A stretch of DNA of 64,000 nt from Simplicispira psychrophila DSM 11588 (GTDB lineage Bacteria; Pseudomonadota; Gammaproteobacteria; Burkholderiales; Burkholderiaceae_C). Both the position numbers and the translations under genes were made by a program. The DNA is taken from positions 124,001 to 188,000 of the forward strand of contig NZ_JHYS01000002.1 of NCBI RefSeq assembly GCF_000688255.1. The letters are read 5' to 3'. Positions 1 through 64,000 of the stretch are shown piece by piece (position 1 is the first letter of the stretch; each line of letters opens with the position of its first letter). A model generated the notes under the pieces. That model saw nothing but the letters and a program-made list of their open reading frames with translations, was not told the origin of the DNA and searched no databases.

Positions 1-49
1 TGTCCAGGTGCTCGGCGAGTTGGGCGATGGTGGCGGCGGAGAGGTTCAT
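1..49 (-). CDS. Start of a gene cut by the window edge, probably 4-oxalocrotonate decarboxylase (DmpH)
   Basis: Only 16 codons are visible, reading MNLSAATIAQLAEHLD from an ATG at 49, with AGGAC upstream as a ribosome binding site. XylI/DmpH-type decarboxylases begin in a similar way (a short helix ending in LAEHIE or LAQHLE). In dmp/aph operons dmpH follows dmpG, and dmpG is the next pathway gene here, separated only by the chemoreceptor gene. The identification rests mainly on this position; a hydratase/decarboxylase paralogue cannot be excluded from so few residues. Confidence 0.5.
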   Translation of the reverse strand, partial: MNLSAATIAQLAEHLD

Positions 50-120
50 GGGGAAGTCCTGGTCTTGAAAAGGAAAAAAAGAGGGGCGGCCGATGTCGCC
101 ATGGCTGCCAGTGCGGCCAT

Positions 121-1569
121 TCAATGGCTTTGAAATAACTTGCCCATGCTCTGGCGCCAGCCCCCGGAGGAGGCCGCCGATGGGTCTGGGGTACTCAAGT
201 GCGACAGGGTGTTTTTGACCAGGTCGTAGGCCGGGCGCACTTGCAGGGGCACTTTGGCGCGCACCTGGTCAAAGCGCTCGGCTTTGGCCAACGCCAACAC
301 TTCGCCGCGTACGCCGCGATAGGCTTTCAATGCCGCAGCAAATTGCTGCGCCGGCGCCGCGGGTGCGTGACCACGCGGGCTGCGCAGGTAGCGCGCCCAA
401 GTGCTGTCTATCAAGGTGTCGAGTTGGCCAATGCGCTCGACCACCGTCACGATGTCGCGGTAGGCATCGGCATTCATGACGAGGATGTTGCAGGCGCGCA
501 GCTCTTCGATGCAGTCCGCCAGCACATCGACCTCGGCACGCCCGGGCAGCAACTGCGAGGTTTCGCGCTTGAGTTGGCCTATCAGGCCTTGCACGGTGCG
601 CAACTGCCCGTTGCTGGTGCCCAGCCATTCCACCGATTGCTGCGCCGCCGCCGACAGGGCTTGGGCGTTTTGCACCAGGCGCTGACTCAAGCCTCCTTGG
701 GTTTGCGCGGCCACGGCCAGGTCGTTGGCAGCGTTGAGCGTGCGGCCCGAGCGCGCGCGGATGTCCGCCAGCGCCGCACCGGTTTCGCGTGTGCGCTCAA
801 TGCCGCCGTGTATGTCTTGCAGCACCTGCTGCAAATAGCTGTCGGCAGCCACGGTGCTGGTGGTGATGCCAGAAATCATCTGGCGGATTTGCACCGTGGC
901 GTCATTGGTGCGCGTGGACAGCTTGCGCACCTCTTGGGCCACCACGGTAAAGCCGCGGCCCTGCTCCCCGGCACGCGCAGCCTCGATGGCGGCGTTGAGC
1001 GACAGCAGATTGGTCTGCATGGCGACTTTCTGGATCAGGTCAACGATGTTCTCAATCTCGTCTTTGTGGCGCATGACCTCGCGAAAGCGCTCTTCCAAAC
1101 CTTGTGCCGATGGCTCCAGCGCGGCAATGCGCTCCATGGTCTGGTTCAGCAGGCCATCGCCATGCACCGCCAGTTCGTGCATCGAATGAACCTCGTTGCG
1201 GGTGATGGCAGCCGACTGCACCATCGACGCAACGCTGGCATCCAGCGCGCCCACACCCTCAAGCAACTGCCCCAGAACAGACGACTGCTCGCGCGAGGCG
1301 CTGACCACCCGGGTAAACGACGACATCATGCTGGCGTTGTTCACGGTGACATCCAGGGCGTGTTTGTCCAGCCGCCCCAAGGCGCCAGCGTCTGCGCTGC
1401 CACCCCACCACCGGCGCCCGCTGCGGGCGCTGCCGACCACCCCGGCCAGAGCCATCAGGGTCAGGCACAAAAGAGCTGCCTCGTGCAACCCGTCCCAAGG
1501 GACAGACCACGCGGGCCATGCCAGTGCCGCCAAAGACAGCACCAAGGTCGAACTGAGCAGGGCGCCCAT
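121..1569 (-). CDS. Methyl-accepting chemotaxis protein with C-terminal helical domain, inside the meta operon
   Basis: A 482-residue chemoreceptor. Residues 1-46 form two hydrophobic segments with almost no loop, so there is no periplasmic ligand-binding domain. The cytoplasmic signalling domain follows, with the hairpin tip around residues 175-220 (IAMQTNLL-like [20 protein letters not shown], then EQGRGF and VAQEVRKLS), which contacts CheA/CheW. After about residue 345 comes a roughly 110-residue helical stretch (from [19 protein letters not shown] to the KNTLSHL region) resembling a 4HB_MCP bundle, here placed behind the signalling domain. It starts 14 bp after dmpG and ends 71 bp before the next gene, so it is probably co-transcribed with the phenol genes. 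A role in chemotaxis to phenol or its metabolites is inferred from context only. Confidence 0.85.
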
Positions 1570-1583
1570 GTGCAGTTTTCGCC

Positions 1584-2618
1584 TTAGGCCGCCAGCAGAC
1601 CGCGTGCGCGCGCCATGGTCATGGCGGTGTCTTCAATCATGTCTTCCTGGCCGCCGACCATGCCCCGGCGCCCCATCTCGACCAGGATGTCGCGCGCGGG
1701 CACGCCGTATTTTTTCTGGGCGCGCTTGGCAAACAGCAAGAAACTGCCGTACACGCCGGCATAACCCAAGGTGAGCGCGTCGCGGTCGATGCGGATCGGA
1801 AAGTCCATGATCGGCACCACCAAGTCTTCAGCCACGTCTTGGATCTTGAAGACGTCCACGCCGGTCTCGATACCCATCAGGTCGCAGACAGCGATAAAGA
1901 CTTCCATCGGCGTGTTGCCCGCACCAGCGCCGAGGCCAGCCGCAGCGGCATCGATGCGATTGGCGCCGACTTCAATCGCCGCCAGGCTGTTGGCCACGCC
2001 CATCGCCAAGTTATGGTGGCCGTGAAAGCCCAGCTCGGTCTCGGGTTTGAGGGCAGCGCGCACCGCGCCCAGGCGGCTCTTGACGGTCTCGGGCAGCAGG
2101 TGGCCGGCGGAGTCGGTGACGTAGATGCAGTTGGCACCGTAGCCTTCCATCAGCTTGGCTTGCTTGACCAGGCCTTCGGGGCTGTTCATGTGCGCCATCA
2201 TCAAAAAGCCCACCGTGTCCATGTCCATCTTGCGGGCCATGGTGATGTGCTGCTCAGAGACGTCGGCCTCGGTGCAGTGGGTCGCCACGCGGATGGTGGT
2301 GACGCCCAAGCCGTGTGCCATCTTCAGATGATCGACAGTCCCGATACCAGGCAACAGCAGGGCAGAGACTTTGGCCTGCTTCATCAGCGGAATCACAGCG
2401 CCGAGGTATTCCTCGTCGGTGTGCGCCGGGAAACCATAGTTGACCGAACTGCCGCCCAAGCCGTCACCGTGCGTGACTTCGATCAGCGGAATGCCAGCGG
2501 CGTCCAGGCCGCAGGCGATGGACTTCATTTGCTCCAGCGTCATCAGGTGGCGCTTGGGGTGCATGCCGTCGCGCAACGTCATGTCGTGGACGGTGATTTT
2601 TTTGCCTTTGAGTGTCAT
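1584..2618 (-). CDS. dmpG: 4-hydroxy-2-oxovalerate aldolase
   Basis: Class II pyruvate aldolase (344 residues) that splits 4-hydroxy-2-oxovalerate into pyruvate and acetaldehyde and, in the known DmpFG complex, channels acetaldehyde to DmpF. The HMGL-like barrel shows the N-terminal [11 protein letters not shown] motif (metal-binding Asp17) and the metal-binding GFHGHHN motif (His199, His201), followed by the glycine-rich [10 protein letters not shown] segment. The length equals DmpG/BphI. The start is set by AAGGAAA before the ATG. It lies 17 bp after dmpF. Confidence 0.97.
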
Positions 2619-2635
2619 GGTGTGTTTCCTTGTCT

Positions 2636-3571
2636 TTAAGCGGCTACGGCCACGGGGACGATGACGGGAACGAGCGTCAAAGCGCCGCTCAAGATTTCTT
2701 CGGCAAACATCTCGGCGGTGCGGGCCGCCGCCGCCGTCATGATGTCCAAGTTGCCAGCGTATTTGGGCAGGTAGTCGCCCAGGCCTTCAACTTCCATGAA
2801 GACGCTGACGCGGTTGCCGTCAAACACCGGGCCGTTGACCAGGCGGTAGCCGGGCACATATTTTTGTACCTCTTGGATCATGTCGTGGATCGACTGGGTG
2901 ATGGCGGCTTGGTCGGGCTCGGTCTCGGTCAGGCAGTGCACCGTGTCGCGCATCATCATCGGCGGCTCGGCCGGGTTGATGATGATGATGGCCTTGCCTT
3001 TTTTGGCGCCGCCGACTTTTTCAACGGCACCGGCGGTGGTGCGGGTGAATTCGTCAATGTTCTTGCGCGTGCCGGGGCCAGCGGATTTGGACGACACCGT
3101 GGCGACGATTTCGCCGTAGGCCACCGGCTGGATGCGGCTGATGGCGAACACCATCGGAATCGTCGCCTGACCACCACAAGTGACCATGTTGACGTTCATC
3201 TCACGCTGGCCGACGTGTTGCTTCAAGTTGACCGGCGGCACGCAGAACGGGCCAATCGCAGCGGGTGTCAGGTCGATCATCATCGCGCCCTGCTCGTTCA
3301 CTTTGCGTGAGTTTTCGGCATGGACGTAGGCGCTGGTGGCGTCAAAAACGATCTGTACGCCGTCGGCTTTCATGTGCGGAATGAGGCCATCCACACCGTC
3401 GGCGGTGGTCTTGATACCCATCTCGCGCGCACGCTTCAAGCCGTCCGATTCGGGGTCGATGCCAACCATCCAGACCGGCTCCAGCACCGCGCTGCGTTGC
3501 AGTTTGGCCAGCAAATCGGTGCCGATGTTGCCGGGGCCGATGAGGGCGCATTTGATTTTTTTGGTGGTCAT
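2636..3571 (-). CDS. dmpF: Acetaldehyde dehydrogenase (acylating)
   Basis: Converts acetaldehyde, NAD+ and CoA into acetyl-CoA as partner of the aldolase DmpG. The 311-residue protein has the NAD-binding fold at its start ([13 protein letters not shown], residues 8-20) and the catalytic cysteine at 132 in the motif [12 protein letters not shown], the same position as in DmpF of Pseudomonas. The middle region contains the dimer segment with ISRI and [17 protein letters not shown]. It sits between dmpE and dmpG with 17-27 bp gaps, as part of one transcript. Confidence 0.97.
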
Positions 3572-3598
3572 GGGGAAGCTTTCTTTGTCTTACGAATG

Positions 3599-4381
3599 TC
3601 AAATAAAGCGCACTGAGCAGCCACCGATGCCGCCGATGCTGACGCGCAAACTGTCGCCGGCCTGCACTGGAACCATGATGCCCAGCGAGCCGGACAGCAC
3701 CACTTCGCCCGCCTTCAGGCCCATGCCCAAGCGGCCTAGCGTGTTGGCCAGCCACGCCACGGCGTTGGCCGGGTGGCCGAGCGCCGCAGCGCCCGCGCCG
3801 GTGGCGACGATTTCGCCGTTTTTCTCTAGCACCATGCCGCAGGTGCCCAAGTCCACATCGCGCGGATCGACCAAGCGGTCGCCCAGCACAAATACGCCGC
3901 ACGAGGCGTTATCGGCGACGGTGTCCTGGATTTTGATTTTCCAGTTTTCGATGCGTGAATCGACGATTTCAAAGCAGGCCATCACGCCTTCGGTCGCCGC
4001 AATCACATCGGCAGCGCTGACGCCCGGGCCCATCAAATCGCGCTTCAGCACAAAAGCGATTTCGCCCTCGGCCTTGGGCTGGATCAGGGTTTTGGCTTCA
4101 ATCGGCTGGCCTTCGTTGTAGACCATGCCGTCGAGCAAGATGCCAAAGTCGGGCTGGAACACGCCCAGCATGTTCATCACCGCTTGGCTGGTGACACCAA
4201 TTTTTTTACCAACCACACGCTCGCCCGCGCCAACGCGCCGGGCAATCAAACGCTGCTGGATGGCGTAGGCGTCTTCGATGGTGATGTCGGGGTGGCGCGT
4301 GCTCAGGGGCGTGACGGTGCGGCAGCCGGTGAGGGCGTCGTACAGCTCATCGCCCAGGGTGGAATGGAGTTCAGGGGTCAT
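3599..4381 (-). CDS. dmpE: 2-oxopent-4-dienoate hydratase
   Basis: Hydrates 2-hydroxypenta-2,4-dienoate to 4-hydroxy-2-oxovalerate, the step before DmpG. The 260-residue sequence has the family fold of the fumarylacetoacetate hydrolase superfamily: GKKIGVTSQAVMNMLGV near residues 57-73, the metal-binding EGEIAF at about 105-110, and VADNASCGVFVLG near 155. Sequence and length fit DmpE/XylJ better than the related decarboxylase DmpH. It is separated from dmpC by 102 bp that hold a dispersed repeat, the widest gap in the lower pathway genes. Confidence 0.93.
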   Translation of the reverse strand: MTPELHSTLGDELYDALTGCRTVTPLSTRHPDITIEDAYAIQQRLIARRVGAGERVVGKKIGVTSQAVMNMLGVFQPDFGILLDGMVYNEGQPIEAKTLIQPKAEGEIAFVLKRDLMGPGVSAADVIAATEGVMACFEIVDSRIENWKIKIQDTVADNASCGVFVLGDRLVDPRDVDLGTCGMVLEKNGEIVATGAGAAALGHPANAVAWLANTLGRLGMGLKAGEVVLSGSLGIMVPVQAGDSLRVSIGGIGGCSVRFI

Positions 4382-4410
4382 ATTGATAAGCGTTTAATTA
4401 CTATTAATTT

Positions 4411-4455
4411 GATAGCTACTAGCGCACGTATTTAAAGGGCTAGAGCCTATTTTTA
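4411..4455. repeat. Dispersed Comamonadaceae-type repeat between dmpC and dmpE
   Basis: The core ATAGCTACTAGCGCACGTAT followed by TTAAAGGGCTAGAGCC matches copies near 17.1, 42.5, 43.3, 43.8, 48.6, 49.8, 51.0 and 62.4 kb. It fills the gap between dmpC and dmpE, where dmpD lies in Pseudomonas operons. Confidence 0.8.
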
Positions 4456-4483
4456 TTCAAAATAAACTGTCCATCGGGCTTGT

Positions 4484-5938
4484 TTAGAGCTTGATACAGA
4501 CGTTTTTCATGTCGGTATAGAACTCCAGCGAGTGCACGCCCCCTTCACGGCCAATGCCGGACTGCTTGGAGCCGCCAAACGGCGTACGCAAGTCGCGCAG
4601 GAACCAGCTGTTGACCCACGCCAGACCGACCTTCATGCGCTGCGCCGTGCGGTGGGCGCGGGCCAAATCGCGTGTCCAGATGGCAGTCGCCAAGCCGTAG
4701 ACGTTGTCGTTGGCCTTGGCCAGCACTTCTTCTTCGCTGTCGAACGGCGAGATATGGCAGCAGGGGCCAAAGATTTCTTCTTTGACGACGCGGGCGCTTT
4801 CGGACAATCCCGTCCAAATGGTCGGCTGCACCCAAGCACCGCCGGCGTAGTCCGCACCCATATCCGGCACACCGCCGCCAGTGATGACGGTGGCGCCTTC
4901 TTCGACCGCCAGTTGGTAATACGACAGCACTTTTTCTTGGTGCTCTTTGCTGATCAGCGGGCCCATGCTGGTGGCAGCATCGTCCGGCAGACCGACTTTC
5001 ATGCCTTCAGCGCCCAGCTTCAAAGCGGCGACGAATTTATCGAAAATCGGGCGCTCAACATACACGCGCTCGGTGCCCAAACACACTTGGCCGCAGTTGA
5101 CGAAGGCCGAGCGCAACGTGCCTTCAATGGCGGCGTCAAAGTCGCAATCGGCAAACACGATGGCGGCGTTTTTGCCGCCCATTTCCAAGCTCACCGGGCG
5201 CGCGCCGTGGGCGGCGGCCTTCATGATGGCCTCGCCGGTGCGCGTTTCGCCGGTGAAGGTGATGGCATCGACGCCAGGATGGGTGGTGACGAACTCACCG
5301 GCCGAGCCAGGGCCAAAGCCGTGCACCACGTTGTACACACCGGGCGGAATGCCGGCGGCGTTCATCACCTCGCCCAACAGGGCGGCGGTTTGCGGGGTTT
5401 CTTCCGACGGCTTGACGACCACGGTGTTGCCGCAGGCCAGCGCCGGGCCGACTTTCCACGTCATCAGCAGCAGCGGCAGGTTCCACGGGCAGATCACGCC
5501 GACCACGCCGATGGGTGCGCGGTAGCCGTAGTTGATGGCACCCCGGCCATCGGGCGTGGCGGTCTCAAAAAACTCAGTGGGGACGTTTTTAACGATGTCG
5601 GCAAACACCTTGAAGTTGGCCGCGCCGCGGGGGATGTCGATGTGGCGCGCCAAGCTCATTGGCTTGCCGGTGTCGGCGCATTCGGCCGCCAGAAATTCAT
5701 CAAAGCGCTGGTTAATGCCATCGGCCACGGCGTGCAGGCGCTCAACACGCTCGGCCACGCTCATCTGGCCCCAAGGGCCATCCAACGCGGCGCGGGCGGC
5801 GCTGACGGCGGCATCGACTTGCGCCTTGTCGGCCTCGTGCACCGTGGCAATGGCCGCGCCTGTCAGCGGCGATTTTTTGTCAAATTGGCGCTCGCTGGCG
5901 ACGTATTCGCCGTTGATGAAGTTCAGGATGTTTTTCAT
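4484..5938 (-). CDS. dmpC: 2-hydroxymuconic semialdehyde dehydrogenase
   Basis: NAD-dependent aldehyde dehydrogenase (484 residues) oxidising the ring-cleavage product 2-hydroxymuconic semialdehyde to 4-oxalocrotonate. Family motifs are intact: PWNLPLLLMTWKVGPALACG, the general-base Glu252 in SLEMGGKN, and the nucleophile Cys286 in NCGQVCLG. The ATG at 5938 gives the usual MKNILNFINGEYV start; a TTG two codons earlier is less likely. No strong ribosome binding site is visible. No hydrolase (dmpD) accompanies it, so this is the only visible branch for the semialdehyde. Confidence 0.96.
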   Translation of the reverse strand: MKNILNFINGEYVASERQFDKKSPLTGAAIATVHEADKAQVDAAVSAARAALDGPWGQMSVAERVERLHAVADGINQRFDEFLAAECADTGKPMSLARHIDIPRGAANFKVFADIVKNVPTEFFETATPDGRGAINYGYRAPIGVVGVICPWNLPLLLMTWKVGPALACGNTVVVKPSEETPQTAALLGEVMNAAGIPPGVYNVVHGFGPGSAGEFVTTHPGVDAITFTGETRTGEAIMKAAAHGARPVSLEMGGKNAAIVFADCDFDAAIEGTLRSAFVNCGQVCLGTERVYVERPIFDKFVAALKLGAEGMKVGLPDDAATSMGPLISKEHQEKVLSYYQLAVEEGATVITGGGVPDMGADYAGGAWVQPTIWTGLSESARVVKEEIFGPCCHISPFDSEEEVLAKANDNVYGLATAIWTRDLARAHRTAQRMKVGLAWVNSWFLRDLRTPFGGSKQSGIGREGGVHSLEFYTDMKNVCIKL

Positions 5939-5977
5939 AGTCAAGGTTCAGTAGAGAGGGCGCGGGGTTCGCAGAAG

Positions 5978-6451
5978 TCAGAGGTCAAGCCCCAGAACGC
6001 GCAAGCCAGCGCGGGCAATGATTTCATCTTGGGCTTCACTGCCGCCCGAGACGCCGATGCCGCCAATGCGCACACCGCCTTCAACTATCGGCAAGCCGCC
6101 ACCAAAGGCGACAAAGCGCGGGCGCAGCACGATGCCTTCGCGCACCGCCGCCGAGTGCGTCGCCAGCACCTCGGGCCATTGCCCGGTCGGCAGGCCAAAG
6201 CTGGCCGCCGTGTAGGCCTTGTCGATGGCAATGTCGATGGAGTGCAGCGGTGCGCCAGGCATACGCACAAAGGCCGCCAGCACACCCGCCGCGTCCACCA
6301 ACGCAATGTTGACGGGCATGCCCAAGTCGCTGGCTGCCTGCACCGCTGCCGCTGCCGCTTGCAACGCGGGGGCCGCCGCAATGACGCGCTGCACCTGGCT
6401 GTGCACAAAAGTGGCGGATAGGGCGGAAACGGAGGAAGTCGAATCAGACAT
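5978..6451 (-). CDS. GlcG/HbpS-like protein (DUF336 family)
   Basis: A 157-residue member of the GlcG/HbpS family: MPVNIALVDAAGVLAAFVRM, then SIDIAIDKAYTAASFG, and a glycine-rich C-terminal half (FGGGLPIVEGGVRIGGIGVSG). HbpS-type members bind haem, and genes of this family recur in aromatic and glycolate catabolic operons, usually without known function. It lies 39 bp upstream of dmpC and 14 bp after the MetA-like gene, with GGAG before the ATG. A helper role in the pathway is inferred from position only. Confidence 0.8.
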   Translation of the reverse strand: MSDSTSSVSALSATFVHSQVQRVIAAAPALQAAAAAVQAASDLGMPVNIALVDAAGVLAAFVRMPGAPLHSIDIAIDKAYTAASFGLPTGQWPEVLATHSAAVREGIVLRPRFVAFGGGLPIVEGGVRIGGIGVSGGSEAQDEIIARAGLRVLGLDL

Positions 6452-6465
6452 GGACGTGCTCCGGC

Positions 6466-7371
6466 TTAAAACGCTTTGAGCAGCGTCATGCGCAGCAGCG
6501 TGCCTTTGGGCTGTGGCCCGGTGCCGGCTTCAGCGCGCAGCTCTTTGTAGAGGGCGCCCTTGAGCACCGTGCCGGGAGCGAGCGGGTACGCCACTTCAGC
6601 ACCCAGCGCGTGGCGTGAGGACTTGTTGGTGCTGGCGAAAGGGCCGCTGTCGTTGCTGGTTTGCCATTGGCTGTAACCGACGATGCCGGCCTGCACCGGG
6701 CCAAAGGTTTTTCCCAAGCCCCATTCGATGGTGGCCTGGTTGCCATGGCGAAAACCGTTGTCCATCTTGCCGTTGCGCTCAAAGCGCATCAGGGCCGAGC
6801 CGGAAATGCTTTTCGCGCTGTCAAAGTAGTAGGTCATGCCCCCCGTCAGCATGGTGCTTTTGAAGCCCTTGCCGGGGGATGCCGGGCGACTGGTGCTGCC
6901 GTTGTCCAGCCACACACCAGCAGCGGCCACGGCGTCCCACTGCGTGCCGTGCCAACCGAGTACCAGCGGGCCTAGATAGACATCGCCCACGCCGGTGTGG
7001 CGGTCAGTAATAGCCGCGGCACCAATGTCCAGCGAGGTGCGCAGCACTGGCACGATGGCTTCAACGCCGTAGTCGGCGCCCAACAGTTTTTGTCCGGTCA
7101 TCCAGACAAAGCGGTTGGCCAGCGCCGTCACGCTGCCGGTGTTGGAGCCAGGCAGATTGCTGCTGGAGCCAGGGGCGCGAAAATGGTTGATGTCGTAGTG
7201 CACCAGGTAGCCCAGGTAATAAAAACCGGGCGGTGGCACGCTGGAGCCTTGAATGCCTTCCACGCCGGGCACATAGTGGCCCTCAGCCTGCGCCGCCAGG
7301 GGGGCCAGCCCCCCGAGCAGCGCCAGCACGGCGGCGGCAGCAAAATGTCGTTGCATAGTTTTTTCTTTCAT
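6466..7371 (-). CDS. Outer-membrane MetA-type phenol degradation protein
   Basis: Matches the family annotated as MetA-pathway of phenol degradation (SphA/SalD-like), outer-membrane beta-barrels thought to help hydrophobic substrates enter. A signal peptide ends at LAAQA before EGHYVPGVEG. The rest alternates hydrophobic strands and turns, including GDVYLGPLVLGWHG and GMTYYFDSAKSISG, and ends in Phe (LLKAF), typical of barrel insertion. An ATG at 7356 is the best start by its upstream AAAGAA; the ATG at 7371 adds five residues. It sits between dmpB and the GlcG-like gene. Confidence 0.85.
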   Translation of the reverse strand: MKEKTMQRHFAAAAVLALLGGLAPLAAQAEGHYVPGVEGIQGSSVPPPGFYYLGYLVHYDINHFRAPGSSSNLPGSNTGSVTALANRFVWMTGQKLLGADYGVEAIVPVLRTSLDIGAAAITDRHTGVGDVYLGPLVLGWHGTQWDAVAAAGVWLDNGSTSRPASPGKGFKSTMLTGGMTYYFDSAKSISGSALMRFERNGKMDNGFRHGNQATIEWGLGKTFGPVQAGIVGYSQWQTSNDSGPFASTNKSSRHALGAEVAYPLAPGTVLKGALYKELRAEAGTGPQPKGTLLRMTLLKAF

Positions 7372-7410
7372 GCGATGCGTCAAAAAAAGCGGGCGGAGGT
7401 GCTCAGGCGA

Positions 7411-8355
7411 TCATGTGTAGACGTCGGTGAACGAGGACACCAGCTCACCCGTGTGGTAGAAAATTCCGCTGCCCAAGCGGTCTTCGCTCCAGGTAGTGAC
7501 CGGGCGATCCGGCTGCGCCAGGTAACCCAGACCGGCAAAGGTTTCGTTGCGGTTGCCGCTCGGGTCAAAGAAGTAAATGGTCTCGCCGCGCGTAATGCCG
7601 TGGCGTGTCGGGGCGACATCAATCTTGACCTTGTTCTTGGCCATGATGTCGGCCGCCTTGAGCACGTCGTGCCATGAGTCAAGGAAGAAGGCGATGTGGT
7701 GCAGGCCGCTGGTCGGGCCGCCGACAAAGGCGATGTCGTGCGGTGTGCTGGTGCGGGCCAGCCAGGTGGCGGCCTGCATCTTGCCTTCGGGGCCAACCAA
7801 AATCTGCTCGGTCAAGAAGAAATCCAGGCACTCTCGCATGAAGCGGGTGTTGTCTTCCACCGTGTTGATGCCGGCTTCGGGGTTCATCTCGCACATCAGC
7901 AGGCAGTGGTCAATCCAGTGCGCACCGGCGCCACGGATACCGTCGGGCCACGGGTCGGGGTTGAGGGTGCCGACGTCGGTGCCGACGTATTCCTTCATGG
8001 CGTACAGGCGCATTTCGTGGCCGCTGGGCAGGTTGAACTGCAACATGCGGCCCGTCGAGGGCAGCGCGCCTTCGGCCAGCATCGTCGTCTTGACGCCCCA
8101 GGCCTCGATGCGCGTTTGCAGGGCGTCGAGGTCTTCGTCTTTTTCGACTTTGTAGGCGACGTGGTTCAAGCCAGCACGGTCGCTCGGGGTCAGGATGAGC
8201 GAGTATTTGTCCCACTCGTCCCAGCACTTCAGGTAGACATTACCGGCGTTGTCTTTCATCACGGTTTTCAGACCCAGAACGTTCTCGTAGTGGTTGACGG
8301 CAGCATCGATGTCCATGACCCGAATGCTTGCGTGGCCCATTCTTAGTACACCCAT
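7411..8355 (-). CDS. dmpB: Catechol 2,3-dioxygenase
   Basis: Extradiol, Fe(II)-dependent dioxygenase opening catechol between C2 and C3 to 2-hydroxymuconic semialdehyde. The 314-residue two-domain vicinal-oxygen-chelate protein keeps the expected metal ligands: His150 in WIDHCLL, His219 or 220 in GLHHIAFFL, and Glu271 in [31 protein letters not shown] is the family signature. It directly follows the ferredoxin gene (1 bp gap), the standard dmpQ-dmpB order. Confidence 0.97.
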
Positions 8356-8356
8356 T

Positions 8357-8746
8357 TCATGTCTCCTTCAGTTGTTGTATCGCGGGGGTGGCTGGGGGCG
8401 CCGTGGGCTTGCCCCAACCCAGTGAAAAAGGCTTGTTCAGCCTGCCTGCCACTTCGAGCCGCACCGCTTCGGTGGGCGCCACCCGGCAGGCCAGGGTGTA
8501 TCCGTTGGCGCGTTCTTGCGCACTGACATGGGCGCTGCTGACCGGCCCGAGCAGGCGCACTTGGCCGGACAGCACGCGCACTTTGCAGACACCGCAGCCG
8601 CCGTTGACGCAGCCGACCGGAATGCCTTTGCGCCCCAGGCGCAACATGCCTTCCAGCAAGCTCTCGTCGGTGGTGCAGGCGTAGGTGTCGCCGGTTTGTG
8701 CAATCGTGACTTGCACGCGTTCCGGGGCCAAAGCCGAGGGTGACAT
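8357..8746 (-). CDS. dmpQ: Chloroplast-type [2Fe-2S] ferredoxin
   Basis: A 129-residue ferredoxin with cluster cysteines C46, C51, C54 and C87 (CVNGGCGVC, later YTLAC). XylT/DmpQ ferredoxins reactivate catechol 2,3-dioxygenase by reducing its oxidised iron, which fits the position just before dmpB. The ATG at 8746 is chosen because GAGGAG lies upstream and overlaps the dmpP stop codon; a longer reading frame into dmpP has no support. Confidence 0.93.
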
Positions 8747-8759
8747 CGCCAGTCGCTCC

Positions 8760-9842
8760 TCAGACGCGCCGAAACAGCGGACTGCGCGCGTCTTGCACGT
8801 CGGCCGCCGACAGGAATTTTTCGGTGTAGATGTCGCGCTCAAACAGGCGCCCCTGCATCAGCGTGCGGATGCAGGCTTCAATCATCAAAGGCGGCCCGCA
8901 CAGGTAGGCTTTGTGGCCGGCAAAGCTGCTGCCAAAGTGCGCCTGCGCGGCCTCGTGTACGTAGCCCTTGGCGCAGCTCCAACCCTCACCTGCAGCGCCT
9001 TCCGACACCTCCGTCACCTCCGACAGGGCCGGCAAGTAGGTGAAGTTCGGGTGCTGCACCGCCAGCGCGCGAAACTCGGCGTCGTAGTACAACTCGCTGG
9101 CGCAGCGTTGGCCGTAGACCAGCGTGATCGGCTGCGTGCAGCCACTGGCCAACAACTCCAAAATCATGGCGCGCGGGCTGGACAGGCCTGAGCCGCCGGC
9201 CATGAAGACCATCGGCACCGCTGCCGAACGGCGCACGAAAAATCGCCCGTACGGCCCGGTCAGCGCCACCCGGTCACCTTCCTGGAGTTGCTCGTGCAGC
9301 CACGTCGTTCCGGCGCCGCCGGTCACCAAACGCACATTCAGTTCAATCTCGCTGCTGGTGCCGTCGGGGCCAGGCGCGTTGGCAATCGAGAACGCCCGCC
9401 CCCCTTCGACACCCGGAATCTGCACCTGCACGTATTGCCCAGCCTGGTAGTGGATGGGGGTGTCCAGCGTCAGGTGCAGCGCCTTGATGGTCGGCGTCAG
9501 CTGCTCGATGCGCGCTACGGTGGCGACAAAGTCGCGCACGGCAATCACCTGCGCATCAGGCTCGTCTTCCAGGTCGGCCTCGATGGTGGCGTCGGACAGC
9601 AGCGTGGCGCAGCAGGCCAGCGCCATGCCGTCGTCGCGCTCCATCTCCATCAGCGCAAACGGATTCGCCGGGCCGTGGTCGAATTCACCGTCGGTGACCT
9701 GCACCTTGCAGGTGCCGCACAGGCCGTGGCCGCAGGCGTGCGGAATGTAAATACCCTGGCGCAGCGCGGCGTCCAGCAGAGTCTGGCCGTCTGCCACTTC
9801 AATGGTGGCGCCCAGGGGTTCAAGGGTCAGTTGATAGCTCAT
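8760..9842 (-). CDS. dmpP: Phenol hydroxylase reductase component P5
   Basis: Transfers electrons from NADH through FAD and a [2Fe-2S] cluster to the hydroxylase. About 360 residues from MSYQLTLEPLG: plant-type ferredoxin domain with C37, C42, C45 and C77 or C78 (ACGHGLCGTC), then an FAD-binding domain (GRAFSIANAPG) and an NAD-binding domain (MVFMAGGSGLSSPRAM, LCGPPLMIEACI). The start is set by homology, because the open frame continues upstream without a real gene and no strong ribosome binding site is seen. It lies 77 bp after dmpO. Confidence 0.95.
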   Translation of the reverse strand: MSYQLTLEPLGATIEVADGQTLLDAALRQGIYIPHACGHGLCGTCKVQVTDGEFDHGPANPFALMEMERDDGMALACCATLLSDATIEADLEDEPDAQVIAVRDFVATVARIEQLTPTIKALHLTLDTPIHYQAGQYVQVQIPGVEGGRAFSIANAPGPDGTSSEIELNVRLVTGGAGTTWLHEQLQEGDRVALTGPYGRFFVRRSAAVPMVFMAGGSGLSSPRAMILELLASGCTQPITLVYGQRCASELYYDAEFRALAVQHPNFTYLPALSEVTEVSEGAAGEGWSCAKGYVHEAAQAHFGSSFAGHKAYLCGPPLMIEACIRTLMQGRLFERDIYTEKFLSAADVQDARSPLFRRV

Positions 9843-9919
9843 GGAGTGTCTGGCCCGGGCGCTGCCTGATGGCTGCGCCCGGGGGATGCCTTGCTTGAAC
9901 GGGTTAACGAGTTCGCGGA

Positions 9920-10276
9920 TTAGCTGAAAGAACCTTCGATGCCAGTCAGGCCTGGGGTGCGAAAGCGGATCGCATCCTTGTGGATCAGGCCGTTGCCTTC
10001 CAGGGTTTTGGCCGGGTCGGGCGTCCAGGGCTGGCCGGACTTGAACCACTCCACCGCATCCCAGTCGATGCGCGCAAAGTCCGGGTGCGCGCCATACACG
10101 CCGGGCAAAACGGCTGCGGTCAGGGCACCAAAGGGCGTATCGGCCGGCAGCGGCAGGGCCACCGGCGAGCAGAACATCAGATGGTCTTCCCAGCCAATGA
10201 ACAGCAGCGGTGCCGGAAAATTGGCACGCACGTCCTTGGCCGGAAATTTGTAGGGCTTGAGGGCTTTGACGCTCAT
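9920..10276 (-). CDS. dmpO: Phenol hydroxylase component P4
   Basis: Small subunit (118 residues) of the oxygenase assembly, recognised by MSVKALKPYKFPAKDVRANF, by LLFIGWEDHLMFCSPVALPLP, and by the C-terminal region with WDAVEWFKSGQPW. It overlaps the dmpN stop by 4 bases (ATGA), suggesting coupled translation and fixing the start. Confidence 0.95.
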   Translation of the reverse strand: MSVKALKPYKFPAKDVRANFPAPLLFIGWEDHLMFCSPVALPLPADTPFGALTAAVLPGVYGAHPDFARIDWDAVEWFKSGQPWTPDPAKTLEGNGLIHKDAIRFRTPGLTGIEGSFS

Positions 10277-11883
10277 GGCTTGTCTCCTGCTTTCTCCGTA
10301 GCGGTTGCGGCGGCAGCAGCAGCGGCGCCAGGGATCGGTGGCAGCTCTTCACCGCGCCAAGCGGCAAAGTTTTTCTGGTCTTCCGAGCCTTCAAAGTCGA
10401 AGTTGTCGCGGCCCACTTCCATCTCGTACCAATCGAGCACGGCCATCAGCGGGTCAAACCCTTCAGCGGTCGGATCAACACCAGGCTTGAAGCAGTTGCC
10501 CTGGTAAATCTGCTGCACCGGCAGCCAGGCCTGGATGTATTTTTCGGGCTCGTGGTCAAAGATACCCTTGCAGCCGTCACTGCAGAAGTGGTACTTCTCG
10601 CCCTCAAACTCGCTTTCGCGGTAGCAAATCTTGGTCGCATCGCCCGGCTCGGTAAAGCCCATCGGGATCTGGCAGGTGGTGCACAGCATCGGCAGCGTGT
10701 TGTTATAGAAACGCCGGCCTTCTTCGTGCTCTTTGCGGTAGTGCTCCAGGCGGGGACGGTAGTGCTTGTCGAAGGTGTCGGGGTATTTTTCCGACAGCCA
10801 CTGCATTTCTTCTTCCTTGGGCACCCAGGTGTGAAAGGGCGCCGCAGCGGTGTAGTTATAGAAAATATTCCACGCCTGGTGGCTGATGTGATCCTTGCCT
10901 TCGCACGCCATCTTCCAGCCCAGTGGCTCGCGGATGCCGTAGCGCGCCAAGTCCCGGAACAGCGCACCGCCGTTTTCTTCGGCATACATCTCCCACGCCT
11001 CTTTCCAGCTCATCACGCGCTTGGGCAGCATGTAGTCCTGCATCATCGCCACCAGCGTCAGCACGCGGTAGCCGCGCCAGAACCACTTGTCGATCCAGCC
11101 TTGCACGATCGGTACGTTGCCCGGGTCTTGCTCCAGCATGAACTTGATGCACTCAATGCCCAGCGTCATGTGGCGCGACTCGTCCGACTGTGCCGAGAAG
11201 CCAAAGGTGACGGTGGACAGGTCGCCGTTGTGCGCCGCGCCCGACATGAAGGGCACAAACAGCAAGTTGGTCAGCACGTATTCAAACGAGAAGCTGACGG
11301 CGGTCAGAAACTCGAACGGGCCAGCGGTCAGCGCGTCTTCAAAGAACGACTTGGGCACCGACAGGAACCACACGCGGTCAAACCAATGGCTGCCGTTGTG
11401 CATGCCGTTGAAGTACTTGTTGTAGTGCGACAGGGCGTGGGTTTCGGTCTGGAAGTGGCGCAGCTCATCTACCGACTGCATCTGCGCCGCAACGCGTGCG
11501 CCGGGGCCGGTGAAGTGGCGACCGGCATGGGCAAAGCCACGGTGGGCGTAGTACTCCAGCGGCACCACGCCTTGGATGAACAGTTTCAGCGCGTTGATGT
11601 AGCGCGCATCTGACACCCCCAACTGGCCATTGTTTTGCGCAAAGGCCTCGATCACGGCGTAGAGTTTTTTCTCTTTTTCGCCCTGGTACTTCCAGTAGGA
11701 CTCCATCGTCAGGCGGAACGGGTCTTCCCACTTGTCCCAGTCGTGGATCTTGATGCCTTCGTATTTATCGTAGGGGAACACTTTGTCCATCGGCTGGTAG
11801 GTGGTGTCCCAACCCAGGCCGCGCGTCATGGCGGTGTAGCGGTCTTTCAGACCCAATTTCTTTTTGCTAACAGGGGCGTCCAT
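10273..11883 (-). CDS. dmpN: Phenol hydroxylase alpha (catalytic) component P3
   Basis: Large diiron subunit that inserts oxygen into phenol to give catechol. From the ATG at 11883, carboxylate and histidine ligands fall at Glu110 (PLEYYAHRG), Glu140/His143 (DELRHF), Glu201 (FEYVLTN) and Glu235/His238 (SDESRHM), the complete set of bacterial multicomponent monooxygenases. Near residues 400-450 is a YHS-like region (CTTCQIPMGF, KYHFCSDGCKGIFDHEPEKY). Two ATGs lie in tandem; the second has better spacing from AAGGAG and matches the DmpN start (MDxPxxKKKLGLKDRY). Confidence 0.97.
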   Translation of the reverse strand: MDAPVSKKKLGLKDRYTAMTRGLGWDTTYQPMDKVFPYDKYEGIKIHDWDKWEDPFRLTMESYWKYQGEKEKKLYAVIEAFAQNNGQLGVSDARYINALKLFIQGVVPLEYYAHRGFAHAGRHFTGPGARVAAQMQSVDELRHFQTETHALSHYNKYFNGMHNGSHWFDRVWFLSVPKSFFEDALTAGPFEFLTAVSFSFEYVLTNLLFVPFMSGAAHNGDLSTVTFGFSAQSDESRHMTLGIECIKFMLEQDPGNVPIVQGWIDKWFWRGYRVLTLVAMMQDYMLPKRVMSWKEAWEMYAEENGGALFRDLARYGIREPLGWKMACEGKDHISHQAWNIFYNYTAAAPFHTWVPKEEEMQWLSEKYPDTFDKHYRPRLEHYRKEHEEGRRFYNNTLPMLCTTCQIPMGFTEPGDATKICYRESEFEGEKYHFCSDGCKGIFDHEPEKYIQAWLPVQQIYQGNCFKPGVDPTAEGFDPLMAVLDWYEMEVGRDNFDFEGSEDQKNFAAWRGEELPPIPGAAAAAAATATEKAGDKP

Positions 11884-11929
11884 CATGGTCTCCTTGTGTA
11901 TTTTTCGGGGGTACGGTGCGCGGGTGCGG

Positions 11930-12214
11930 TCAGTTCAACCAGCTCAGGGAGAACTCGTCGTCGTCTTCATCGACGCGGCCCGAGAGCGTGACCAAATTGA
12001 CCTGAATTTGCTGCAAATCGAACGGGCGGCCCACGATCTCTTCGATCGTCTCGCGGCGCACCACCAGACGGCCGGGGGCGTCGATCTTCACCAGACCGGG
12101 CGACTGCACCGCCACGGCTTCAGGGTTGTCGGCCAGGATGGCCTCGATCACCGGACGGGACTCTTCGTTGTCCTGGAAGGCAATAAAAACTTTGGAAATC
12201 ACGGGTGTGGTCAT
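11930..12214 (-). CDS. dmpM: Phenol hydroxylase regulatory/coupling component P2
   Basis: Cofactor-less effector protein of 94 residues, the MmoB/DmpM type that binds the hydroxylase and tunes electron transfer and catalysis. It is recognised by VFIAFQDNEESRPVIEAIL at the start and the acidic C-terminus DEDDDEFSLSW. AGGAATAG upstream supports the ATG. It lies 43 bp before dmpN and 24 bp after dmpL. Confidence 0.94.
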   Translation of the reverse strand: MTTPVISKVFIAFQDNEESRPVIEAILADNPEAVAVQSPGLVKIDAPGRLVVRRETIEEIVGRPFDLQQIQVNLVTLSGRVDEDDDEFSLSWLN

Positions 12215-12238
12215 GGCTATTCCTAAATTCCTGCGGGC

Positions 12239-13231
12239 TCAAACAGCCAAGCCGGCTTTGCGGGCACGGGCGTCAAGGGCTTCGCGTACGTCCTGCAACA
12301 CAGCAGCGCCGCGCTCGCCCAGTGCCATGTCGGCCACGGGCGCCAAGGCCTTTTGGGCCTGCTGCACATAAGACTGGTACCAGCCGGTAATCAGGCTGCA
12401 GTTGTCGTCCGACTCGGCGGCAGCTACCTTGATGACCGCGTCAATCCAGCGCGTGGTTTCGGTGTGCCACTCGGGCATGAAGGCCGTCAACATCGACACC
12501 GCTGTGCCGCCCTGCGTGGCCAGTTGGTCATCGACAAAGTGGTTGTAGATCAGCGGGAACAGCAAGCCGTCGAGCGCCAGGTTGTGCGCCACAAACAGCT
12601 CGAACGGATCGAGCACCACCAGCGTGTCTTCGGCGTAGCGGCGCAGCACCTGCCAGCGCGGGTCTTCCAGCCAGTCCTTTTTGCCGGCGTCGAGTGCGCC
12701 CGGCTCTTCCAGCGCCAACCCCAGGCGCGTCAGGTATTGCGCCACGCCCAATTGGTCCATGGCATGGAACATGGCCGGCGCAGTGAACGCCGTGCCGTAG
12801 CCGCGTGAGCACACCTGGCAGTTGTTCATGTTGCCGGCCCAAGCCACATGGCGTAGCGGCAGCAGCACTTCGCACGCCTTGGCGCGCAAGGCGTCGGGCA
12901 TCTTGGCGATCAGGCCGCGCGATTCGACGAACTGGTAGTTCGACTCCATCGCCTCTTGCTGTCGGGCGCGCGCCATCGTCCAGTTGGCGTAATAGAACTG
13001 GCGCGGATCGCGCAGTGCATACCAGTCGGCCATCTTGACGGCGGTGCGACCGGTGTCAAACAACTCAAACTCTGGCTCCCAGGTCGGGCGGTACTGGAAG
13101 TTGGCAGTCGGCTGCACGCCCAGCGTCGCCTCTTGGTAACGCGAGGCCACCTTGTCACCGGTATACGCAGCGACGCGCTTAAAAGTGTTGCGCAGGGGCT
13201 GGATAGTCCGCGCTTGCAAATCAACGTTCAT
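12239..13231 (-). CDS. dmpL: Phenol hydroxylase beta component P1
   Basis: The 330-residue non-catalytic structural subunit, related to the alpha subunit but without the diiron ligands, that completes the (alpha-beta-gamma)2 oxygenase. It begins MNVDLQARTIQPLRNTF and contains the family stretch REATLGVQPTANFQYRP-like residues (RYQEATLGVQPTANFQYRPT) and FYYANWTMARARQQEAMESN. The start at 13231 is supported by GAGGAG 8 bp upstream; a longer in-frame extension is not expected. Confidence 0.96.
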   Translation of the reverse strand: MNVDLQARTIQPLRNTFKRVAAYTGDKVASRYQEATLGVQPTANFQYRPTWEPEFELFDTGRTAVKMADWYALRDPRQFYYANWTMARARQQEAMESNYQFVESRGLIAKMPDALRAKACEVLLPLRHVAWAGNMNNCQVCSRGYGTAFTAPAMFHAMDQLGVAQYLTRLGLALEEPGALDAGKKDWLEDPRWQVLRRYAEDTLVVLDPFELFVAHNLALDGLLFPLIYNHFVDDQLATQGGTAVSMLTAFMPEWHTETTRWIDAVIKVAAAESDDNCSLITGWYQSYVQQAQKALAPVADMALGERGAAVLQDVREALDARARKAGLAV

Positions 13232-13293
13232 GGGGGTTTGTCTCCTCGGGGTGGATGGAAAGCGGCACGCTGGCGATAGAGGTATTGATGGCT

Positions 13294-13503
13294 TTAGTCG
13301 TGCAACCGGAGCGCCTTCTGGGCGACGCAAAATTCCTCAAAGTCACGTTCGTGCAGCATCAGTTCGACCGACAACTCGGGCCAGCCGATGGAAAACTCGA
13401 ACTCGATAAAACCATTGCTGCGCCGATTCAGCACACGCACAAACCGGCGTGACACATCACATTCAGGCAGGGTTTCAAAATCAATGTGGGCGGCAGTCTG
13501 CAT
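13294..13503 (-). CDS. dmpK: Phenol hydroxylase component P0
   Basis: The 69-residue first gene of the operon. DmpK is needed for active phenol hydroxylase in vivo and is thought to help assembly of the oxygenase. Recognisable by RRFVRVLNRRSNGFIEFEFS followed by ELMLHERDFEEFC. AGGAG just upstream fixes the ATG at 13503. It is the gene nearest the sigma-54 promoter. Confidence 0.93.
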   Translation of the reverse strand: MQTAAHIDFETLPECDVSRRFVRVLNRRSNGFIEFEFSIGWPELSVELMLHERDFEEFCVAQKALRLHD

Positions 13504-13537
13504 AGGGGCTCCTGGCATGGCTTGGTACGCTGAAGTG

Positions 13538-13555
13538 CTTGCAGGGAGCGTGCCA
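13538..13555 (-). promoter_or_regulatory. Sigma-54 promoter of the phenol operon
   Basis: Read on the minus strand: TGGCACGCTCCCTGCAAG. The GG and GC elements are exactly 10 bp apart, as needed for a -24/-12 promoter, and the -24 half is a perfect TGGCAC. The predicted transcription start is near 13530, about 27 bp before dmpK. Confidence 0.93.
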
Positions 13556-13719
13556 GTCCACACCAAAAAAGGCTTAATATCGATAAAACTAGGGTTAGTC
13601 CCTAAAAATGCCGCTCTTTTTTCATCTCGAATCGCCCCGCCAGAACGTGACCGCGTGCCCAAGCGACATGTCCTCCGCAGAAACCCTGACACTTGTATTT
13701 ACATTGGTGCAATGCAGCA

Positions 13720-13733
13720 TGATGAATTCATCA
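13720..13733. promoter_or_regulatory. Candidate DmpR/MopR upstream activating site
   Basis: TGATGAATTCATCA is a perfect 14-bp palindrome about 195 bp upstream of the predicted start of dmpK transcription and 60 bp before the divergent activator gene. It resembles the inverted repeat bound by DmpR-family activators. A second, half-preserved copy (TTTGATGAAATTTTT) lies at about 13758-13772. DNA between here and the promoter is AT-rich, suiting looping. Confidence 0.75.
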
Positions 13734-13792
13734 CCTACCGCTACAGAAAAGTGCGCATTTGATGAAATTTTTGGTTTTAGGGGTGATTGCGT

Positions 13793-15529
13793 ATGGCGCC
13801 AATTTCATTTTTTATCGATAGTTGCACCATGACGCCTCCCTCGCTCCCTGCCCTGCCATCTGATGCCGACTTGCGTCGACTGGTGCACTTTTCCAGCGGC
13901 GACGGCCGCATCTGGCTGTCCGGGCAGCGCATGTTGCTGGTACACGCCGCCGCGCTGCAGGCGCTGCGGCGCGAGTTGATGGCCACGCTGGGGCCACAAA
14001 ACACGCGCTGCCTGTTGCTGCGCGCCGGGTACGCCTCGGGCGAGGGCGATGCGCTGCTGGCGCGCCAAGTGCGTCCTCATGCCTCGCTGTTTGATGTGTT
14101 TGCCGTCGGCCCGCAGCTGCACATGCTTGAAGGCGCAGTACAGGTCACGCCGCAGGTGTTTGAGGTGGATGAGGCGGCGGGACACTTTCGCGGTGTCTTT
14201 CGCTGGGATCACAGCTGGGAAGCCGAAGTGCATACGCGCGACTTTGGCGTGCAATCCGAGCCGGTGTGCTGGATGCTGTTGGGTTATGCCTCGGGCTACA
14301 CCAGCGCCTTTTTTGGTCGCCCGACGCTGTACAAGGAAACGCAGTGCGCTGGCGCCGGGCCCAGCCACTGCCTGATTGAGGGCCGCTTTGCCGAAGAATG
14401 GCCCGACGGTGATGCCATGGCGCGCGACTACGATCCCGACTCGATGCTGGTACGCCTGGACGAGCTGAATTCACAGGTGCAAGCGCTGCGTACGCAATTG
14501 CAGCCCAGCGCCGCCAGCACCACACTGATCGGCAATTCACCCGCCTTCAATCAGACCCTGGATTTACTGCGCATGGCGGCGCCGACCAATGTGACGGTGC
14601 TGCTGACGGGAGAAACCGGCGTCGGCAAAGAGCGCGTGGCGCGCGCGCTGCACGCCCTGAGTACGCGCGCGGACAAGCCGTTTATCGCCGTCAACTGCGC
14701 CGCGCTGCCGGCCGAACTGATCGAGAGCGAATTGTTTGGTGCCGAGAAAGGGGCTTTCACCGGCGCCACCAGCGCGCGGCCCGGGCGTTTTGAGCGCGCC
14801 CACGGCGGCACGCTGCTGCTCGACGAGCTGGGCGAGCTGCCGCTGGCGGCACAGGCCAAGCTGCTGCGCGTGCTGCAAGAGGGCGAGATCGAGCGCTTGG
14901 GCAGCGCGCAAACGCGCAAGGTGGATGTACGCGTCATCGCCGCCACCAATATCGACCTAGAACAGGCCGTGGCCGAAGGGCGTTTTCGCCGCGACCTGCT
15001 GTACCGCCTGAACGTCTACCCGATCCGCATTCCGCCGCTGCGCGAGCGCGTGGACGACATCGAGCCGCTGGCGCGCCACCTGTTGGCGCAATACGCCGCC
15101 ACGCACGGCAAACGTGCGCAGGGCTTCACCGAACGGGCATTGAGCGCCCTGCGCGAACACGACTGGCCGGGCAATGTGCGCGAGCTGGAGAATCTGATCG
15201 AGCGCGGGCTCATCCTGACCCCACCGGGGGCACTGATTGATGCGCCGATGCTGTTTCCGCAGCAGCACCATCACACCAGCGCCGCCAGCACCACCGTCAA
15301 CGCCGCTGGCGCGCTGGAATCCGCAGCGCCTGCCGACCCGGCGCAGGCCAGCGCCCTGTACGACACCCTGCAGCGCAGCGGCCTGTCATTGGAAGTGCTG
15401 GAAGACACGCTGATCCGTGAAGCCGTGCAGCGTGCCAGTGGCAACCTGGCCGCCGCCGCCCGCGCCCTGGGCCTGACGCGGCCCCAGTTAAGTTATCGCC
15501 TGGCGCGCCTGCAAGAGCGTGCCCGCTGA
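13793..15529 (+). CDS. dmpR: DmpR/MopR-type sigma-54-dependent phenol sensor-activator
   Basis: 578 residues: N-terminal activator/V4R sensor domain, a linker near 215-240, AAA+ domain about 245-480 (Walker A GETGVGKE at 273-280, sigma-54 contact loop GAFTGA at 320-325) and a Fis-type helix-turn-helix at the end. Sensor residues match MopR with a constant offset of four: zinc ligands C159, E182, C185, C193 and phenol-contacting H110 and W138. This strongly suggests direct sensing of phenol-type effectors. The ATG at 13793 is preceded by AGGGGTGA; 13829 is an alternative start. It is transcribed divergently from the operon it should activate. Confidence 0.95.
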
Positions 15530-15587
15530 TCCTGCGCCGCCCTGGCCTGCCCTGTCATCCTCCGCCCATTCAGCATTTTTCCCTACC

Positions 15588-16328
15588 ATGGCCAAACGTC
15601 CTTTTCTCCCTGCTGCGACTGCCGACGACAGCGCACAGAGCGCCGTGATCGACACCTCGCGCACGCTCACCGAGCAAACCTACAACCAGTTGCGCGACGA
15701 CATCATCGAAGGGCGCCTGGAGCCCGGCAGCAAGCTGCGCATCGAGCACCTGCGCACGCAATACGGCGTCGGCGCCGGCACGCTGCGCGAAGCCCTGACG
15801 CGGCTGGTCAGCGACGCCCTGGTCAGCGCCGAAGGACAGCGCGGCTTTCGCGTCACGCCGATTGCCATCAGCGACCTGGAAGACATCACGCGGCTGCGCG
15901 TGCACATCGAAATCGAGGCGCTGCGCCAATCCATCCGCCACGGTGGCGACGTCTGGCGCAGCCAGTTGCGCGCCAGCTACGAGGCTATTTCTGCCCTGGA
16001 GCAGCCGATTACCGCCGCCTATCGGCGCCAGTGGGAGGCGCTGAACGTGCGTTTTCACGACGCGCTGCTGGCCGGCCAAGCTTCGCCCTGGACGCACAAG
16101 GTGCTGCGCGTACTGGCACGCCACAGCGAGCGCTACCGCTGCTGCGCCATCGTCCTGCCCGGTCTAGTGCGCGACGTGCACGCCGAACACACCGAAATTT
16201 TTGAACTCGCATTAGCCGGGCGCGAGGCGCGGGCTGCGCTGGCGCTGGAAGCACACATCTGCGCTACGCCACACCTGCTCCTGCAGGCGCTGCGCGATGG
16301 GCGACTGGTACTGCCCGGAGGCACATGA
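15588..16328 (+). CDS. GntR/FCD-family transcriptional regulator, AphS-like candidate
   Basis: 246 residues: winged helix near 25-95 (LTEQTYNQLRDDIIEGRLEP, GAGTLREALTRLVSDALV, GQRGFRVTPIA) followed by an all-helical FCD effector domain whose His residues (RFHDALL, DVHAEHTEIFE, EAHICATPH) can bind a metal or organic acid. It lies 58 bp after dmpR on the same strand. In Comamonas testosteroni a GntR-type repressor (AphS) silences the phenol genes; position and family make this a likely counterpart, but the target is inferred. The start is the first ATG giving the family N-terminus. Confidence 0.85.
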   Translation: MAKRPFLPAATADDSAQSAVIDTSRTLTEQTYNQLRDDIIEGRLEPGSKLRIEHLRTQYGVGAGTLREALTRLVSDALVSAEGQRGFRVTPIAISDLEDITRLRVHIEIEALRQSIRHGGDVWRSQLRASYEAISALEQPITAAYRRQWEALNVRFHDALLAGQASPWTHKVLRVLARHSERYRCCAIVLPGLVRDVHAEHTEIFELALAGREARAALALEAHICATPHLLLQALRDGRLVLPGGT

Positions 16329-16369
16329 ACGCGAGAGTTGTAAGGCCAATGAAAGGTCTTTGCGCATTT

Positions 16370-16399
16370 TTGGCAAAATGATTGGTTTTGCCAACCAAT
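16370..16399. promoter_or_regulatory. Overlapping inverted repeats, candidate operator
   Basis: TTGGCAAAA and TTTTGCCAA form 9-bp arms (16370-16394), overlapping a second palindrome ATTGGTT/AACCAAT (16381-16399). They lie between the GntR-type regulator and the hydrolase gene 16 bp before its ATG. FCD regulators often bind TGGT-type inverted repeats, so autoregulation or control of the hydrolase is possible. Confidence 0.45.
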
Positions 16400-16415
16400 T
16401 AGCGTTCCCTGTTCC

Positions 16416-17054
16416 ATGCTCCAGTACCTCACCGTTCCCGTCACTCCGTTCCAGCAAAATTGCTCCATCGTCTGGTGCGATGCCACGCAAGAGGCGGCCC
16501 TGATTGATGCCGGGGGCGACATCCCCGTGCTGCTGGCCCACATAGCGCAACGGGGCCTGACGCTCAAGGCGCTGTGGGTCACGCATGCGCACATTGACCA
16601 CGCTGGCGGTGTCGGCGAACTGGCCGACACCTACGCGCTGCCCGTTATCGGCCCGCACCCCAGCGACCAGTTCTGGATCGACGGCCTGGTACAGCAAAGC
16701 GCCATGTTCGGCTTTCCTCCAGCGCAGCCCTTCACGCCCACGCGCTGGCTGCACGACGGCGACACAGTGCAGATTGGCAACGAGACGCTCAATGTGCGCC
16801 ACTGCCCCGGCCACACCCCCGGCCACGTGGTGTTCCACGCCCCGCAAATCGACCGCGTGTTTGTCGGTGACGTGCTGTTTGCCGGCAGCATCGGGCGCAC
16901 CGACTTTCCCCAGGGCAACCACCAGCAGCTGATCGACAGCATCGTCCAGCGCCTGTGGCCGATGGGCGATCAGACCGTCTTCATCCCTGGCCACGGCCCC
17001 GAAAGCACGCTCGGCCGCGAGCGCAGCAGCAACCCGTACGTCCAGGGCACCTGA
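16416..17054 (+). CDS. Glyoxalase-II-like metallo-beta-lactamase-fold hydrolase
   Basis: A 212-residue hydrolase with the metal-binding THAHIDHAGG motif (residues about 59-68), a second-site GHTPGHVVFH, and GDVLFAGSIGRTDFPQG followed by PGHGPESTLGRE. This set is typical of YcbL-type glyoxalase II relatives, which hydrolyse thioesters such as S-lactoylglutathione using two metal ions. It stands alone between the regulator and the iron operon, with its own upstream palindromes. Confidence 0.88.
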   Translation: MLQYLTVPVTPFQQNCSIVWCDATQEAALIDAGGDIPVLLAHIAQRGLTLKALWVTHAHIDHAGGVGELADTYALPVIGPHPSDQFWIDGLVQQSAMFGFPPAQPFTPTRWLHDGDTVQIGNETLNVRHCPGHTPGHVVFHAPQIDRVFVGDVLFAGSIGRTDFPQGNHQQLIDSIVQRLWPMGDQTVFIPGHGPESTLGRERSSNPYVQGT

Positions 17055-17112
17055 AACCGGCGGGCGCTCACGGGCGCGGAGCCAGCGTGCCCGTGCTTTG
17101 ACCACATGCCAC

Positions 17113-17172
17113 GTTACTCCTATAAAAATAGCTTAAGGCGCTTACCCATCAAGGCCTAGAGGCTGTTTTAAC
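17113..17172. repeat. Dispersed repeat copy
   Basis: A divergent copy of the dispersed repeat (ATAGCTTAAGGCGCTTACCC, then GGCCTAGAGGCTGTTTTAACC) in the 274-bp gap between the hydrolase and the iron operon. Apart from this and the Fur box below I see nothing else in the gap. Confidence 0.65.
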
Positions 17173-17252
17173 CTTATTTCTATCTCCTGATTCCCGTTGG
17201 AGGGTGGCGGCGCAGCGGTTGATTTTGCGCAAACAACATCCAAAATAGAAAC

Positions 17253-17271
17253 GATAACGAGAAAAATTCTC
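17253..17271. promoter_or_regulatory. Fur box candidate
   Basis: GATAACGAGAAAAATTCTC matches 14 of 19 positions of the Fur consensus. It lies 58 bp before the first gene of the iron uptake operon and predicts repression when iron is plentiful. Confidence 0.7.
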
Positions 17272-17328
17272 AATACGCGAGGCAAAATCTGGCACTGATC
17301 TCATTCAGCCACCAGAAAGGTTTGTCCC

Positions 17329-17874
17329 ATGTCGCTTCGTTCCCTGCTTCTCGCCAGCGCCCTCGCCCTCAGTCTGCCCGCCCTGGCACTGGAATACCCA
17401 ATTGGCGCACCGCACAACGTCGCCGGCATGGAAGTGGGGGCGGTGTACCTGCAACCCGTGGAAATGGAGCCCGACGGCCACATGCGCAAAGTGGCCGAGT
17501 CCGACATCCACCTGGAAGCCGACATCCACGCCCTGGGCAACAACGTCAACGGCTATGCCGAGGGCAGCTGGATTCCGTTTCTGCTGGTCAAGTACCAGCT
17601 GACCAAGCAAGGTTCGGGCGAAGTCATCCAGGGCGACATGATGCCGATGGTGGCCAGCGACGGCCCGCACTACGGCGACAACGTCAAGCTCGCCGGCCCC
17701 GGCAAATACCACGTCAAGTACACCGTGTACGCCCCCAATGCACCAGAAAACACCATGGGCCTGCACTACGGCCGCCACACCGACCGCGCCACCGGCGTGC
17801 GCCCCTGGTTCAAGCCGGTGACGCTGGAGTGGGACTTCACCTACGCCGGTATCGGTAAAAAAGGCGGATATTGA
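17329..17874 (+). CDS. Periplasmic iron-binding P19/FetP-type protein
   Basis: 181 residues with a signal peptide ending near LPALA and the Tp34/P19 fold: GAPHNVAGMEVGAVYLQP, a Met- and His-containing middle (MMPMVASDGPHYGDN), then KYHVKYTVYAP and a C-terminal WDFTYAGIGKKGGY. In Campylobacter and E. coli such proteins bind iron (and copper) and work with an FTR1 or FetM permease for ferrous iron uptake. It is the first gene of a five-gene operon. Confidence 0.9.
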   Translation: MSLRSLLLASALALSLPALALEYPIGAPHNVAGMEVGAVYLQPVEMEPDGHMRKVAESDIHLEADIHALGNNVNGYAEGSWIPFLLVKYQLTKQGSGEVIQGDMMPMVASDGPHYGDNVKLAGPGKYHVKYTVYAPNAPENTMGLHYGRHTDRATGVRPWFKPVTLEWDFTYAGIGKKGGY

Positions 17875-17875
17875 A

Positions 17876-19288
17876 ATGCACCCCTTTTTACGTCAACGCA
17901 CCGCCCTGGCTTTAGCCGCGGCGCTGTGTACCGGCGCGCTGCCTTTGAGCGCAGTGGCCGCGACCCACACCGATGCGATGCTGGCGCAACTCCAGGCACT
18001 GGTCGAGCGCGTCGAGCGCCTGGAAGCACAAAACACACAACTGCGCAGCGCGCTAGAGAGTGACCGCCTCAGCGAGAACGAGCCCGAGCTGGCGACGCGC
18101 ATCAAAGCCGTGGAAGCGCAGCAGCAGGCGCTGCAATCGCCGGCCAGCAAATTGATCAAAGCACTGGAGGGCATCAGCGTCGAAGGCAGCTTGACCGGCA
18201 TGGTGCAGCAGGCACGGCGCGGCGACCTGGACGACCCCAGCGCCGGCCACAGCCGCGCCAACTACCGGGGCGATGTCGCCGCGACCCTCCCCGGCGGCAC
18301 ATTTGGCAAGAACACCGGGAAGATTTTTGTGCACGCCCGCTTTGGCCAAGGCGAAGGCCTGGCGCTGCGCCCGACCTACACCGGCACGGCCAACAGCACC
18401 ACCTTTGGCGGCAGCGACCTGGACGACACGCAATTCACCCTGGCGCAGGCCTGGTACCAGCTGGACATGCCGATCGGCAACGCCAGCAACGGGCGCAAAG
18501 CCAGCTTCACGCTGGGCAAGATCGACCCGTTCATGTTCTTTGACCAGAACAGCATTGCCGACGATGAGACCCGGCACTTTGCCAACAACGTTTTTGTGCA
18601 TAACCCGCTGCTCGACTCGGGTGGCGACCTGGGCGCTGACCGTTACGGCTTCTCGCCCGGCGCCATTGCCGCCTACGAAGACGCCCGCGACAAGGCCCTA
18701 CCCTGGGGCGCATCGATCGGCGTGTTTGGTGCCGGCAACGGCGCCAATTTCAGCGCCAGCAGCGGCAAGCCGCTGGTCATTGCCCAGGCATGGGTATCGC
18801 CGCGCATCAATATGCTGCCCGGCACCTACCGCGCCTACGTCTGGAGCAACGCCCGCGCCAGCAACTTTGACGACAGCGCCGCGCGCCACAGCGGCTTTGG
18901 CCTCTCGGCGGATCAGCGCGTCACCGACACCCTGACGCTGTTTGGCCGCTACGGACAGCAGACTTCAGGCAGCGCGCGTTTCAACCGCGCCCTGACCGTG
19001 GGCGGTGAGCTGGACGGCTCGGCTTGGGGTCGCGGCGCCGATGGCCTGGGCATGGCCTTGGGCCTGTTACGCACCAGCGGCCGTTTTGCCGCCGCGTCGG
19101 TGGCAGAAATAGATACCTACGGCCACGCCGCGCGCGGCGCGGAGCGCCTTGGCGAGCTGTACTACCGCATCCACCTGAACAAGCACGTCGAAATCACGCC
19201 CAGCCTGCAATACATGGCACGCCCCGCTGCCGATCCGGACGCCAAGGGCATTGCCGTGGTCGGGCTGCGTGCCCGGGTGGGCTTTTGA
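17876..19288 (+). CDS. Outer-membrane porin of the iron operon
   Basis: 470 residues: signal peptide (to about AVAAT), a short coiled-coil (LQALVERVERLEAQNTQLRS, TRIKAVEAQQQAL) and a long beta-barrel ending in GLRARVGF with terminal Phe. The barrel has OprB-like features (RGDVAATLPGGTFGKN, SFTLGKIDPFMFFDQN). It starts 1 bp after the P19-type gene. It probably supplies an outer-membrane entry route for iron, a role inferred from the operon. Confidence 0.8.
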   Translation: MHPFLRQRTALALAAALCTGALPLSAVAATHTDAMLAQLQALVERVERLEAQNTQLRSALESDRLSENEPELATRIKAVEAQQQALQSPASKLIKALEGISVEGSLTGMVQQARRGDLDDPSAGHSRANYRGDVAATLPGGTFGKNTGKIFVHARFGQGEGLALRPTYTGTANSTTFGGSDLDDTQFTLAQAWYQLDMPIGNASNGRKASFTLGKIDPFMFFDQNSIADDETRHFANNVFVHNPLLDSGGDLGADRYGFSPGAIAAYEDARDKALPWGASIGVFGAGNGANFSASSGKPLVIAQAWVSPRINMLPGTYRAYVWSNARASNFDDSAARHSGFGLSADQRVTDTLTLFGRYGQQTSGSARFNRALTVGGELDGSAWGRGADGLGMALGLLRTSGRFAAASVAEIDTYGHAARGAERLGELYYRIHLNKHVEITPSLQYMARPAADPDAKGIAVVGLRARVGF

Positions 19289-19626
19289 TGGCACGGTACG
19301 CACGCCAACTGCTGGCCTGCGCGGCTCTGACCCTGGCGGCGGGCGCGGTAGCAGCACAAGAGTTGCCCACCTTCCGACTAGAAATGAAGAACGGCCACTT
19401 TGACCCGACCGAGGTGGTTGTGCCGGCCAACACCCGCTTCAAGCTGGTACTGCACAACGCCGGCACCGACGCCGAAGAGTTCGAGAGCCTGGAGCTGAAG
19501 AAGGAAAAAGTGCTAGCGCCTGGCGCCACCAGCTTTGTGGTGTTTGCCCCGCTCAAGCCGGGCAGCTACCGCTTTTTTGGTGAATTCCACCCAGACACGG
19601 CGCAAGGCCGCATCGTTTCCCGCTAA
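19288..19626 (+). CDS. Small periplasmic cupredoxin-like protein
   Basis: 112 residues: signal peptide ending at GAVAAQ, then one cupredoxin-fold domain (FRLEMKNGHFDPTEVVVPAN, later GSYRFFGEFHPDTAQG). Such domains sit beside FTR1 permeases in ferrous-iron transporters, as the cupredoxin part of EfeO does, and may bind metal or help oxidise iron. Its ATG overlaps the porin stop (TGATG), so translation is probably coupled. Confidence 0.85.
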   Translation: MARYARQLLACAALTLAAGAVAAQELPTFRLEMKNGHFDPTEVVVPANTRFKLVLHNAGTDAEEFESLELKKEKVLAPGATSFVVFAPLKPGSYRFFGEFHPDTAQGRIVSR

Positions 19627-19644
19627 CCCGTAACAGGAATCCCC

Positions 19645-20478
19645 ATGGTCAACGCCTTTGTCATCGTCTGGCGCGAAAGCCTGGAAGCCATGCTGGTCAT
19701 CGGCATCCTGTCAGCCTGGGTCAACGGGCGCGGCGGTGGTGGCGCACGCACCGCCTTGTGGAGCGGCGTGCTGGCCGGCCTGGCGCTGGCCGTGGCACTG
19801 GCGGCCTTGATGCAAGGCACGCTGGGCATCCTGCCCGACGAGGGACAGGAGATTTTTCAGACGCTGCTGATCGTGTTTGCCGCCTTGCTGATGACGCACA
19901 TGGTGCTGTGGATGCGCCGCCACGCCCGTGGCCTGCGCCGCGAGATGGAGAGCGCGCTGGACAACGCCGCCGCACGCCAAGGCGCTTGGGGCATTGCCGC
20001 CGTGGCCGCGCTGGCCGTGGCACGCGAAGGCGCAGAAACCGTCATCTTCCTACAAGGCATGGCCTCGGGCGCCGGCTGGGGCGCGTTGCTGCCGTCGGCG
20101 CTGGCTGGTTTTGCGCTGGCCGGCGTGACCGCCTGGGCCGCCGCGCGCGGTCTGCGCCTGCTGCCGCAGCACCAGGTGTTGCGCGCCAGTGCCAATTTGT
20201 TGCTGTTGTTTGCCGCTGGCATGTTGGTGCTGGGCAGTGACCGCCTGATCAGCCTGAAATGGCTGCCGCCCGGCCCCGATCCACTGTGGGACACCAGCGC
20301 CTGGCTGGACGATGGCGCCGGCGCCGGCAAGTGGCTGGCCGACCTGTTTGGCTACCGTGCCCGCCCGGCCACGGCCAACGTGGTGGTGTTCTTTGGCTTT
20401 TGGCTGCTGATGGCGGTGCAGCACGGGTGGCCGGCGCGCGCGGTGCCCAAGTCCGCCATCCCCTTGCACGCTGAATGA
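19645..20478 (+). CDS. FTR1-family iron permease
   Basis: 277 residues with about seven membrane helices and both iron-binding REXXE motifs: RESLE at 10-14 and REGAE at 127-131. FTR1/EfeU permeases carry iron across the inner membrane. It overlaps the next gene by 4 bases (ATGA). Confidence 0.95.
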   Translation: MVNAFVIVWRESLEAMLVIGILSAWVNGRGGGGARTALWSGVLAGLALAVALAALMQGTLGILPDEGQEIFQTLLIVFAALLMTHMVLWMRRHARGLRREMESALDNAAARQGAWGIAAVAALAVAREGAETVIFLQGMASGAGWGALLPSALAGFALAGVTAWAAARGLRLLPQHQVLRASANLLLLFAAGMLVLGSDRLISLKWLPPGPDPLWDTSAWLDDGAGAGKWLADLFGYRARPATANVVVFFGFWLLMAVQHGWPARAVPKSAIPLHAE

Positions 20479-21872
20479 CTACACAGCCCCTGCATTTCAT
20501 GCCACGCCAGCGACCGCGCACGCGGCTGGCGCGGCTGGGCGACTGGATGGCGCGCCACCGCAGCGCCATTGCGCGCCTGCAGTGGGCCATCGTCGTGCTG
20601 TATTTCGTGCTGGTCGCCGTACCGGCCTTTTTGCCGCTGCCGCCGGAAGATGCGCGCATGGCCAACAACTTCACGCGTGTGGCGCAGTTTGCCTTCTGGG
20701 GCATCTGGTGGCCGTTTGTCATCGCCTCGATGTTGCTGGTCGGGCGCTTCTGGTGCGGCGTGATGTGTCCGGAAGGTGCGCTGACCGAATTTGTCGGCCG
20801 GCCCGGCAAAGGACGAGCCATTCCGCGCTGGATGCGCTGGCCCGGCTGGCCGCTGGTGGGGTTTCTGGGCACCACGCTGTATGGCCAGCTGATCAGCGTT
20901 TACGAATATCCCGGCCCGGTGCTGGTGATTCTGGGCGGCTCGACCGTGGCCGCCATTGCCGTGGGCATCGTCTATGGCCGGGGCAAGCGCGTGTGGTGCC
21001 GCTACCTGTGCCCGGTCACCGGCGTGTTTGCCCTGCTGGCACGGCTGGCACCGCTGCACTTTCAGGTAGACCGCGCCGCTTGGCAGGCACAACCGGCCCA
21101 CATCCCGGCGGTCGATTGCCCGCCGTTGCTCAACGTCAGCACGCTCTCCAGCGCAGCGCAGTGCCATTCATGCGGACGTTGCAGCGGTCACAGGGGCGCG
21201 GTGGCACTGCGCGGGCGCTGGCCGGGCAGCGAGATCGTCCACAGCCAGCCCGGCGACGTGGGCCGCTACGAGGCGCTGCTGCTGCTGTACGGCATGTTGG
21301 GGTTTGCGCTGGGCGCGTTTCAATGGACGATGGCGCCGGGCTTTGTCCAAGCCAAGCAATGGATGGCCACCTGGCTGGTCGAGCGCGACATCTTCTGGCC
21401 GCTGGCCGACAACGCACCCTGGTGGGTACTGACGCATTACCCGCAGGTATCCGATGTGTTCAGTTGGCTTGATGGTGCCGGCATCGTCGTCTGGCTCAGC
21501 GGCACGGCGCTGCTGGTCGGTGGCCTGGCGCATCTGGCCACCGCCGCCGCTGCCCGCCTGGCGCGCACCGACTGGAAGGTGCTGGCCCTGTGCCTGGTGC
21601 CGATGGCCGCAGCAAATCTGTTTTTGGGTCTGTCGATGCTCACGCTGACACAGCTGCGCAGCGAGGGCATTATTTTTACCTGGTTACCTGAGGCGCAGCT
21701 GGCACTGCTGGCGCTGGCCTGGGGCAGCGGTATGGTGCTGGCGCTGGCGCAATTGCGCCGTGCCGGGGTATCGGGTGTGCGGACGGTGGGGGCCATCGCG
21801 CTGCTGGCCGCCGCTGGCGCCGTACCAGCGTTGCTGTGGATACGCACGCTGGATTTGTTCCGTGTCTGGTAA
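20475..21872 (+). CDS. NapH/NosR-like membrane Fe-S protein
   Basis: 465-residue inner-membrane protein with several helices and cysteine clusters on loops: RFWCGVMCPEGALTEF and WCRYLCPVTGVFALLAR, plus a ferredoxin-like CHSCGRCSG. This resembles polyferredoxin membrane proteins of the NapH/RdxA/NosR type that pass electrons across the membrane. As last gene of the FTR1 operon it may provide redox power for iron import; related genes occur in other P19/FTR1 operons. That role is inferred. Confidence 0.8.
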   Translation: MTTQPLHFMPRQRPRTRLARLGDWMARHRSAIARLQWAIVVLYFVLVAVPAFLPLPPEDARMANNFTRVAQFAFWGIWWPFVIASMLLVGRFWCGVMCPEGALTEFVGRPGKGRAIPRWMRWPGWPLVGFLGTTLYGQLISVYEYPGPVLVILGGSTVAAIAVGIVYGRGKRVWCRYLCPVTGVFALLARLAPLHFQVDRAAWQAQPAHIPAVDCPPLLNVSTLSSAAQCHSCGRCSGHRGAVALRGRWPGSEIVHSQPGDVGRYEALLLLYGMLGFALGAFQWTMAPGFVQAKQWMATWLVERDIFWPLADNAPWWVLTHYPQVSDVFSWLDGAGIVVWLSGTALLVGGLAHLATAAAARLARTDWKVLALCLVPMAAANLFLGLSMLTLTQLRSEGIIFTWLPEAQLALLALAWGSGMVLALAQLRRAGVSGVRTVGAIALLAAAGAVPALLWIRTLDLFRVW

Positions 21873-21907
21873 GACCCACCTCTACAGGAAAATATAGAGT
21901 GTTTTAG

Positions 21908-21940
21908 GCTTCAAGCGCCCACTTGGCAAGCGCTTGAAGC
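21908..21940. terminator. Strong hairpin between convergent genes
   Basis: GCTTCAAGCGC and GCGCTTGAAGC form perfect 11-bp arms around an 11-base loop, followed by TATGGTTTTTG. It lies between the iron operon and the convergent lipoprotein gene and probably ends transcription. The neighbouring AGCTATGGTTTTT is also part of the dispersed repeat, so the hairpin may be one version of that element. Confidence 0.65.
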
Positions 21941-21960
21941 TATGGTTTTTGATAAATCGC

Positions 21961-22545
21961 TTATCGCGTGACGCGCGTGATCTTCGAGCCCTGCAACGAC
22001 ACGCCAGCTTCCAAACCGGTGTTGGTCAGTACGTAGCTGCTCACCGGCGCCTGGATGGTCTGGGTGTCGATACTGCCATTGGCACCGACATGGCCTGCCG
22101 CCACGGTGGCGTCCACACCACCCGACCAGCCATTGCCATTGACAAACTTGTCGAGCGAGTCCTGGGTACTAAACACATAGATCACCGCCTTGGACTGGCC
22201 GCCAGCCTGCCAGCCGATGGAGGCGCCGCTGGTGGTGTAGCGGCTGTGCGCCTTGTTGCCGACGCGCAACTGGCCTTCACCATGTTCAACACCGATCACA
22301 AAACTGCCGCCAATCACGGCCGGAAACACCAGCACGCCCTTGGCGCGCGCAATCAATTCGCGAGAGCCAGGAGCGGCCTGATAGAGGCGTGACAAGGTGG
22401 CATCGACCTGGGCATCCAGCGACACCCGATCCGAACGCTGTGAACCTTGCGCGCTCTCTTTGGTCGTGGTGCAACCCACCATGGTCATCCCTGCAACGCC
22501 CACTACCGTAGCCACTACCAAAGTGCGGATAGACAATTTTTTCAT
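21961..22545 (-). CDS. YSC84-family lipoprotein
   Basis: 194 residues with a lipoprotein signal ending at MTMVGC and then a YSC84/BPSL1445-type domain (ARAKGVLVFPAVIGGSFVIGV, GASIGWQAGGQSKAVIYVF, AAGHVGANGSIDT). Proteins of this family are cell-envelope or lipid-associated; bacterial function is poorly known. AAGGAAT upstream of the ATG at 22545 sets the start. Confidence 0.88.
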   Translation of the reverse strand: MKKLSIRTLVVATVVGVAGMTMVGCTTTKESAQGSQRSDRVSLDAQVDATLSRLYQAAPGSRELIARAKGVLVFPAVIGGSFVIGVEHGEGQLRVGNKAHSRYTTSGASIGWQAGGQSKAVIYVFSTQDSLDKFVNGNGWSGGVDATVAAGHVGANGSIDTQTIQAPVSSYVLTNTGLEAGVSLQGSKITRVTR

Positions 22546-22659
22546 GACAGATTCCTTGGTAAAACGTGATGCAGCCATGGTAATGAGGCTGCACGCACTT
22601 GACGCAAGGCAGGCGCCAAGTCGGCCTGTGCGCCTACAGGCGGCGCGGGCAAGTCTGCA

Positions 22660-23523
22660 TCAACCGCCTCGGCGCGCCGCCGCATACAAGGCCTGCACCT
22701 TGGGCACGTTCTGCTCCAGTTCGCGGATGCGCTGCGGACCGCTGGGGTGGGTCGAGAGGAAGGAGGGCCCACCCTGGCCACCGCTGGCTTGGCCCATCTT
22801 GCGCCACAGGGTGACGGCAGACTGAGGGTTGTAGCCGGCGCGCGCCGCCATCTCCAGGCCGACCAGATCGGCGTCGCTTTCATCACCCCGGCTGAATTTG
22901 AGGCTGAGCAACTGCCCGCCCAAGTTGGCCGCCAAGCTGCCCAGATCGCCCAGGCCGAGCAGCTGCGCCCCCAGGCGCAGGCCCAGGTTGGTGGCCTGGC
23001 TTTTGGCCATCTGGGCGCGGGCATGTTCGCGCAGGGCGTGCGCCATTTCGTGGCCCATGACCATGGCCGCCTCGTCGTCGGTGAGTTGGAGCTGTTCGAG
23101 GATGCCGGTATAGAAGGCGATCTTGCCGCCGGGCATACAAAAGGCATTGATCTGTGGGCTGCCAATCAAGTTGACCTCCCAACGCCAATCGCGCGCCCGC
23201 GGGTTCCACTGCGCGGCAAACGGCACCAGGCGGCGCCCAATGGCGCGCAGGCGCTGCAACTGCGGATGGTTGTCCGGCGCCAGGGCTTTTTTGGCGCGCG
23301 CCTGCGCCAGCAGCTGGCTGTATTGCTGCGTGGCAGCGCCTTCCAGCGTGTCGGCCGGTACCAGCTTGCGCAGGCCGGAGGCGTCGCCGACATCGACCTG
23401 CGCCAGCGCTGGCACCGATAGCGGCAGCACCAGCGCCGCGCCCGTGGCCAGCAAAAAACCGCGCCGCCCAGGCCAGAGACGGGAGGACGACGCCAACGAA
23501 GGAGAGGGGCAGAAAAGACACAT
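22660..23523 (-). CDS. Periplasmic M48-family metalloprotease
   Basis: 287 residues with an export signal (GRRGFLLATGAALVLPLSVP) and the M48 zinc motif HEMAH plus the downstream ligand in ESDADLVGLEMAARAGY. KIAFYTGILEQLQLTDDEAA before the motif and FLSTHPSGPQRI after it are typical of the BepA/LoiP-like group that degrades or folds outer-membrane proteins. The ATG at 23523 gives the standard signal; frames further upstream are unsupported. Confidence 0.9.
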   Translation of the reverse strand: MCLFCPSPSLASSSRLWPGRRGFLLATGAALVLPLSVPALAQVDVGDASGLRKLVPADTLEGAATQQYSQLLAQARAKKALAPDNHPQLQRLRAIGRRLVPFAAQWNPRARDWRWEVNLIGSPQINAFCMPGGKIAFYTGILEQLQLTDDEAAMVMGHEMAHALREHARAQMAKSQATNLGLRLGAQLLGLGDLGSLAANLGGQLLSLKFSRGDESDADLVGLEMAARAGYNPQSAVTLWRKMGQASGGQGGPSFLSTHPSGPQRIRELEQNVPKVQALYAAARRGG

Positions 23524-23606
23524 CGGGGAATAATAGAGAAACCGCGCGGCACTGTCACCGCCCCTTCTCTTTCGACCCTGCCGCCCCCTCTCCCGCACGA
23601 TTGACC

Positions 23607-24995
23607 ATGTCTTCCTCCCCTTCGGCTTCCACGGCGTCCGCGCCCACTGCGGTCACCCCCGTCACCTCCAACCCAGCGCCTCCCCCCCCGCAGCGCCCGC
23701 CCTGGCGCCAGACGCTGCGGGTGTACTTGGAGCCGGCCAGTCTGCGGATGCTGACGCTGGGGTTTTCTGCCGGCCTGCCGCTGCTGCTGGTGCTGGGCAC
23801 GCTGTCGTTCTGGCTGCGCGAGGCCGGGCTGGACCGCACCACCATCGGCTACCTCAGCTGGGTCGGGCTGGCTTACGCCTTCAAGTGGGTCTGGTCGCCG
23901 CTGGTGGACCGGCTGCCGCTGCCGCTGCTGACGCGCTGGCTGGGGCGGCGGCGCAGCTGGCTGCTGCTGTCGCAGGGTCTGGTAATAGCGGGATTAGTGG
24001 GCATGGCCTTCAACGACCCGCAACTGGCGCTGGCGCCGGTGGTGTGGTGCGCGCTGGCGGTGGCCTTTGGCTCGGCCACGCAGGACATTGCGCTGGACGC
24101 CTTTCGCATCGAATCGGCCGATACCGAGCGCCAAGCGGCCCTCGCCGCCACCTACCAGACCGGCTACCGCCTGGCGATGATCTGGGCCGGCGCCGGGGTG
24201 CTGTGGCTGGCGGCGCGCGCCGAGGTGGCGGGCACCAGCGGCTACCAACACGGCGCCTGGAAGCTGGCCTATCTGGTGATGGCGGCGTCGATGCTGGTCG
24301 GCACGCTGACGGTGCTGCTGTCGCGCGAGCCGGTGCCGCGCACCTTTCCGCCGGCCAAAAACGCGCTGGATTGGCTGCGCGGCGCGCTGGTCGAGCCATT
24401 TGCCGACTTCCTGTCGCGCTACCGCTGGCAGGCGGTGCTGATCCTGGCGCTGATCTCCGTCTACCGCATCAGCGACGTGGTGATGGGCATCATGGCCAAT
24501 CCGTTTTATGTCGATATGGGCTACACCAAGGACGAGGTCGCCGCCGTCACCAAGGTGTTTGGCGTGGTGATGACGCTGCTGGGCGCCTTTGTCGGCGGCG
24601 TGCTGTCGATGCGCCTGGGCGTGATGCGCGTGCTGATGCTGGGCGCCGTGCTCAGCGCCGCCAGCAACCTGCTGTTTGCCTGGCTGGGCACGCGCGGGCA
24701 CGATCTGACCGGGCTAATCTTCGTCATCTCGGCCGACAACCTGGCCGGCGGCATTGCCTCGGCGGCGTTCATTGCCTACCTGTCGAGCCTGACCAATGTG
24801 CAGTATTCGGCGACGCAATACGCGCTGTTCAGTTCGATGATGCTGCTGGCGCCGAAGTGGATTGCCGGATTTTCCGGCCGTTTTGTCGATGCCAATGGCT
24901 ACACCGAATTTTTCATTGGCACCGCCCTGCTGGGCTTGCCGGTGCTGATCCTGGTCGCCCTGGTTTCTCGGATGAAAATAGCCTCAAACGCTTGA
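23607..24995 (+). CDS. AmpG-like muropeptide MFS transporter
   Basis: 462 residues and about 12-14 membrane segments. The AmpG signature is clear: MLTLGFSAGLPLLLVLGTL, LSWVGLAYAFKWVWSPLVDR, GRRRSWLLLSQ, and AFGSATQDIALDAFRIE. AmpG imports anhydromuropeptides from peptidoglycan turnover. The Pro/Ala-rich first 30 residues are non-conserved. The last few residues (KIASNA) and stop lie inside a dispersed repeat copy, so the C-terminus was reshaped by it. Confidence 0.88.
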   Translation: MSSSPSASTASAPTAVTPVTSNPAPPPPQRPPWRQTLRVYLEPASLRMLTLGFSAGLPLLLVLGTLSFWLREAGLDRTTIGYLSWVGLAYAFKWVWSPLVDRLPLPLLTRWLGRRRSWLLLSQGLVIAGLVGMAFNDPQLALAPVVWCALAVAFGSATQDIALDAFRIESADTERQAALAATYQTGYRLAMIWAGAGVLWLAARAEVAGTSGYQHGAWKLAYLVMAASMLVGTLTVLLSREPVPRTFPPAKNALDWLRGALVEPFADFLSRYRWQAVLILALISVYRISDVVMGIMANPFYVDMGYTKDEVAAVTKVFGVVMTLLGAFVGGVLSMRLGVMRVLMLGAVLSAASNLLFAWLGTRGHDLTGLIFVISADNLAGGIASAAFIAYLSSLTNVQYSATQYALFSSMMLLAPKWIAGFSGRFVDANGYTEFFIGTALLGLPVLILVALVSRMKIASNA

Positions 24996-25030
24996 TGGAA
25001 TTGCGCTCATAGCTACTATTTCAATAGTCT
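24975..25030. repeat. Dispersed repeat copy supplying the end of the AmpG-like gene
   Basis: AAAATAGCCTCAAACGCTTG then TTGCGCTCATAGCTACTATTT is the repeat in reverse order. It overlaps the 3' end of the transporter gene and fills part of the 143-bp gap before the response regulator. Confidence 0.6.
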
Positions 25031-25138
25031 GGATCGCCTGTCACCCTGCCGCCATTTACCCCAGCTTTACGGCCGCTTCAACACCGCGCGACGCGCGCCA
25101 GCGACCATGGCTGCATTCACCTGGATCGCCACACCGCC

Positions 25139-25855
25139 ATGAACGCACACCTGCTGATGATTGAAGACGACACCCGCCTGGCGCAGATGGTGAGTGAGTA
25201 CCTGGGCCAGTCGGGTATGCAGGTCACGCACTGCGTTGACGGCGGCAGCGGACTGGCGCGCTTGCAGGGGCACGAGGGCGCCGCGCTGCCCGACTTGGTG
25301 ATTCTGGATTTGATGCTGCCCGACATGGACGGCCTGGACGTGTGCCGGCGCATCCGCACCTTGCCGGGTGCGGTGGCACAGGTGCCGATCTTGATGCTCA
25401 CCGCCAAGGGCGATCCGATGGATCGCATCATTGGCCTAGAACTGGGCGCTGACGACTACTTGCCCAAGCCGTTCGAGCCGCGCGAACTGCTGGCGCGCAT
25501 CCGCGCCATCCTGCGCCGGCGCGAGGGCGGGCCGGCGCCCAGCACCCAGTTGCTGCGCTTTGGCACTCTGGAGATCGACCGCGATGCGCGCAGCGTCACT
25601 GTGGCGGGGCAAGTCTGTGAACTGACCTCTTACCAATTCGACCTGCTGGTGGCGCTGGCCGAGCGCGCCGGGCGCGTGCTGACGCGCGACCAGATCATGG
25701 AAGCCGTGCGCGGGCGCGAACTCGAAGCCTTTGACCGCTCGATCGACGTCCACATGGGCCGCATCCGTGCCGCCATCGAGGCGGATGCCAAAAATCCGCA
25801 CCGCATCCTCACCGTACGCGGCGTCGGCTATGTGTTTGCCAAGCAGCAAGACTAA
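25139..25855 (+). CDS. OmpR/PhoB-family response regulator
   Basis: 238 residues: receiver domain with acidic pocket (IEDD, 8-11), phosphoacceptor Asp57 (LVILDLMLPD), Thr88 and Lys110 (YLPKPFEP), then a winged-helix DNA-binding domain ending HRILTVRGVGYVFAKQQD. It closely resembles RstA. The partner histidine kinase starts 33 bp downstream. The signal is unknown. Confidence 0.95.
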   Translation: MNAHLLMIEDDTRLAQMVSEYLGQSGMQVTHCVDGGSGLARLQGHEGAALPDLVILDLMLPDMDGLDVCRRIRTLPGAVAQVPILMLTAKGDPMDRIIGLELGADDYLPKPFEPRELLARIRAILRRREGGPAPSTQLLRFGTLEIDRDARSVTVAGQVCELTSYQFDLLVALAERAGRVLTRDQIMEAVRGRELEAFDRSIDVHMGRIRAAIEADAKNPHRILTVRGVGYVFAKQQD

Positions 25856-25887
25856 ATGCAGGTGGATGCTCTGAGCCGGACCCCGCC

Positions 25888-27144
25888 ATGTCGCTGATCC
25901 ATCTCTTTTCCCGCCGGCTGTACCTGCGCATCTGGCTCGCCGTGGTCGGCGGCGTGGCGGTGCTGACGCTGCTGGTCGGCTGGGCCTGGCGTGTCGCCGC
26001 GGAACAGAACGCCCAGCCCCTGGTGTCGCAGGGCAGAGAAATGGTGCTGCGCAACAGCGCCGGCACCCCCTTGGTAGCGGGTCTGGCGACGCGTGTGCCC
26101 GGGCCGCCCGACGAGGGGCTGGAGCTGCGCATCGAAAGCGACAACGGCCAGCAATACAGCCTGTACATGGCACCGCGAAACCACCGCAGTGAGCGCGCGG
26201 AGCGCGGCCCCCGCGGCGGGCCCGAAGCGGCGTTCTGGACACGCCCGCCATTTGGATTTTTGTGGATGCTGGGCCTGGTCGGCCTGGCCGTGGCCGTCGG
26301 CGTGTTCCCCATCATCCGGCGCCTGCTGGGGCGCCTGGACGTGCTGCAGCACAGCGTGCAGCGCTTTGGCGAGGGCGATCTGGCCGCGCGCGTGCCGGTG
26401 CACGGCCACGACGAGGTGGCGGACCTGTCACGCCAGTTCAATGCCGCCGCCGCGCGCATCCAGACGCTGGTGCAGTCGCACAAATCGCTGCTGGCCAACG
26501 CCTCGCACGAACTGCGCTCCCCACTGACACGCATCCGCATGGGGTTGGAACTGATGGGCGGCAGCAGCCAGCCCTCGCCCGCCTTCCGCGACGAAATACT
26601 GCGCAACATTGCCGAACTCGATCAACTGGTCGATGAAATTTTGCTGGCCAGCCGCCTGGATGCCCATGAGGCCGACGTCGGCACCATCGAACTGGTCGAT
26701 CTGGTGGGCTTGGCCGCCGAAGAGTGCGTGCGCGTCGATGCCGACCTAGACGCCGGCACCGACACGCTGGAGGTGAATGGCGTCGCCAAACTCTTGCGCC
26801 GCGCGGTGCGCAACCTGCTGGAGAACGCGCGCCGCTACAGCCAGGGCGAGATCACCGTCAGCCTGCGGCGCAGCACCCACCGGCCCCACATGGCTGAAGT
26901 GCGCGTCTGCGACCACGGCCCCGGCGTGCCCGAAGCACTGCGCGAGCGCATCTTCGAGCCGTTCTACCGTCTCCCTGGCGCCAGCGAACGCGCCGGCGGC
27001 GTCGGTTTGGGGCTGGCGCTGGTGCGCTCTATCGCCGCGCGCCACGGCGGCCACGTGTCTTGTGAAGATCGGCACCACGGAGGCAGCGGTGCCTGCTTTG
27101 TGCTGGAACTGCCGCTGCAGCCGCCTCCACCAACGCCTCAATAG
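25888..27144 (+). CDS. Two-component sensor histidine kinase
   Basis: 418 residues: two membrane helices (about 15-34 and 123-143) around a short periplasmic segment, a HAMP domain (RRLLGRLDVLQHSVQRFGEG), H-box with His207 (NASHELRSPLTRIR), then N-box (NLLENARRYSQG), G1 (DHGPGVPEALRERIFEPFYR) and G2 (GGVGLGLALVRSIAARHGG). It forms an operon with the preceding regulator and resembles RstB. Its 3' end overlaps the convergent transporter gene by 7 bases. Confidence 0.95.
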   Translation: MSLIHLFSRRLYLRIWLAVVGGVAVLTLLVGWAWRVAAEQNAQPLVSQGREMVLRNSAGTPLVAGLATRVPGPPDEGLELRIESDNGQQYSLYMAPRNHRSERAERGPRGGPEAAFWTRPPFGFLWMLGLVGLAVAVGVFPIIRRLLGRLDVLQHSVQRFGEGDLAARVPVHGHDEVADLSRQFNAAAARIQTLVQSHKSLLANASHELRSPLTRIRMGLELMGGSSQPSPAFRDEILRNIAELDQLVDEILLASRLDAHEADVGTIELVDLVGLAAEECVRVDADLDAGTDTLEVNGVAKLLRRAVRNLLENARRYSQGEITVSLRRSTHRPHMAEVRVCDHGPGVPEALRERIFEPFYRLPGASERAGGVGLGLALVRSIAARHGGHVSCEDRHHGGSGACFVLELPLQPPPPTPQ

Positions 27145-28385
27145 TCCGCCCAGCGCCAGCGCATCACGCCATACAAACTGGCCCCCACCACCAACCCGAG
27201 AGCGGCCAGGCCCAGCGCCCAGTTAAAGCCCTGCGCCGGTGAGGCCGCCTGCGTCAGCAACCAGGCCACCAGCGGTGGACCGGCGATCTGGCCAAGGCCA
27301 TACAGCGCGGTCAGCAGGCCCGTAAAACTGGCGCCCGCTGCCGGCCATTGGCGGCGCGCCTCGTACAGCGCAAAAAAAGTGATGGCGGTGAATGGCAACC
27401 CCAGCAGCAAACTGCCCAGGGCAAAACCGCTGCGCCCCGGCCAGACCAGGCCCAGCACGATGGCGCTGGCCTGCACCAAATAGGCCAGCCCCAGCAACAC
27501 ACGCCGATCACGCGCACCGGAAATGCGCGTCGACAGCCACGCCCCCAGCGCCACGCCGGCACCAAACAGCGGCCAGAACAGGTCGGGCCAGAGGGAGCCT
27601 TGCGGCAGTGCCGCGCGCGCAATCACCGGCAAGAAAGTCGCGGTGATGATGTAGCCAAAGCCCGCCAGCCCATACGCCAGTGCCAGCAAGCTGCGCTGCG
27701 CCATGGGGCCCGGTGTCACCACGGCCTGCGCAGTCGCCGTTTGCGGCGCGGCGGCACCAGCGCGGCGCTGAAACGTCGCCCAGACCACGGCACTCATGCC
27801 CACGGCCAGCACGGCAAACACCGCCCACCCCGCCGCGGCTGTCCAGCCCGCGGCCACCATGGCGCTGGCCGACAGACCCGTTAGCACAATGCCCACGCCT
27901 GGCCCGCAAAAAATCAAGCCGCCCAACGCCGGCTGGCCCAATTCCATCAAACGCCCCATGCACCAGTTGGTGGTGCCCAAAAATACCAGAGCACTGGCCA
28001 CACCCGCGCCAAAGCGCAGCGTCGGCCACAACAGCGGCCAGGGCAGCACCAAACCGGCTGTCAGCAACACCGTGGCCACCAGCCCGCCGCGCACCAGCAG
28101 CGCATGGCCGGGCATCGGGCCTAGGCGCCGTCCCAGCCAGGGCAAGGACATGAACAGCAGCGCACCGACGAGGTAACCAAAGTAATTGGCCGTGGCCAGC
28201 CAGCTGCCGGCGGCGATATCGACCACGCCGTCGTGCAACATCATCGGCAGCAGGGGGGTAAAGGCAAAACGGCCAATGCCCATGGCGACGGCCAGCGCCA
28301 CCATGCCCGCCCAAGCAATGTGCAAAGCCTGCGTGGCCTGTAGGTTGGCGGGATCAGCAGCGCATGAAGAGGAAGAAGAGTCCAT
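27138..28385 (-). CDS. YbfB/YjiJ-family MFS transporter
   Basis: 415 residues, 12 predicted membrane segments, starting near HIAWAGMVALAVAMGIGRFA, the recognition motif of this family (MGIGRFAFTPLLPMM). Substrate unknown. Divergent from a LysR regulator that probably controls it. Confidence 0.88.
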   Translation of the reverse strand: MDSSSSSCAADPANLQATQALHIAWAGMVALAVAMGIGRFAFTPLLPMMLHDGVVDIAAGSWLATANYFGYLVGALLFMSLPWLGRRLGPMPGHALLVRGGLVATVLLTAGLVLPWPLLWPTLRFGAGVASALVFLGTTNWCMGRLMELGQPALGGLIFCGPGVGIVLTGLSASAMVAAGWTAAAGWAVFAVLAVGMSAVVWATFQRRAGAAAPQTATAQAVVTPGPMAQRSLLALAYGLAGFGYIITATFLPVIARAALPQGSLWPDLFWPLFGAGVALGAWLSTRISGARDRRVLLGLAYLVQASAIVLGLVWPGRSGFALGSLLLGLPFTAITFFALYEARRQWPAAGASFTGLLTALYGLGQIAGPPLVAWLLTQAASPAQGFNWALGLAALGLVVGASLYGVMRWRWADY

Positions 28386-28421
28386 GGGAAGTAGGGAAAA
28401 TTGCCAGCCAAGAAAGCGCCC

Positions 28422-28474
28422 TTTATCATCTCGATAAAAGAACGTAATTTATTTAACTATCTTAAATCAAGATA
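28422..28474. promoter_or_regulatory. Two inverted repeats in the MFS-LysR intergenic region
   Basis: TTTATC-N5-GATAAA (28422-28438) and TATCTT-N5-AAGATA (28458-28474, perfect). The second is 13 bp before the LysR-type gene. Both fit LysR-type binding sites and would let one protein control both divergent genes. Confidence 0.65.
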
Positions 28475-28487
28475 AACAAGGCAGCAG

Positions 28488-29351
28488 ATGGACTTTGTGG
28501 CGTTGGAAATTTTTTGCGCGGTGGCCGCCGAAGGCAGCGTGACGCGGGCGGCGGAGCGGCTGCAACGCGTGCAGTCAAACGTCACCACGCGTGTGCGCCA
28601 ATTGGAGGACGAATTGGGCAGCGCGCTGTTCTTGCGTGAAAACAAACGCATGGCGCTGACACCCGAAGGCCAGATTTTTTTAGGCTATGCCCAGCGGCTG
28701 TTGGCGCTGGCCGAAGAAGCGCGCCAAGCGCTGCAGCCGACACAACCGCAGGGCCGATTGCGCCTGGGCGCGATGGAGAGCACCGCCGCCAGCCGCCTGC
28801 CCGGGCCGCTGGCGCGCTTTCATGGGCAGTGGCCAGCGGTGGCGCTGGAGCTGTCCACCGGCGCCTCACAAGATTTACTCGATCGCCTGCGCGCCCATAC
28901 GCTGGACGCGGTGCTGATCGCCTGGCCGCCGGGCCAACCCAGCGACCCAGCGCTCGATGCCGTGCCGGTGTTTTGCGAAGAACTGCTGCTGGCGCTGCCC
29001 GCCGACCATCCGCCGATCACCGGGTCGCAGGACGTGCAGCCGCGCACGTTGGCAGTGTTTGAATCGGGTTGCACCTACCGCCGTATCGCCCAGCAATGGT
29101 TGGCCGGGCGCGCGCAGCCGCTGCAGTTGTTAGAGCTGGGCTCGTACCACGCCATCTTGGCCTGCGTGGCGGCGGGCAACTGCGCTGGCGTGGTGCCGCG
29201 CTCGGTGCTCGATTTGGCGCGCACACCGCCGGCGCTGCATTTGCACCCGCTGCAATCGGTAGACACGCTGCTGGTGCGGCGCAGCGGCTACCGCTCGGCG
29301 GCGCTGGATGCGCTGCAGCAGACGTTGCTTGTCAATAAAGTGAGCATATAG
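28488..29351 (+). CDS. LysR-family transcriptional regulator
   Basis: 287 residues: N-terminal helix-turn-helix ([40 protein letters not shown]) and a periplasmic-binding-protein-like effector domain ([20 protein letters not shown]). It faces the MFS transporter gene and likely regulates it. The last residues (LVNKVSI) run into a dispersed repeat. Confidence 0.93.
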
Positions 29352-29430
29352 CGCACTTATTTATTGGATTTCAAGCGGTTTTAATCTTGAAATCCTTATC
29401 TATCAAGCGCTAACAGCTATTGTTTTTATA
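29330..29430. repeat. Dispersed repeat copy at the 3' end of the LysR gene
   Basis: CATATAGCGCACTTATTTATTGG followed by TTTTAATCTTGAAATCC and ending GCGCTAACAGCTATTGTTTTTAT. It has repeat ends in both orientations and supplies the last codons of the regulator. Confidence 0.6.
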
Positions 29431-29452
29431 TTGCTCTCCAAGGAAACCTCCT

Positions 29453-30528
29453 ATGCCGACCTCTTTTCTGCGCCCCCTCCCCCTGCGCCTGCCTATCGTC
29501 CAAGGCCCGATGACCGGCTCGGACAGCCCGGCGCTGACCGCTGCCGTTTCGGGCGCCGGCGGTCTGGGGATGATCGGTGCCGGCAGCTATTCGCCCGCTG
29601 CGATAGCCGACGCTGCGGCGCAAGTGCGCCGCAGCACCGACCAGCCGTTTGGCATCAACCTATTTGTGCAGGACACGCCCACCCCGACGCCGCCGCCGTG
29701 GCGCGCGCACTGGAGCGCCTGGCGCCGCTGTACGCCGAATTCGGCCTGCAACCGGCGGTGCCCGCACGCTGGTGCGAAGATTTCCGTGCGCAGTTCGAGG
29801 CCTTGCTGGCCGCGCGGCCGGCCGTGACCAGCTTCACCTTTGGCATTCTCGGCAGCGCCGACATGGCACGTCTGAAGGCGGCCGGCTGTTATGTGATTGG
29901 CACCGCCACCACGGTGGCCGAAGCGCTGGCCTGGGCCGATGTGGGCGCGGATGCGGTCTGCGCCTCAGGCATGGAAGCTGGCGGCCACCGCGGCAGTTTT
30001 CTGGGTGACTTTGCCGCCTCGATGATCGGCACGCTGGCGCTGGTACCGGCGTGTGTCGATGCGCTGCGCCCGCGCGGCGTGGCGGTGATCGCTGCCGGCG
30101 GCATCATGGACGGGCGTGGCATTGCCGCCGCGCAAGCGCTGGGTGCCGAGGCGGTGCAGATGGGCACGGCGTTTTTGGTCTGCCCCGAAGCCGCCATTGG
30201 CAGCGCCTACCGCCAGGCGCTGGCCGGCGCTACCGCCACCGACACGCGCACCACGCGCATTTTTTCTGGCCGCCCGGCGCGGGCCATCGTCAACCGCATG
30301 GTGGAGCAGCTGCGGCCGTTTGAAGACGAGATACCCGCCTATCCGGTGCAAAACGCGCTGACTGGCCCACTGCGCCGCGCCGCAGCCCAAGCCGGTCAAG
30401 CCGACTACCTGTCGATGTGGGCGGGCCAGGGCGTGGCTGCAGCCCGGCCGCTGCCGGCAGCGGCGCTGGTGGCGCAATTGGCAGCCGAATGGCGCGCCGC
30501 CAGCGCAGCGCTGTCAGCACACCCATAA
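29453..30528 (+). pseudogene. Nitronate monooxygenase with a frameshift
   Basis: The frame from the ATG at 29453 reads MPTSFLRPLPLRLPIVQGPM, the FMN-binding start of nitronate monooxygenase (2-nitropropane dioxygenase), and is good up to about 29685. From there the family sequence continues in another frame (DAAAVARALERLAPLYAEFG, later the catalytic-His motif GMEAGGHRGSF and GRPARAIVN) to the stop at 30528. One missing C in the run ACCCCGACG at 29681-29689 explains the shift; with it restored the protein would be about 358 residues and complete. It may be a real mutation or a homopolymer sequencing error. Everything else looks functional. Confidence 0.85.
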
Positions 30529-30555
30529 ACAGCAGCCAATGCGCTGGCACCCTCT

Positions 30556-30587
30556 GCCCCCATCCAGTCGGGACGTGGGGTGGGGGC
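30556..30587. terminator. GC-rich hairpin between convergent genes
   Basis: GCCCCCATCC and GGGTGGGGGC pair with one mismatch around a 12-base loop, between the convergent monooxygenase and hypothetical genes. There is only a short T-run, so it is a probable rather than certain terminator. Confidence 0.45.
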
Positions 30588-30595
30588 TATTGAAA

Positions 30596-31360
30596 TCACG
30601 ATTGCCACCAACGGGTCTTGTCACGCGTGTGGCGCTGCTTGAAACGCAGGTAGACGTTGTCATGGCTCTCGCCCTGCAGGCGCTCGAAGATCTCCAGCAC
30701 TACCGCGCCCAGCGGATGCAGCGCACACACGTCATCCAGCCGCCAGCGCATATTGCGCAGCGTGTCGTCGGTGCCGGGAATGAAGGCCGACAGGCCATCA
30801 AACAGGTTGACGCGGCGCGTACGCAGCGCCTGCAGGGCCTCCTCCTGCTCGGGCGCGCTGGTCGCTGCAGCGCCCAGCAAAAAGCGCTCGGTCTCCTGGA
30901 GCTTGACGGTGTTGACCAGCACCACCGCGCTCAAGGCCACCGCGCGCAGCACCGGGTCCTTGGCGTGGTCAATGAAAGTGTCGCAAGCCGCCACCAGCCA
31001 GCGCAAGTCCAGCTGCGTGCGCAGATAGGACACCTCGGCCAGCCACAATTGCTCAAAGCGCTCGTAGTGGGCCGGGATATCGACCTCGCGGCGGATCAGC
31101 ACGATCAGTTGCGCGTGGCGGTACAGCAATTCTGGCTGGCCAACGAACTCACCCCGCAAGCGCAGCAGGTGCTCGGCCAGATCCGGCGCCGAACCGTGCG
31201 CATAGACCCGCTCCTGCCCATCTGCGGCCAACACCAACTGTGTTTTGAGTGCTTGCAGGTCCGCCTGCTCCAGCACGGCACCCAGCGCACCGGCCCCTAA
31301 GCGGCGCCTGTGGCGGCTGAAAGAAAACCATTTCTCGAACGAATTCTTGCGGCGCTTCAT
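30596..31360 (-). CDS. Hypothetical protein in the LPS/O-antigen gene group
   Basis: 254 residues from MKRRKNSFEKWFSFSRHRRR. No family recognised. The basic N-terminus and a mainly helical middle (LRLRGEFVGQPELLYRHAQL, LDLRWLVAACDTFIDHAKDP) suggest a cytosolic or membrane-associated protein without transmembrane helices. It follows the glycosyltransferase gene after 37 bp and is probably in the same operon, so a role in surface glycan assembly is possible. The ATG at 31360 is chosen because the longer frame overlaps the glycosyltransferase. Confidence 0.65.
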   Translation of the reverse strand: MKRRKNSFEKWFSFSRHRRRLGAGALGAVLEQADLQALKTQLVLAADGQERVYAHGSAPDLAEHLLRLRGEFVGQPELLYRHAQLIVLIRREVDIPAHYERFEQLWLAEVSYLRTQLDLRWLVAACDTFIDHAKDPVLRAVALSAVVLVNTVKLQETERFLLGAAATSAPEQEEALQALRTRRVNLFDGLSAFIPGTDDTLRNMRWRLDDVCALHPLGAVVLEIFERLQGESHDNVYLRFKQRHTRDKTRWWQS

Positions 31361-31397
31361 GGTGTGGTGTGGACTGGGCCCTTGGCCGGGCAGAAGT

Positions 31398-32417
31398 TCA
31401 TGGGAGTGGCTGCGCTCCGTACCAGCGCAGAAATCGCTGACGCCGCAGCCACCAGCCGCACAGCAGGTAGGCGCGCGCCAGGGCTTCAGGCGCCAGTGGT
31501 GAAATCTCGCAGAAATTTCGGCGTATGTGTTCAGCCACGCTCGAGGGCGCTTCGCTGGCATCAATGCTGCCTTGGGATTGGCAAACGTAGCGCATCGCGC
31601 CGATCAGGCTGCGCGCGGCCTGCTGCGCCAGCGCCAGCTGCACACCGGCATGGGCGTGGCATGGCGTCAGCCGCAGTGCCTGCGCCAGCGGCAGCAGCGC
31701 GGCCGACTGGTCCAGCGCCTTGGGCAGACTCATGCTGGACAAAATACTGTTGCCACGCTGGCGATAGGCCACCCAGGGCCGGGGCTCGTAATAAAAGCTC
31801 TGCGCGCGCAGGGCCATGAGCGGCATGGTTGTCATGTCTTCAAAGTAGCGTCCCTGCGGAAAACGCAGGTCTTCGCCCCACAGCGCGCGCCGCGAAATCT
31901 TGGACCAGGCATGCAACTCCCCTGTGGTCAGCATGCCCGCCAGCAGCGCGCAGCGATCCTGTACCAGTTGTCTCGCCGGACCCTCAAAGCTGCGCCGGTG
32001 CCGTTCGCCGCGCAGCCGGTGCTTGAGTTGCGGACGGGCGCGCCAGACGCAAAAGTCGCACAGCACCACGTCGGGCGCGTGCGCCTGCACGATGGCGCCC
32101 AGGCCCTGGATGGCCCCCGGCAACAGCTTGTCATCCGAATCAAGGAACCACAGGTAGTCTCCCTGCGCCGCGTCGATCAGGGTGTTGCGCGCCGCGCTCA
32201 GACCGCCGTTGCGCGGGTGCTGCAGCAGTTGCAAGCGGCCGGGCCAGCGCTGGCTGAGTTCTTGTAAAAGTGCCCCGCAGCCGTCGCTGGAGCCATCGTC
32301 CAGCACCAGAATCTGCACGCCCTCGTCTTCGCCAACCTGCTCGACGACAGAGGCCAGGCACTCGTACAGGTAGGGCTGCACGTTGTACACCGGCACCAGG
32401 ATGCTGAGCCAGACCAT
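31398..32417 (-). CDS. Family 2 glycosyltransferase
   Basis: 339 residues beginning MVWLSILVPVYNVQPYLYEC. The GT-A fold motifs are present: VLDDGSSDG near residue 40, GGLSAARNTLIDAAQGDYLWFLDSDD near 70-95 with the DxD metal site, and EDMTTMP further on. It probably adds a sugar during LPS core or O-antigen synthesis. Its ATG overlaps the stop of the ligase gene. Confidence 0.92.
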   Translation of the reverse strand: MVWLSILVPVYNVQPYLYECLASVVEQVGEDEGVQILVLDDGSSDGCGALLQELSQRWPGRLQLLQHPRNGGLSAARNTLIDAAQGDYLWFLDSDDKLLPGAIQGLGAIVQAHAPDVVLCDFCVWRARPQLKHRLRGERHRRSFEGPARQLVQDRCALLAGMLTTGELHAWSKISRRALWGEDLRFPQGRYFEDMTTMPLMALRAQSFYYEPRPWVAYRQRGNSILSSMSLPKALDQSAALLPLAQALRLTPCHAHAGVQLALAQQAARSLIGAMRYVCQSQGSIDASEAPSSVAEHIRRNFCEISPLAPEALARAYLLCGWWLRRQRFLRWYGAQPLP

Positions 32418-33727
32418 CAGCGGCTCCGCACGCCAGCCGCCCACGCGGTGCGCTGCGGCCACAGGCCCCGCTCTACGCCCTGCAGCGCGGACCACAGCAC
32501 AGCCACATAGAACACAAAAAACATGATGCCGCTGTTGTGGTTAAAAAAGGGCTGCGACATGCCAAACACCAAGTAGGCCACGGGCACCACGCAGCCCATG
32601 GCGCGCAGCGCCAGCGCATCGCGCCACACGGGCGAGTCCTCAGCGTAGCGGGCCAGGCGGGCGCGGTTAGGCCAGAACATGGCCAGCACCCAGGCAAACA
32701 GCGTCGCCTGCAGCAATACGCCCAGGATGCCCACCTTGACCCACACATCCAGAAAGTCGTTGTGGATCTGCGGGTAATGCATCATCTCCGGCCCATATTC
32801 ACCGGCGTCCACGCGCCGCTGCATCTCGTCAACAAAGCCGTGCGCACCCCAGCCCAGCCAGGGTTTTTGCGGAATCAGCTGGGCGATCAATTTGTATTGC
32901 GCAAGACGCACCCCCAGCGAGGTGTTCTCTTGGCCGGTGTGCAGATACCCGGTAATTTCGGTGGTTGCCAGACCAATGCGCTCCTTGAAGCGCGGCGTGA
33001 AGCCCAGCACCAACGTCAGCACCAGCAGCAGCCCGGCTGCGCCGGCCAGCAGCGGCACGAACGTTCGGCGGCGAATGCGCCAGACCAACAGCAACCCCAG
33101 CGCCAGCACGCCCACCAGTGCCAACCAGCCGCCGCGCGATTGCGACAGCAACGAGGCCGCCACGCCAAGCGCGAGAGCCAGTGCCATCAGCACGCGCCAG
33201 AGCGTGCGTAACCCGCGCCAGTAGACCACCAGCGGCACACCGGTCAGACAGGCCAACAGCAGGGCCAAGTTGCCCCACTGGATGGCATTGGTGTAGCCCG
33301 TCGCGCGTTCCATGCCCAGGCCCAGGGTCTGCCACAGCGCCAGCACCCCCATACCGAGGCAACCAATGGGCAAACCGATGATGAAAGCCTGCGGGCGCGG
33401 CGGATAAGTCGCTGTAAAGAGCAGGCACAACGCCCCCAGCATCCATTTGAGGCCCTTGTCCCAGTGCCCAGAGCCCGTGTCCAGCGACAGCAGGAACCAC
33501 ATGCCGCCCATGCCCAGCAACAGCACAGCCAGCCCCAGCGTCAGCCCCTCGGGCCTGCGCCGCAGCCACGTCGGGGCAAACCACAGCGCCCCTAACAACA
33601 GTACCAGCGCGCCGTAGGAGTAGCCCGAGGGCACCCACAACGCCAGCGCCGGCAGCAGAAAAGCGGCCAGCGTGGTTATGTGAAACGGGGCGGTGGACCC
33701 GACTGCCGTTGTTACCGTCGGCTTCAT
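32417..33727 (-). CDS. O-antigen ligase family membrane protein
   Basis: 436 residues with about 11-12 membrane helices and the large periplasmic loop typical of WaaL/Wzy_C proteins, containing GLATTEITGYLHTGQENTSL-like residues (LATTEITGYLH, SLGVRLAQYKL) and HNDFLDVWVKVGILG with the conserved His. WaaL joins O-antigen to lipid A-core in the periplasm. It overlaps the glycosyltransferase genes on both sides. Confidence 0.9.
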   Translation of the reverse strand: MKPTVTTAVGSTAPFHITTLAAFLLPALALWVPSGYSYGALVLLLGALWFAPTWLRRRPEGLTLGLAVLLLGMGGMWFLLSLDTGSGHWDKGLKWMLGALCLLFTATYPPRPQAFIIGLPIGCLGMGVLALWQTLGLGMERATGYTNAIQWGNLALLLACLTGVPLVVYWRGLRTLWRVLMALALALGVAASLLSQSRGGWLALVGVLALGLLLVWRIRRRTFVPLLAGAAGLLLVLTLVLGFTPRFKERIGLATTEITGYLHTGQENTSLGVRLAQYKLIAQLIPQKPWLGWGAHGFVDEMQRRVDAGEYGPEMMHYPQIHNDFLDVWVKVGILGVLLQATLFAWVLAMFWPNRARLARYAEDSPVWRDALALRAMGCVVPVAYLVFGMSQPFFNHNSGIMFFVFYVAVLWSALQGVERGLWPQRTAWAAGVRSR

Positions 33728-34875
33728 GGCTCACCTGCCTTCTGCGTCTCCCCACCCAACAGCTCGCGGTAGCGCTGCCACATGCGGTCGCGCCCATGCG
33801 CGGAGAAGGCGCGCTGGCGCGCAGCGTGGCCGAGCTGCTGCGCCAAGGCCGGCTGCTGGAGCAGCCGCTGCAATGCGTCGGCGAGTGCCGTGGCATCGCC
33901 AGGAGGCACCAGCAAACCCGTGCTGCCCTGCTCGATAACCTCACGCACCCCCACCACATCGGTGCCGATGCAGGCGCAGCCAGCGGCCATGGCTTCCACC
34001 AGCGCCAGCGGCATACCCTCCCAGCGGGTGGACAGTACAAACACCTGCGTGTCCGCCAAGCGCCGGGGCAGGTCGGTCACGTTGCCCAGGAAGTGCACCT
34101 GCTGCTGCAGACCCAGGCGACGCACCAACGCCTGCGCCTGCCGTTGCAGCCGCTCGCTGCCTACGCCGGCCAAGTGCAGCGCGGGCGCCAAGCCACGCGC
34201 GCGCAATTGCGCTAACGCGTGGATCAGCGTGGCCTGGTCCTTTTGCCGGGCAAAACGTGAGGCCATGAGGATGGCGCTGGTTCGGTCCTGCCAGCGTGCA
34301 GGCAGCAGGCTGTCCGGAAAGCGTTCCAGCGCAATCCCGTTAGGAATGGCCAGACATTGCTGCGGCGCAAAACCGCGCTCGATCAGGCTGGTGCGCACGC
34401 CTTCAGACACGCCGATACTGGCCTCGGTATGCGCCGCCAGCGCCAGCGCCTGGCGCAGGCGCCGTGGGGTGTAGCGCTCGCGCGCGTTGTGCTCGACATG
34501 GAAGATGCGCGGTACGCCTTCCGCTATCGCCGCTTGCCGACCCCAGATGTGATCGCTGAAGCCATGCGCAAAAACCACATCGGGTTGCCAACGACGGATG
34601 ATCTGGCGCGTCTCCCAGACGGTGAGTGCGTGCAGCCAGTTGGAGACCACCCGCACCTGCAGGCCCTGGGCACGCAGGGCCTCCACGCGCGCGGCCGAAG
34701 TGTGGCGCTTGCGCCGCAACACCAGCAACGTCTGCAGGCGCGGGTCACCCTGGGCGGCCAAGCACAAATCCACTGCCACCTGCGTAGCGCCGGAAAACCC
34801 TCCGGTGACGAAATGCAGCACTTTCAGCGGGCGCCCGACTGGCTGCGCCCCTGCCATTTGAGCGGTACGACTCAC
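33724..34875 (-). CDS. Family 4 (GT-B) glycosyltransferase
   Basis: 383 residues, GT-B fold. N-terminal domain: KVLHFVTGGFSGATQVAVDL; C-terminal donor-binding domain: LMASRFARQKDQATLIHALA, LHLAGVGSERLQRQAQALVR, then VLSTRWEGMPLALVEAMAAG with the EX7E-type region. Likely an LPS or capsular sugar transferase. It shares 4 bases with the ligase gene and starts the glycan operon. Confidence 0.93.
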   Translation of the reverse strand: MSRTAQMAGAQPVGRPLKVLHFVTGGFSGATQVAVDLCLAAQGDPRLQTLLVLRRKRHTSAARVEALRAQGLQVRVVSNWLHALTVWETRQIIRRWQPDVVFAHGFSDHIWGRQAAIAEGVPRIFHVEHNARERYTPRRLRQALALAAHTEASIGVSEGVRTSLIERGFAPQQCLAIPNGIALERFPDSLLPARWQDRTSAILMASRFARQKDQATLIHALAQLRARGLAPALHLAGVGSERLQRQAQALVRRLGLQQQVHFLGNVTDLPRRLADTQVFVLSTRWEGMPLALVEAMAAGCACIGTDVVGVREVIEQGSTGLLVPPGDATALADALQRLLQQPALAQQLGHAARQRAFSAHGRDRMWQRYRELLGGETQKAGEP

Positions 34876-34924
34876 TGGATGTGCGTCAAAAGCTGACCAC
34901 CACAGCCCACAGCTTGCGGTGCGA

Positions 34925-35131
34925 TCAATGCGCGCTCTGAACGACTTCTCCCGCCTTCAAGCGATACACCGTGCCGCAATACGGGCACTTGGCCGCGCCC
35001 GTGTGCGCCACATCCAGGTACACCTTGGGGTGGCTGTTCCACAGCTTCATGTCGGCCTTGGGACTGGGACAAAACACACCGCCCTGATCGTTCAGGTCTT
35101 TGGTGAGCAATTCAACAACAGCTTGGGACAT
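34925..35131 (-). CDS. Zinc-finger CHCC-domain protein
   Basis: 68 residues with Cys21 (GGVFCPSPKAD), His34 and CPYCGTVYRL near the end: the zf-CHCC pattern related to mitochondrial complex I subunit NDUFS6. These small proteins are conserved in betaproteobacteria beside ilvE and LPS genes. The exact role is not known. Confidence 0.88.
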   Translation of the reverse strand: MSQAVVELLTKDLNDQGGVFCPSPKADMKLWNSHPKVYLDVAHTGAAKCPYCGTVYRLKAGEVVQSAH

Positions 35132-35134
35132 GAT

Positions 35135-36073
35135 TCAGACCTTGGTGAGCCAATGGGCGTATTTCGGATTGCGGCCGTTGACGATGTCAAAGAACGCGCT
35201 CTGGATTTTTTCGGTGATCGGGCCCCGGCTACCGCAGCCCAGCTCGATGCGGTCGAGTTCGCGGATGGGCGTCACTTCGGCGGCGGTGCCGGTGAAGAAG
35301 GCTTCGTCGGCAATATAGACCTCGTCGCGCGTGATGCGCTTTTGCACCACTTCCAGCCCCAAGTCCTTGCAGATATGGAACACGGTGTTGCGCGTGATGC
35401 CGTTCAGTGCACCCGCCGACAAGTCGGGGGTGTAAACCACGCCGTTCTTGATCACAAAGATGTTCTCGCCGGCGCCTTCAGAGACAAAACCAGATGCATC
35501 CAGCAACAAGGCTTCGTCGTAGCCGTCGTCGATGGCTTCCATGTTGGCCAGAATGGAGTTGGTGTAGTTGCTCACCGCCTTGGCCTGGGTCATGGTGATG
35601 TTGACATGGTGGCGCGTATAGCTGCTGGTCTTGACGCGAATGCCGCGCGCCATGCCCTCTTCGCCCAAATAGGCGCCCCAGGCCCAGGCTGCCACCATCA
35701 GGTGAATGGTGTTGCCCTTGGGCGAGACGCCCAGCTTTTGCGAGCCGATCCAGGTCAGTGGGCGCAGGTAGCCCGATTCGAGCTTGTTTTCGCGGATCAC
35801 GGCTTTTTGCGCTTCGTTCACTTCTTCTTTGGTGAACGGAATCTTCATGCGCAAAATTTTGGCGCTGTTGAACAGGCGCTCAGTGTGCTCTTCCAGGCGG
35901 AAGATGGCCGTGCCGTCCGCCGTGTTGTAGGCGCGCACGCCTTCAAAAGCGCCGCAGCCATAGTGCAGGGTGTGGCTCAGCACGTGGATCTTGGCATCGC
36001 GCCAATCGACCATCTGGCCGTCCATCCAGATCTTGCCGTCACGATCGGCCATCGAGGGAACTACGGGGCTCAT
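35135..36073 (-). CDS. ilvE: Branched-chain amino acid aminotransferase
   Basis: PLP-dependent transaminase (312 residues) for the last step of Leu, Ile and Val synthesis. PLP-binding Lys165 lies in QAKAVSNYTNS; other marks are HYGCGAFEGVRAY (35-49), YLRPLTWIG, and LLLDASGFVSEGAGENIF. Separated from the zinc-finger gene by 3 bp. Confidence 0.96.
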   Translation of the reverse strand: MSPVVPSMADRDGKIWMDGQMVDWRDAKIHVLSHTLHYGCGAFEGVRAYNTADGTAIFRLEEHTERLFNSAKILRMKIPFTKEEVNEAQKAVIRENKLESGYLRPLTWIGSQKLGVSPKGNTIHLMVAAWAWGAYLGEEGMARGIRVKTSSYTRHHVNITMTQAKAVSNYTNSILANMEAIDDGYDEALLLDASGFVSEGAGENIFVIKNGVVYTPDLSAGALNGITRNTVFHICKDLGLEVVQKRITRDEVYIADEAFFTGTAAEVTPIRELDRIELGCGSRGPITEKIQSAFFDIVNGRNPKYAHWLTKV

Positions 36074-36170
36074 GGGATTCCTTTGGGTTCAACAGTCGCA
36101 AAACAGAAGATTTTAAGGCGCCGCTCAGCGCCCAGATCGGCAGTGCTGCACCGATGCCTGCTCAAACCCC

Positions 36171-37550
36171 TCACTCCAGACTGCGCACCGCATCCATGGC
36201 CTGTTCGATGCGCTCGACGGCATGGATGGTCAGCCCTTCAATCGGCTTTTTCGGCGCGTTGGCCTTGGGCACTACCGCCACGGTAAAGCCCAGCTTGGCA
36301 GCTTCTTTCAGGCGCTCCTGGCCGCGCGGCGCCGGGCGCACTTCGCCGGCTAGCCCGACTTCGCCAAAAGCCAGAAAGCCCTTGGGCAGCGCCCGCCCAC
36401 GCAGGCTCGACGTGATGGCTAACATCACCGCCAGGTCGGCGGCCGGCTCGCTGATGCGCACACCGCCGACCGCGTTGACAAACACGTCCTGGTCGGCGCA
36501 GGCCACGCCGGCATGGCGGTGCAGCACCGCCAACAGCATCGCCAGACGGTCACGGTCGAGGCCCACCGACAGGCGGCGCGGATTGGGCCCGCCGCCATCG
36601 ACCAGCGCCTGGATTTCAACCAGCAGCGGGCGCGTGCCCTCCAGCGTCACCAGCACGCAACTGCCGGGCACTGGCTCGCTGTGCTGGCTGAGAAAGATGG
36701 CGCTCGGGTTGGTCACGCCCTTGAGGCCTTTTTCGGTCATGGCGAACACACCAATCTCGTTGACGGCACCAAAGCGGTTCTTGATGGCGCGCACCAGCCG
36801 AAACTGGCTGTGCGTGTCGCCCTCAAAGTACAGCACCGTGTCCACCATGTGCTCCAGCACGCGTGGCCCAGCCAGCGCGCCCTCTTTGGTCACATGGCCG
36901 ACCAGCACAATCGCCACGCCCGAGCGCTTGGCCATGCGCGTCAGGTGCGCTGCGCACTCGCGCACCTGCGCCACCGAGCCCGGCGCCGACGTGAGCTGAT
37001 CCGAATACACCGTCTGGATCGAGTCGATCACCGCCACCGCCGGTTGTGTGGACTCGACGGTGGCGAGGATTTTCTCCAGCTGAATTTCGGCCAGCACATT
37101 CACCTGGCTGCCCATCAGCCCCAGGCGGTGCGAGCGCAGCGCCACCTGCGCGCCGCTTTCTTCGCCCGTCACATACAGCGTTGGCAGGCCCGTGCGCTGC
37201 AAGGCATCCAGCGCCTGCAGCAGCAGCGTCGATTTGCCGATGCCGGGGTCGCCGCCGATCAGCACCACGCTGCCTTCGACAATGCCGCCGCCGAGCACGC
37301 GGTCTAGCTCATCAATGCCGCTGGGCGTGCGCGCAATATCGGTGGCCTCGATGGCGCACAGCGGCGTCACGGCCTGCGCCATCGCCAGTCCGGTGAATTG
37401 CGCTGCGCTGTAGCGGTGCTTGCTGCCCGCCTCCTGCGCCACCGATTCGATCAGGGTATTCCAGGCGTTGCACTGCGGGCATTTGCCTAGCCATTTGGGA
37501 CTGGTGCCACCGCATTCGGAGCAGACGTAGTGGTTTTTATCTTTGGACAT
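36171..37550 (-). CDS. radA: DNA recombination/repair protein RadA
   Basis: 459 residues: N-terminal zinc finger (CSECGGTSPKWLGKCPQC), RecA-like ATPase with Walker A GGDPGIGKSTLL near 95, the RadA-specific KNRFGAVNEIGVF, and a C-terminal Lon-protease-like domain (GVRISEPAADLAVMLAITSS). RadA promotes branch migration of recombination intermediates. Confidence 0.97.
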   Translation of the reverse strand: MSKDKNHYVCSECGGTSPKWLGKCPQCNAWNTLIESVAQEAGSKHRYSAAQFTGLAMAQAVTPLCAIEATDIARTPSGIDELDRVLGGGIVEGSVVLIGGDPGIGKSTLLLQALDALQRTGLPTLYVTGEESGAQVALRSHRLGLMGSQVNVLAEIQLEKILATVESTQPAVAVIDSIQTVYSDQLTSAPGSVAQVRECAAHLTRMAKRSGVAIVLVGHVTKEGALAGPRVLEHMVDTVLYFEGDTHSQFRLVRAIKNRFGAVNEIGVFAMTEKGLKGVTNPSAIFLSQHSEPVPGSCVLVTLEGTRPLLVEIQALVDGGGPNPRRLSVGLDRDRLAMLLAVLHRHAGVACADQDVFVNAVGGVRISEPAADLAVMLAITSSLRGRALPKGFLAFGEVGLAGEVRPAPRGQERLKEAAKLGFTVAVVPKANAPKKPIEGLTIHAVERIEQAMDAVRSLE

Positions 37551-37575
37551 GGGAGCAAACGCTCTCTAAAACACA

Positions 37576-37598
37576 AAACCCGTCACAAGGACGGGTTT
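37576..37598. terminator. Hairpin upstream of radA
   Basis: AAACCCGTC and GACGGGTTT form a perfect 9-bp stem with a 5-base loop. On the minus strand it would end transcription of the barstar and RNase genes before radA. Confidence 0.6.
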
Positions 37599-37631
37599 CA
37601 AGGGGTTGTGCAGCGCCTCAGCGGCGCCAGC

Positions 37632-37828
37632 TCAGGCGGCTGCCAGCCAGTAGCTGGCATTGAACGGGCTGCTCATGCGCAGCGCCAGCGCCGAGATATC
37701 GAGCAGCTTGTCGGTCGGCAATTTTTCGGCGACAGAGGTGCTGATCTGAAGGCCCAGCAAGGCGGCCGGCTCCTTGGCCAGCAAAGCCTCGTTCGCCCGT
37801 TCTGCCAGGCGGTGGGATGCAGAACGGG
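37632..37828 (-). pseudogene. Coding-like fragment of an unknown gene after the barstar gene
   Basis: On the minus strand an open frame of about 60 codons ends at 37632 and reads RLAERANEALLAKEP, GLQISTSVAEKLPTDKLLDI and RMSSPFNASYWLAAA. The amino acid and codon pattern looks genuine but there is no ATG, GTG or TTG at a sensible place, and the frame meets the end of the barstar gene. It may be the tail of a lost gene, or a short gene with an unusual start. I do not recognise the family. Confidence 0.4.
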
Positions 37829-38254
37829 CTACAGAAAAGAATAAAAGCAGCGGAAGGCAATTTTGCGATCGCCCCAGTATTCGGCCGCGTCGCGAAACAC
37901 GTCGAGCAATTGCTCGCGCGCTTCCTTGTCAAACTTGGCGGTGGCAGGAATCTGCTCCAGCACCACGACAAAGCCCGGCTGTGGGCCAGACTTGTGCAAC
38001 GGGTCGGTCATGCAGTCGGCCAGCGCATCAAAATTCTTGCCAAAGTGCGCAGGAAACATGAATTGCTGGGCAATCAGATCCAGCACGTCCTGTTTGGTCA
38101 GTGCATGGGCGAGGTTGGCGTAAAGAAAATGGTGCCCCAGCACAGCGGCCGCATCCTGCAAGTCCTGCACGCGGTGGGCGCGGATGGATTGCACAATGTT
38201 GGCGCGCACGCCGCGCAGCGGGGAATCGTGGTCTTTACGAAGTGGTGTGTCCAT
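37829..38254 (-). CDS. Barstar-family RNase inhibitor
   Basis: 141 residues. The barstar core is clear: DVLDLIAQQFMFPAHFGKNF followed by DALADCMTDPL, with the acidic residues that plug the RNase active site. It would keep cytosolic RNase harmless. The ATG at 38254 matches the usual start (SPLRGVRANIVQSIRAHRV). An ATG at 38395 in the same frame overlaps the RNase stop (ATGA) and would add 47 residues, so coupled translation from there is possible. Confidence 0.88.
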   Translation of the reverse strand: MDTPLRKDHDSPLRGVRANIVQSIRAHRVQDLQDAAAVLGHHFLYANLAHALTKQDVLDLIAQQFMFPAHFGKNFDALADCMTDPLHKSGPQPGFVVVLEQIPATAKFDKEAREQLLDVFRDAAEYWGDRKIAFRCFYSFL

Positions 38255-38391
38255 CTCCGCGTCTCTTTCTTTTAAAGTCCAAAAATTGGGGTCACCCAAC
38301 ACTGGCGCCATCGGCTGCGCCTGGGGGGGAACATGCAACGGCGGCATCAACCACCGTGAAACAAGAGGATGCTGGATTTTTGCGGCTAAGG

Positions 38392-38814
38392 TCATGGGGC
38401 AATTTCGCGAAAGCTGTTGTAGTGGTCAGCGGTGTAATAACAGACGCTCGGGGCGATGGGTTTTCCGCCACAGACAATGCGGCGCGCACCTCGATTGCGT
38501 GCGCCGGGGGTTCCTACGGTGTACTCACGGTAATAGCCGCGCGTTTGCGCTGGCAGCAGGCGTTCACGGTTGCCAAAGACCGTGCCATCCTTGTCGTGCG
38601 GGAACGGCCCCCCGCGGTAAATCAAGGCATAGGTGGCACGACCTTGGGGCGGCAATTGCGCGAGCGCCATCGGTGCCGGGCGGTCCAATACTGGCAATGC
38701 CGGGAATAACGGGGGTGACTTTGCATCTGCCAAGGCAGGAGCGAACACGAATGCGACGCTCAAAATACACGCAAAACCCGCCTTGCACGCGCTGGCGGTA
38801 GGGGCCTTCAGCAT
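38392..38814 (-). CDS. Secreted guanyl-specific ribonuclease (barnase/RNase N1-T1 family)
   Basis: 140 residues: signal peptide (FACILSVAFVFAPALA), a Pro-rich linker, then a compact microbial-RNase domain. Likely catalytic residues are Glu97 in GYYREYTV, Arg111 in GARRIVCGG and His131 in YTADHYNSF, mirroring barnase Glu73, Arg87 and His102. Cys115 and Cys125 may form a disulphide. AAAGG precedes the ATG at 38814. The inhibitor gene follows directly, a classic secreted toxin and cytosolic immunity arrangement. Confidence 0.9.
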   Translation of the reverse strand: MLKAPTASACKAGFACILSVAFVFAPALADAKSPPLFPALPVLDRPAPMALAQLPPQGRATYALIYRGGPFPHDKDGTVFGNRERLLPAQTRGYYREYTVGTPGARNRGARRIVCGGKPIAPSVCYYTADHYNSFREIAP

Positions 38815-38894
38815 CAAATAAACCTTTCAGAAACTACGGGTTAACCCGAAATTTCAAGACGCTAGTGTGACGGAAAGCCCCCGAAAACGCAAGC

Positions 38895-38917
38895 GCCTGC
38901 CCAATTCTTGGGCAGGC
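38895..38917 (-). terminator. Hairpin downstream of the malic enzyme gene
   Basis: GCCTGCCCAA and TTGGGCAGGC form a perfect 10-bp stem with a 3-base loop, followed on the minus strand by GCGCTTGCGTTTTC. It lies 59 bp after the maeB stop. Confidence 0.65.
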
Positions 38918-38975
38918 AAATGACAAATGGCAAAACAGCGTGGCGGGCGTAGCACGCCACCGGCGCTGCCGCAGC

Positions 38976-41288
38976 TCAGCGCTGCACGTTGGCGTCAGCG
39001 ACGGTCAGGGCCGTCATGTTGACGATGCGTCGCACCGTGGCGCTGGCCGTCAGAATATGCACCGGCTGCGCTGCACCCAGCAGCACCGGGCCAATCGAAA
39101 TATTGCCACCGGCTGCGGTTTTGAGCAGGTTGTACGAGATGTTGGCCGCATCCATGTTCGGCAGCACCAGCAAATTGGCATCGCCCACCAAGGTGCTGCG
39201 CGGCATCAGCGCAGCGCGCGCCTTGCTGTCCAGCGCCACATCACCGTGCATCTCGCCATCGACATCCAGCCACGGCGCCTGCGCCTGCAGCAACTCCAGC
39301 GCCCGGCGCATCTTGACCGCGCTAGGCTGGTTGCTGCTACCAAAGTTGGAGTGCGACAGCAGCGCCACCTTGGGCTTGAAGCCAAAACGCTTCATTTCTT
39401 CGGCCGCCAGGATGGTAATTTCAGCCAGCTGCTCAGCCGTCGGGTCGTAATTGACATGGGTATCGACCAAGAACACCTGGCGATCGGGCAACAACAGGCC
39501 ATTCATGCAGGCATACACACTCACGCCCTCGCGCCGGCCAATCACCTGATCGACGTAGCTCAGGTGCATCGTCGGCGTGCCCCAGGTGCCGGCAATCAGG
39601 CCATCCACCTCGCCCTTGTGCAACAACATACTGCCAATCAGGGTCAGGCGCCGGCGCATCTCGATCTTGGCCACCGGCACCGTGATGCCCTTGCGCTCCA
39701 TCATGCCGTGGTAGGTCTGCCAAAAATCCCGGTAGCGGTGGTCGTTCTCGACGTTCACCACGTCATAGTCGCGCCCCTGCTCCAGGCGCAGACCGAACTT
39801 TTCAATGCGCTGAGCGATCACCTCCGGGCGGCCAATCAGCGTCGGGCGCGCCAAGCGCTCGTCCACCACGATCTGCGCCGCGCGCAGCACGCGCTCTTCT
39901 TCGCCCTCGGCATAGGCCACGCGCTTCTTGGCGGCCTGCTTGGCGATCATGAAAATCGGCTTCATGGTGGTGCCAGAAGCATAGACAAAGGTCTGTAAAT
40001 GGTCGCTGTAGGCTGCCATATCGGCAATCGGGCGCTGCGCCACGCCACTGTCGGCGGCGGCTTGGGCGACGGCCGGTGCAATCTTCATCATTAGGCGCGG
40101 ATCAAACGGCTTGGGAATCAGATATTCCGGCCCAAACGCCAGCGCCTCGCCGACATACGCCGCTGCCACCACCTCGCTTTGCTCGGCCTGCGCCAAGTCG
40201 GCAATGGCGTGCACCGCGGCAATCTCCATCTCCATGGTGATGGTGGTGGCACCGCAATCGAGCGCACCGCGAAAGATGTACGGAAAACACAGGACGTTGT
40301 TGACTTGGTTCGGATAATCGGTGCGGCCGGTGGCAATGATGGCGTCGCTGCGCACCGCCTTGACGTCCTCGGGCTGGATTTCCGGATTCGGGTTGGCCAG
40401 CGCAAAAATCAACGGCGTCGGCGCCATCTTGCGCACCATGTCCTGCTTCAGTACACCGCCGGCAGACAAGCCCAAAAATACGTCCGCGCCTTCAATCGCT
40501 TCGCTCAGCGTGCGCTGGTCGGTGACTTGGGCAAATTGCACCTTGTCTTCGTCCATCAGCTCGGTGCGCCCGGCATAGACCAGGCCGACAATGTCCGTTA
40601 CCCAGATGTTCTCGCGCGGAATACCCAGCTTGACCAACAGCCCGAGACACGCCAGCGCCGCCGCGCCCGCACCCGAAGTCACCAGCTTGACCGCTTTCAG
40701 GTCTTTGCCGGCGACCTTCAGCCCGTTCAGAATGGCCGCGCCGACGACAATCGCCGTGCCGTGCTGATCGTCATGGAACACCGGAATCTTCATGCGCTCG
40801 CGCAGCTTGCGCTCGACGTAAAAGCAGTCGGGCGCCTTGATATCTTCCAGGTTGATACCGCCGAAAGTGGGTTCGAGCGCGGCAATGATTTCGACCAGTT
40901 TTTCCGGGTCTTTCTCGTTGATCTCGATATCGAACACATCGATACCCGAGAACTTCTTGAACAGCACCGCTTTGCCCTCCATGACCGGCTTGCTGGCCAG
41001 CGCGCCAATATCACCCAAGCCCAACACTGCGGTACCGTTGGTCACCACGCCGACCAGATTGCCGCGGCTGGTGTACTTGAAGGCGGCTTGCGGGTCTTTG
41101 ACGATCTCCTCGCACGGCGAGGCCACACCGGGGGAATAGGCCAGCGCCAGGTCGTGCTGGTTGACCATCTGCTTGGTCGCGGCGATAGCGATCTTGCCGG
41201 GCTTGGGAAACTCGTGGTATTCCAGTGCAGCGCGGCGCAGCTCAGCGCGTTTTTCGGGAGTGTTGATCGCTGTCGTGTTCTCGGGCAT
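38976..41288 (-). CDS. maeB: NADP-dependent malic enzyme with phosphotransacetylase-like C-terminus
   Basis: 770 residues: malic enzyme half ([56 protein letters not shown], Rossmann segment [13 protein letters not shown]) and a C-terminal phosphate acetyltransferase-like domain (about 440-770) that in MaeB is regulatory rather than catalytic. It decarboxylates malate to pyruvate making NADPH. The ATG at 41288 gives the family length; the frame extends further upstream without support. Confidence 0.95.
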
Positions 41289-41424
41289 CCAGGGGCTCCA
41301 GCTTCGGTAATTGCCAGGCCGCGCGACGGGGTGCTCCAGGCGGGCGGCCATCGGCTTGGTAAAGAGGTGCGATTGTAGGCTGCGCCCCTTTGCCTGTTCG
41401 GCACGCAGCGGCGAGAATCCAGCC

Positions 41425-41724
41425 ATGACTGCACTCACCGCCATCGCCTCCTCCGGCCTGCAAGCCGCACAAGTGCGCTCAGGCGCCGCGGCGCACAACA
41501 TTGCCAACCTGCAAACGCCGCAATTCCAGCGCCAAAGCGTGGCCCAAGAAGCGCGCAATAGCGGCGGCGTCACTGCCAGTGTGGGCAGTACGGGCCCAAC
41601 CGGCCCGCGCTTGGAACAAGACGTGGTCGCGCAAATGTCGGCCACCTACAGCTTCAAAGCCAACCTGCAGACCCTGCGCACCGCCGACCAGATGCTCGGC
41701 ACGCTGCTGGACGTGCACGCCTGA
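41425..41724 (+). CDS. Miniature flagellar-rod-like protein
   Basis: 99 residues that join the N-terminal flagellar rod motif (MTALTAIASSGLQAAQVRSG, AAAHNIANLQTPQFQ) directly to the C-terminal one (YSFKANLQTLRTADQMLGTL), with only a short linker between. FlgB/FlgC/FlgG-type rod proteins are longer. There are no other flagellar genes nearby. It could be a small axial protein or a leftover; function unknown. Confidence 0.75.
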   Translation: MTALTAIASSGLQAAQVRSGAAAHNIANLQTPQFQRQSVAQEARNSGGVTASVGSTGPTGPRLEQDVVAQMSATYSFKANLQTLRTADQMLGTLLDVHA

Positions 41725-41791
41725 GCGACAAGTAATCCGCCGCCAAGGCCAGGATTGCAACGGGACTTGACCCCCTATCAGCTAAGCCCCA

Positions 41792-42403
41792 TTAGCGGCC
41801 AGCGCTTTCTGGATGCGGGCTAGAGGCCGATTTGGCTTGAAACTCCACATCCTCATACAACTGCGCCAGCGGCAGGCGCAGACCCACGCTGGCCAGCTCC
41901 AGCATGTCGCCTCCGGCCTCGTGCGGGAACAGCACCCACCGGCCTTCTTCGTTGCGACGGAACAGGTCTACGCTGGTGCGCTCGGGGTCGATCAGCAGGT
42001 ACTCGCGCAGGCTGGGCAGTTTGCGGTAGGCGGCAAACTTGGCGCCTCGGTCGTAGGCCGACGTGGAAGGCGAGAGCACCTCGGCCACCAGCGTGGGCGC
42101 GCTCTTGTGCAGCGCCTGGGCGCGGTCGGCGTCGGCGCAGGTGACAAACACGTCGGGGTAGAAGTAAGCGTTGTCCGCCGCCACCCGCAGCTTCATGTCG
42201 GAGATGAACACGCTGCACGGCCCGCCGCGCAGGTGGGCGCGCAACGCCACCGCCAGATTCAGTGCCAGCGTCACGTGCGCATCAGACGCGCCCGCCATGG
42301 CGAACACCTCACCGTCCAAGTATTCGTGCTTGTCCGTTTGCTGCGCCTCCCAGTCCAGATAGGCCGAGGCGTCGAAGCGGCATTGCGGTGCGGGTTGGGA
42401 CAT
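41792..42403 (-). CDS. Uma2-family (DUF820) putative endonuclease
   Basis: 203 residues with PD-(D/E)XK-like features: KHEYLDGEVFAMAGASDAHV, FISDMKLRVAADNAYFYPDV and LVAEVLSPSTSAYDRGAKFA. Many copies of this family occur in bacteria, often as cryptic nucleases linked to mobile DNA. The ATG at 42403 is the first in agreement with the family. Confidence 0.88.
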   Translation of the reverse strand: MSQPAPQCRFDASAYLDWEAQQTDKHEYLDGEVFAMAGASDAHVTLALNLAVALRAHLRGGPCSVFISDMKLRVAADNAYFYPDVFVTCADADRAQALHKSAPTLVAEVLSPSTSAYDRGAKFAAYRKLPSLREYLLIDPERTSVDLFRRNEEGRWVLFPHEAGGDMLELASVGLRLPLAQLYEDVEFQAKSASSPHPESAGR

Positions 42404-42493
42404 GGCGTGCGCTCCAGAGTGAATAGGCATTGTCGTGCAGGCAGGGGGGCAAGCGCAGCCCGAGGCCGCTTTGGCGGCTTTGTCTTTGTATTC

Positions 42494-42600
42494 GTAGGTT
42501 GGGTTGTACCCAACCCAACAGGCCCCCGACCTCTGCTCAAGAAAAATTGATAGCTGCCAGCGCACGTATTCATTGGGTTAGCGACTGATTTGATTGCTAA
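42494..42600. repeat. REP palindrome and dispersed repeat in a 278-bp gap
   Basis: GTAG at 42494 heads the palindrome TTGGGTTGTACCCAA and flanking CCCAAC, a REP-like unit. From 42546 follows a copy of the dispersed repeat (TAGCTGCCAGCGCACGTATT, then GTTAGCGACTGATTTG). No gene is visible between 42404 and 42681. Confidence 0.7.
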
Positions 42601-42681
42601 ACTAGCCCCTGTAGCCGGTACAAAGCCACAAAACTCGCGGCTACTCCCATACAAAACGTATCTTTTTCGGTACGATTTGGC

Positions 42682-43029
42682 ATGATCATCCCCATATTAG
42701 AAGTGCGCTTCTTTGCGACGGGCGCCGGTACGGAGCCGGTACGCGATTGGCTCAAGGACTTGCCGGCCACAGAGCGGCGCTCGATTGGCGAGGACATCAA
42801 AACTGTGCAGTTTGGCTGGCCCTTGGGTATGCCGCTGGTACGCAAAATGGACAAAGACCTCTGGGAAGTGCGCATTCAACTGATCGGACGCATTGCCCGC
42901 GTGCTGTTCACCGTGGTGGGCGGTGTCATGGTCTTGCTGCATGGCTTTATCAAAAAGGCGCAAGCCACGCCGGCCAACGACTTGGAGACCGCCAAGTCCC
43001 GTTTAAAACAATTAAGGAGCACGCAATGA
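42682..43029 (+). CDS. HigB/Gp49-like toxin
   Basis: 115 residues of the RelE superfamily phage-derived Gp49/HigB type: EPVRDWLKDLPATERRSIGE, MDKDLWEVRIQLIGRIARVL and LLHGFIKKAQATPANDLETA. Such toxins cleave mRNA at the ribosome. The gene overlaps its antitoxin by 4 bases (ATGA). It looks complete. Confidence 0.9.
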   Translation: MIIPILEVRFFATGAGTEPVRDWLKDLPATERRSIGEDIKTVQFGWPLGMPLVRKMDKDLWEVRIQLIGRIARVLFTVVGGVMVLLHGFIKKAQATPANDLETAKSRLKQLRSTQ

Positions 43030-43310
43030 ACCCACATATCGGCAGCAACTTTGATGATTTTTTGGCAGACGAGGGCATCCTTGAAGAAGCCTCGGCCATC
43101 GCTATCAAGCGGGTGGTGGCGTGGCAAATTGCGCACGAGATGAAAGCCCAGCGCATCACCAAAACCGCCTTGGCCGCCAAAATGCAAACCAGCCGCGCCG
43201 CCCTCAATCGCCTGCTCGATGCACAGGACACCAGCCTGACGCTGACCACGCTCAGCAGCGCCGCCACCGCTCTGGGCAAGCAGCTGCGCATTGAATTAAC
43301 CTCTGCTTGA
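43026..43310 (+). CDS. XRE-type antitoxin of the HigBA-like pair
   Basis: 94 residues with a helix-turn-helix (TKTALAAKMQTSRAALNRLL) and a C-terminal LTTLSSAATALGKQLRIEL. It should neutralise the preceding toxin and repress the operon. It ends directly before a dispersed repeat. Confidence 0.9.
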   Translation: MNPHIGSNFDDFLADEGILEEASAIAIKRVVAWQIAHEMKAQRITKTALAAKMQTSRAALNRLLDAQDTSLTLTTLSSAATALGKQLRIELTSA

Positions 43311-43317
43311 GCGAATG

Positions 43318-43402
43318 CAATACAAAAACCATAGCTGCTAGCGCACGTATCTAAAGGGCTAGAGACTGATTTAACCTAAAATTAGAGTCTGACCCCAATT
43401 TT
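43318..43402. repeat. Composite repeat: dispersed repeat joined to a GAGTCTGACCCC motif
   Basis: AAAACCATAGCTGCTAGCGC continues into ACGTATCTAAAGGGCTAGAG and ends GAGTCTGACCCCAATTTT (43385-43402). The same composite recurs inverted at about 48625-48705 and 49757-49850. Its right end touches the truncated antitoxin fragment. Confidence 0.75.
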
Positions 43403-43556
43403 CCTCAGCCACAACCGCCCGGCCTTTTATATGGTCACGCCCAAGCTGTTTGAGGCACTCATTGAGGACATGGCCGATCGTGACTTGCTGGCTCTAGCAC
43501 GCCAACGCTTGGCACTCAAGGACAGCGCCATCGAGGTGGACATTGACACCCTCTGA
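43401..43556 (+). pseudogene. 5'-truncated RelB/YefM-type antitoxin fragment
   Basis: In frame: FLSHNRPAFYMVTPKLFEAL then IEDMADRDLLALARQRLALK and a stop at 43554. This matches the C-terminal two thirds of RelB/StbD antitoxins; the N-terminal 20-25 residues are missing, replaced by repeat sequence. It has no usable start codon. Confidence 0.75.
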
Positions 43557-43765
43557 GCCGCAAGCTGCGCCCAGCGCCACCCCATACCGGCTCTGAGCTG
43601 CACGGCAGCCTGCAACATTGCTACAAAATTAAGCTACGCCAGCAAGGCTATCGCTTGGTTTACAGCGTCGAAGACGGCGCGCTGGTGGTGCTGGTGCTCG
43701 CCATCGACAAGCGCGAAGACATGGCCGCGTATCGTTTGGCTGTCGCGCGCCGACTGGCAATGTGA
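43553..43765 (+). pseudogene. 5'-truncated RelE-type toxin fragment
   Basis: Frame from 43553 reads HGSLQHCYKIKLRQQGYRLV, YSVEDGALVVLVLAIDKRED and MAAYRLAVARRLAM, the C-terminal part of a RelE toxin. The first 25-30 residues, including the start, are gone. It follows the antitoxin fragment. A repeat copy (43770-43826) begins 5 bp after its stop. Confidence 0.75.
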
Positions 43766-44009
43766 CTATTAAAAATCATAGCTGATAGCGCCCGTATCTA
43801 AAGGGCTAGAGGCTGATTTAACCCAAAATCCAGCCCTCCACGGCCATTGTGGGCATACGCCAGCATTTGTAAGACCTTACGTTGGCTAATGACATTCATG
43901 ACAGAACAAAAACGTCACATTGACATTTTGTGCTGTACAGATGTTACGGAAACAGGCTGAAACAGCCGGCCATGTATCCGTATGCAAGTAGATGTTGCAA
44001 AAACCGACT
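43766..44009. other. Repeat and pilin upstream region
   Basis: 43770-43826 is another dispersed repeat (ATCATAGCTGATAGCGCCCG, then AAGGGCTAGAGGCTGATTTAACC). The rest is AT-rich DNA upstream of the pilin promoter, where an activator such as PilR would bind; I see no clear site and no gene. Confidence 0.6.
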
Positions 44010-44025
44010 TGGCACAGAACCTGCT
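44010..44025 (+). promoter_or_regulatory. Sigma-54 promoter of the pilin gene
   Basis: TGGCACAGAACCTGCT has GG and GC 10 bp apart and a perfect TGGCAC -24 box. The transcription start should be near 44036, about 53 bp before the pilin ATG. PilSR/sigma-54 control is known for pilA in pseudomonads. Confidence 0.9.
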
Positions 44026-44031
44026 GATACC

Positions 44032-44067
44032 CCTGCAGACCTGAAGAATTCTTCTGCAGGTTTTTTT
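44032..44067 (+). terminator. Hairpin plus T7 in the pilin leader
   Basis: CCTGCAGA and TCTGCAGG form an 8-bp stem, with an inner AGAATTCT palindrome, followed by TTTTTTT. This looks like an intrinsic terminator but lies between the sigma-54 promoter and the ribosome binding site. RNA starting near 44036 would lack part of the left arm. Confidence 0.6.
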
Positions 44068-44088
44068 AATAACTCCGAGGAGAGATTT

Positions 44089-44544
44089 ATGAAGCGTTCT
44101 ATGCAAATGGCCCAGAAGGGTTTTACGTTGATCGAGTTGATGATCGTTGTGGCGATTATTGGTATTTTGGCGGCTGTGGCTTTGCCGGCTTATCAGGATT
44201 ACACGGTTCGGGCTAGGGTAGCAGAGGGCATGGTTGCAGCTTCGGCTGCCAAGGTGGCAGTGGCGGAAAACGCAGCTTCCGGTTCCGCAAACTTGGGCGC
44301 CGGGTATGTGCCTCCCACGGCCAGCAGCAACGTAACGAGCGTTGCCATAGCCGCTGATAGTGGCCAAATCACAGTCACTACTACCGCCAAAGCTGGTGGC
44401 GGCACCGTGATTTTCGTTCCGACCGCTGGCGCCGCAGCCCTAGTAGCAGACGCAATTCCCGCAGACCGTATTTCTTGGTCGTGTACTGGCGGTACCTTGG
44501 CGCTTAAATATCGTCCTTCCGAGTGCCGCCTCGCTGCTACATAA
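44089..44544 (+). CDS. pilA: Type IV major pilin
   Basis: 151 residues with the short leader [11 protein letters not shown] and prepilin cleavage before [20 protein letters not shown]. Glu5 of the mature protein is present. A C-terminal disulphide loop ([16 protein letters not shown]) is typical of pilins. GAGGAGA precedes the ATG at 44089. The remaining pilus machinery is not in this window. A terminator and then a phosphoethanolamine transferase gene follow. Confidence 0.93.
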
Positions 44545-44590
44545 TCATTAAATAATTATCAATTTAATGAATTAATTGAAAATTACTAAG

Positions 44591-44616
44591 AAAAAGGGCT
44601 TTATGCCCTTTTTTTT
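44591..44616 (+). terminator. Intrinsic terminator after pilA
   Basis: AAAAGGGC and GCCCTTTT form an 8-bp stem with a 5-base loop (TTTAT) followed by more T residues. It should end the pilA transcript. Confidence 0.85.
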
Positions 44617-44663
44617 ATAAATAAAATGGTATGAGGGGATGCCAAAATTAGTCAACGGCCTCA

Positions 44664-46379
44664 ATGCAAAAACGCGATTTAATTTTTCTGATAGGGGTGA
44701 TTTTCACCCTTATACTCCCTAATTTTATCGCTCTCCCCGAAGAGAGCACGATAAGCTTCTCAGCATTTCTTCAGACTGCGGTCTACAGTTTCAGCTTCTG
44801 GGCGATCTGGTTTGCGCTGTTTAAAAATGTCGCGACGGCACTTTTTTTTGCAATACCTTTCGTCTTTTGGTGGTTCGCATCTCTTTATGTCCGGCTTGCC
44901 TATGGAACACCAATTTCACCGGTTTTCGTGGGGATGGTACTCGACACGAGTGTTACGGAGTTGGTCAGCTTTGCAGCAGCATTTACGGGCTTAGTCGCGG
45001 GCTCTATAACCTCTCTGGGGCTTTATCTATGGATTGCCGTCCAGCTTCAAAGAGCAAAAATCGAATGGATTCATCCATCACGTACGTGGATTCTCATTGC
45101 GTTCCCGACAGTCTGCATTGCGGCTGGATTGGCGCAGATGCAGACGGTGGTGCAAGACATCACGCTTGATAAAGATGCTGATCCATTCCTCGAAGCACAT
45201 CAATCTTATTTAATAGATATATGGTCACGTGTTTATCCGATTGATCTTCCACTATCGCTTTTTATCAATCTAAAAGATAACGCGCGAGTGGATAAATTAA
45301 GAGGCACTTTCGAGAATTTTAACTTCATGCCTCGTGCTCTCGATCAATCGGGAGCCGAATTAGTCATTCTAGTCATCGGAGAATCTTCTCGGCGCGATCG
45401 TTGGAGTCTTTTTGGTTATAGTCGTCCGACGACTCCGCGACTCGATGCTCTTCAAAATTTAGTCAAACTATCTGATGTTATTTCGCTTACAGTTGCGACT
45501 CGATCGGCGATTCCGCCAGTATTAGCACGCTATCCAGTCTACGCACCAGACAATCAAACGCCCCAGATGACTGAGCCTTCGGTAGTTAAGGCATTTCAAG
45601 CAAGTGGATACAAAACAGCATGGTTATCTAATCAGTCTGCATCCGGCTTTTATGATAGCCCAATTTCCTTCTATGCAAAAGACTCGAATCGGGTTATTTA
45701 TACAAATCCGGGGAGTTATCTGGCTAAAGGTGCATATGATGAAGCGCTGCTTCCACTATTCCAAAAAATAATCAATGATTCGCCGAATTATAAGCAGATG
45801 ATTGTTGTGCACACCATGGGCAGCCATTTTAACTACGCCTTCAGGTATCCGGATAATTATAAGCGCTTTGAACCTGCATTCGACGGCATCAAGTATTTCC
45901 CAAAGAAATTAATCACAGATAAAGTAGCTGCCAATAATACCTACGACAATACTATTTTCTATACCGACTATATTCTCTCAGAACTCATCGAGTCTCTTTC
46001 TAAAACAAAGCGCCGAGCAGTATTGCTATACATATCCGATCACGGCGAAGATATTGATGAACCTGGATGTGAAAACGGTTCTAATGAAAGACTCTCCAGT
46101 CGTTCTTTCGAGGTTCCCGCATTCGTATGGTTCAGCGATCAAGCAGCGCTAGCAATGCAAGCGGACATAAATGCGTTGACATCGGTTGCAGGACAACCGC
46201 ATACAGCCAGAATCGTTCCGCAAACGCTGCTTGATTTGGCACATATCGAAGTCGCTGGAGTTGCAACAGCAAGTCTCCTGCGAAATAGAAGCACGCTACC
46301 TAGGAAGGTCTATGCCAATGGTCGTTGGGTGGATTTCGATATGGCAAAACTCAAGAACGCTTGCGTTATCAGGCCATGA
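44664..46379 (+). CDS. Phosphoethanolamine transferase-like protein (EptA/sulfatase family)
   Basis: 571 residues: about five N-terminal membrane helices (first 165 residues) then a periplasmic alkaline-phosphatase/sulfatase-fold domain with VIGESSRRDRWSLFGYSRP (metal-binding Glu), TRSAIPPVLAR (candidate nucleophile Thr in VATRSAIP), VHTMGSHFNY and YISDHGEDIDEPG. EptA relatives move phosphoethanolamine to lipid A; PptA does so to pilin in Neisseria. Codon use is notably AT-rich beside GC-rich neighbours, suggesting transfer. Its place after pilA suggests pilin as target; lipid A is the alternative. Confidence 0.85.
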   Translation: MQKRDLIFLIGVIFTLILPNFIALPEESTISFSAFLQTAVYSFSFWAIWFALFKNVATALFFAIPFVFWWFASLYVRLAYGTPISPVFVGMVLDTSVTELVSFAAAFTGLVAGSITSLGLYLWIAVQLQRAKIEWIHPSRTWILIAFPTVCIAAGLAQMQTVVQDITLDKDADPFLEAHQSYLIDIWSRVYPIDLPLSLFINLKDNARVDKLRGTFENFNFMPRALDQSGAELVILVIGESSRRDRWSLFGYSRPTTPRLDALQNLVKLSDVISLTVATRSAIPPVLARYPVYAPDNQTPQMTEPSVVKAFQASGYKTAWLSNQSASGFYDSPISFYAKDSNRVIYTNPGSYLAKGAYDEALLPLFQKIINDSPNYKQMIVVHTMGSHFNYAFRYPDNYKRFEPAFDGIKYFPKKLITDKVAANNTYDNTIFYTDYILSELIESLSKTKRRAVLLYISDHGEDIDEPGCENGSNERLSSRSFEVPAFVWFSDQAALAMQADINALTSVAGQPHTARIVPQTLLDLAHIEVAGVATASLLRNRSTLPRKVYANGRWVDFDMAKLKNACVIRP

Positions 46380-46387
46380 ACAACAGA

Positions 46388-46435
46388 AATTGGGATCAGC
46401 TTCCAATTAGAAGTCAAAACAGCCGCAAGCCTAAT
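46388..46435. repeat. Divergent composite repeat
   Basis: AATTGGGATCAGCTTCCAATT then AGTCAAAACAGCCGCAAGCC is a diverged copy of the composite repeat (GGGGTCAGACTCCAATT, GGTCAAAACAGCCGCTAG). It lies between the transferase gene and the transposase. Confidence 0.6.
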
Positions 46436-46509
46436 AGAACGGAAACTTGCAAACTAAAGGACACCCACTTAGTTGACACCCGCCCAACCGCCTTTTAAGC
46501 TCCCACACC

Positions 46510-47559
46510 ATGACCCGCCCTCGCTCCGCCCTCGTCAGCCTGCCCGATACCGCCTGGTACCACTGCGTCTCGCGCTGCGTGCGCCGCGCCTTTCTGTGCG
46601 GGCACGACCACCACAGCGGCCAGAACTTTGAGCACCGGCGCGGCTGGATTGCCACCCGCATCAAAGAGCTGGCGCACATCTTTGCCATTGACGTGGCGGC
46701 CTATGCGGTGATGAGCAACCACTACCACGTGGTGCTGCACATCGACAGCGCGCGGGCGCAGCAGTGGAGCACCGAGCAGGTGCTGCAGCGCTGGACGCAG
46801 CTGTTTACCGGCCCGCTGCTGGTGCAGCGCTATCTGTCGGGTGCGCGCGCGGCCATGGGGCAAAGCGAGCTGGAGAAAGTGCACGAAATGGCCGAGACCT
46901 ACCGCACGCGGCTGTTTGACCTGTCCTGGTACATGCGCGTGCTGAACGAGTCTTTGGCCCGGCAGGCCAATGCCGAGGACGATTGCACGGGGCGGTTTTG
47001 GGAGGGGCGTTTTAAGAGCCAGGCGCTGCTGGACGAGCAGGCGCTTTTGGCGGCGATGGCGTATGTGGACTTGAACCCGGTGCGCGCCGGCATGGCCGAG
47101 TCACCCGAGGCGTCGGATTACACCTCGATCCAGGAGCGGCTGGGCTGTGCACCCGAACCGCTGGCGCAACCCTTGGCGCCCGATCTGCAGGCGCCGGTGG
47201 ATGCGGCGGCAGAATCACCCACCGCCACAGCGCCCTTGCCGCAGGCACCACTGATGCCCTTTGACGCCACCGGTCGCACGCCCTGGGCGGTGCCTTTTGG
47301 CTGGCACGACTATGCCGAGCTGGTCGACTGGACGGGCCGCCAGGTGCACCCGAACAAAAAGGGCTGCATGGCGCAGGGCAGCCCAGCGCTGCTGGCGCGC
47401 CTGGGAGTTGAAGCGGACGTGTTCATTGCCATGGCATCGACGTTTCTGCAGGAGTTTGGCTCAGCCGTGGGGACGCCGGCGCAGATGGCGCAACTGTGCG
47501 CGCGCCGGCAAACACGGTTTTTGCACGGCATGCGGGCTGCGCGCAAGGTATTTGGGTGA
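46510..47559 (+). CDS. REP-associated tyrosine transposase (RAYT, Y1/IS200-like)
   Basis: 349 residues. The HUH motif is in AYAVMSNHYHVVLHIDS and further conserved stretches include YMRVLNESLARQANAEDDCT, GRFWEGRFKSQALLDEQALL and YVDLNPVRAGMAESPEASDY. RAYTs are single-copy domesticated relatives of IS200/IS605 transposases that are tied to REP palindromes. Typical REPs with a GTAG tag lie about 75 bp downstream. It seems complete. Confidence 0.9.
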   Translation: MTRPRSALVSLPDTAWYHCVSRCVRRAFLCGHDHHSGQNFEHRRGWIATRIKELAHIFAIDVAAYAVMSNHYHVVLHIDSARAQQWSTEQVLQRWTQLFTGPLLVQRYLSGARAAMGQSELEKVHEMAETYRTRLFDLSWYMRVLNESLARQANAEDDCTGRFWEGRFKSQALLDEQALLAAMAYVDLNPVRAGMAESPEASDYTSIQERLGCAPEPLAQPLAPDLQAPVDAAAESPTATAPLPQAPLMPFDATGRTPWAVPFGWHDYAELVDWTGRQVHPNKKGCMAQGSPALLARLGVEADVFIAMASTFLQEFGSAVGTPAQMAQLCARRQTRFLHGMRAARKVFG

Positions 47560-47632
47560 GAGATTGTGCTGGCGGCCCACCACCCTTGGTAGCACCGCCC
47601 TAATCTCCGCAGCCGGCACGGTGCGCAGCCAC

Positions 47633-47719
47633 GTAGGTCGGGTTAGCGCAGCGTAACCCGACACCGCGCAGCGCATCAGCCGCCCGTCGGGTTACGCCCT
47701 ACGGGCTAACACGACCTAC
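47633..47719. repeat. REP pair (BIME) downstream of the transposase
   Basis: GTAG at 47633-47636 is followed by the palindrome GTCGGGTTAGCGC/GCGTAACCCGAC (47637-47662). A second unit in inverted order ends with CTAC at 47716-47719. A third partial unit (CTGTCGGGTTACGCG) follows near 47737. Paired inverted REPs with a GTAG tag are the expected substrate of a RAYT. No gene lies in 47560-47768. Confidence 0.88.
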
Positions 47720-47768
47720 AGAGATTTAGGACAACCTGTCGGGTTACGCGCCTACGGGGCTGGGCCAA

Positions 47769-48257
47769 TCAATGGGTTAGCGCGAACTGCACGACACGCT
47801 CGCTGAGCCAAATGCCTTGGTGGCGCATTTTTGCGATGGCATCGGGCATAGAAATGGCGTAACCCAAATGCTTGGCTTTCAGCAAAACGCCAATCGAGCC
47901 GGTCAACGTCAAATCACATAGCCGGGCAACACGCCGCCCGGCTGTCTCGTCGATACAGACCAAGGGCAATCCAAGGTTCATCGCAGTTTGAATAACCGAA
48001 GCTTCGCCCTGATCCAAAGAGTTTTGCAAAAACGCCAATAAAGGCACTGGGGCCGGCTGAATGTCCAACCAATCAGCCCCTTGGAAAGCATCCACCCCAA
48101 AGGCATGCGCCCCCCCAGCGCACACCTCTTGTGCAACCTCGTAGGGCACTACTACCCGACGATAAAGAAAGCGCAAAACATCCAAATTGCCCATAGCAGC
48201 AGCCAGCGAAATCAGTGGCGTGGTGTTGGTGACCAACACCTCACTGCGCTCAGGCAT
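47769..48257 (-). CDS. DUF3368 PIN-domain-like toxin
   Basis: 162 residues with the PIN-like start VTNTTPLISLAAAMGNLDVL, acidic active-site candidates around SLDQGEASVIQTA and LVCIDETAGRRVARLCDLTL, and TGSIGVLLKAKHLG. DUF3368 proteins pair with UPF0175 antitoxins and are predicted RNases. It overlaps the antitoxin gene by 8 bases; the start is MPERSEVLV at 48257. Confidence 0.87.
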   Translation of the reverse strand: MPERSEVLVTNTTPLISLAAAMGNLDVLRFLYRRVVVPYEVAQEVCAGGAHAFGVDAFQGADWLDIQPAPVPLLAFLQNSLDQGEASVIQTAMNLGLPLVCIDETAGRRVARLCDLTLTGSIGVLLKAKHLGYAISMPDAIAKMRHQGIWLSERVVQFALTH

Positions 48258-48498
48258 TGTGAATATCACCCGCCAGCTCGTCTTCGTCCAAATCGATAAG
48301 TGGGACACCAAAACGCTGCAACTGCGCCAAGAATGTCACCCGATCCAGCCCAATAAGCTGGGCCGCCATGCCAGAAGACAGGCGCTTCATCTCAAACAAC
48401 TTGGCCGCCATCGCCAGCTTGGCCTCTTGGACAAAGTCCTCGGGCGCTTGGTGCATGGCGTCCAAATAATGGCGCGGAACGTTAACCACAATCTGCAT
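48250..48498 (-). CDS. UPF0175-family antitoxin
   Basis: 82 residues: MQIVVNVPRHYLDAMHQAPE, FVQEAKLAMAAKLFEMKRLS, SGMAAQLIGLDRVTFLAQLQ. This is the UPF0175 helical DNA-binding family, partner of the overlapping PIN-like toxin. The ATG at 48498 is the family start; longer frames run into REP sequence. Confidence 0.87.
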   Translation of the reverse strand: MQIVVNVPRHYLDAMHQAPEDFVQEAKLAMAAKLFEMKRLSSGMAAQLIGLDRVTFLAQLQRFGVPLIDLDEDELAGDIHNA

Positions 48499-48543
48499 AG
48501 AAAGTCCTGTTCTGTTGCCGAGGAAAGTCTCAATCATAGGTTG

Positions 48544-48705
48544 GTAGATCGGATTAACGCAGCGTAAGCCGACACCGCGCAGTGCATTAGCAGCCCGTCG
48601 GGTTACGCCCTGCGGCCCAACCAAAAATTGGGGTCAGACTCCAATTAAAGGTTAAAACAGCCGCTAGACCAATGGATACGTGCGCTAGCAGCTATGGTTT
48701 TTAAT
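48544..48705. repeat. REP pair followed by composite dispersed repeat
   Basis: 48544-48622 is a degenerate REP pair (GTAGATCGGATTAACGC, GCGTAAGCCGAC, then GTCGGGTTACGCCCTGCGG). From 48625 follows TTGGGGTCAGACTCCAATT and TACGTGCGCTAGCAGCTATGG, the composite repeat in the opposite orientation to 43318. Confidence 0.78.
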
Positions 48706-49016
48706 CAAATTGCGTTGTGTGTGCGCAGCCATTCCCGCAGGGCATCGTCCATCTTGGCCTGCCAGCCGCTGCCCATCGCCCGAAAGGCGGCCAACACGTC
48801 GGGGCTGTAGCGCACCGTCACCGCCTGCTTGGTATCTGCTTTGACGCTACCCACCGGACGCCCGCGCGCCGCCCTGCGCATGGCTTGCTGACCCACTTCG
48901 GGGCTGACTTCACGCCCAGCCACGTGCCACACGGCTTGACTCAGATCGGCTTGGCTCAAGTCAGGTGCGTCGTCCGGGTCAACCCAAGACGCCGAAGTGT
49001 TTTTGCTCTCGGTCAT
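48705..49016 (-). CDS. BrnA-type antitoxin without a visible toxin partner
   Basis: 103 residues ending in the BrnA pattern VTVRYSPDVLAAFRAMGSGW, QAKMDDALREWLRTH. BrnA antitoxins normally follow and overlap a brnT toxin; here the 5' side (49017-49140) holds no BrnT-like reading frame on this strand and the next module starts in the opposite direction. It appears to be an orphan antitoxin. Confidence 0.85.
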   Translation of the reverse strand: MTESKNTSASWVDPDDAPDLSQADLSQAVWHVAGREVSPEVGQQAMRRAARGRPVGSVKADTKQAVTVRYSPDVLAAFRAMGSGWQAKMDDALREWLRTHNAI

Positions 49017-49149
49017 TGGCTTTCCTCATGCTGATAACTCGGCGTGCCGCGCCGCGCGGGGTCCAAACCAGTCTCGCAGGGCTGCTGGTACTGCATCACC
49101 CGTTAGCCAACCCATTGGCATAAAACGTACATGATAGTAATATACAAAA

Positions 49150-49449
49150 ATGATCGATTTCCACCAGATTACCGGCTTCAACTGGGACGAAGGCAACGCC
49201 CGCAAGAATGAAAAGCATGGCGTGTCTATGGCTGAAGCCGAGCAGGTGTTTTTCAATGCGCCGCTGTTGATGCTGCAAGACACCGGCCACAGTCAGCACG
49301 AACCGCGCCTGCACGCTTTGGGCAAAACGACCGAGGGTCGCGCCTTGCACATCACCTTCACCTTGCGCCAAGCGGGTGCGCTGATCCGCGTTATTTCAGC
49401 CAGAGACATGCACCGAAAGGAGCGAGCGATTTATGAACAAGCGCCTTAA
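49150..49449 (+). CDS. BrnT-family toxin, copy 1 of a duplicated module
   Basis: 99 residues: FNWDEGNARKNEKHGVSMAE, AEQVFFNAPLLML, EGRALHITFTLRQAGALIRV and ISARDMHRKERAIYEQAP, the BrnT RelE-like fold that cleaves RNA. It overlaps the antitoxin by 17 bases. The leader GTACATGATAGTAATATAC just upstream is repeated before copy 2 and may be the autorepression site. Confidence 0.9.
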   Translation: MIDFHQITGFNWDEGNARKNEKHGVSMAEAEQVFFNAPLLMLQDTGHSQHEPRLHALGKTTEGRALHITFTLRQAGALIRVISARDMHRKERAIYEQAP

Positions 49450-49699
49450 ACCCCTACCCACTTTCGCCACCGAAGCACAAGAACGTGCGTATTGGGAGTC
49501 ACACGACTCCAGCGAGCATCTGGACTGGTCACAAGCCCAAAAAGTCGCCCTGCCGAACCTAAAGCCGACGACTAAAACGATTTCGCTGCGCCTGCCGCAG
49601 CATTTGCTCGACTCCATCAAAGTAGCCGCCAACGCCCGCGATGTGCCTTATCAGTCGCTGATCAAGGTCTGGCTGCAGGAGAAGCTGCACAGACATTGA
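49433..49699 (+). CDS. CopG/BrnA-type antitoxin, copy 1
   Basis: 88 residues: RAYWESHDSSEHLDWSQAQK, TKTISLRLPQHLLDSIKVAA and PYQSLIKVWLQEKLH, a ribbon-helix-helix antitoxin. It differs from the copy at 51554 at only three positions (5, 16 and 87). Confidence 0.9.
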   Translation: MNKRLKPLPTFATEAQERAYWESHDSSEHLDWSQAQKVALPNLKPTTKTISLRLPQHLLDSIKVAANARDVPYQSLIKVWLQEKLHRH

Positions 49700-49704
49700 A
49701 TTAA

Positions 49705-49850
49705 TGGTCAAAACAGCAGATAGCCCAATGTATACGTGTGCTAGCAGCTATTATTTTTCAGAAATCGGGGTCAGACTCCAATTAAAGGTCAAAACAACCG
49801 CCAGCCCAATAGATACGTGCGCTAACAGCTATGGTTTTTCTCAAAATATC
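49705..49850. repeat. Two dispersed repeat copies in tandem
   Basis: One copy (ATACGTGTGCTAGCAGCTATT) is followed by GGGGTCAGACTCCAATT and a second full copy (AGATACGTGCGCTAACAGCT). They separate two TA modules facing each other. Confidence 0.75.
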
Positions 49851-50208
49851 AAACCGGCGAGTGATTTTTAAGCCAGTCTTTCAGCGCGGCATCGATGCGC
49901 GTTTGCCAACCGGCGCCCGTAGCCTTGAAGGCAGCCATCACCTCGGGCGAGAGCCGAATGGTGGTGGCCACCTTGGTCGGCGCTTGCTGCGGCCCGCGCT
50001 CGCCGGGCTTGCGCTTGAGGCGGGTGAGCTGCGCATAAGTCGCCGGATCAAAAAACGCCTTGGCCGGCTGGGCCTCGGCAAAATCTGCGGCCAGCCACTC
50101 ACGGGCATCGGGGTCGGCGGCAATGGCGGCATCGATGGCGGCATTTTCTTGCGCGCTGGGCAGCACCAACGTGCGCCCGGATGTGGTTTTAAGAAACTGC
50201 TGCGACAT
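49849..50208 (-). CDS. BrnA-type antitoxin
   Basis: 119 residues with an acidic N-terminus (NAAIDAAIAADPDAREWLAA) and the C-terminal DNA-binding/BrnA part (TIRLSPEVMAAFKATGAGWQ, RIDAALKDWLKNHSPV). It overlaps its toxin gene by 20 bases. A damaged copy of it lies at 51034-51171. Confidence 0.9.
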   Translation of the reverse strand: MSQQFLKTTSGRTLVLPSAQENAAIDAAIAADPDAREWLAADFAEAQPAKAFFDPATYAQLTRLKRKPGERGPQQAPTKVATTIRLSPEVMAAFKATGAGWQTRIDAALKDWLKNHSPV

Positions 50209-50461
50209 AACGCTTTACCTCTCTGGAGTTGGCTTTGCGCAAGCTGATGATGCGCACCGCCGTTTCACGCAACGTGAAGACCAACACATACAAACGCGCA
50301 TCTATCAGCCCCATGGCCTCCAGCCGCGCCTCGCCATATTGATGGCGGCTATCGACTTTGACGATGGCCGTTTCCCACTCAAACCCGTCGGCCTCATGAA
50401 ACCAAACTTGGTGCTTGGCTACATTGACGGCCAACTTTTGAGGATCGTGGGTGTAGCGCAT
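50189..50461 (-). CDS. BrnT-family toxin
   Basis: 90 residues: MRYTHDPQKLAVNVAKHQVW, GFEWETAIVKVDSRHQYGEA, LYVLVFTLRETAVRIISLRK and NSREVKRYVAAVS. Complete; partner of the overlapping antitoxin. Confidence 0.9.
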   Translation of the reverse strand: MRYTHDPQKLAVNVAKHQVWFHEADGFEWETAIVKVDSRHQYGEARLEAMGLIDARLYVLVFTLRETAVRIISLRKANSREVKRYVAAVS

Positions 50462-50532
50462 TTTCTTTTATTGTAATAGCGAAAAAATAGCGGACGGCGG
50501 CGGTAATTTATGGTCAAAACAGCCGTAAGGCC

Positions 50533-50654
50533 AAGAAGTAGAAAATCAAGCGCGACAGGTCTACACGCTCCGACACGAGGAGAGCATCCTCCTTATCTCT
50601 GCAAGGAAAGCCAATGCCAACGAAAAAAAGCAATACCGTGAAGCGAACTCTTGA
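50533..50654 (+). pseudogene. 5'-truncated BrnT toxin fragment
   Basis: Frame ending at 50654 reads QARQVYTLRHEESILLISAR and KANANEKKQYREANS, the last third of a BrnT protein. The preceding 50509-50532 (TGGTCAAAACAGCCGTAAGGCC) is dispersed repeat, so the toxin start is replaced by the repeat. It has no start codon. Confidence 0.75.
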
Positions 50655-50897
50655 CCTGAAAAAGCCGCCGCTTTTGAGTGCCGAGCAAAAGGCGCGGCTA
50701 GAGGCTGTGGCAGCCATGCCGGATGAGCAGATCGACTACACCGACGCGCCCAGCTGCCTCACACCAAGCAGCAAATCACGCTGCGCATCGATGCTGAAGT
50801 GCTGGATTTTTTCAAGCACACAGGCAAGAGCTATCAGTCCCGCATGCATGCGGTGTTGCGCTCTTACGTGGAAACACACAAAGCGAATAAGTTTTAA
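50614..50897 (+). pseudogene. Frameshifted BrnA-type antitoxin
   Basis: MPTKKSNTVKRTLDLKKPPL and AVAAMPDEQIDYTDAP run in one frame from 50614 to about 50750; the family sequence then continues one frame later as LPHTKQQITLRIDAEVLDFF, KHTGKSYQSRMHAVLRSYVE, with a stop at 50895. One lost base near 50750 explains this. It overlaps the truncated toxin in the normal manner. Confidence 0.8.
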
Positions 50898-50902
50898 GTC
50901 AC

Positions 50903-50940
50903 GTAGGCCGGGTTACGCCCTTCAGGCTAACCCGATCTAC
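50903..50940. repeat. REP palindrome
   Basis: GTAGGCCGGGTTACGCCC and GGCTAACCCGATCTAC form an inverted unit with GTAG/CTAC ends, directly after the frameshifted antitoxin. A dispersed repeat copy follows at 50948-51003. Confidence 0.8.
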
Positions 50941-51033
50941 CGGGATAGAGCATCAAAACAGCCGATAGCCCAATAAATACGTGCGCTAGCAGATATGGTT
51001 TTTGACAACTCAAACCAACGATTGATTTTTAAG

Positions 51034-51222
51034 CTAGTCTTTCAGCGCGGCATCGATGCGCGTTTGCCAGCCGGCGCCGGTGGCCTTGAAAGCGGCCATG
51101 GCGGCATCGTCTTGCGCGCTGGGCAACACCAACGTGCGCCCGGATGTGGTTTTAAGAAACTGCTGCGACATAACGCTTTACCTGTTATTACCTCTCTGGC
51201 GTTGGCTTTGCGCGGCGCAGCG
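51034..51222 (-). pseudogene. Relic of the BrnTA module at 49849-50461
   Basis: The minus strand from 51171 encodes MSQQFLKTTSGRTLVLPSAQ, then a deletion of about 210 bp joins this to AAFKATGAGWQTRIDAALKD, ending at TAG where the intact copy has TGG. Only 45 codons remain. Upstream, 51180-51222 keeps the last codons of the toxin (RKANAREV) and then meets REP sequence (GCAGCGTAACCCGAC). The intact parent lies 1 kb away. Confidence 0.82.
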
Positions 51223-51270
51223 TAACCCGACACCTTGCTGGCAAAGCGTACATGATAGTAATATACAAAA

Positions 51271-51570
51271 ATGATCGATCTGCACCAGATTAGCGGCTTC
51301 AACTGGGACGATGGCAACGCCCGTAAGAATGAAAAGCATGGCGTGTCTATGGCCGAAGCCGAGCAGGTGTTTTTCAATGCGCCGTTGTTGATGCTGCAAG
51401 ACGCCGCCCACAGCCAGCACGAGCCGCGCCTGCACGCGTTGGGCAAAACGACCGAGGGCCGCGCGCTGCACATCACCTTCACCTTGCACCAAGCGGGTGT
51501 GCTGATCCGCGTTATTTCAGCCAGAGACATGCACCGAAAGGAGCGAGCGATTTATGAACAAGCGCCCTAA
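51271..51570 (+). CDS. BrnT-family toxin, copy 2
   Basis: 99 residues, identical to the toxin at 49150 except for seven positions. The leader GTACATGATAGTAATATAC and the 17-base overlap with the antitoxin are preserved. Complete and probably functional. Confidence 0.9.
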   Translation: MIDLHQISGFNWDDGNARKNEKHGVSMAEAEQVFFNAPLLMLQDAAHSQHEPRLHALGKTTEGRALHITFTLHQAGVLIRVISARDMHRKERAIYEQAP

Positions 51571-51820
51571 ACCCTTACCCACTTTCGCCACCGAAGCCGC
51601 AGAGCGTGCGTATTGGGAGTCGCACGACTCCAGCGAGCATCTGGACTGGTCACAAGCCCAAAAAGTCGCCCTGCCGAACCTGAAGCCGACGACTAAGACG
51701 ATTTCGCTGCGCCTGCCCCAGCATTTGCTCGACTCCATCAAAGTAGCCGCCAACGCCCGCGATGTGCCTTATCAGTCGCTGATCAAGGTCTGGCTGCAAG
51801 AGAAGCTGCACAGCCATTGA
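51554..51820 (+). CDS. CopG/BrnA-type antitoxin, copy 2
   Basis: 88 residues, three substitutions against copy 1. Given the identity, both antitoxins should neutralise both toxins, so loss of one module may not be lethal. Confidence 0.9.
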   Translation: MNKRPKPLPTFATEAAERAYWESHDSSEHLDWSQAQKVALPNLKPTTKTISLRLPQHLLDSIKVAANARDVPYQSLIKVWLQEKLHSH

Positions 51821-51829
51821 GTTTTTAGT

Positions 51830-51861
51830 AAACCTGTTGGGTTGGGTACAACCCAACCTAC
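51830..51861. repeat. REP-like palindrome in reverse orientation
   Basis: GTTGGGTTGGGTACAACCCAAC ends with CTAC at 51858-51861. It is the reverse of the unit at 42494 and touches the next toxin fragment. Confidence 0.72.
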
Positions 51862-51865
51862 GGGG

Positions 51866-51961
51866 CGGCGGACGGCGGGCTTCGGCGATGAAATGCGCAT
51901 CATCAGCCTGCGCAAAGCCAATGCGCGCGAGGTGAAAATTTATGAAAAAACACGCCCATAA
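51866..51961 (+). pseudogene. 5'-truncated BrnT toxin fragment before an intact antitoxin
   Basis: Frame ending at 51961 reads GDEMRIISLRKANAREVKIY and EKTRP, the BrnT C-terminus. Upstream it changes into the REP palindrome. The downstream antitoxin starts within it (20-base overlap), as in intact modules. Confidence 0.78.
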
Positions 51962-52244
51962 CATGGCACTTATCGCACCTACGCCCGAGGAAGATGCCCG
52001 CATCAACGCCGCCATTGCCGCTGACCCCGACACGCGAGAACTGACCGAAGCAGACATGGCCCACCTAAAGCCACTGCGCCGTTTGGGGCGGCCACCGTCA
52101 GCCCAGCCTAAAGTGCCCGTCACCATGCGTGTGGATGCCGACGTGCTCGCAGCCATCAAAGCCAGCGGCTCCGGCTGGCAAACCCGCGTCAACCAAGTGC
52201 TGCTCGAAGCCGTGCGCCGGGGCGATTGGCAAGCTGATGGATGA
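51942..52244 (+). CDS. BrnA-type antitoxin with a broken partner
   Basis: 100 residues: APTPEEDARINAAIAADPDT, KVPVTMRVDADVLAAIKASG and GWQTRVNQVLLEAVRRGDWQ. Complete, while the overlapping toxin has lost its 5' part. Orphan antitoxin in effect. Confidence 0.87.
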   Translation: MKKHAHNMALIAPTPEEDARINAAIAADPDTRELTEADMAHLKPLRRLGRPPSAQPKVPVTMRVDADVLAAIKASGSGWQTRVNQVLLEAVRRGDWQADG

Positions 52245-52344
52245 TGGTCAAATACGCTGGTAGATGTATTGAGCGCTAAAAACAGCAATCTGAAGAAGGT
52301 GCCATCCCGGCATTGGGCACAGCTAGCACACAAAGGAGTGAAGC

Positions 52345-52614
52345 ATGTACAGAGTAGGTAGTCCGTTTTGGCGCTTTTTGGCCAAGCTCGGTATGCCGCT
52401 GATCGTGCGCGTGGATGTACTCTTTGACCAAGAAGCAGGCGTCTATGTCGCCACCAGCCCCGATCTGCGTGGCCTAGTAGCCGAAGCCAAGACCAAGGAT
52501 GAACTGATCGGTGCGGTCTACGATTGCGTCGATCTGTTGCTGGAAGATCAACTCCACCAGCCGCTCAAGCACAAGCCCCTAGCCGCCTGGAGTGGAGATC
52601 TGCGCTACGCATGA
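52345..52614 (+). CDS. HicB-like (DUF1902) antitoxin
   Basis: 89 residues with the HicB partial RNase-H-like core: VRVDVLFDQEAGVYVATSPD, LRGLVAEAKTKDELIGAVYD, CVDLLLEDQ. GGAGTGAAGC precedes the ATG. It overlaps the hicA start by 4 bases (ATGA). Confidence 0.85.
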   Translation: MYRVGSPFWRFLAKLGMPLIVRVDVLFDQEAGVYVATSPDLRGLVAEAKTKDELIGAVYDCVDLLLEDQLHQPLKHKPLAAWSGDLRYA

Positions 52615-52730
52615 ACGGCTTTTACAGCCGCGTCATTGAAATTCTCAAGGCCAACGGCTTTGAAATGCAGCGACAAAAAGGCTCGCACCAGTCGTGGTGC
52701 CGCAAAAATCTGTGCGTGACTGTGCCATGA
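52611..52730 (+). pseudogene. 3'-truncated HicA toxin
   Basis: 39 codons: MNGFYSRVIEILKANGFEMQ then RQKGSHQSWCRKNLCVTVP and stop. HicA normally continues 20-30 residues (after VTVP comes HxxDLxxGTLRxIL). The catalytic His in KGSHQ is present, but the last helices are lost where GGGTCAGACTCCAATT, a repeat end, begins. Confidence 0.8.
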
Positions 52731-52815
52731 GGGTCAGACTCCAATTTTTAATCAAAAAGCCTTGTAGGGCTTTAGACATGTTGGTTTTTAGCTATGATTT
52801 TTGATTAATCTAGCC
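52731..52815. repeat. Composite repeat ending the hicA fragment
   Basis: GGGTCAGACTCCAATT (from 52730) followed by AAAGCCTTGTAGGGCTTTAG and TTAGCTATGATTTTTGATTAA, a diverged copy of the composite repeat. Confidence 0.65.
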
Positions 52816-52998
52816 TTAGCCGCTCAAACCCATAAATGAAAAATGGTCAAAATATTGACAGACATCAAAAATAGATCAAAGTAAAAATCTATCAGTAACT
52901 TTTTGATGCATCCTGTAACTTGTTAATCGCCGCCGCACTAGCGCCGGCGATTTTTGCCACAGTAAGGCTGAATTCAGCGAGCAAGAAAAGGCGCAGCG
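52816..52998 (+). promoter_or_regulatory. Leader of the HD-domain gene with a hairpin
   Basis: AT-rich DNA followed by ATCGCCG and CGGCGAT (52926-52951), a hairpin ending in TTTTTG at 52951-52956. It may terminate transcription from the left or act in the leader. AAAAGGCGCAGCG serves as ribosome binding region for the GTG start at 52999. Confidence 0.45.
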
Positions 52999-54141
52999 GT
53001 GAAGAAGTTAGTGCATAGCGATATTGTTCTTGGCAAACCTATTGAGTTCTCCATCTACAACGAAGATGGTTCCTTACTTTTTCGCCGTGGTTCGGTCATC
53101 CACATGCCGGACCAGGTGTCGCGCTTGCTGATACGTGGCGCCCAATACGACGAAATTGAAACCGACCCCACCGTTTACACCACCAGCAATCCCCGTCCGC
53201 CGCCGGTTCTAGAAGATCCACCGCCGTTTGAGCATATGGGAGGATTGCTACTCAACCTCAAGCACGTACTGGCTACCACACTCAAAAGCCCTGAGCAAAT
53301 AGACGTCACCGCTCGCATCAAAAAAATTGCAGAGTCGGTGCAAAAAGTCTGCCATAAGAGTGTTGACTGCGCGCTGGCGGCCCCTTCGGTAGAGACCCAA
53401 ATCTCATACATCGTGGTGCATCAGATGATGGGCGCCGTCTTGACCGAGCTGATTGGGCAGGGCAAGGGGCTGGATGCCGGGCAACGGCTGTCACTGATGT
53501 GTGCGGCCTTGACCCGCGATTTGGGGCAAATAAAGCTGCAGCCCGAACTGGACAAACATCCGGGCTACCTGCCCCATGACCTGCTCGCGCAGATGCGCCA
53601 GCACCCGCAGCACAGCGTCGAGCTGCTTGAAAAAGCCGGTGTCACCGACCCACTCTGGCTGAGCGCCGTGCGCAACCACCACGAATACCTGGACGGAACG
53701 GGCTATCCGGAAAGACTCAAAGGCGATGAAATTCCCTTGGGCGCCAAAATTCTGTGCATATCTGACCGCTACAGCGCGATGATCAAAATTCGGCCTTATC
53801 GCGCTGAAGCTTACTTTCCACAAAATGCGCTGAAAGAGATTTACCTCAAAAAGGACACGGAAATTGATGAAGAAATTGCGCGCATTCTGATCTCCAAGGT
53901 GGGACTGCTATCGCCAGGCACAGTGGTCAAACTCAAGTCGGGAGAGGTTGCCGTGGTTAGAAGCCCCACCGTGAAATCGGACGCTGCCATTGTGTACAGC
54001 ATCTACGGCAAAGCCGGCATGATTTTGTCTCCGCCTACCCGCCGCGACACCTCGCAACCGGGAAATGAAATCGTGGGCCTTGCGCCTTTATCTCATTACC
54101 AGAATGCCGCCGTGTCCATTCGACAGGTCTGGGCTGAATAA
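52999..54141 (+). CDS. HD-GYP-like protein with altered HD motif
   Basis: 380 residues, GTG start. The second half of an HD-GYP domain is clear: QHSVELLEKAGVTDPLWLSA, NHHEYLDGTGYPERLKGDEI and ISDRYSAMIKIRPYR. HD-GYP enzymes hydrolyse cyclic di-GMP. In the first motif, where HDIGK is expected, the sequence is TRDLGQ: the metal-binding His is Arg and the Lys is Gln, so catalysis is doubtful and a c-di-GMP-binding or signalling role is possible. A PAS receptor gene follows 72 bp downstream. Confidence 0.85.
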   Translation: MKKLVHSDIVLGKPIEFSIYNEDGSLLFRRGSVIHMPDQVSRLLIRGAQYDEIETDPTVYTTSNPRPPPVLEDPPPFEHMGGLLLNLKHVLATTLKSPEQIDVTARIKKIAESVQKVCHKSVDCALAAPSVETQISYIVVHQMMGAVLTELIGQGKGLDAGQRLSLMCAALTRDLGQIKLQPELDKHPGYLPHDLLAQMRQHPQHSVELLEKAGVTDPLWLSAVRNHHEYLDGTGYPERLKGDEIPLGAKILCISDRYSAMIKIRPYRAEAYFPQNALKEIYLKKDTEIDEEIARILISKVGLLSPGTVVKLKSGEVAVVRSPTVKSDAAIVYSIYGKAGMILSPPTRRDTSQPGNEIVGLAPLSHYQNAAVSIRQVWAE

Positions 54142-54213
54142 AACAACCCCATCGCCCCAGCCAAAAAGCATGGGCCAGCCAACATTTCAGCTATTGAAGC
54201 CAAGTGCATTGCC

Positions 54214-56070
54214 ATGAAAATTAATCTCCCGGTGACCGGGCAGGAACAACGCTTTCCTGCCGAAAAGAACATGGTCACCAAGACCAATACCAAGGGCATC
54301 ATTACTTTTGCCAATAAAGATTTTGTTGAGATCAGTGGCTTCGCGGAAGAAGAACTGATCGGAAAAAATCATAATCTGATTCGGCATCCAGACATGCCGC
54401 CGATTGCTTTTGAAATCATGTGGAAAACCTTGAAGCGCGGTTTTCCATGGCACGGCATCGTTAAAAACCGTTGTAAAAATGGTGACCACTATTGGGTCGA
54501 TGCCCGCATTGTGCCGATCAAGAAAAATGGTGAAATTACCGGCTATATGTCGGTGCGCTCATGCCCTGCGCGCGAGGATGTGGCCGCCGCAGAAGCGACG
54601 TACAAAAGCGCGCTGGCCCGCCCAGAAATCATCAAGGAAAAAATTGATGCAAACTGGAAAAAGCACCTTTCGATTAAAAACGGTATTCCACTGTGGATTT
54701 TATTTGTCACCCTGCTGATGATTGGCGGTGGCATTCTGGGTATTACCGGCCTGAATATGTCCAAAGCAGATATCCAGGCGATGTACCACGAGGAGATGGT
54801 GCCGGTACAAGCTATTCAGCGCATGAATTTTCTGATGGCCGACAACCGTGCACAGGTGGCGCTGGCGCTGAATTTCAAATTTGGCATCCACTCGGATGCG
54901 GTGCTGAGCGACGCCTCCAGCAACAATTACGTTCAGCACATTGCCCAGAACAAGAACGAACTGAACCAGATCTGGGCCAATTACATTGGCAAAGTCAAAG
55001 ACCCGAAAGAAAAGCAACTCGCCGACAACTACATCGAGGCCCGGATGCGTTATGTCAACGAAGGGCTACTACCCGCCAGCGAGGCGATTGAGGCCGAAGA
55101 TTACCTGCAAGCCCAGCGGGTGTTTTTCACCCGTCTCAATCCCCTGTACGACACCGCCAATACCCGCGCCTCCACTTTGCTGAACTACCTGTTTGAGCGT
55201 GGCAACGCCAAGCTGGTGGACACCACGGCCCGAGGTGATCTGATTTTCCGCTTGGCAGTGGCCGGAATCAGCCTCAGTTGCCTGGTGCTGGTCGTAGCAG
55301 GCTTCTTTTTCTTTCGCATCACCGCCCGCCCCCTCGAAAAAGCCGTGCTGGCGCTGGAAGACATTGCCGAGGGCAACTTGTCCGACCACATCGAGCCTTC
55401 AGGCTATGGCGAGCCAGGGCGCGTCATGAACGCGGTCATGGTCACGCAGATGCACCTCAAAGTGATGCTGCACGAAATCCGGCAATCGTCAGACTCCATC
55501 CATCAGCAGTGCCACAACCTCAACCAGGTGATGATGAACTTGGCCGAACACTCGGACGAGCAGCAAGACCGCATCCACCAGACCGTCGATGCCGTCAACG
55601 CCTCGCGCGCCGCCATGGCCACTATCAGCAGCCACATGGACGCTCTGCTGGACACCGTTCACGCCGACGACGATGACGCGCTGGCGCCGGTGCCTCCCCC
55701 GGCGCTACAGAGTCAGGCGTCCCCAGCGTTCGCACCGACGTTTGAACTGATGCCGGCTGAATTGTTGGCGGTGTTTGGCGATAGCCTATCCCAGCCCCCA
55801 TCCCCCGCGGCCGCCGCGCTGCCTGAAGCTTTCACCACAACAGCGTTCGCATCCCAGCCCGCACCCACCGCGCTGCGGCAACAATTGCAAACCACTGCCA
55901 ACGCCGCACGCAGCCAAGCCCTGGGGATAAAAGAAATGTCTGGCCAACTCCAGCAAGTGGCCCGGCTGATTGTGCAAAACAGCGAAGACGTCCAAGGGGC
56001 CTGGGCCGCCTCCCAGCAACTGCAGCAAACTGCCCGCGAGCTGGACGAACTGGTGCAGTATTTCGACTGA
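54214..56070 (+). CDS. Aer-like PAS/4HB/HAMP receptor lacking the chemotaxis tip
   Basis: 618 residues. N-terminal Aer-type PAS domain (KNMVTKTNTKGIITFANKDF, NLIRHPDMPPIAFEIMWKTL, KNRCKNGDHYWVDARIVPIK), a membrane helix near 168-188, a periplasmic four-helix bundle to about 345, a second membrane helix, then HAMP (RPLEKAVLALEDIAEGNLSD). The expected cytoplasmic hairpin with QTNxLALNAAVEAARAG is missing; instead helices are interrupted by an acidic and Pro/Ala-rich linker (DDDDALAPVPPP) and the C-terminus returns to MCP-like helix (ELDELVQYFD). Probably redox-sensing through FAD, with unknown output. Confidence 0.85.
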   Translation: MKINLPVTGQEQRFPAEKNMVTKTNTKGIITFANKDFVEISGFAEEELIGKNHNLIRHPDMPPIAFEIMWKTLKRGFPWHGIVKNRCKNGDHYWVDARIVPIKKNGEITGYMSVRSCPAREDVAAAEATYKSALARPEIIKEKIDANWKKHLSIKNGIPLWILFVTLLMIGGGILGITGLNMSKADIQAMYHEEMVPVQAIQRMNFLMADNRAQVALALNFKFGIHSDAVLSDASSNNYVQHIAQNKNELNQIWANYIGKVKDPKEKQLADNYIEARMRYVNEGLLPASEAIEAEDYLQAQRVFFTRLNPLYDTANTRASTLLNYLFERGNAKLVDTTARGDLIFRLAVAGISLSCLVLVVAGFFFFRITARPLEKAVLALEDIAEGNLSDHIEPSGYGEPGRVMNAVMVTQMHLKVMLHEIRQSSDSIHQQCHNLNQVMMNLAEHSDEQQDRIHQTVDAVNASRAAMATISSHMDALLDTVHADDDDALAPVPPPALQSQASPAFAPTFELMPAELLAVFGDSLSQPPSPAAAALPEAFTTTAFASQPAPTALRQQLQTTANAARSQALGIKEMSGQLQQVARLIVQNSEDVQGAWAASQQLQQTARELDELVQYFD

Positions 56071-56122
56071 ATCAGGACGGTGCTTGGTGCTGGTGCAGGT
56101 TTGCCCCTACATTCATGCGCCT

Positions 56123-56608
56123 ATGACTGAGACTTCTTCTTCCTCTGCGCCCTTTGCCCCGCCCCCTCCTGCTACCGGCCTGCAAGGTCCCAGACGGCGG
56201 CTGTTGTATGTGGCGCTGTACGAACTGATCGCCATCGGGGCGGCGACGGCGGGATTGGCGGCGCTGTCGGGCCAGGGCGTGGCGCATTCGGGCGCGGTGG
56301 CGGTAGCGGCGTCGGCAATTGCAGTCGCCTGGAATGTGGTGTTCAACGCCCTGTTCGAGCGCTGGGAGTCGCGCCAGCTAGTGCGCGGGCGCACCTTAGC
56401 GCGGCGTTTGGCGCACGCGGTGGGGTTTGAAGGGGGACTGGTGCTGGCGCTGGTGCCATTGATGGCCTGGTGGTTTCACATCACGCTGTGGCAGGCGCTG
56501 GTGATGGACTTCGGCCTGATCGTGTTTTTTCTTTGCTACACCTTCGTTTTCAACTGGGTGTTTGACCGCATTTTTGGCCTGCCGGCGTCGGCGCAAGTTC
56601 CGGTCTGA
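56123..56608 (+). CDS. PACE-family efflux transporter
   Basis: 161 residues with four membrane helices in two similar halves: RRRLLYVALYELIAIGAATA, VAWNVVFNALFERWESRQ, then LAHAVGFEGGLVLALVPLMA and FNWVFDRIFGLP. This is the AceI/PACE fold that expels chlorhexidine and similar biocides. The ATG at 56123 is chosen over a long unsupported extension. Confidence 0.9.
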   Translation: MTETSSSSAPFAPPPPATGLQGPRRRLLYVALYELIAIGAATAGLAALSGQGVAHSGAVAVAASAIAVAWNVVFNALFERWESRQLVRGRTLARRLAHAVGFEGGLVLALVPLMAWWFHITLWQALVMDFGLIVFFLCYTFVFNWVFDRIFGLPASAQVPV

Positions 56609-56644
56609 AAACAGGGTCACGCCCCCAAGGGCAGGTTAAAAATG
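56605..56644. repeat. Left copy of a 40-bp direct repeat flanking the mntA-hepT locus
   Basis: CTGAAAACAG, CCAAGGGCAG and GTTAAAAATG match in order CTGAAGACAG, CCAGGGGCAC and GTTAAAAATC at 57356-57395, about 30 of 40 positions. The left copy follows the PACE gene stop; the right copy overlaps the end of the cyclase gene. Confidence 0.65.
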
Positions 56645-56706
56645 GTCAGTTTTGGGCCAAAGCCTCGCTACATACAATGAAACTGGACTCAAATGCTGGC
56701 GAGACC

Positions 56707-56997
56707 ATGAAACCATCTGACGCCCTTCGGTCACACAGTGCGGCCATTCGCAGCGTGGTAGAGGCACATCGTGCTTGCCATGCACGGGTGTTCGGCTCTG
56801 TTCTGCAGGGACGCGACACCGAGCAGAGCGACTTGGACATCCTCATTGATCCGACACCCAAAACTACCTTGATGGAGGTCGCGGCGATACAGGTCGAACT
56901 GGAGCAGCGGTTGGGCGTGTCTGTCGATGTACTGACCCCCAAGGCTTTACCCGAGAAATTCCGCCACATCGTCCTTGCCGAGGCGAGGCCGATATGA
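56707..56997 (+). CDS. MntA-type nucleotidyltransferase antitoxin
   Basis: 96 residues: VFGSVLQGRDTEQSDLDILI (the GSxxxGxxxxxSDxD minimal nucleotidyltransferase motif) and VSVDVLTPKALPEKFRHIVL. MntA antitoxins inactivate HepT by adding AMP. The ATG at 56707 (MKPSDALRSH) matches the family; an ATG at 56677 is possible. It shares ATGA with the toxin. Confidence 0.88.
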   Translation: MKPSDALRSHSAAIRSVVEAHRACHARVFGSVLQGRDTEQSDLDILIDPTPKTTLMEVAAIQVELEQRLGVSVDVLTPKALPEKFRHIVLAEARPI

Positions 56998-57359
56998 GCA
57001 AGGCTCTGCGTGTGGCTGACTACCTGGGCCACATCTAGCAAGCCATCGAACGCATTGGTCGCTATACCGCAAAGATGGATGAAGTCGGTTTTTTAAACAG
57101 TGAACTGGTGCAGGACGCGGTCATTCGCAACATCAAAATCATCGGTGAAGCAGCCAACAATATTCTGCGCGTGGCTGCCGATTTTGCTGCCGCGCACGCT
57201 GATATTCCTTGGAAAATCATGTACACGATGCGAAATCGGGTTTCGCACGGCTACGAAGAAATTGATCTCGAGATCGTCTGGCGAACTATTCAAGGCGATC
57301 TGCCAGTCCTGCATGGGCTGGTTCAAGAAGCGTTTGCAAGTCTGCAGCCTCCGGCCTGA
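56994..57359 (+). pseudogene. HepT toxin with an internal stop codon
   Basis: MSKALRVADYLGHI then TAG at 57036-57038, then QAIERIGRYTAKMDEVGFLN and the RNase motif RNRVSHGYEE (R-x4-H) in the same frame to 57359. With the stop read as Leu or similar, the protein would be a normal 121-residue HEPN/HepT toxin. The nonsense codon should abolish it; restart at ATG 57075 would lack the first helix. Confidence 0.85.
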
Positions 57360-57395
57360 AGACAGGCGCGCGTTACCAGGGGCACGTTAAAAATC
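57356..57395. repeat. Right copy of the 40-bp direct repeat flanking mntA-hepT
   Basis: See the copy at 56605. This copy includes the stop codon (57387-57389) of the convergent diguanylate cyclase gene. Confidence 0.65.
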
Positions 57396-59342
57396 GCCGC
57401 CGTGTTGCCACATTTCTTTGTCAAAGCGCACACATTGGTTGCGGCCCAGGTCTTTGGCACGGTACAGGGCGACGTCGGCGTATTTGATGGCTTGCCAGAA
57501 GCCGTCGGTGTCCCCGGGGAACTCGGCGACGCCGATGGAGATGGTCTTTTGCAGGATTTTGTCGCCCACGCTGACCTTCAAGGCTTCGATGGACTTGCGG
57601 ATTTTTTCTGCTACCACCAGTGCATCGCCCGGTTGCACGTCCATCAGCAGGATGAGGAATTCTTCGCCGCCAAAACGGATGACGATGTCCGAATCGCGCA
57701 CCGTTTTTTTCATGACGATGGAAGTTTCGCGCAGCACCTGGTCGCCGGCGTCGTGGCCGTGCGCATCGTTGACCTGTTTGAAATAGTCCAGATCGCACAC
57801 CAGTAAGCCAATTTGCGTCTTGCGCCGCAGCACGCCGCTGATGATTTGTGCGGTGTGTTCCTGCAGAAAACGCCGGTTGTACAGGCCGGTGAGTGGATCC
57901 ACCATGGCGGACTCACGCAGGGTCTGCATCAGGCGCTTGGCTTCGATGACGGACAGCGATTGGTTGATATAGGTTTCGGCTTCAAAGATCTTTTGCGGCG
58001 TGCTGCTGTCGAGCAGCCCATGGCGCTTATCGGTGGCAAAACGCAGCTGCACTACCCCCCCGGTGTGACCACCGGCCACCAGCGGAATACAGATGTGTCC
58101 GACACCGGGCTGGGGAACAAAGCGCCGACACACGCCGTGGAATTCAAACGAGGAGACGGTGTGCCCGGTATTGACGGCACGGCACTGCTGGCAGTTGCTC
58201 AGTACCTCGGGGTCGCAGTGCAGCTGGACATCGCCGATCAGCGCCGGGTGCACCACCCGCATTTCATTTTTCTGCGTGTTGATGTCATAGATGGTGTAGT
58301 GCGCTATGCCCAGCTCGTGCTGGAACACGTCGCCCAAGCGGTGGTAGACGTCGTCCAGATCGGCATCTTCTTCAATCACTTTTTTGTAGATGGTCATGCC
58401 GTACACGCTGTCGATCAAGATGTTGAACTTGCTCGACAGGGTGCCGATTTCGTCTTGCGACTTGACGGCGACTTTCTTGGCCAGGGTGATGTCGCCCGTG
58501 CTGAGCGAGTCGATCTGCCGAATGATGGTGGCAATGGGGCGCTGGAAAGCGACGATGATCCAGCGCACAAAAAACATCAGCAGCGTTGAAGCGATGAGCA
58601 GCACGATCAGGATGGCATTGACCGAGTCACCGATGATTTGATAGATGGCGGTGTTGATGTGGCCGTAGGCGCCGGCCATGCGGCTGGCGTGCTGGTTGAC
58701 CAGGGCCGTGCCCTCGGCCACCCGCGCGCGGGTGTCGTCAAAGCTGCTGGCGACAGTGATGGTATCGGCCGGACGCGGCATTTTGCGCTTGGTGGTGATG
58801 TAGGTGTCCAGCGACTGGTCCAGGCGGTCGGTCAGCACGACCATGTTTTGCAGGTATTGCAAGTTGGCCGCCGGTGGTGTGGCCAGGGAGCGCACCACGG
58901 TTTCAATAAAAGTGCCGGAGGGGACGCTCTGGTGCAGACTCAGCCGGGCATTGACGGCGCGAATCGCCTTGACATGCTCGCGCAGCGACTGCACTGCCAG
59001 CAAGTCCAGGCCGGTGTCGATCTGGCCCAGAAACTGCAGGTCGCGGTCGATGTTTTGCAGGTGGCGCAGCACTTCGTGCGCCGCCTGCTGGTGCGGCATG
59101 ATCTGCTCGGACACTTGGTGGTATTTGTACTGGATGGCGGTCAGGGCCAGTACGGTGACCACCGCCATGGAGCCAAACCAGAACAGCGTACCCACGGTCA
59201 ACAGCAAGAATTTTTGCTTGATCGGCAGATCGACAAAGGTCAGCAAGCCGAGCAGACGGCGCAGGCGCAGCCACAGGTAGTTGTCCGAGCGGGCCGTGGT
59301 GTCGGTGGGCGTGCTGGCGGGGCTGCGATCGTCAAGCGGCAT
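57387..59342 (-). CDS. Membrane diguanylate cyclase
   Basis: 651 residues: two membrane helices (about 44-70 and 240-265) around a helical periplasmic sensor, a HAMP domain (FQRPIATIIRQIDSLSTGDI), a GAF-like domain with cysteines (SNCQQCRAVNTGHTV, FHGVCRRFVP) and a GGDEF domain with active-site GGEEF. The inhibitory site RDSD precedes it at the right distance, so product inhibition is expected. It makes cyclic di-GMP and is the likely counterpart of the HD-GYP-like protein 3 kb away. Confidence 0.93.
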   Translation of the reverse strand: MPLDDRSPASTPTDTTARSDNYLWLRLRRLLGLLTFVDLPIKQKFLLLTVGTLFWFGSMAVVTVLALTAIQYKYHQVSEQIMPHQQAAHEVLRHLQNIDRDLQFLGQIDTGLDLLAVQSLREHVKAIRAVNARLSLHQSVPSGTFIETVVRSLATPPAANLQYLQNMVVLTDRLDQSLDTYITTKRKMPRPADTITVASSFDDTRARVAEGTALVNQHASRMAGAYGHINTAIYQIIGDSVNAILIVLLIASTLLMFFVRWIIVAFQRPIATIIRQIDSLSTGDITLAKKVAVKSQDEIGTLSSKFNILIDSVYGMTIYKKVIEEDADLDDVYHRLGDVFQHELGIAHYTIYDINTQKNEMRVVHPALIGDVQLHCDPEVLSNCQQCRAVNTGHTVSSFEFHGVCRRFVPQPGVGHICIPLVAGGHTGGVVQLRFATDKRHGLLDSSTPQKIFEAETYINQSLSVIEAKRLMQTLRESAMVDPLTGLYNRRFLQEHTAQIISGVLRRKTQIGLLVCDLDYFKQVNDAHGHDAGDQVLRETSIVMKKTVRDSDIVIRFGGEEFLILLMDVQPGDALVVAEKIRKSIEALKVSVGDKILQKTISIGVAEFPGDTDGFWQAIKYADVALYRAKDLGRNQCVRFDKEMWQHGGDF

Positions 59343-59526
59343 GACAAAAACTCGGTAGGACGGAGAAAAAACCGGACACGGGTGGGTGCCTCCAGTGCCT
59401 TGGCAAAGTCGCCATGAACGGGACCTTGAGGTGGGCCATCATTGCAGCCCATTTGGTAACTTTAATTACAAATAGCCATACATTGTCCCTGATGAATGGG
59501 TTTGTGCATAGGAGCAGCAGGGGGCT

Positions 59527-59556
59527 TTGGCAGCGCGCTCCAATCGCCCGTAAAAT
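59527..59556 (+). promoter_or_regulatory. Promoter candidate for metH
   Basis: TTGGCA (59527-59532) and TAAAAT (59551-59556) are separated by 18 bp. Transcription would start near 59563, at the first base of the riboswitch. Confidence 0.65.
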
Positions 59557-59565
59557 CGTTGCCTG

Positions 59566-59662
59566 CCCAAGGAGCGTTGCACCGGCCAGCCAAAGCGCAC
59601 ACAGCGACCATGGCGCCGTCAGGCTTGGGTGATATGCCTTGAACCGCAACGACGCTCACCTG
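59566..59662 (+). ncRNA. S-adenosylhomocysteine (SAH) riboswitch
   Basis: The conserved pieces occur in order: CCCAAGGAGCGTTGCA, then GTCAGGCTTGGG closing the first stem with CCCAAG, and CCGCAACGACGCTCACC, where GCAACG and GCTCACC pair with earlier GCGTTGC and GAGCG segments, as in the SAH riboswitch. SAH riboswitches raise expression of genes that recycle homocysteine. The gene downstream is metH, the expected target. Confidence 0.92.
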
Positions 59663-59687
59663 TTCACGGTTTTTTGCCCAGGTGAGC
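59654..59687 (+). promoter_or_regulatory. Expression platform: anti-Shine-Dalgarno hairpin of the SAH riboswitch
   Basis: GCTCACCTG (59654-59662) is the 3' end of the aptamer and is perfectly complementary to CAGGTGAGC (59679-59687), which contains the metH ribosome binding site AGGTGAG. When SAH binds, the first strand is held in the aptamer and the ribosome site is free; otherwise it is masked. Confidence 0.8.
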
Positions 59688-59690
59688 CCC

Positions 59691-62426
<2,736 letters not shown>

Positions 62427-62530
62427 GCCATCAAAAATAATAGCTACTAGCGCATGTATGGGTTGGATTGCAGATGGTTTACTGTCTGAAACCTTTTAGA
62501 TACCTGCGCTTATAGCTTCTTTTTTAATAG
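62427..62530. repeat. Dispersed repeat copies between metH and yihY-like gene
   Basis: AATAGCTACTAGCGCATGTA and, inverted, GATACCTGCGCTTATAGCTT with AAATTT-type ends. They appear as two facing halves in the 130-bp gap. Confidence 0.65.
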
Positions 62531-62556
62531 CTGTAGCGCGGCGTTAAAGTTCTGGC

Positions 62557-63450
62557 ATGTCTTTGCCCCTTGCCCCCCCTCCCACAGATAATCCGGCCCC
62601 CCTGACGCCACCAGCCCCCCCGTGGTGGCCTGTGCGCGCGGTGCAGCTGTGGCTGGGCGCCGATGGGTTGCGCATGAGCGCGGCCATGTCGTTTTACGGC
62701 ATGCTCAGTCTGGCACCGCTGCTGGTGGTGGTGGTGGCGGCCCTGGGCTGGTGGGTGGACCGGGCGCTGATTGAAAACAACCTGCTGGCGCAGATCCGCG
62801 CCCTGACCAGCGAACGCATCGCGCAAGTGGTGGAGCAAGCGCTGGCCAGCGCCCAGGCGCCGTCGCAGGGTCTGGTGGCCTCGGCGATTGCGCTGGTGTT
62901 GCTGCTGTGGGGCGCAACGGGTGTGTTTGCTGAGCTGCAGGCGGCGCTGGCACGCCTGTGGCAGGAAGAAAAGCCCGAGGTATCGTCGCGTTCCTCATGG
63001 CGGACCACGGCAACGATGCGCCTGCGCGGGCTGGCCTATGTGGCCGGGCTGGCTTTTTTGCTGCTGGTGTCGCTGTTGATATCGGCCGCGCTGGCGGTGG
63101 CCACCAGCTGGCTGGGGACGCATTTTCCGTATCGCGTGTTGCTGCTGGCCATGAGCGAAGGGGTGTCGTTTCTGTTTGCCACCGGGCTTTTTTTGGGCCT
63201 GATGCGCATCAGTGTCGATCCCAAACCACGCCTGCGCTACCTGACGCAGGGCGCACTGATTGGCGCCGCGCTGTTCAGCATCGGGCGCCATGGTCTGGCG
63301 GCGTATTTGTCAGGCGCCGCCGTGGTATCGGCCTATGGCGCCGCCGGCTCGCTGGTGGCGCTGCTGGTGTGGATTTACTTCTCGTGCGCCGTGCTGTTGC
63401 TGTCGGCGGGTTGCGCGCGAGCGCTGCAAGAGCGGGCTGAGGCGTTGTAG
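62557..63450 (+). CDS. YihY/BrkB-family inner-membrane protein
   Basis: 297 residues with six membrane helices: MSAAMSFYGMLSLAPLLVVV at the start of the domain, then GATGVFAELQAALARLW and GAAGSLVALLVWIYFSCAVL near the end. Once named RNase BN by mistake; thought to be a transporter-like membrane protein. The Pro-rich first 25 residues are variable. Confidence 0.9.
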   Translation: MSLPLAPPPTDNPAPLTPPAPPWWPVRAVQLWLGADGLRMSAAMSFYGMLSLAPLLVVVVAALGWWVDRALIENNLLAQIRALTSERIAQVVEQALASAQAPSQGLVASAIALVLLLWGATGVFAELQAALARLWQEEKPEVSSRSSWRTTATMRLRGLAYVAGLAFLLLVSLLISAALAVATSWLGTHFPYRVLLLAMSEGVSFLFATGLFLGLMRISVDPKPRLRYLTQGALIGAALFSIGRHGLAAYLSGAAVVSAYGAAGSLVALLVWIYFSCAVLLLSAGCARALQERAEAL

Positions 63451-63466
63451 CGGAGAGGCCGGAAAT

Positions 63467-63496
63467 GTCGGGTTAGCCCGCAGGGCGTAACCCGAC
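63467..63496. terminator. REP palindrome acting as bidirectional terminator
   Basis: GTCGGGTTAGCCC and GGGCGTAACCCGAC with a short loop, between convergent genes. It belongs to the same REP family as at 47633. Confidence 0.72.
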
Positions 63497-63511
63497 AGGG
63501 ATTATTAACGC

Positions 63512-64000
63512 TTACTTCTCAACGAAAGCGCGCTCAATCACGAAGTCACCGGGGCGCGTGGTATTGCCCTCGTCAAAGCCGGTCTGCTCCAGCAGGTGCT
63601 TCAGGTCGGTGAGCATTTCCGGGCTGCCGCACAGCATGACGCGGTCTTCCAGCGGGTTCAGCGCCGGCAGGCCCAGGTCGGTGAACAGCTTGCCGTTCTT
63701 GATCAGATCGGTGATGCGTCCCTGGTTGCGGAACGGCTCGCGCGTCACGGTGGGGTAGTACTTGAGCTGCGCACTGACCATTTCGCCCAGGATGTCGTGA
63801 TTTGGCAATTCTTGCGTCAAGTAGTCGTGGTATGCCAGTTCCTTGACTTCGCGTACGCCGTGGACCAGCACCACTTCTTCAAATTTCTCATAGGTTTCCG
63901 GGTCGCGGATGACGCTCAGAAACGGTGCCAGACCGGTGCCGGTGGACAGCATGTACAGGCGCTTGGCGGGCAAGAGGTAATCAATCAGCAGCGTGCCGGT
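63512..64000 (-). CDS. fpr: Ferredoxin-NADP+ reductase, cut by the window edge
   Basis: The visible C-terminal 162 residues contain LYMLSTGTGLAPFLSVIRDP (NADP-binding), LVHGVREVKELAYHDYL, YYPTVTREPF, RVMLCGSPEMLTDLKHLLEQ and the terminal VIERAFVEK. These are typical of bacterial subclass I Fpr, which balances NADPH and ferredoxin/flavodoxin. The frame is open to the last base; the FAD-binding half is outside. Confidence 0.94.
   Translation of the reverse strand, partial: TGTLLIDYLLPAKRLYMLSTGTGLAPFLSVIRDPETYEKFEEVVLVHGVREVKELAYHDYLTQELPNHDILGEMVSAQLKYYPTVTREPFRNQGRITDLIKNGKLFTDLGLPALNPLEDRVMLCGSPEMLTDLKHLLEQTGFDEGNTTRPGDFVIERAFVEK

Follow-up and report, generated by a model that had tools for sequence, protein, structure and literature searches.

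A chemoreceptor gene within the phenol meta-cleavage operon of Simplicispira psychrophila DSM 11588 encodes a protein in which a four-helix bundle (4HB) follows the signaling domain, and the gene order dmpG, receptor, dmpH is found in eight of the nine closest loci, including the window (the whole stretch of 64,000 nucleotides analyzed here). We see an even chance that this protein is a dedicated, pathway-coupled chemoreceptor of the operon, acting as a cytosolic sensor for metabolism-dependent taxis. The observation made in the first-pass annotation, that of a receptor with reversed domain order in a meta-cleavage operon, is confirmed, and its interpretation, that the receptor is induced with the pathway and senses a cytosolic metabolite or energy state, is partly supported.

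Receptor architecture

The open reading frame of the receptor is present exactly as first described (Table 1), and the MCPsignal match (PF00015; E 3.4e-34, 118.6 bits against a cut-off of 34.6) identifies the encoded protein as a chemoreceptor. The conserved CheA/CheW-binding tip is present, with 17 of the 21 columns at 191-211 invariant across all 11 aligned proteins, and nine CheW-domain matches were found in the genome; the receptor would be expected to signal to CheA and steer swimming. HAMP was absent among the 10 Pfam families returned at E values up to 10 for the 482-aa receptor, and TarH, a related Tar-type bundle, scored below its own cut-off. A large plus-strand open reading frame overlapping the receptor gene (199..1587) was treated as a GC-rich shadow frame.

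In the full-length AlphaFold2 model, which was built with five sequences and has a mean pLDDT of 69.9, helices are placed at residues 2-16 and 26-49, followed by a helical region at 59-340 and helices at 346-365, 374-396, 404-429, and 433-459. A fold search with this model returned receptor signaling domains as the best matches, with generic coiled coils lower. Pfam and AlphaFold2 together bear out the order of a hydrophobic N-terminus, a signaling hairpin, and a 4HB-like bundle. The cytosolic C-terminus that had been proposed is also supported, because the signaling domain must face the cytosol; and because both ends of a chemoreceptor signaling hairpin lie near the membrane, the C-terminal bundle is predicted to be cytosolic and close to the end of the hairpin that faces the membrane.

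The membrane hairpin is the weakest point of the confirmed observation. Of the two N-terminal segments in the window receptor, the first has a hydropathy of 1.58, just below the line of 1.6 used for hydrophobic segments, and the second reaches 1.84; residues 13-33 and 43-64 have pLDDT values under 50 in the full-length model. Among the 11 proteins, two N-terminal segments pass the line in four, one in six, and none in one (L031). Because hydropathy varies in this way, a membrane anchor is likely and a hairpin only probable, its form not being conserved.

Table 1. Features of the receptor gene and its operon (window coordinates)
Feature	Position	Strand	Basis or remark
Chemoreceptor gene, 482 aa	121..1569	-	Open reading frame and translation
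Hydrophobic N-terminus, probable membrane hairpin, residues about 2-49	1423..1566	-	Poorly conserved, low model confidence
Conserved base of N-terminal signaling helix, residues 66-95	1285..1374	-	Mean pair identity 0.76 in eight dmp-linked proteins; usual HAMP position
MCPsignal domain, residues 137-303	661..1161	-	Pfam; intact CheA/CheW-binding tip (segment 161-235)
Conserved base of C-terminal signaling helix, residues 312-334	568..636	-	Mean pair identity 0.78 in eight dmp-linked proteins
C-terminal four-helix bundle, residues 342-459 (4HB_MCP_1 at 354-460)	193..546	-	Pfam, AlphaFold2, structural match; predicted cytosolic
4HB helix 1, residues 346-368	466..534	-	Highest mean pair identity of 13 segments compared (0.79)
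dmpG, 4-hydroxy-2-oxovalerate aldolase	1584..2618	-	TIGR03217, 553.8 bits, cut-off 286; 14 nt upstream of receptor
Start of dmpH, 2-oxo-3-hexenedioate decarboxylase	1..49	-	TIGR03218, 475.1 bits, cut-off 350.55; 71 nt downstream of receptor
DmpR/XylR-type sigma-54 activator	13787..15529	+	Divergent from operon
Sigma-54 -24/-12-like element	13540..13555	-	One mismatch; between dmpR-type gene and phenol hydroxylase genes, operon strand

Identity and fold of the C-terminal domain

The C-terminal domain is identified as a 4HB, as its profile match, its alignment to ordinary N-terminal 4HBs, and its predicted fold agree. The match to 4HB_MCP_1 (PF12729; E 9.6e-8, 32.2 bits against a cut-off of 27) covers positions 58-164 of the 181 in the profile, and the first 57 positions, where the first membrane helix usually lies, are unmatched. 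Domains of this family usually lie between TM1 and TM2, outside the membrane; here, the bundle follows the signaling domain instead. The bundle had been placed at residues 345-470, which is right to within a few residues of the AlphaFold2 helices, and the 4HB profile comparison proposed beforehand in the first-pass annotation returned 4HB_MCP_1 rather than an unrelated helical domain. The same family was matched in all eight dmp-linked proteins (E 1.4e-4 or better), in six of them above the curated cut-off; two proteins (L019 with 21.9 bits and L020 with 26.4 bits) fell below it, as did those of genomes G675 and G886.

Modeled alone with AlphaFold2, the domain forms four helices at residues 342-366, 370-396, 404-429, and 433-459 (pLDDT 89.2, pTM 0.83). 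When 999 chains were realigned against this model, the top solved fold was the ligand-binding domain of Comamonas testosteroni MCP2201 (Z 17.3, rmsd 2.8, 128 aligned), with lower matches to the receptor model YvaQ (Z 15.1, rank 5), the best designed bundle (14.3), Vc1313 (13.6), and PcaY_PP (12.2); bundles under a Z of about 13 are distrusted. Because mostly helical models without a clear match typically peak at a Z of 14, the lead of MCP2201 is meaningful but modest. Foldseek with the domain alone returned nothing at an E of 0.001 or below, though MCP2201 ranked first, and the domain profile found nothing convincing among PDB chains (best E 0.096). The ordinary 4HB of G506, searched the same way against PDB chains, gave no match, and one 4HB receptor of the window's own genome, used as the query, reached MCP2201. 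At the sequence level, the C-terminal domain aligns with the N-terminal 4HBs of ordinary receptors in G506, G403, and G440, which are the three hits read of five weak ones.

A reading of the domain as CZB, the C-terminal cytosolic zinc-binding sensor of receptors with His/Cys zinc ligands, was rejected: no CZB row was present among the 10 Pfam families (E up to 10, with most above 0.1 filtered), and no invariant His was found in alignment columns 340-461.

Conservation and a possible ligand pocket

Across the eight dmp-linked proteins, mean pair identity was 0.38 for residues 1-50, 0.53 and 0.61 for the adaptation regions, and 0.76 for the tip, with the two hairpin bases at similarly high values (Table 1); within the bundle, it was 0.79 for helix 1 and 0.44, 0.55, and 0.55 for helices 2 to 4. 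Conservation in helix 1 is on a par with that in the CheA/CheW-binding tip, a level that the membrane part does not reach. Such strong conservation of helix 1 and of the hairpin bases it would contact is consistent with a coupled sensor, whereas the variable N-terminus argues against sensing at that end. Sensing of aromatics or of membrane solvent stress through the hydrophobic N-terminus, which would leave the 4HB as a relic, is accordingly the least probable of the alternatives weighed and a distant one: phenols do partition into membranes, and the N-terminus is the sole part expected to touch both the membrane and the outside, yet this segment is the variable one, no part of it passes the hydropathy line in L031, and it is helix 1 of the 4HB that is kept.

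Residues E355, E356, R358, N361, N366, R379, D384, D388, Y417, R418, R421, R437, R445, and Y448 are invariant in all 11 proteins, and C360 is kept in 10 of the 11. In MCP2201, as described in PMC10735184, malate and citrate bind within the monomer through hydrogen bonds from R135, Y138, R142, Y172, and helix-2 threonines, with Y138 and R142 binding the ligand carboxylate. A MAFFT alignment set long gaps around the MCP2201 row; the residue register was hence derived from helix ends and gapless counting on a printed MCP2201 stretch. By this counting, Y138/R142 would correspond to the invariant Y417/R421 of the window receptor, and most of the pocket would be lost, with R81, T104, T105, T108, R135, and Y172 replaced by C360, L383, D384, I387, L414, and V451. 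Because the Y-x-x-x-R pair also occurs in the three ordinary N-terminal 4HBs, it may be structural. With Y417/R421 kept and the other polar contacts differing, an acidic ligand would be expected, yet not citrate or malate.

The same residues bear on a reading in which the bundle is a protein-docking or dimer-stabilizing module, so that the receptor either responds to some indirect state, be it redox, proton motive force, or a bound pathway enzyme such as DmpFG, or has no role beyond shaping the array. Conserved helix 1 positions 356, 359, and 363 match, by counting, the MCP2201 dimer interface residues V77, A80, and A84 given in PMC10735184, the loss of most known pocket residues points the same way, and C360 leaves room for redox sensing. 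We nevertheless hold this reading to be rather unlikely, though the likeliest of the alternatives; against it, without being decisive, stand the spread of invariant charged and polar residues over all four helices and the ligand-binding nature of the closest solved fold.

Operon setting and regulation

The placement of the receptor between dmpG and dmpH is borne out by the TIGR03217 and TIGR03218 neighbors, by the short gaps on both sides (Table 1), and by the recurrence of this order; dmpH starts at window position 49 and lies mostly beyond the window edge. The same-strand genes upstream encode a phenol hydroxylase subunit, a Fer2 protein, an extradiol-dioxygenase-type protein, a Phenol_MetA_deg protein, an HbpS-like protein, and an aldehyde dehydrogenase, followed by dmpE, dmpF, and dmpG. 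The genes which we take to be dmpM, dmpN, dmpO, and dmpP were assigned by BLAST among the loci. The biggest other intergenic gap computed was 102 nt (dmpC-dmpE), besides 1077 nt between dmpO and dmpQ, which contain a frame reading as dmpP. The genes for the HbpS-like, haem-degrading-type protein (5978-6451, minus strand) and the Phenol_MetA_deg protein (6466-7383, minus strand) belong to the operon; among the relatives read, most have an HbpS-like gene as well, and some a MetA-like gene.

A sigma-54-like element lies between the divergent dmpR-type gene and the phenol hydroxylase genes. The scan used a -24/-12 pattern and gave 17 matches at up to two mismatches against 23.6 expected; because this count is no more than chance, the element rests on its position. 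Within window positions 1-2700, no sigma-70 promoter-like site was returned, and the two terminator-like sites (2.4 expected) both lie in coding sequence, with none in the 14-nt gap between dmpG and the receptor. The sequence scan thus revealed no transcript boundary before the gene, and the receptor is probably co-transcribed with the dmp operon. The close gene spacing, the upstream DmpR-type gene, and the sigma-54-like site all count in favor of a pathway-coupled sensor.

Recurrence and distribution of the receptor gene

Close relatives were defined as having at least 50% identity in the C-terminal region, and each genome was counted once (L015 duplicates L019 and L017 duplicates L020, each on the same contig), giving nine loci: the window, Xylophilus (L019), an Acidovorax MAG (L022), G283 (L016), Comamonas SCN 67-35 (L020), G270 (L018), Comamonas isolate 62 (L021), G1052 (L051), and G640 (L031). 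The first eight all have the order dmpG, receptor, dmpH, with dmpH of the seven other than the window 76-86% identical to that of the window; because this order recurs in seven other genomes, it is not chance. In L016, a gene for a Peripla_BP_6 substrate-binding protein (10267-11511, plus strand) lies between the receptor and dmpH, and the gaps at the other receptor loci compared are too small for a gene of this type. In the ninth locus, G640, the receptor is 55% identical over the C-terminal region and lies away from dmp genes: none was found inside the 20 kb around it, DmpG is elsewhere in the genome, and the neighbors, read from translations, are of the housekeeping type, resembling bamC, dapA, and cysI/cysG.

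Distant relatives of the window receptor were found in G675 and G886. In G675, the receptor gene (product 34% identical to the window protein) is flanked by a Usp gene and a DmpR-type gene; dmpQ-, B-, M-, N-, and O-like genes follow at a distance of about 2 to 7 kb and a DmpG at about 19 kb. Three of the four genomes of that genus in the sample have this receptor. In G886, the receptor follows a Phenol_MetA_deg-like gene (35% identical to that of the window) and a DSBA-type gene, and precedes a glutathione transferase.

Of the 299 family genomes, 70 gave a DmpG match, 68 of these over the cut-off; five have the receptor, and all five have DmpG. Within the stretches read around 19 other DmpG loci, which were hand-picked and mostly high-scoring, there was no receptor hit; in eight of them, dmpG and dmpH directly neighbor each other, with -4 to +16 nt between them, and one of the eight (L064) belongs to the window's own genus. 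A dmpFGH tree built from 20 operons (seven with the receptor and 13 of the 19 receptor-less loci, with L021 omitted because its dmpG is cut) split the receptor-bearing operons into two groups, with the receptor-less L066 inside one of them (support 0.79). The grouping of L066 (G196) against L018, L020, and L051 suggests a recent gene loss. The receptor gene seems to be an optional module with a set position, possibly gained or lost more than once. A tblastn search of 72,556 plasmid records with the whole protein matched 4355, none with one place covering 80% of the query; the best 20 of the 4355 end at query residue 364 or earlier, and the one match opened is annotated as a methyl-accepting chemotaxis protein.

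This optional distribution is what would be expected of an ordinary chemoreceptor carried into the operon by happenstance, without a pathway-specific role, and it includes the adjacent dmpG and dmpH of the eight loci such as L064, the receptor-less L066 among receptor-bearing operons, and the G640 receptor apart from dmp genes. The repeated use of the same slot in eight of the nine closest loci, an independent association with a dmpR-type gene in another family, and the retention of 49-64% identity over the whole protein by four relatives make such an origin unlikely. For the pathway-coupled reading, the points that count against it are that the gene is absent from most dmp operons examined, that G640 carries it elsewhere, that most MCP2201 pocket residues are lost, that the 4HB score falls below the curated cut-off in some of the proteins, and that Foldseek gave the domain no match at an E of 0.001 or below.

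Rarity of the domain order

The window's genome holds 24 MCPsignal matches and 15 4HB_MCP_1 matches (14 over the cut-off); by position and frame, 12 of the latter lie upstream of MCPsignal, two in frames without MCPsignal, and one downstream, so that only the window receptor, one of 24, has a 4HB after the signaling domain. With the C-terminal region as the query and the window genome counted each time, hits were obtained in five of 299 family, eight of 399 order, and five of 369 class genomes, a query that recovers only relatives of the window's domain and hence gives no census of C-terminal 4HBs. Five of the seven other order hits were read, with the weak hits G545 and G636 outside this reading: G640 and G675 have the C-terminal domain, and G506, G403, and G440 have ordinary N-terminal 4HBs. 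In the class hits G886, G756, G979, and G989, the domain is at the C-terminus in the match read, which for G989 was the first match and by BLAST only (the second, L040, lay outside the comparison); HAMP is also present in G756, just above the cut-off, and in G979, just below it.

Therefore, the order described as unusual in the first-pass annotation is indeed rare in its own genome but is not unique, as C-terminal 4HBs are found in other lineages; judged from sequence, it is rare in the sampled genomes, yet present in more than one receptor type. The HAMP-bearing C-terminal-4HB receptors seen in further Gammaproteobacteria hint that inside-out 4HB receptors form a wider class. The C-terminal-4HB receptors L042, L043, and L044, from genomes without a DmpG match over the cut-off, would form a separate group, with HAMP detected by Pfam in L042 and near the cut-off in L043. 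Elsewhere in the window (54214-56070, plus strand), a 618-aa frame has PAS, TarH/4HB, and a weak HAMP match and no MCPsignal by Pfam; it may be a cut-short PAS-4HB receptor or one with another output domain.

Proposed role of the receptor

In the proposed mechanism, the receptor would be made when the DmpR-type activator turns the operon on, and its hydrophobic N-terminus would serve only as an anchor. A 4HB of the normally periplasmic type, joined to the C-terminal end of the signaling hairpin, would lie in the cytosol just beneath the membrane, where it would most likely bind a small acidic pathway metabolite, either a 2-oxo acid or a dicarboxylate. The products around the dmpG/dmpH slot of the pathway are 2-oxo acids, and candidate ligands would be 4-oxalocrotonate, 2-oxopent-4-enoate, and pyruvate. 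A change in ligand would be passed through the conserved hairpin base to CheA/CheW, and the cell would then swim by internal pathway flux, a form of metabolism-dependent taxis. The most specific version of this scheme, in which a 4HB moved inside onto the C-terminal end of a HAMP-less receptor binds a meta-cleavage intermediate directly and provides pathway-specific, flux-reading taxis, is put forward tentatively, with odds somewhat short of even.

If this is true, a 4HB sensor works from the C-terminal, cytosolic side, with no transmembrane helix or HAMP before the signaling bundle, and the receptor may let the cell steer by how well phenol is digested. A receptor inside the operon with a recognizable cytosolic binding domain would offer a specific molecule and gene to test, and the question of what the cell senses in metabolism-driven phenol taxis would become testable with one gene and one domain.

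Comparison with known systems

A search of the open-access literature by title and abstract start, with subscription papers mostly outside it, found, among the papers listed, neither a C-terminal 4HB receptor nor an MCP between dmpG and dmpH, nor the conservation pattern described above; this is weak evidence that the architecture is undescribed. The linkage of chemoreceptors to aromatic-degradation clusters is already known from PMC6449761 and PMC2907700. In the former, the genes listed together for the AphT-regulated operon of Azoarcus sp. BH72 are those of a universal stress protein, a chemotaxis transducer, and LapR, a listing that the order of Usp gene, C-terminal-4HB receptor, and DmpR-type gene in G675 resembles. 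On this resemblance, the G675 receptor gene is probably the same as or near the Azoarcus transducer gene, although that listing gives the latter no domain order, and the G675 gene is adjacent to the regulator gene instead of occupying the dmpG-dmpH slot. In PMC2907700, MCP VIMSS581523 of Dechloromonas aromatica is listed beside a tautomerase and an MhpE aldolase and is proposed to give taxis to aromatics; like the window receptor, it lies in a meta-cleavage gene cluster, but it has 532 aa against 482 aa here, the two being compared by description only.

A cytosolic receptor for a product of metabolism has a precedent in MtpA, the formaldehyde-taxis receptor of Methylobacterium aquaticum described in PMC10613068. 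MtpA likewise has no periplasmic sensor and a taxis driven by a metabolic product, and differs in being without a transmembrane region and without a recognized sensor domain.

Metabolism-dependent taxis to aromatics has been reported in Comamonas and Pseudomonas, and the internal signal for taxis to phenol-type compounds has been attributed to general energy sensing of the Aer type or to TCA acids, according to PMC6600141. In the same source, taxis to (methyl)phenols is ascribed to energy-taxis receptors of the Aer/Aer2 type in Pseudomonas; these share cytosolic sensing and metabolism-dependent taxis to phenols with the proposed role of the window receptor, and differ in using a PAS/FAD sensor for general energy taxis that is not pathway-specific. 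MCP2201, the periplasmic 4HB receptor of Comamonas testosteroni for TCA-cycle acids, is described there as triggering metabolism-dependent taxis to aromatics; its bundle is periplasmic, whereas that of the window receptor follows the signaling domain and differs in most pocket residues.
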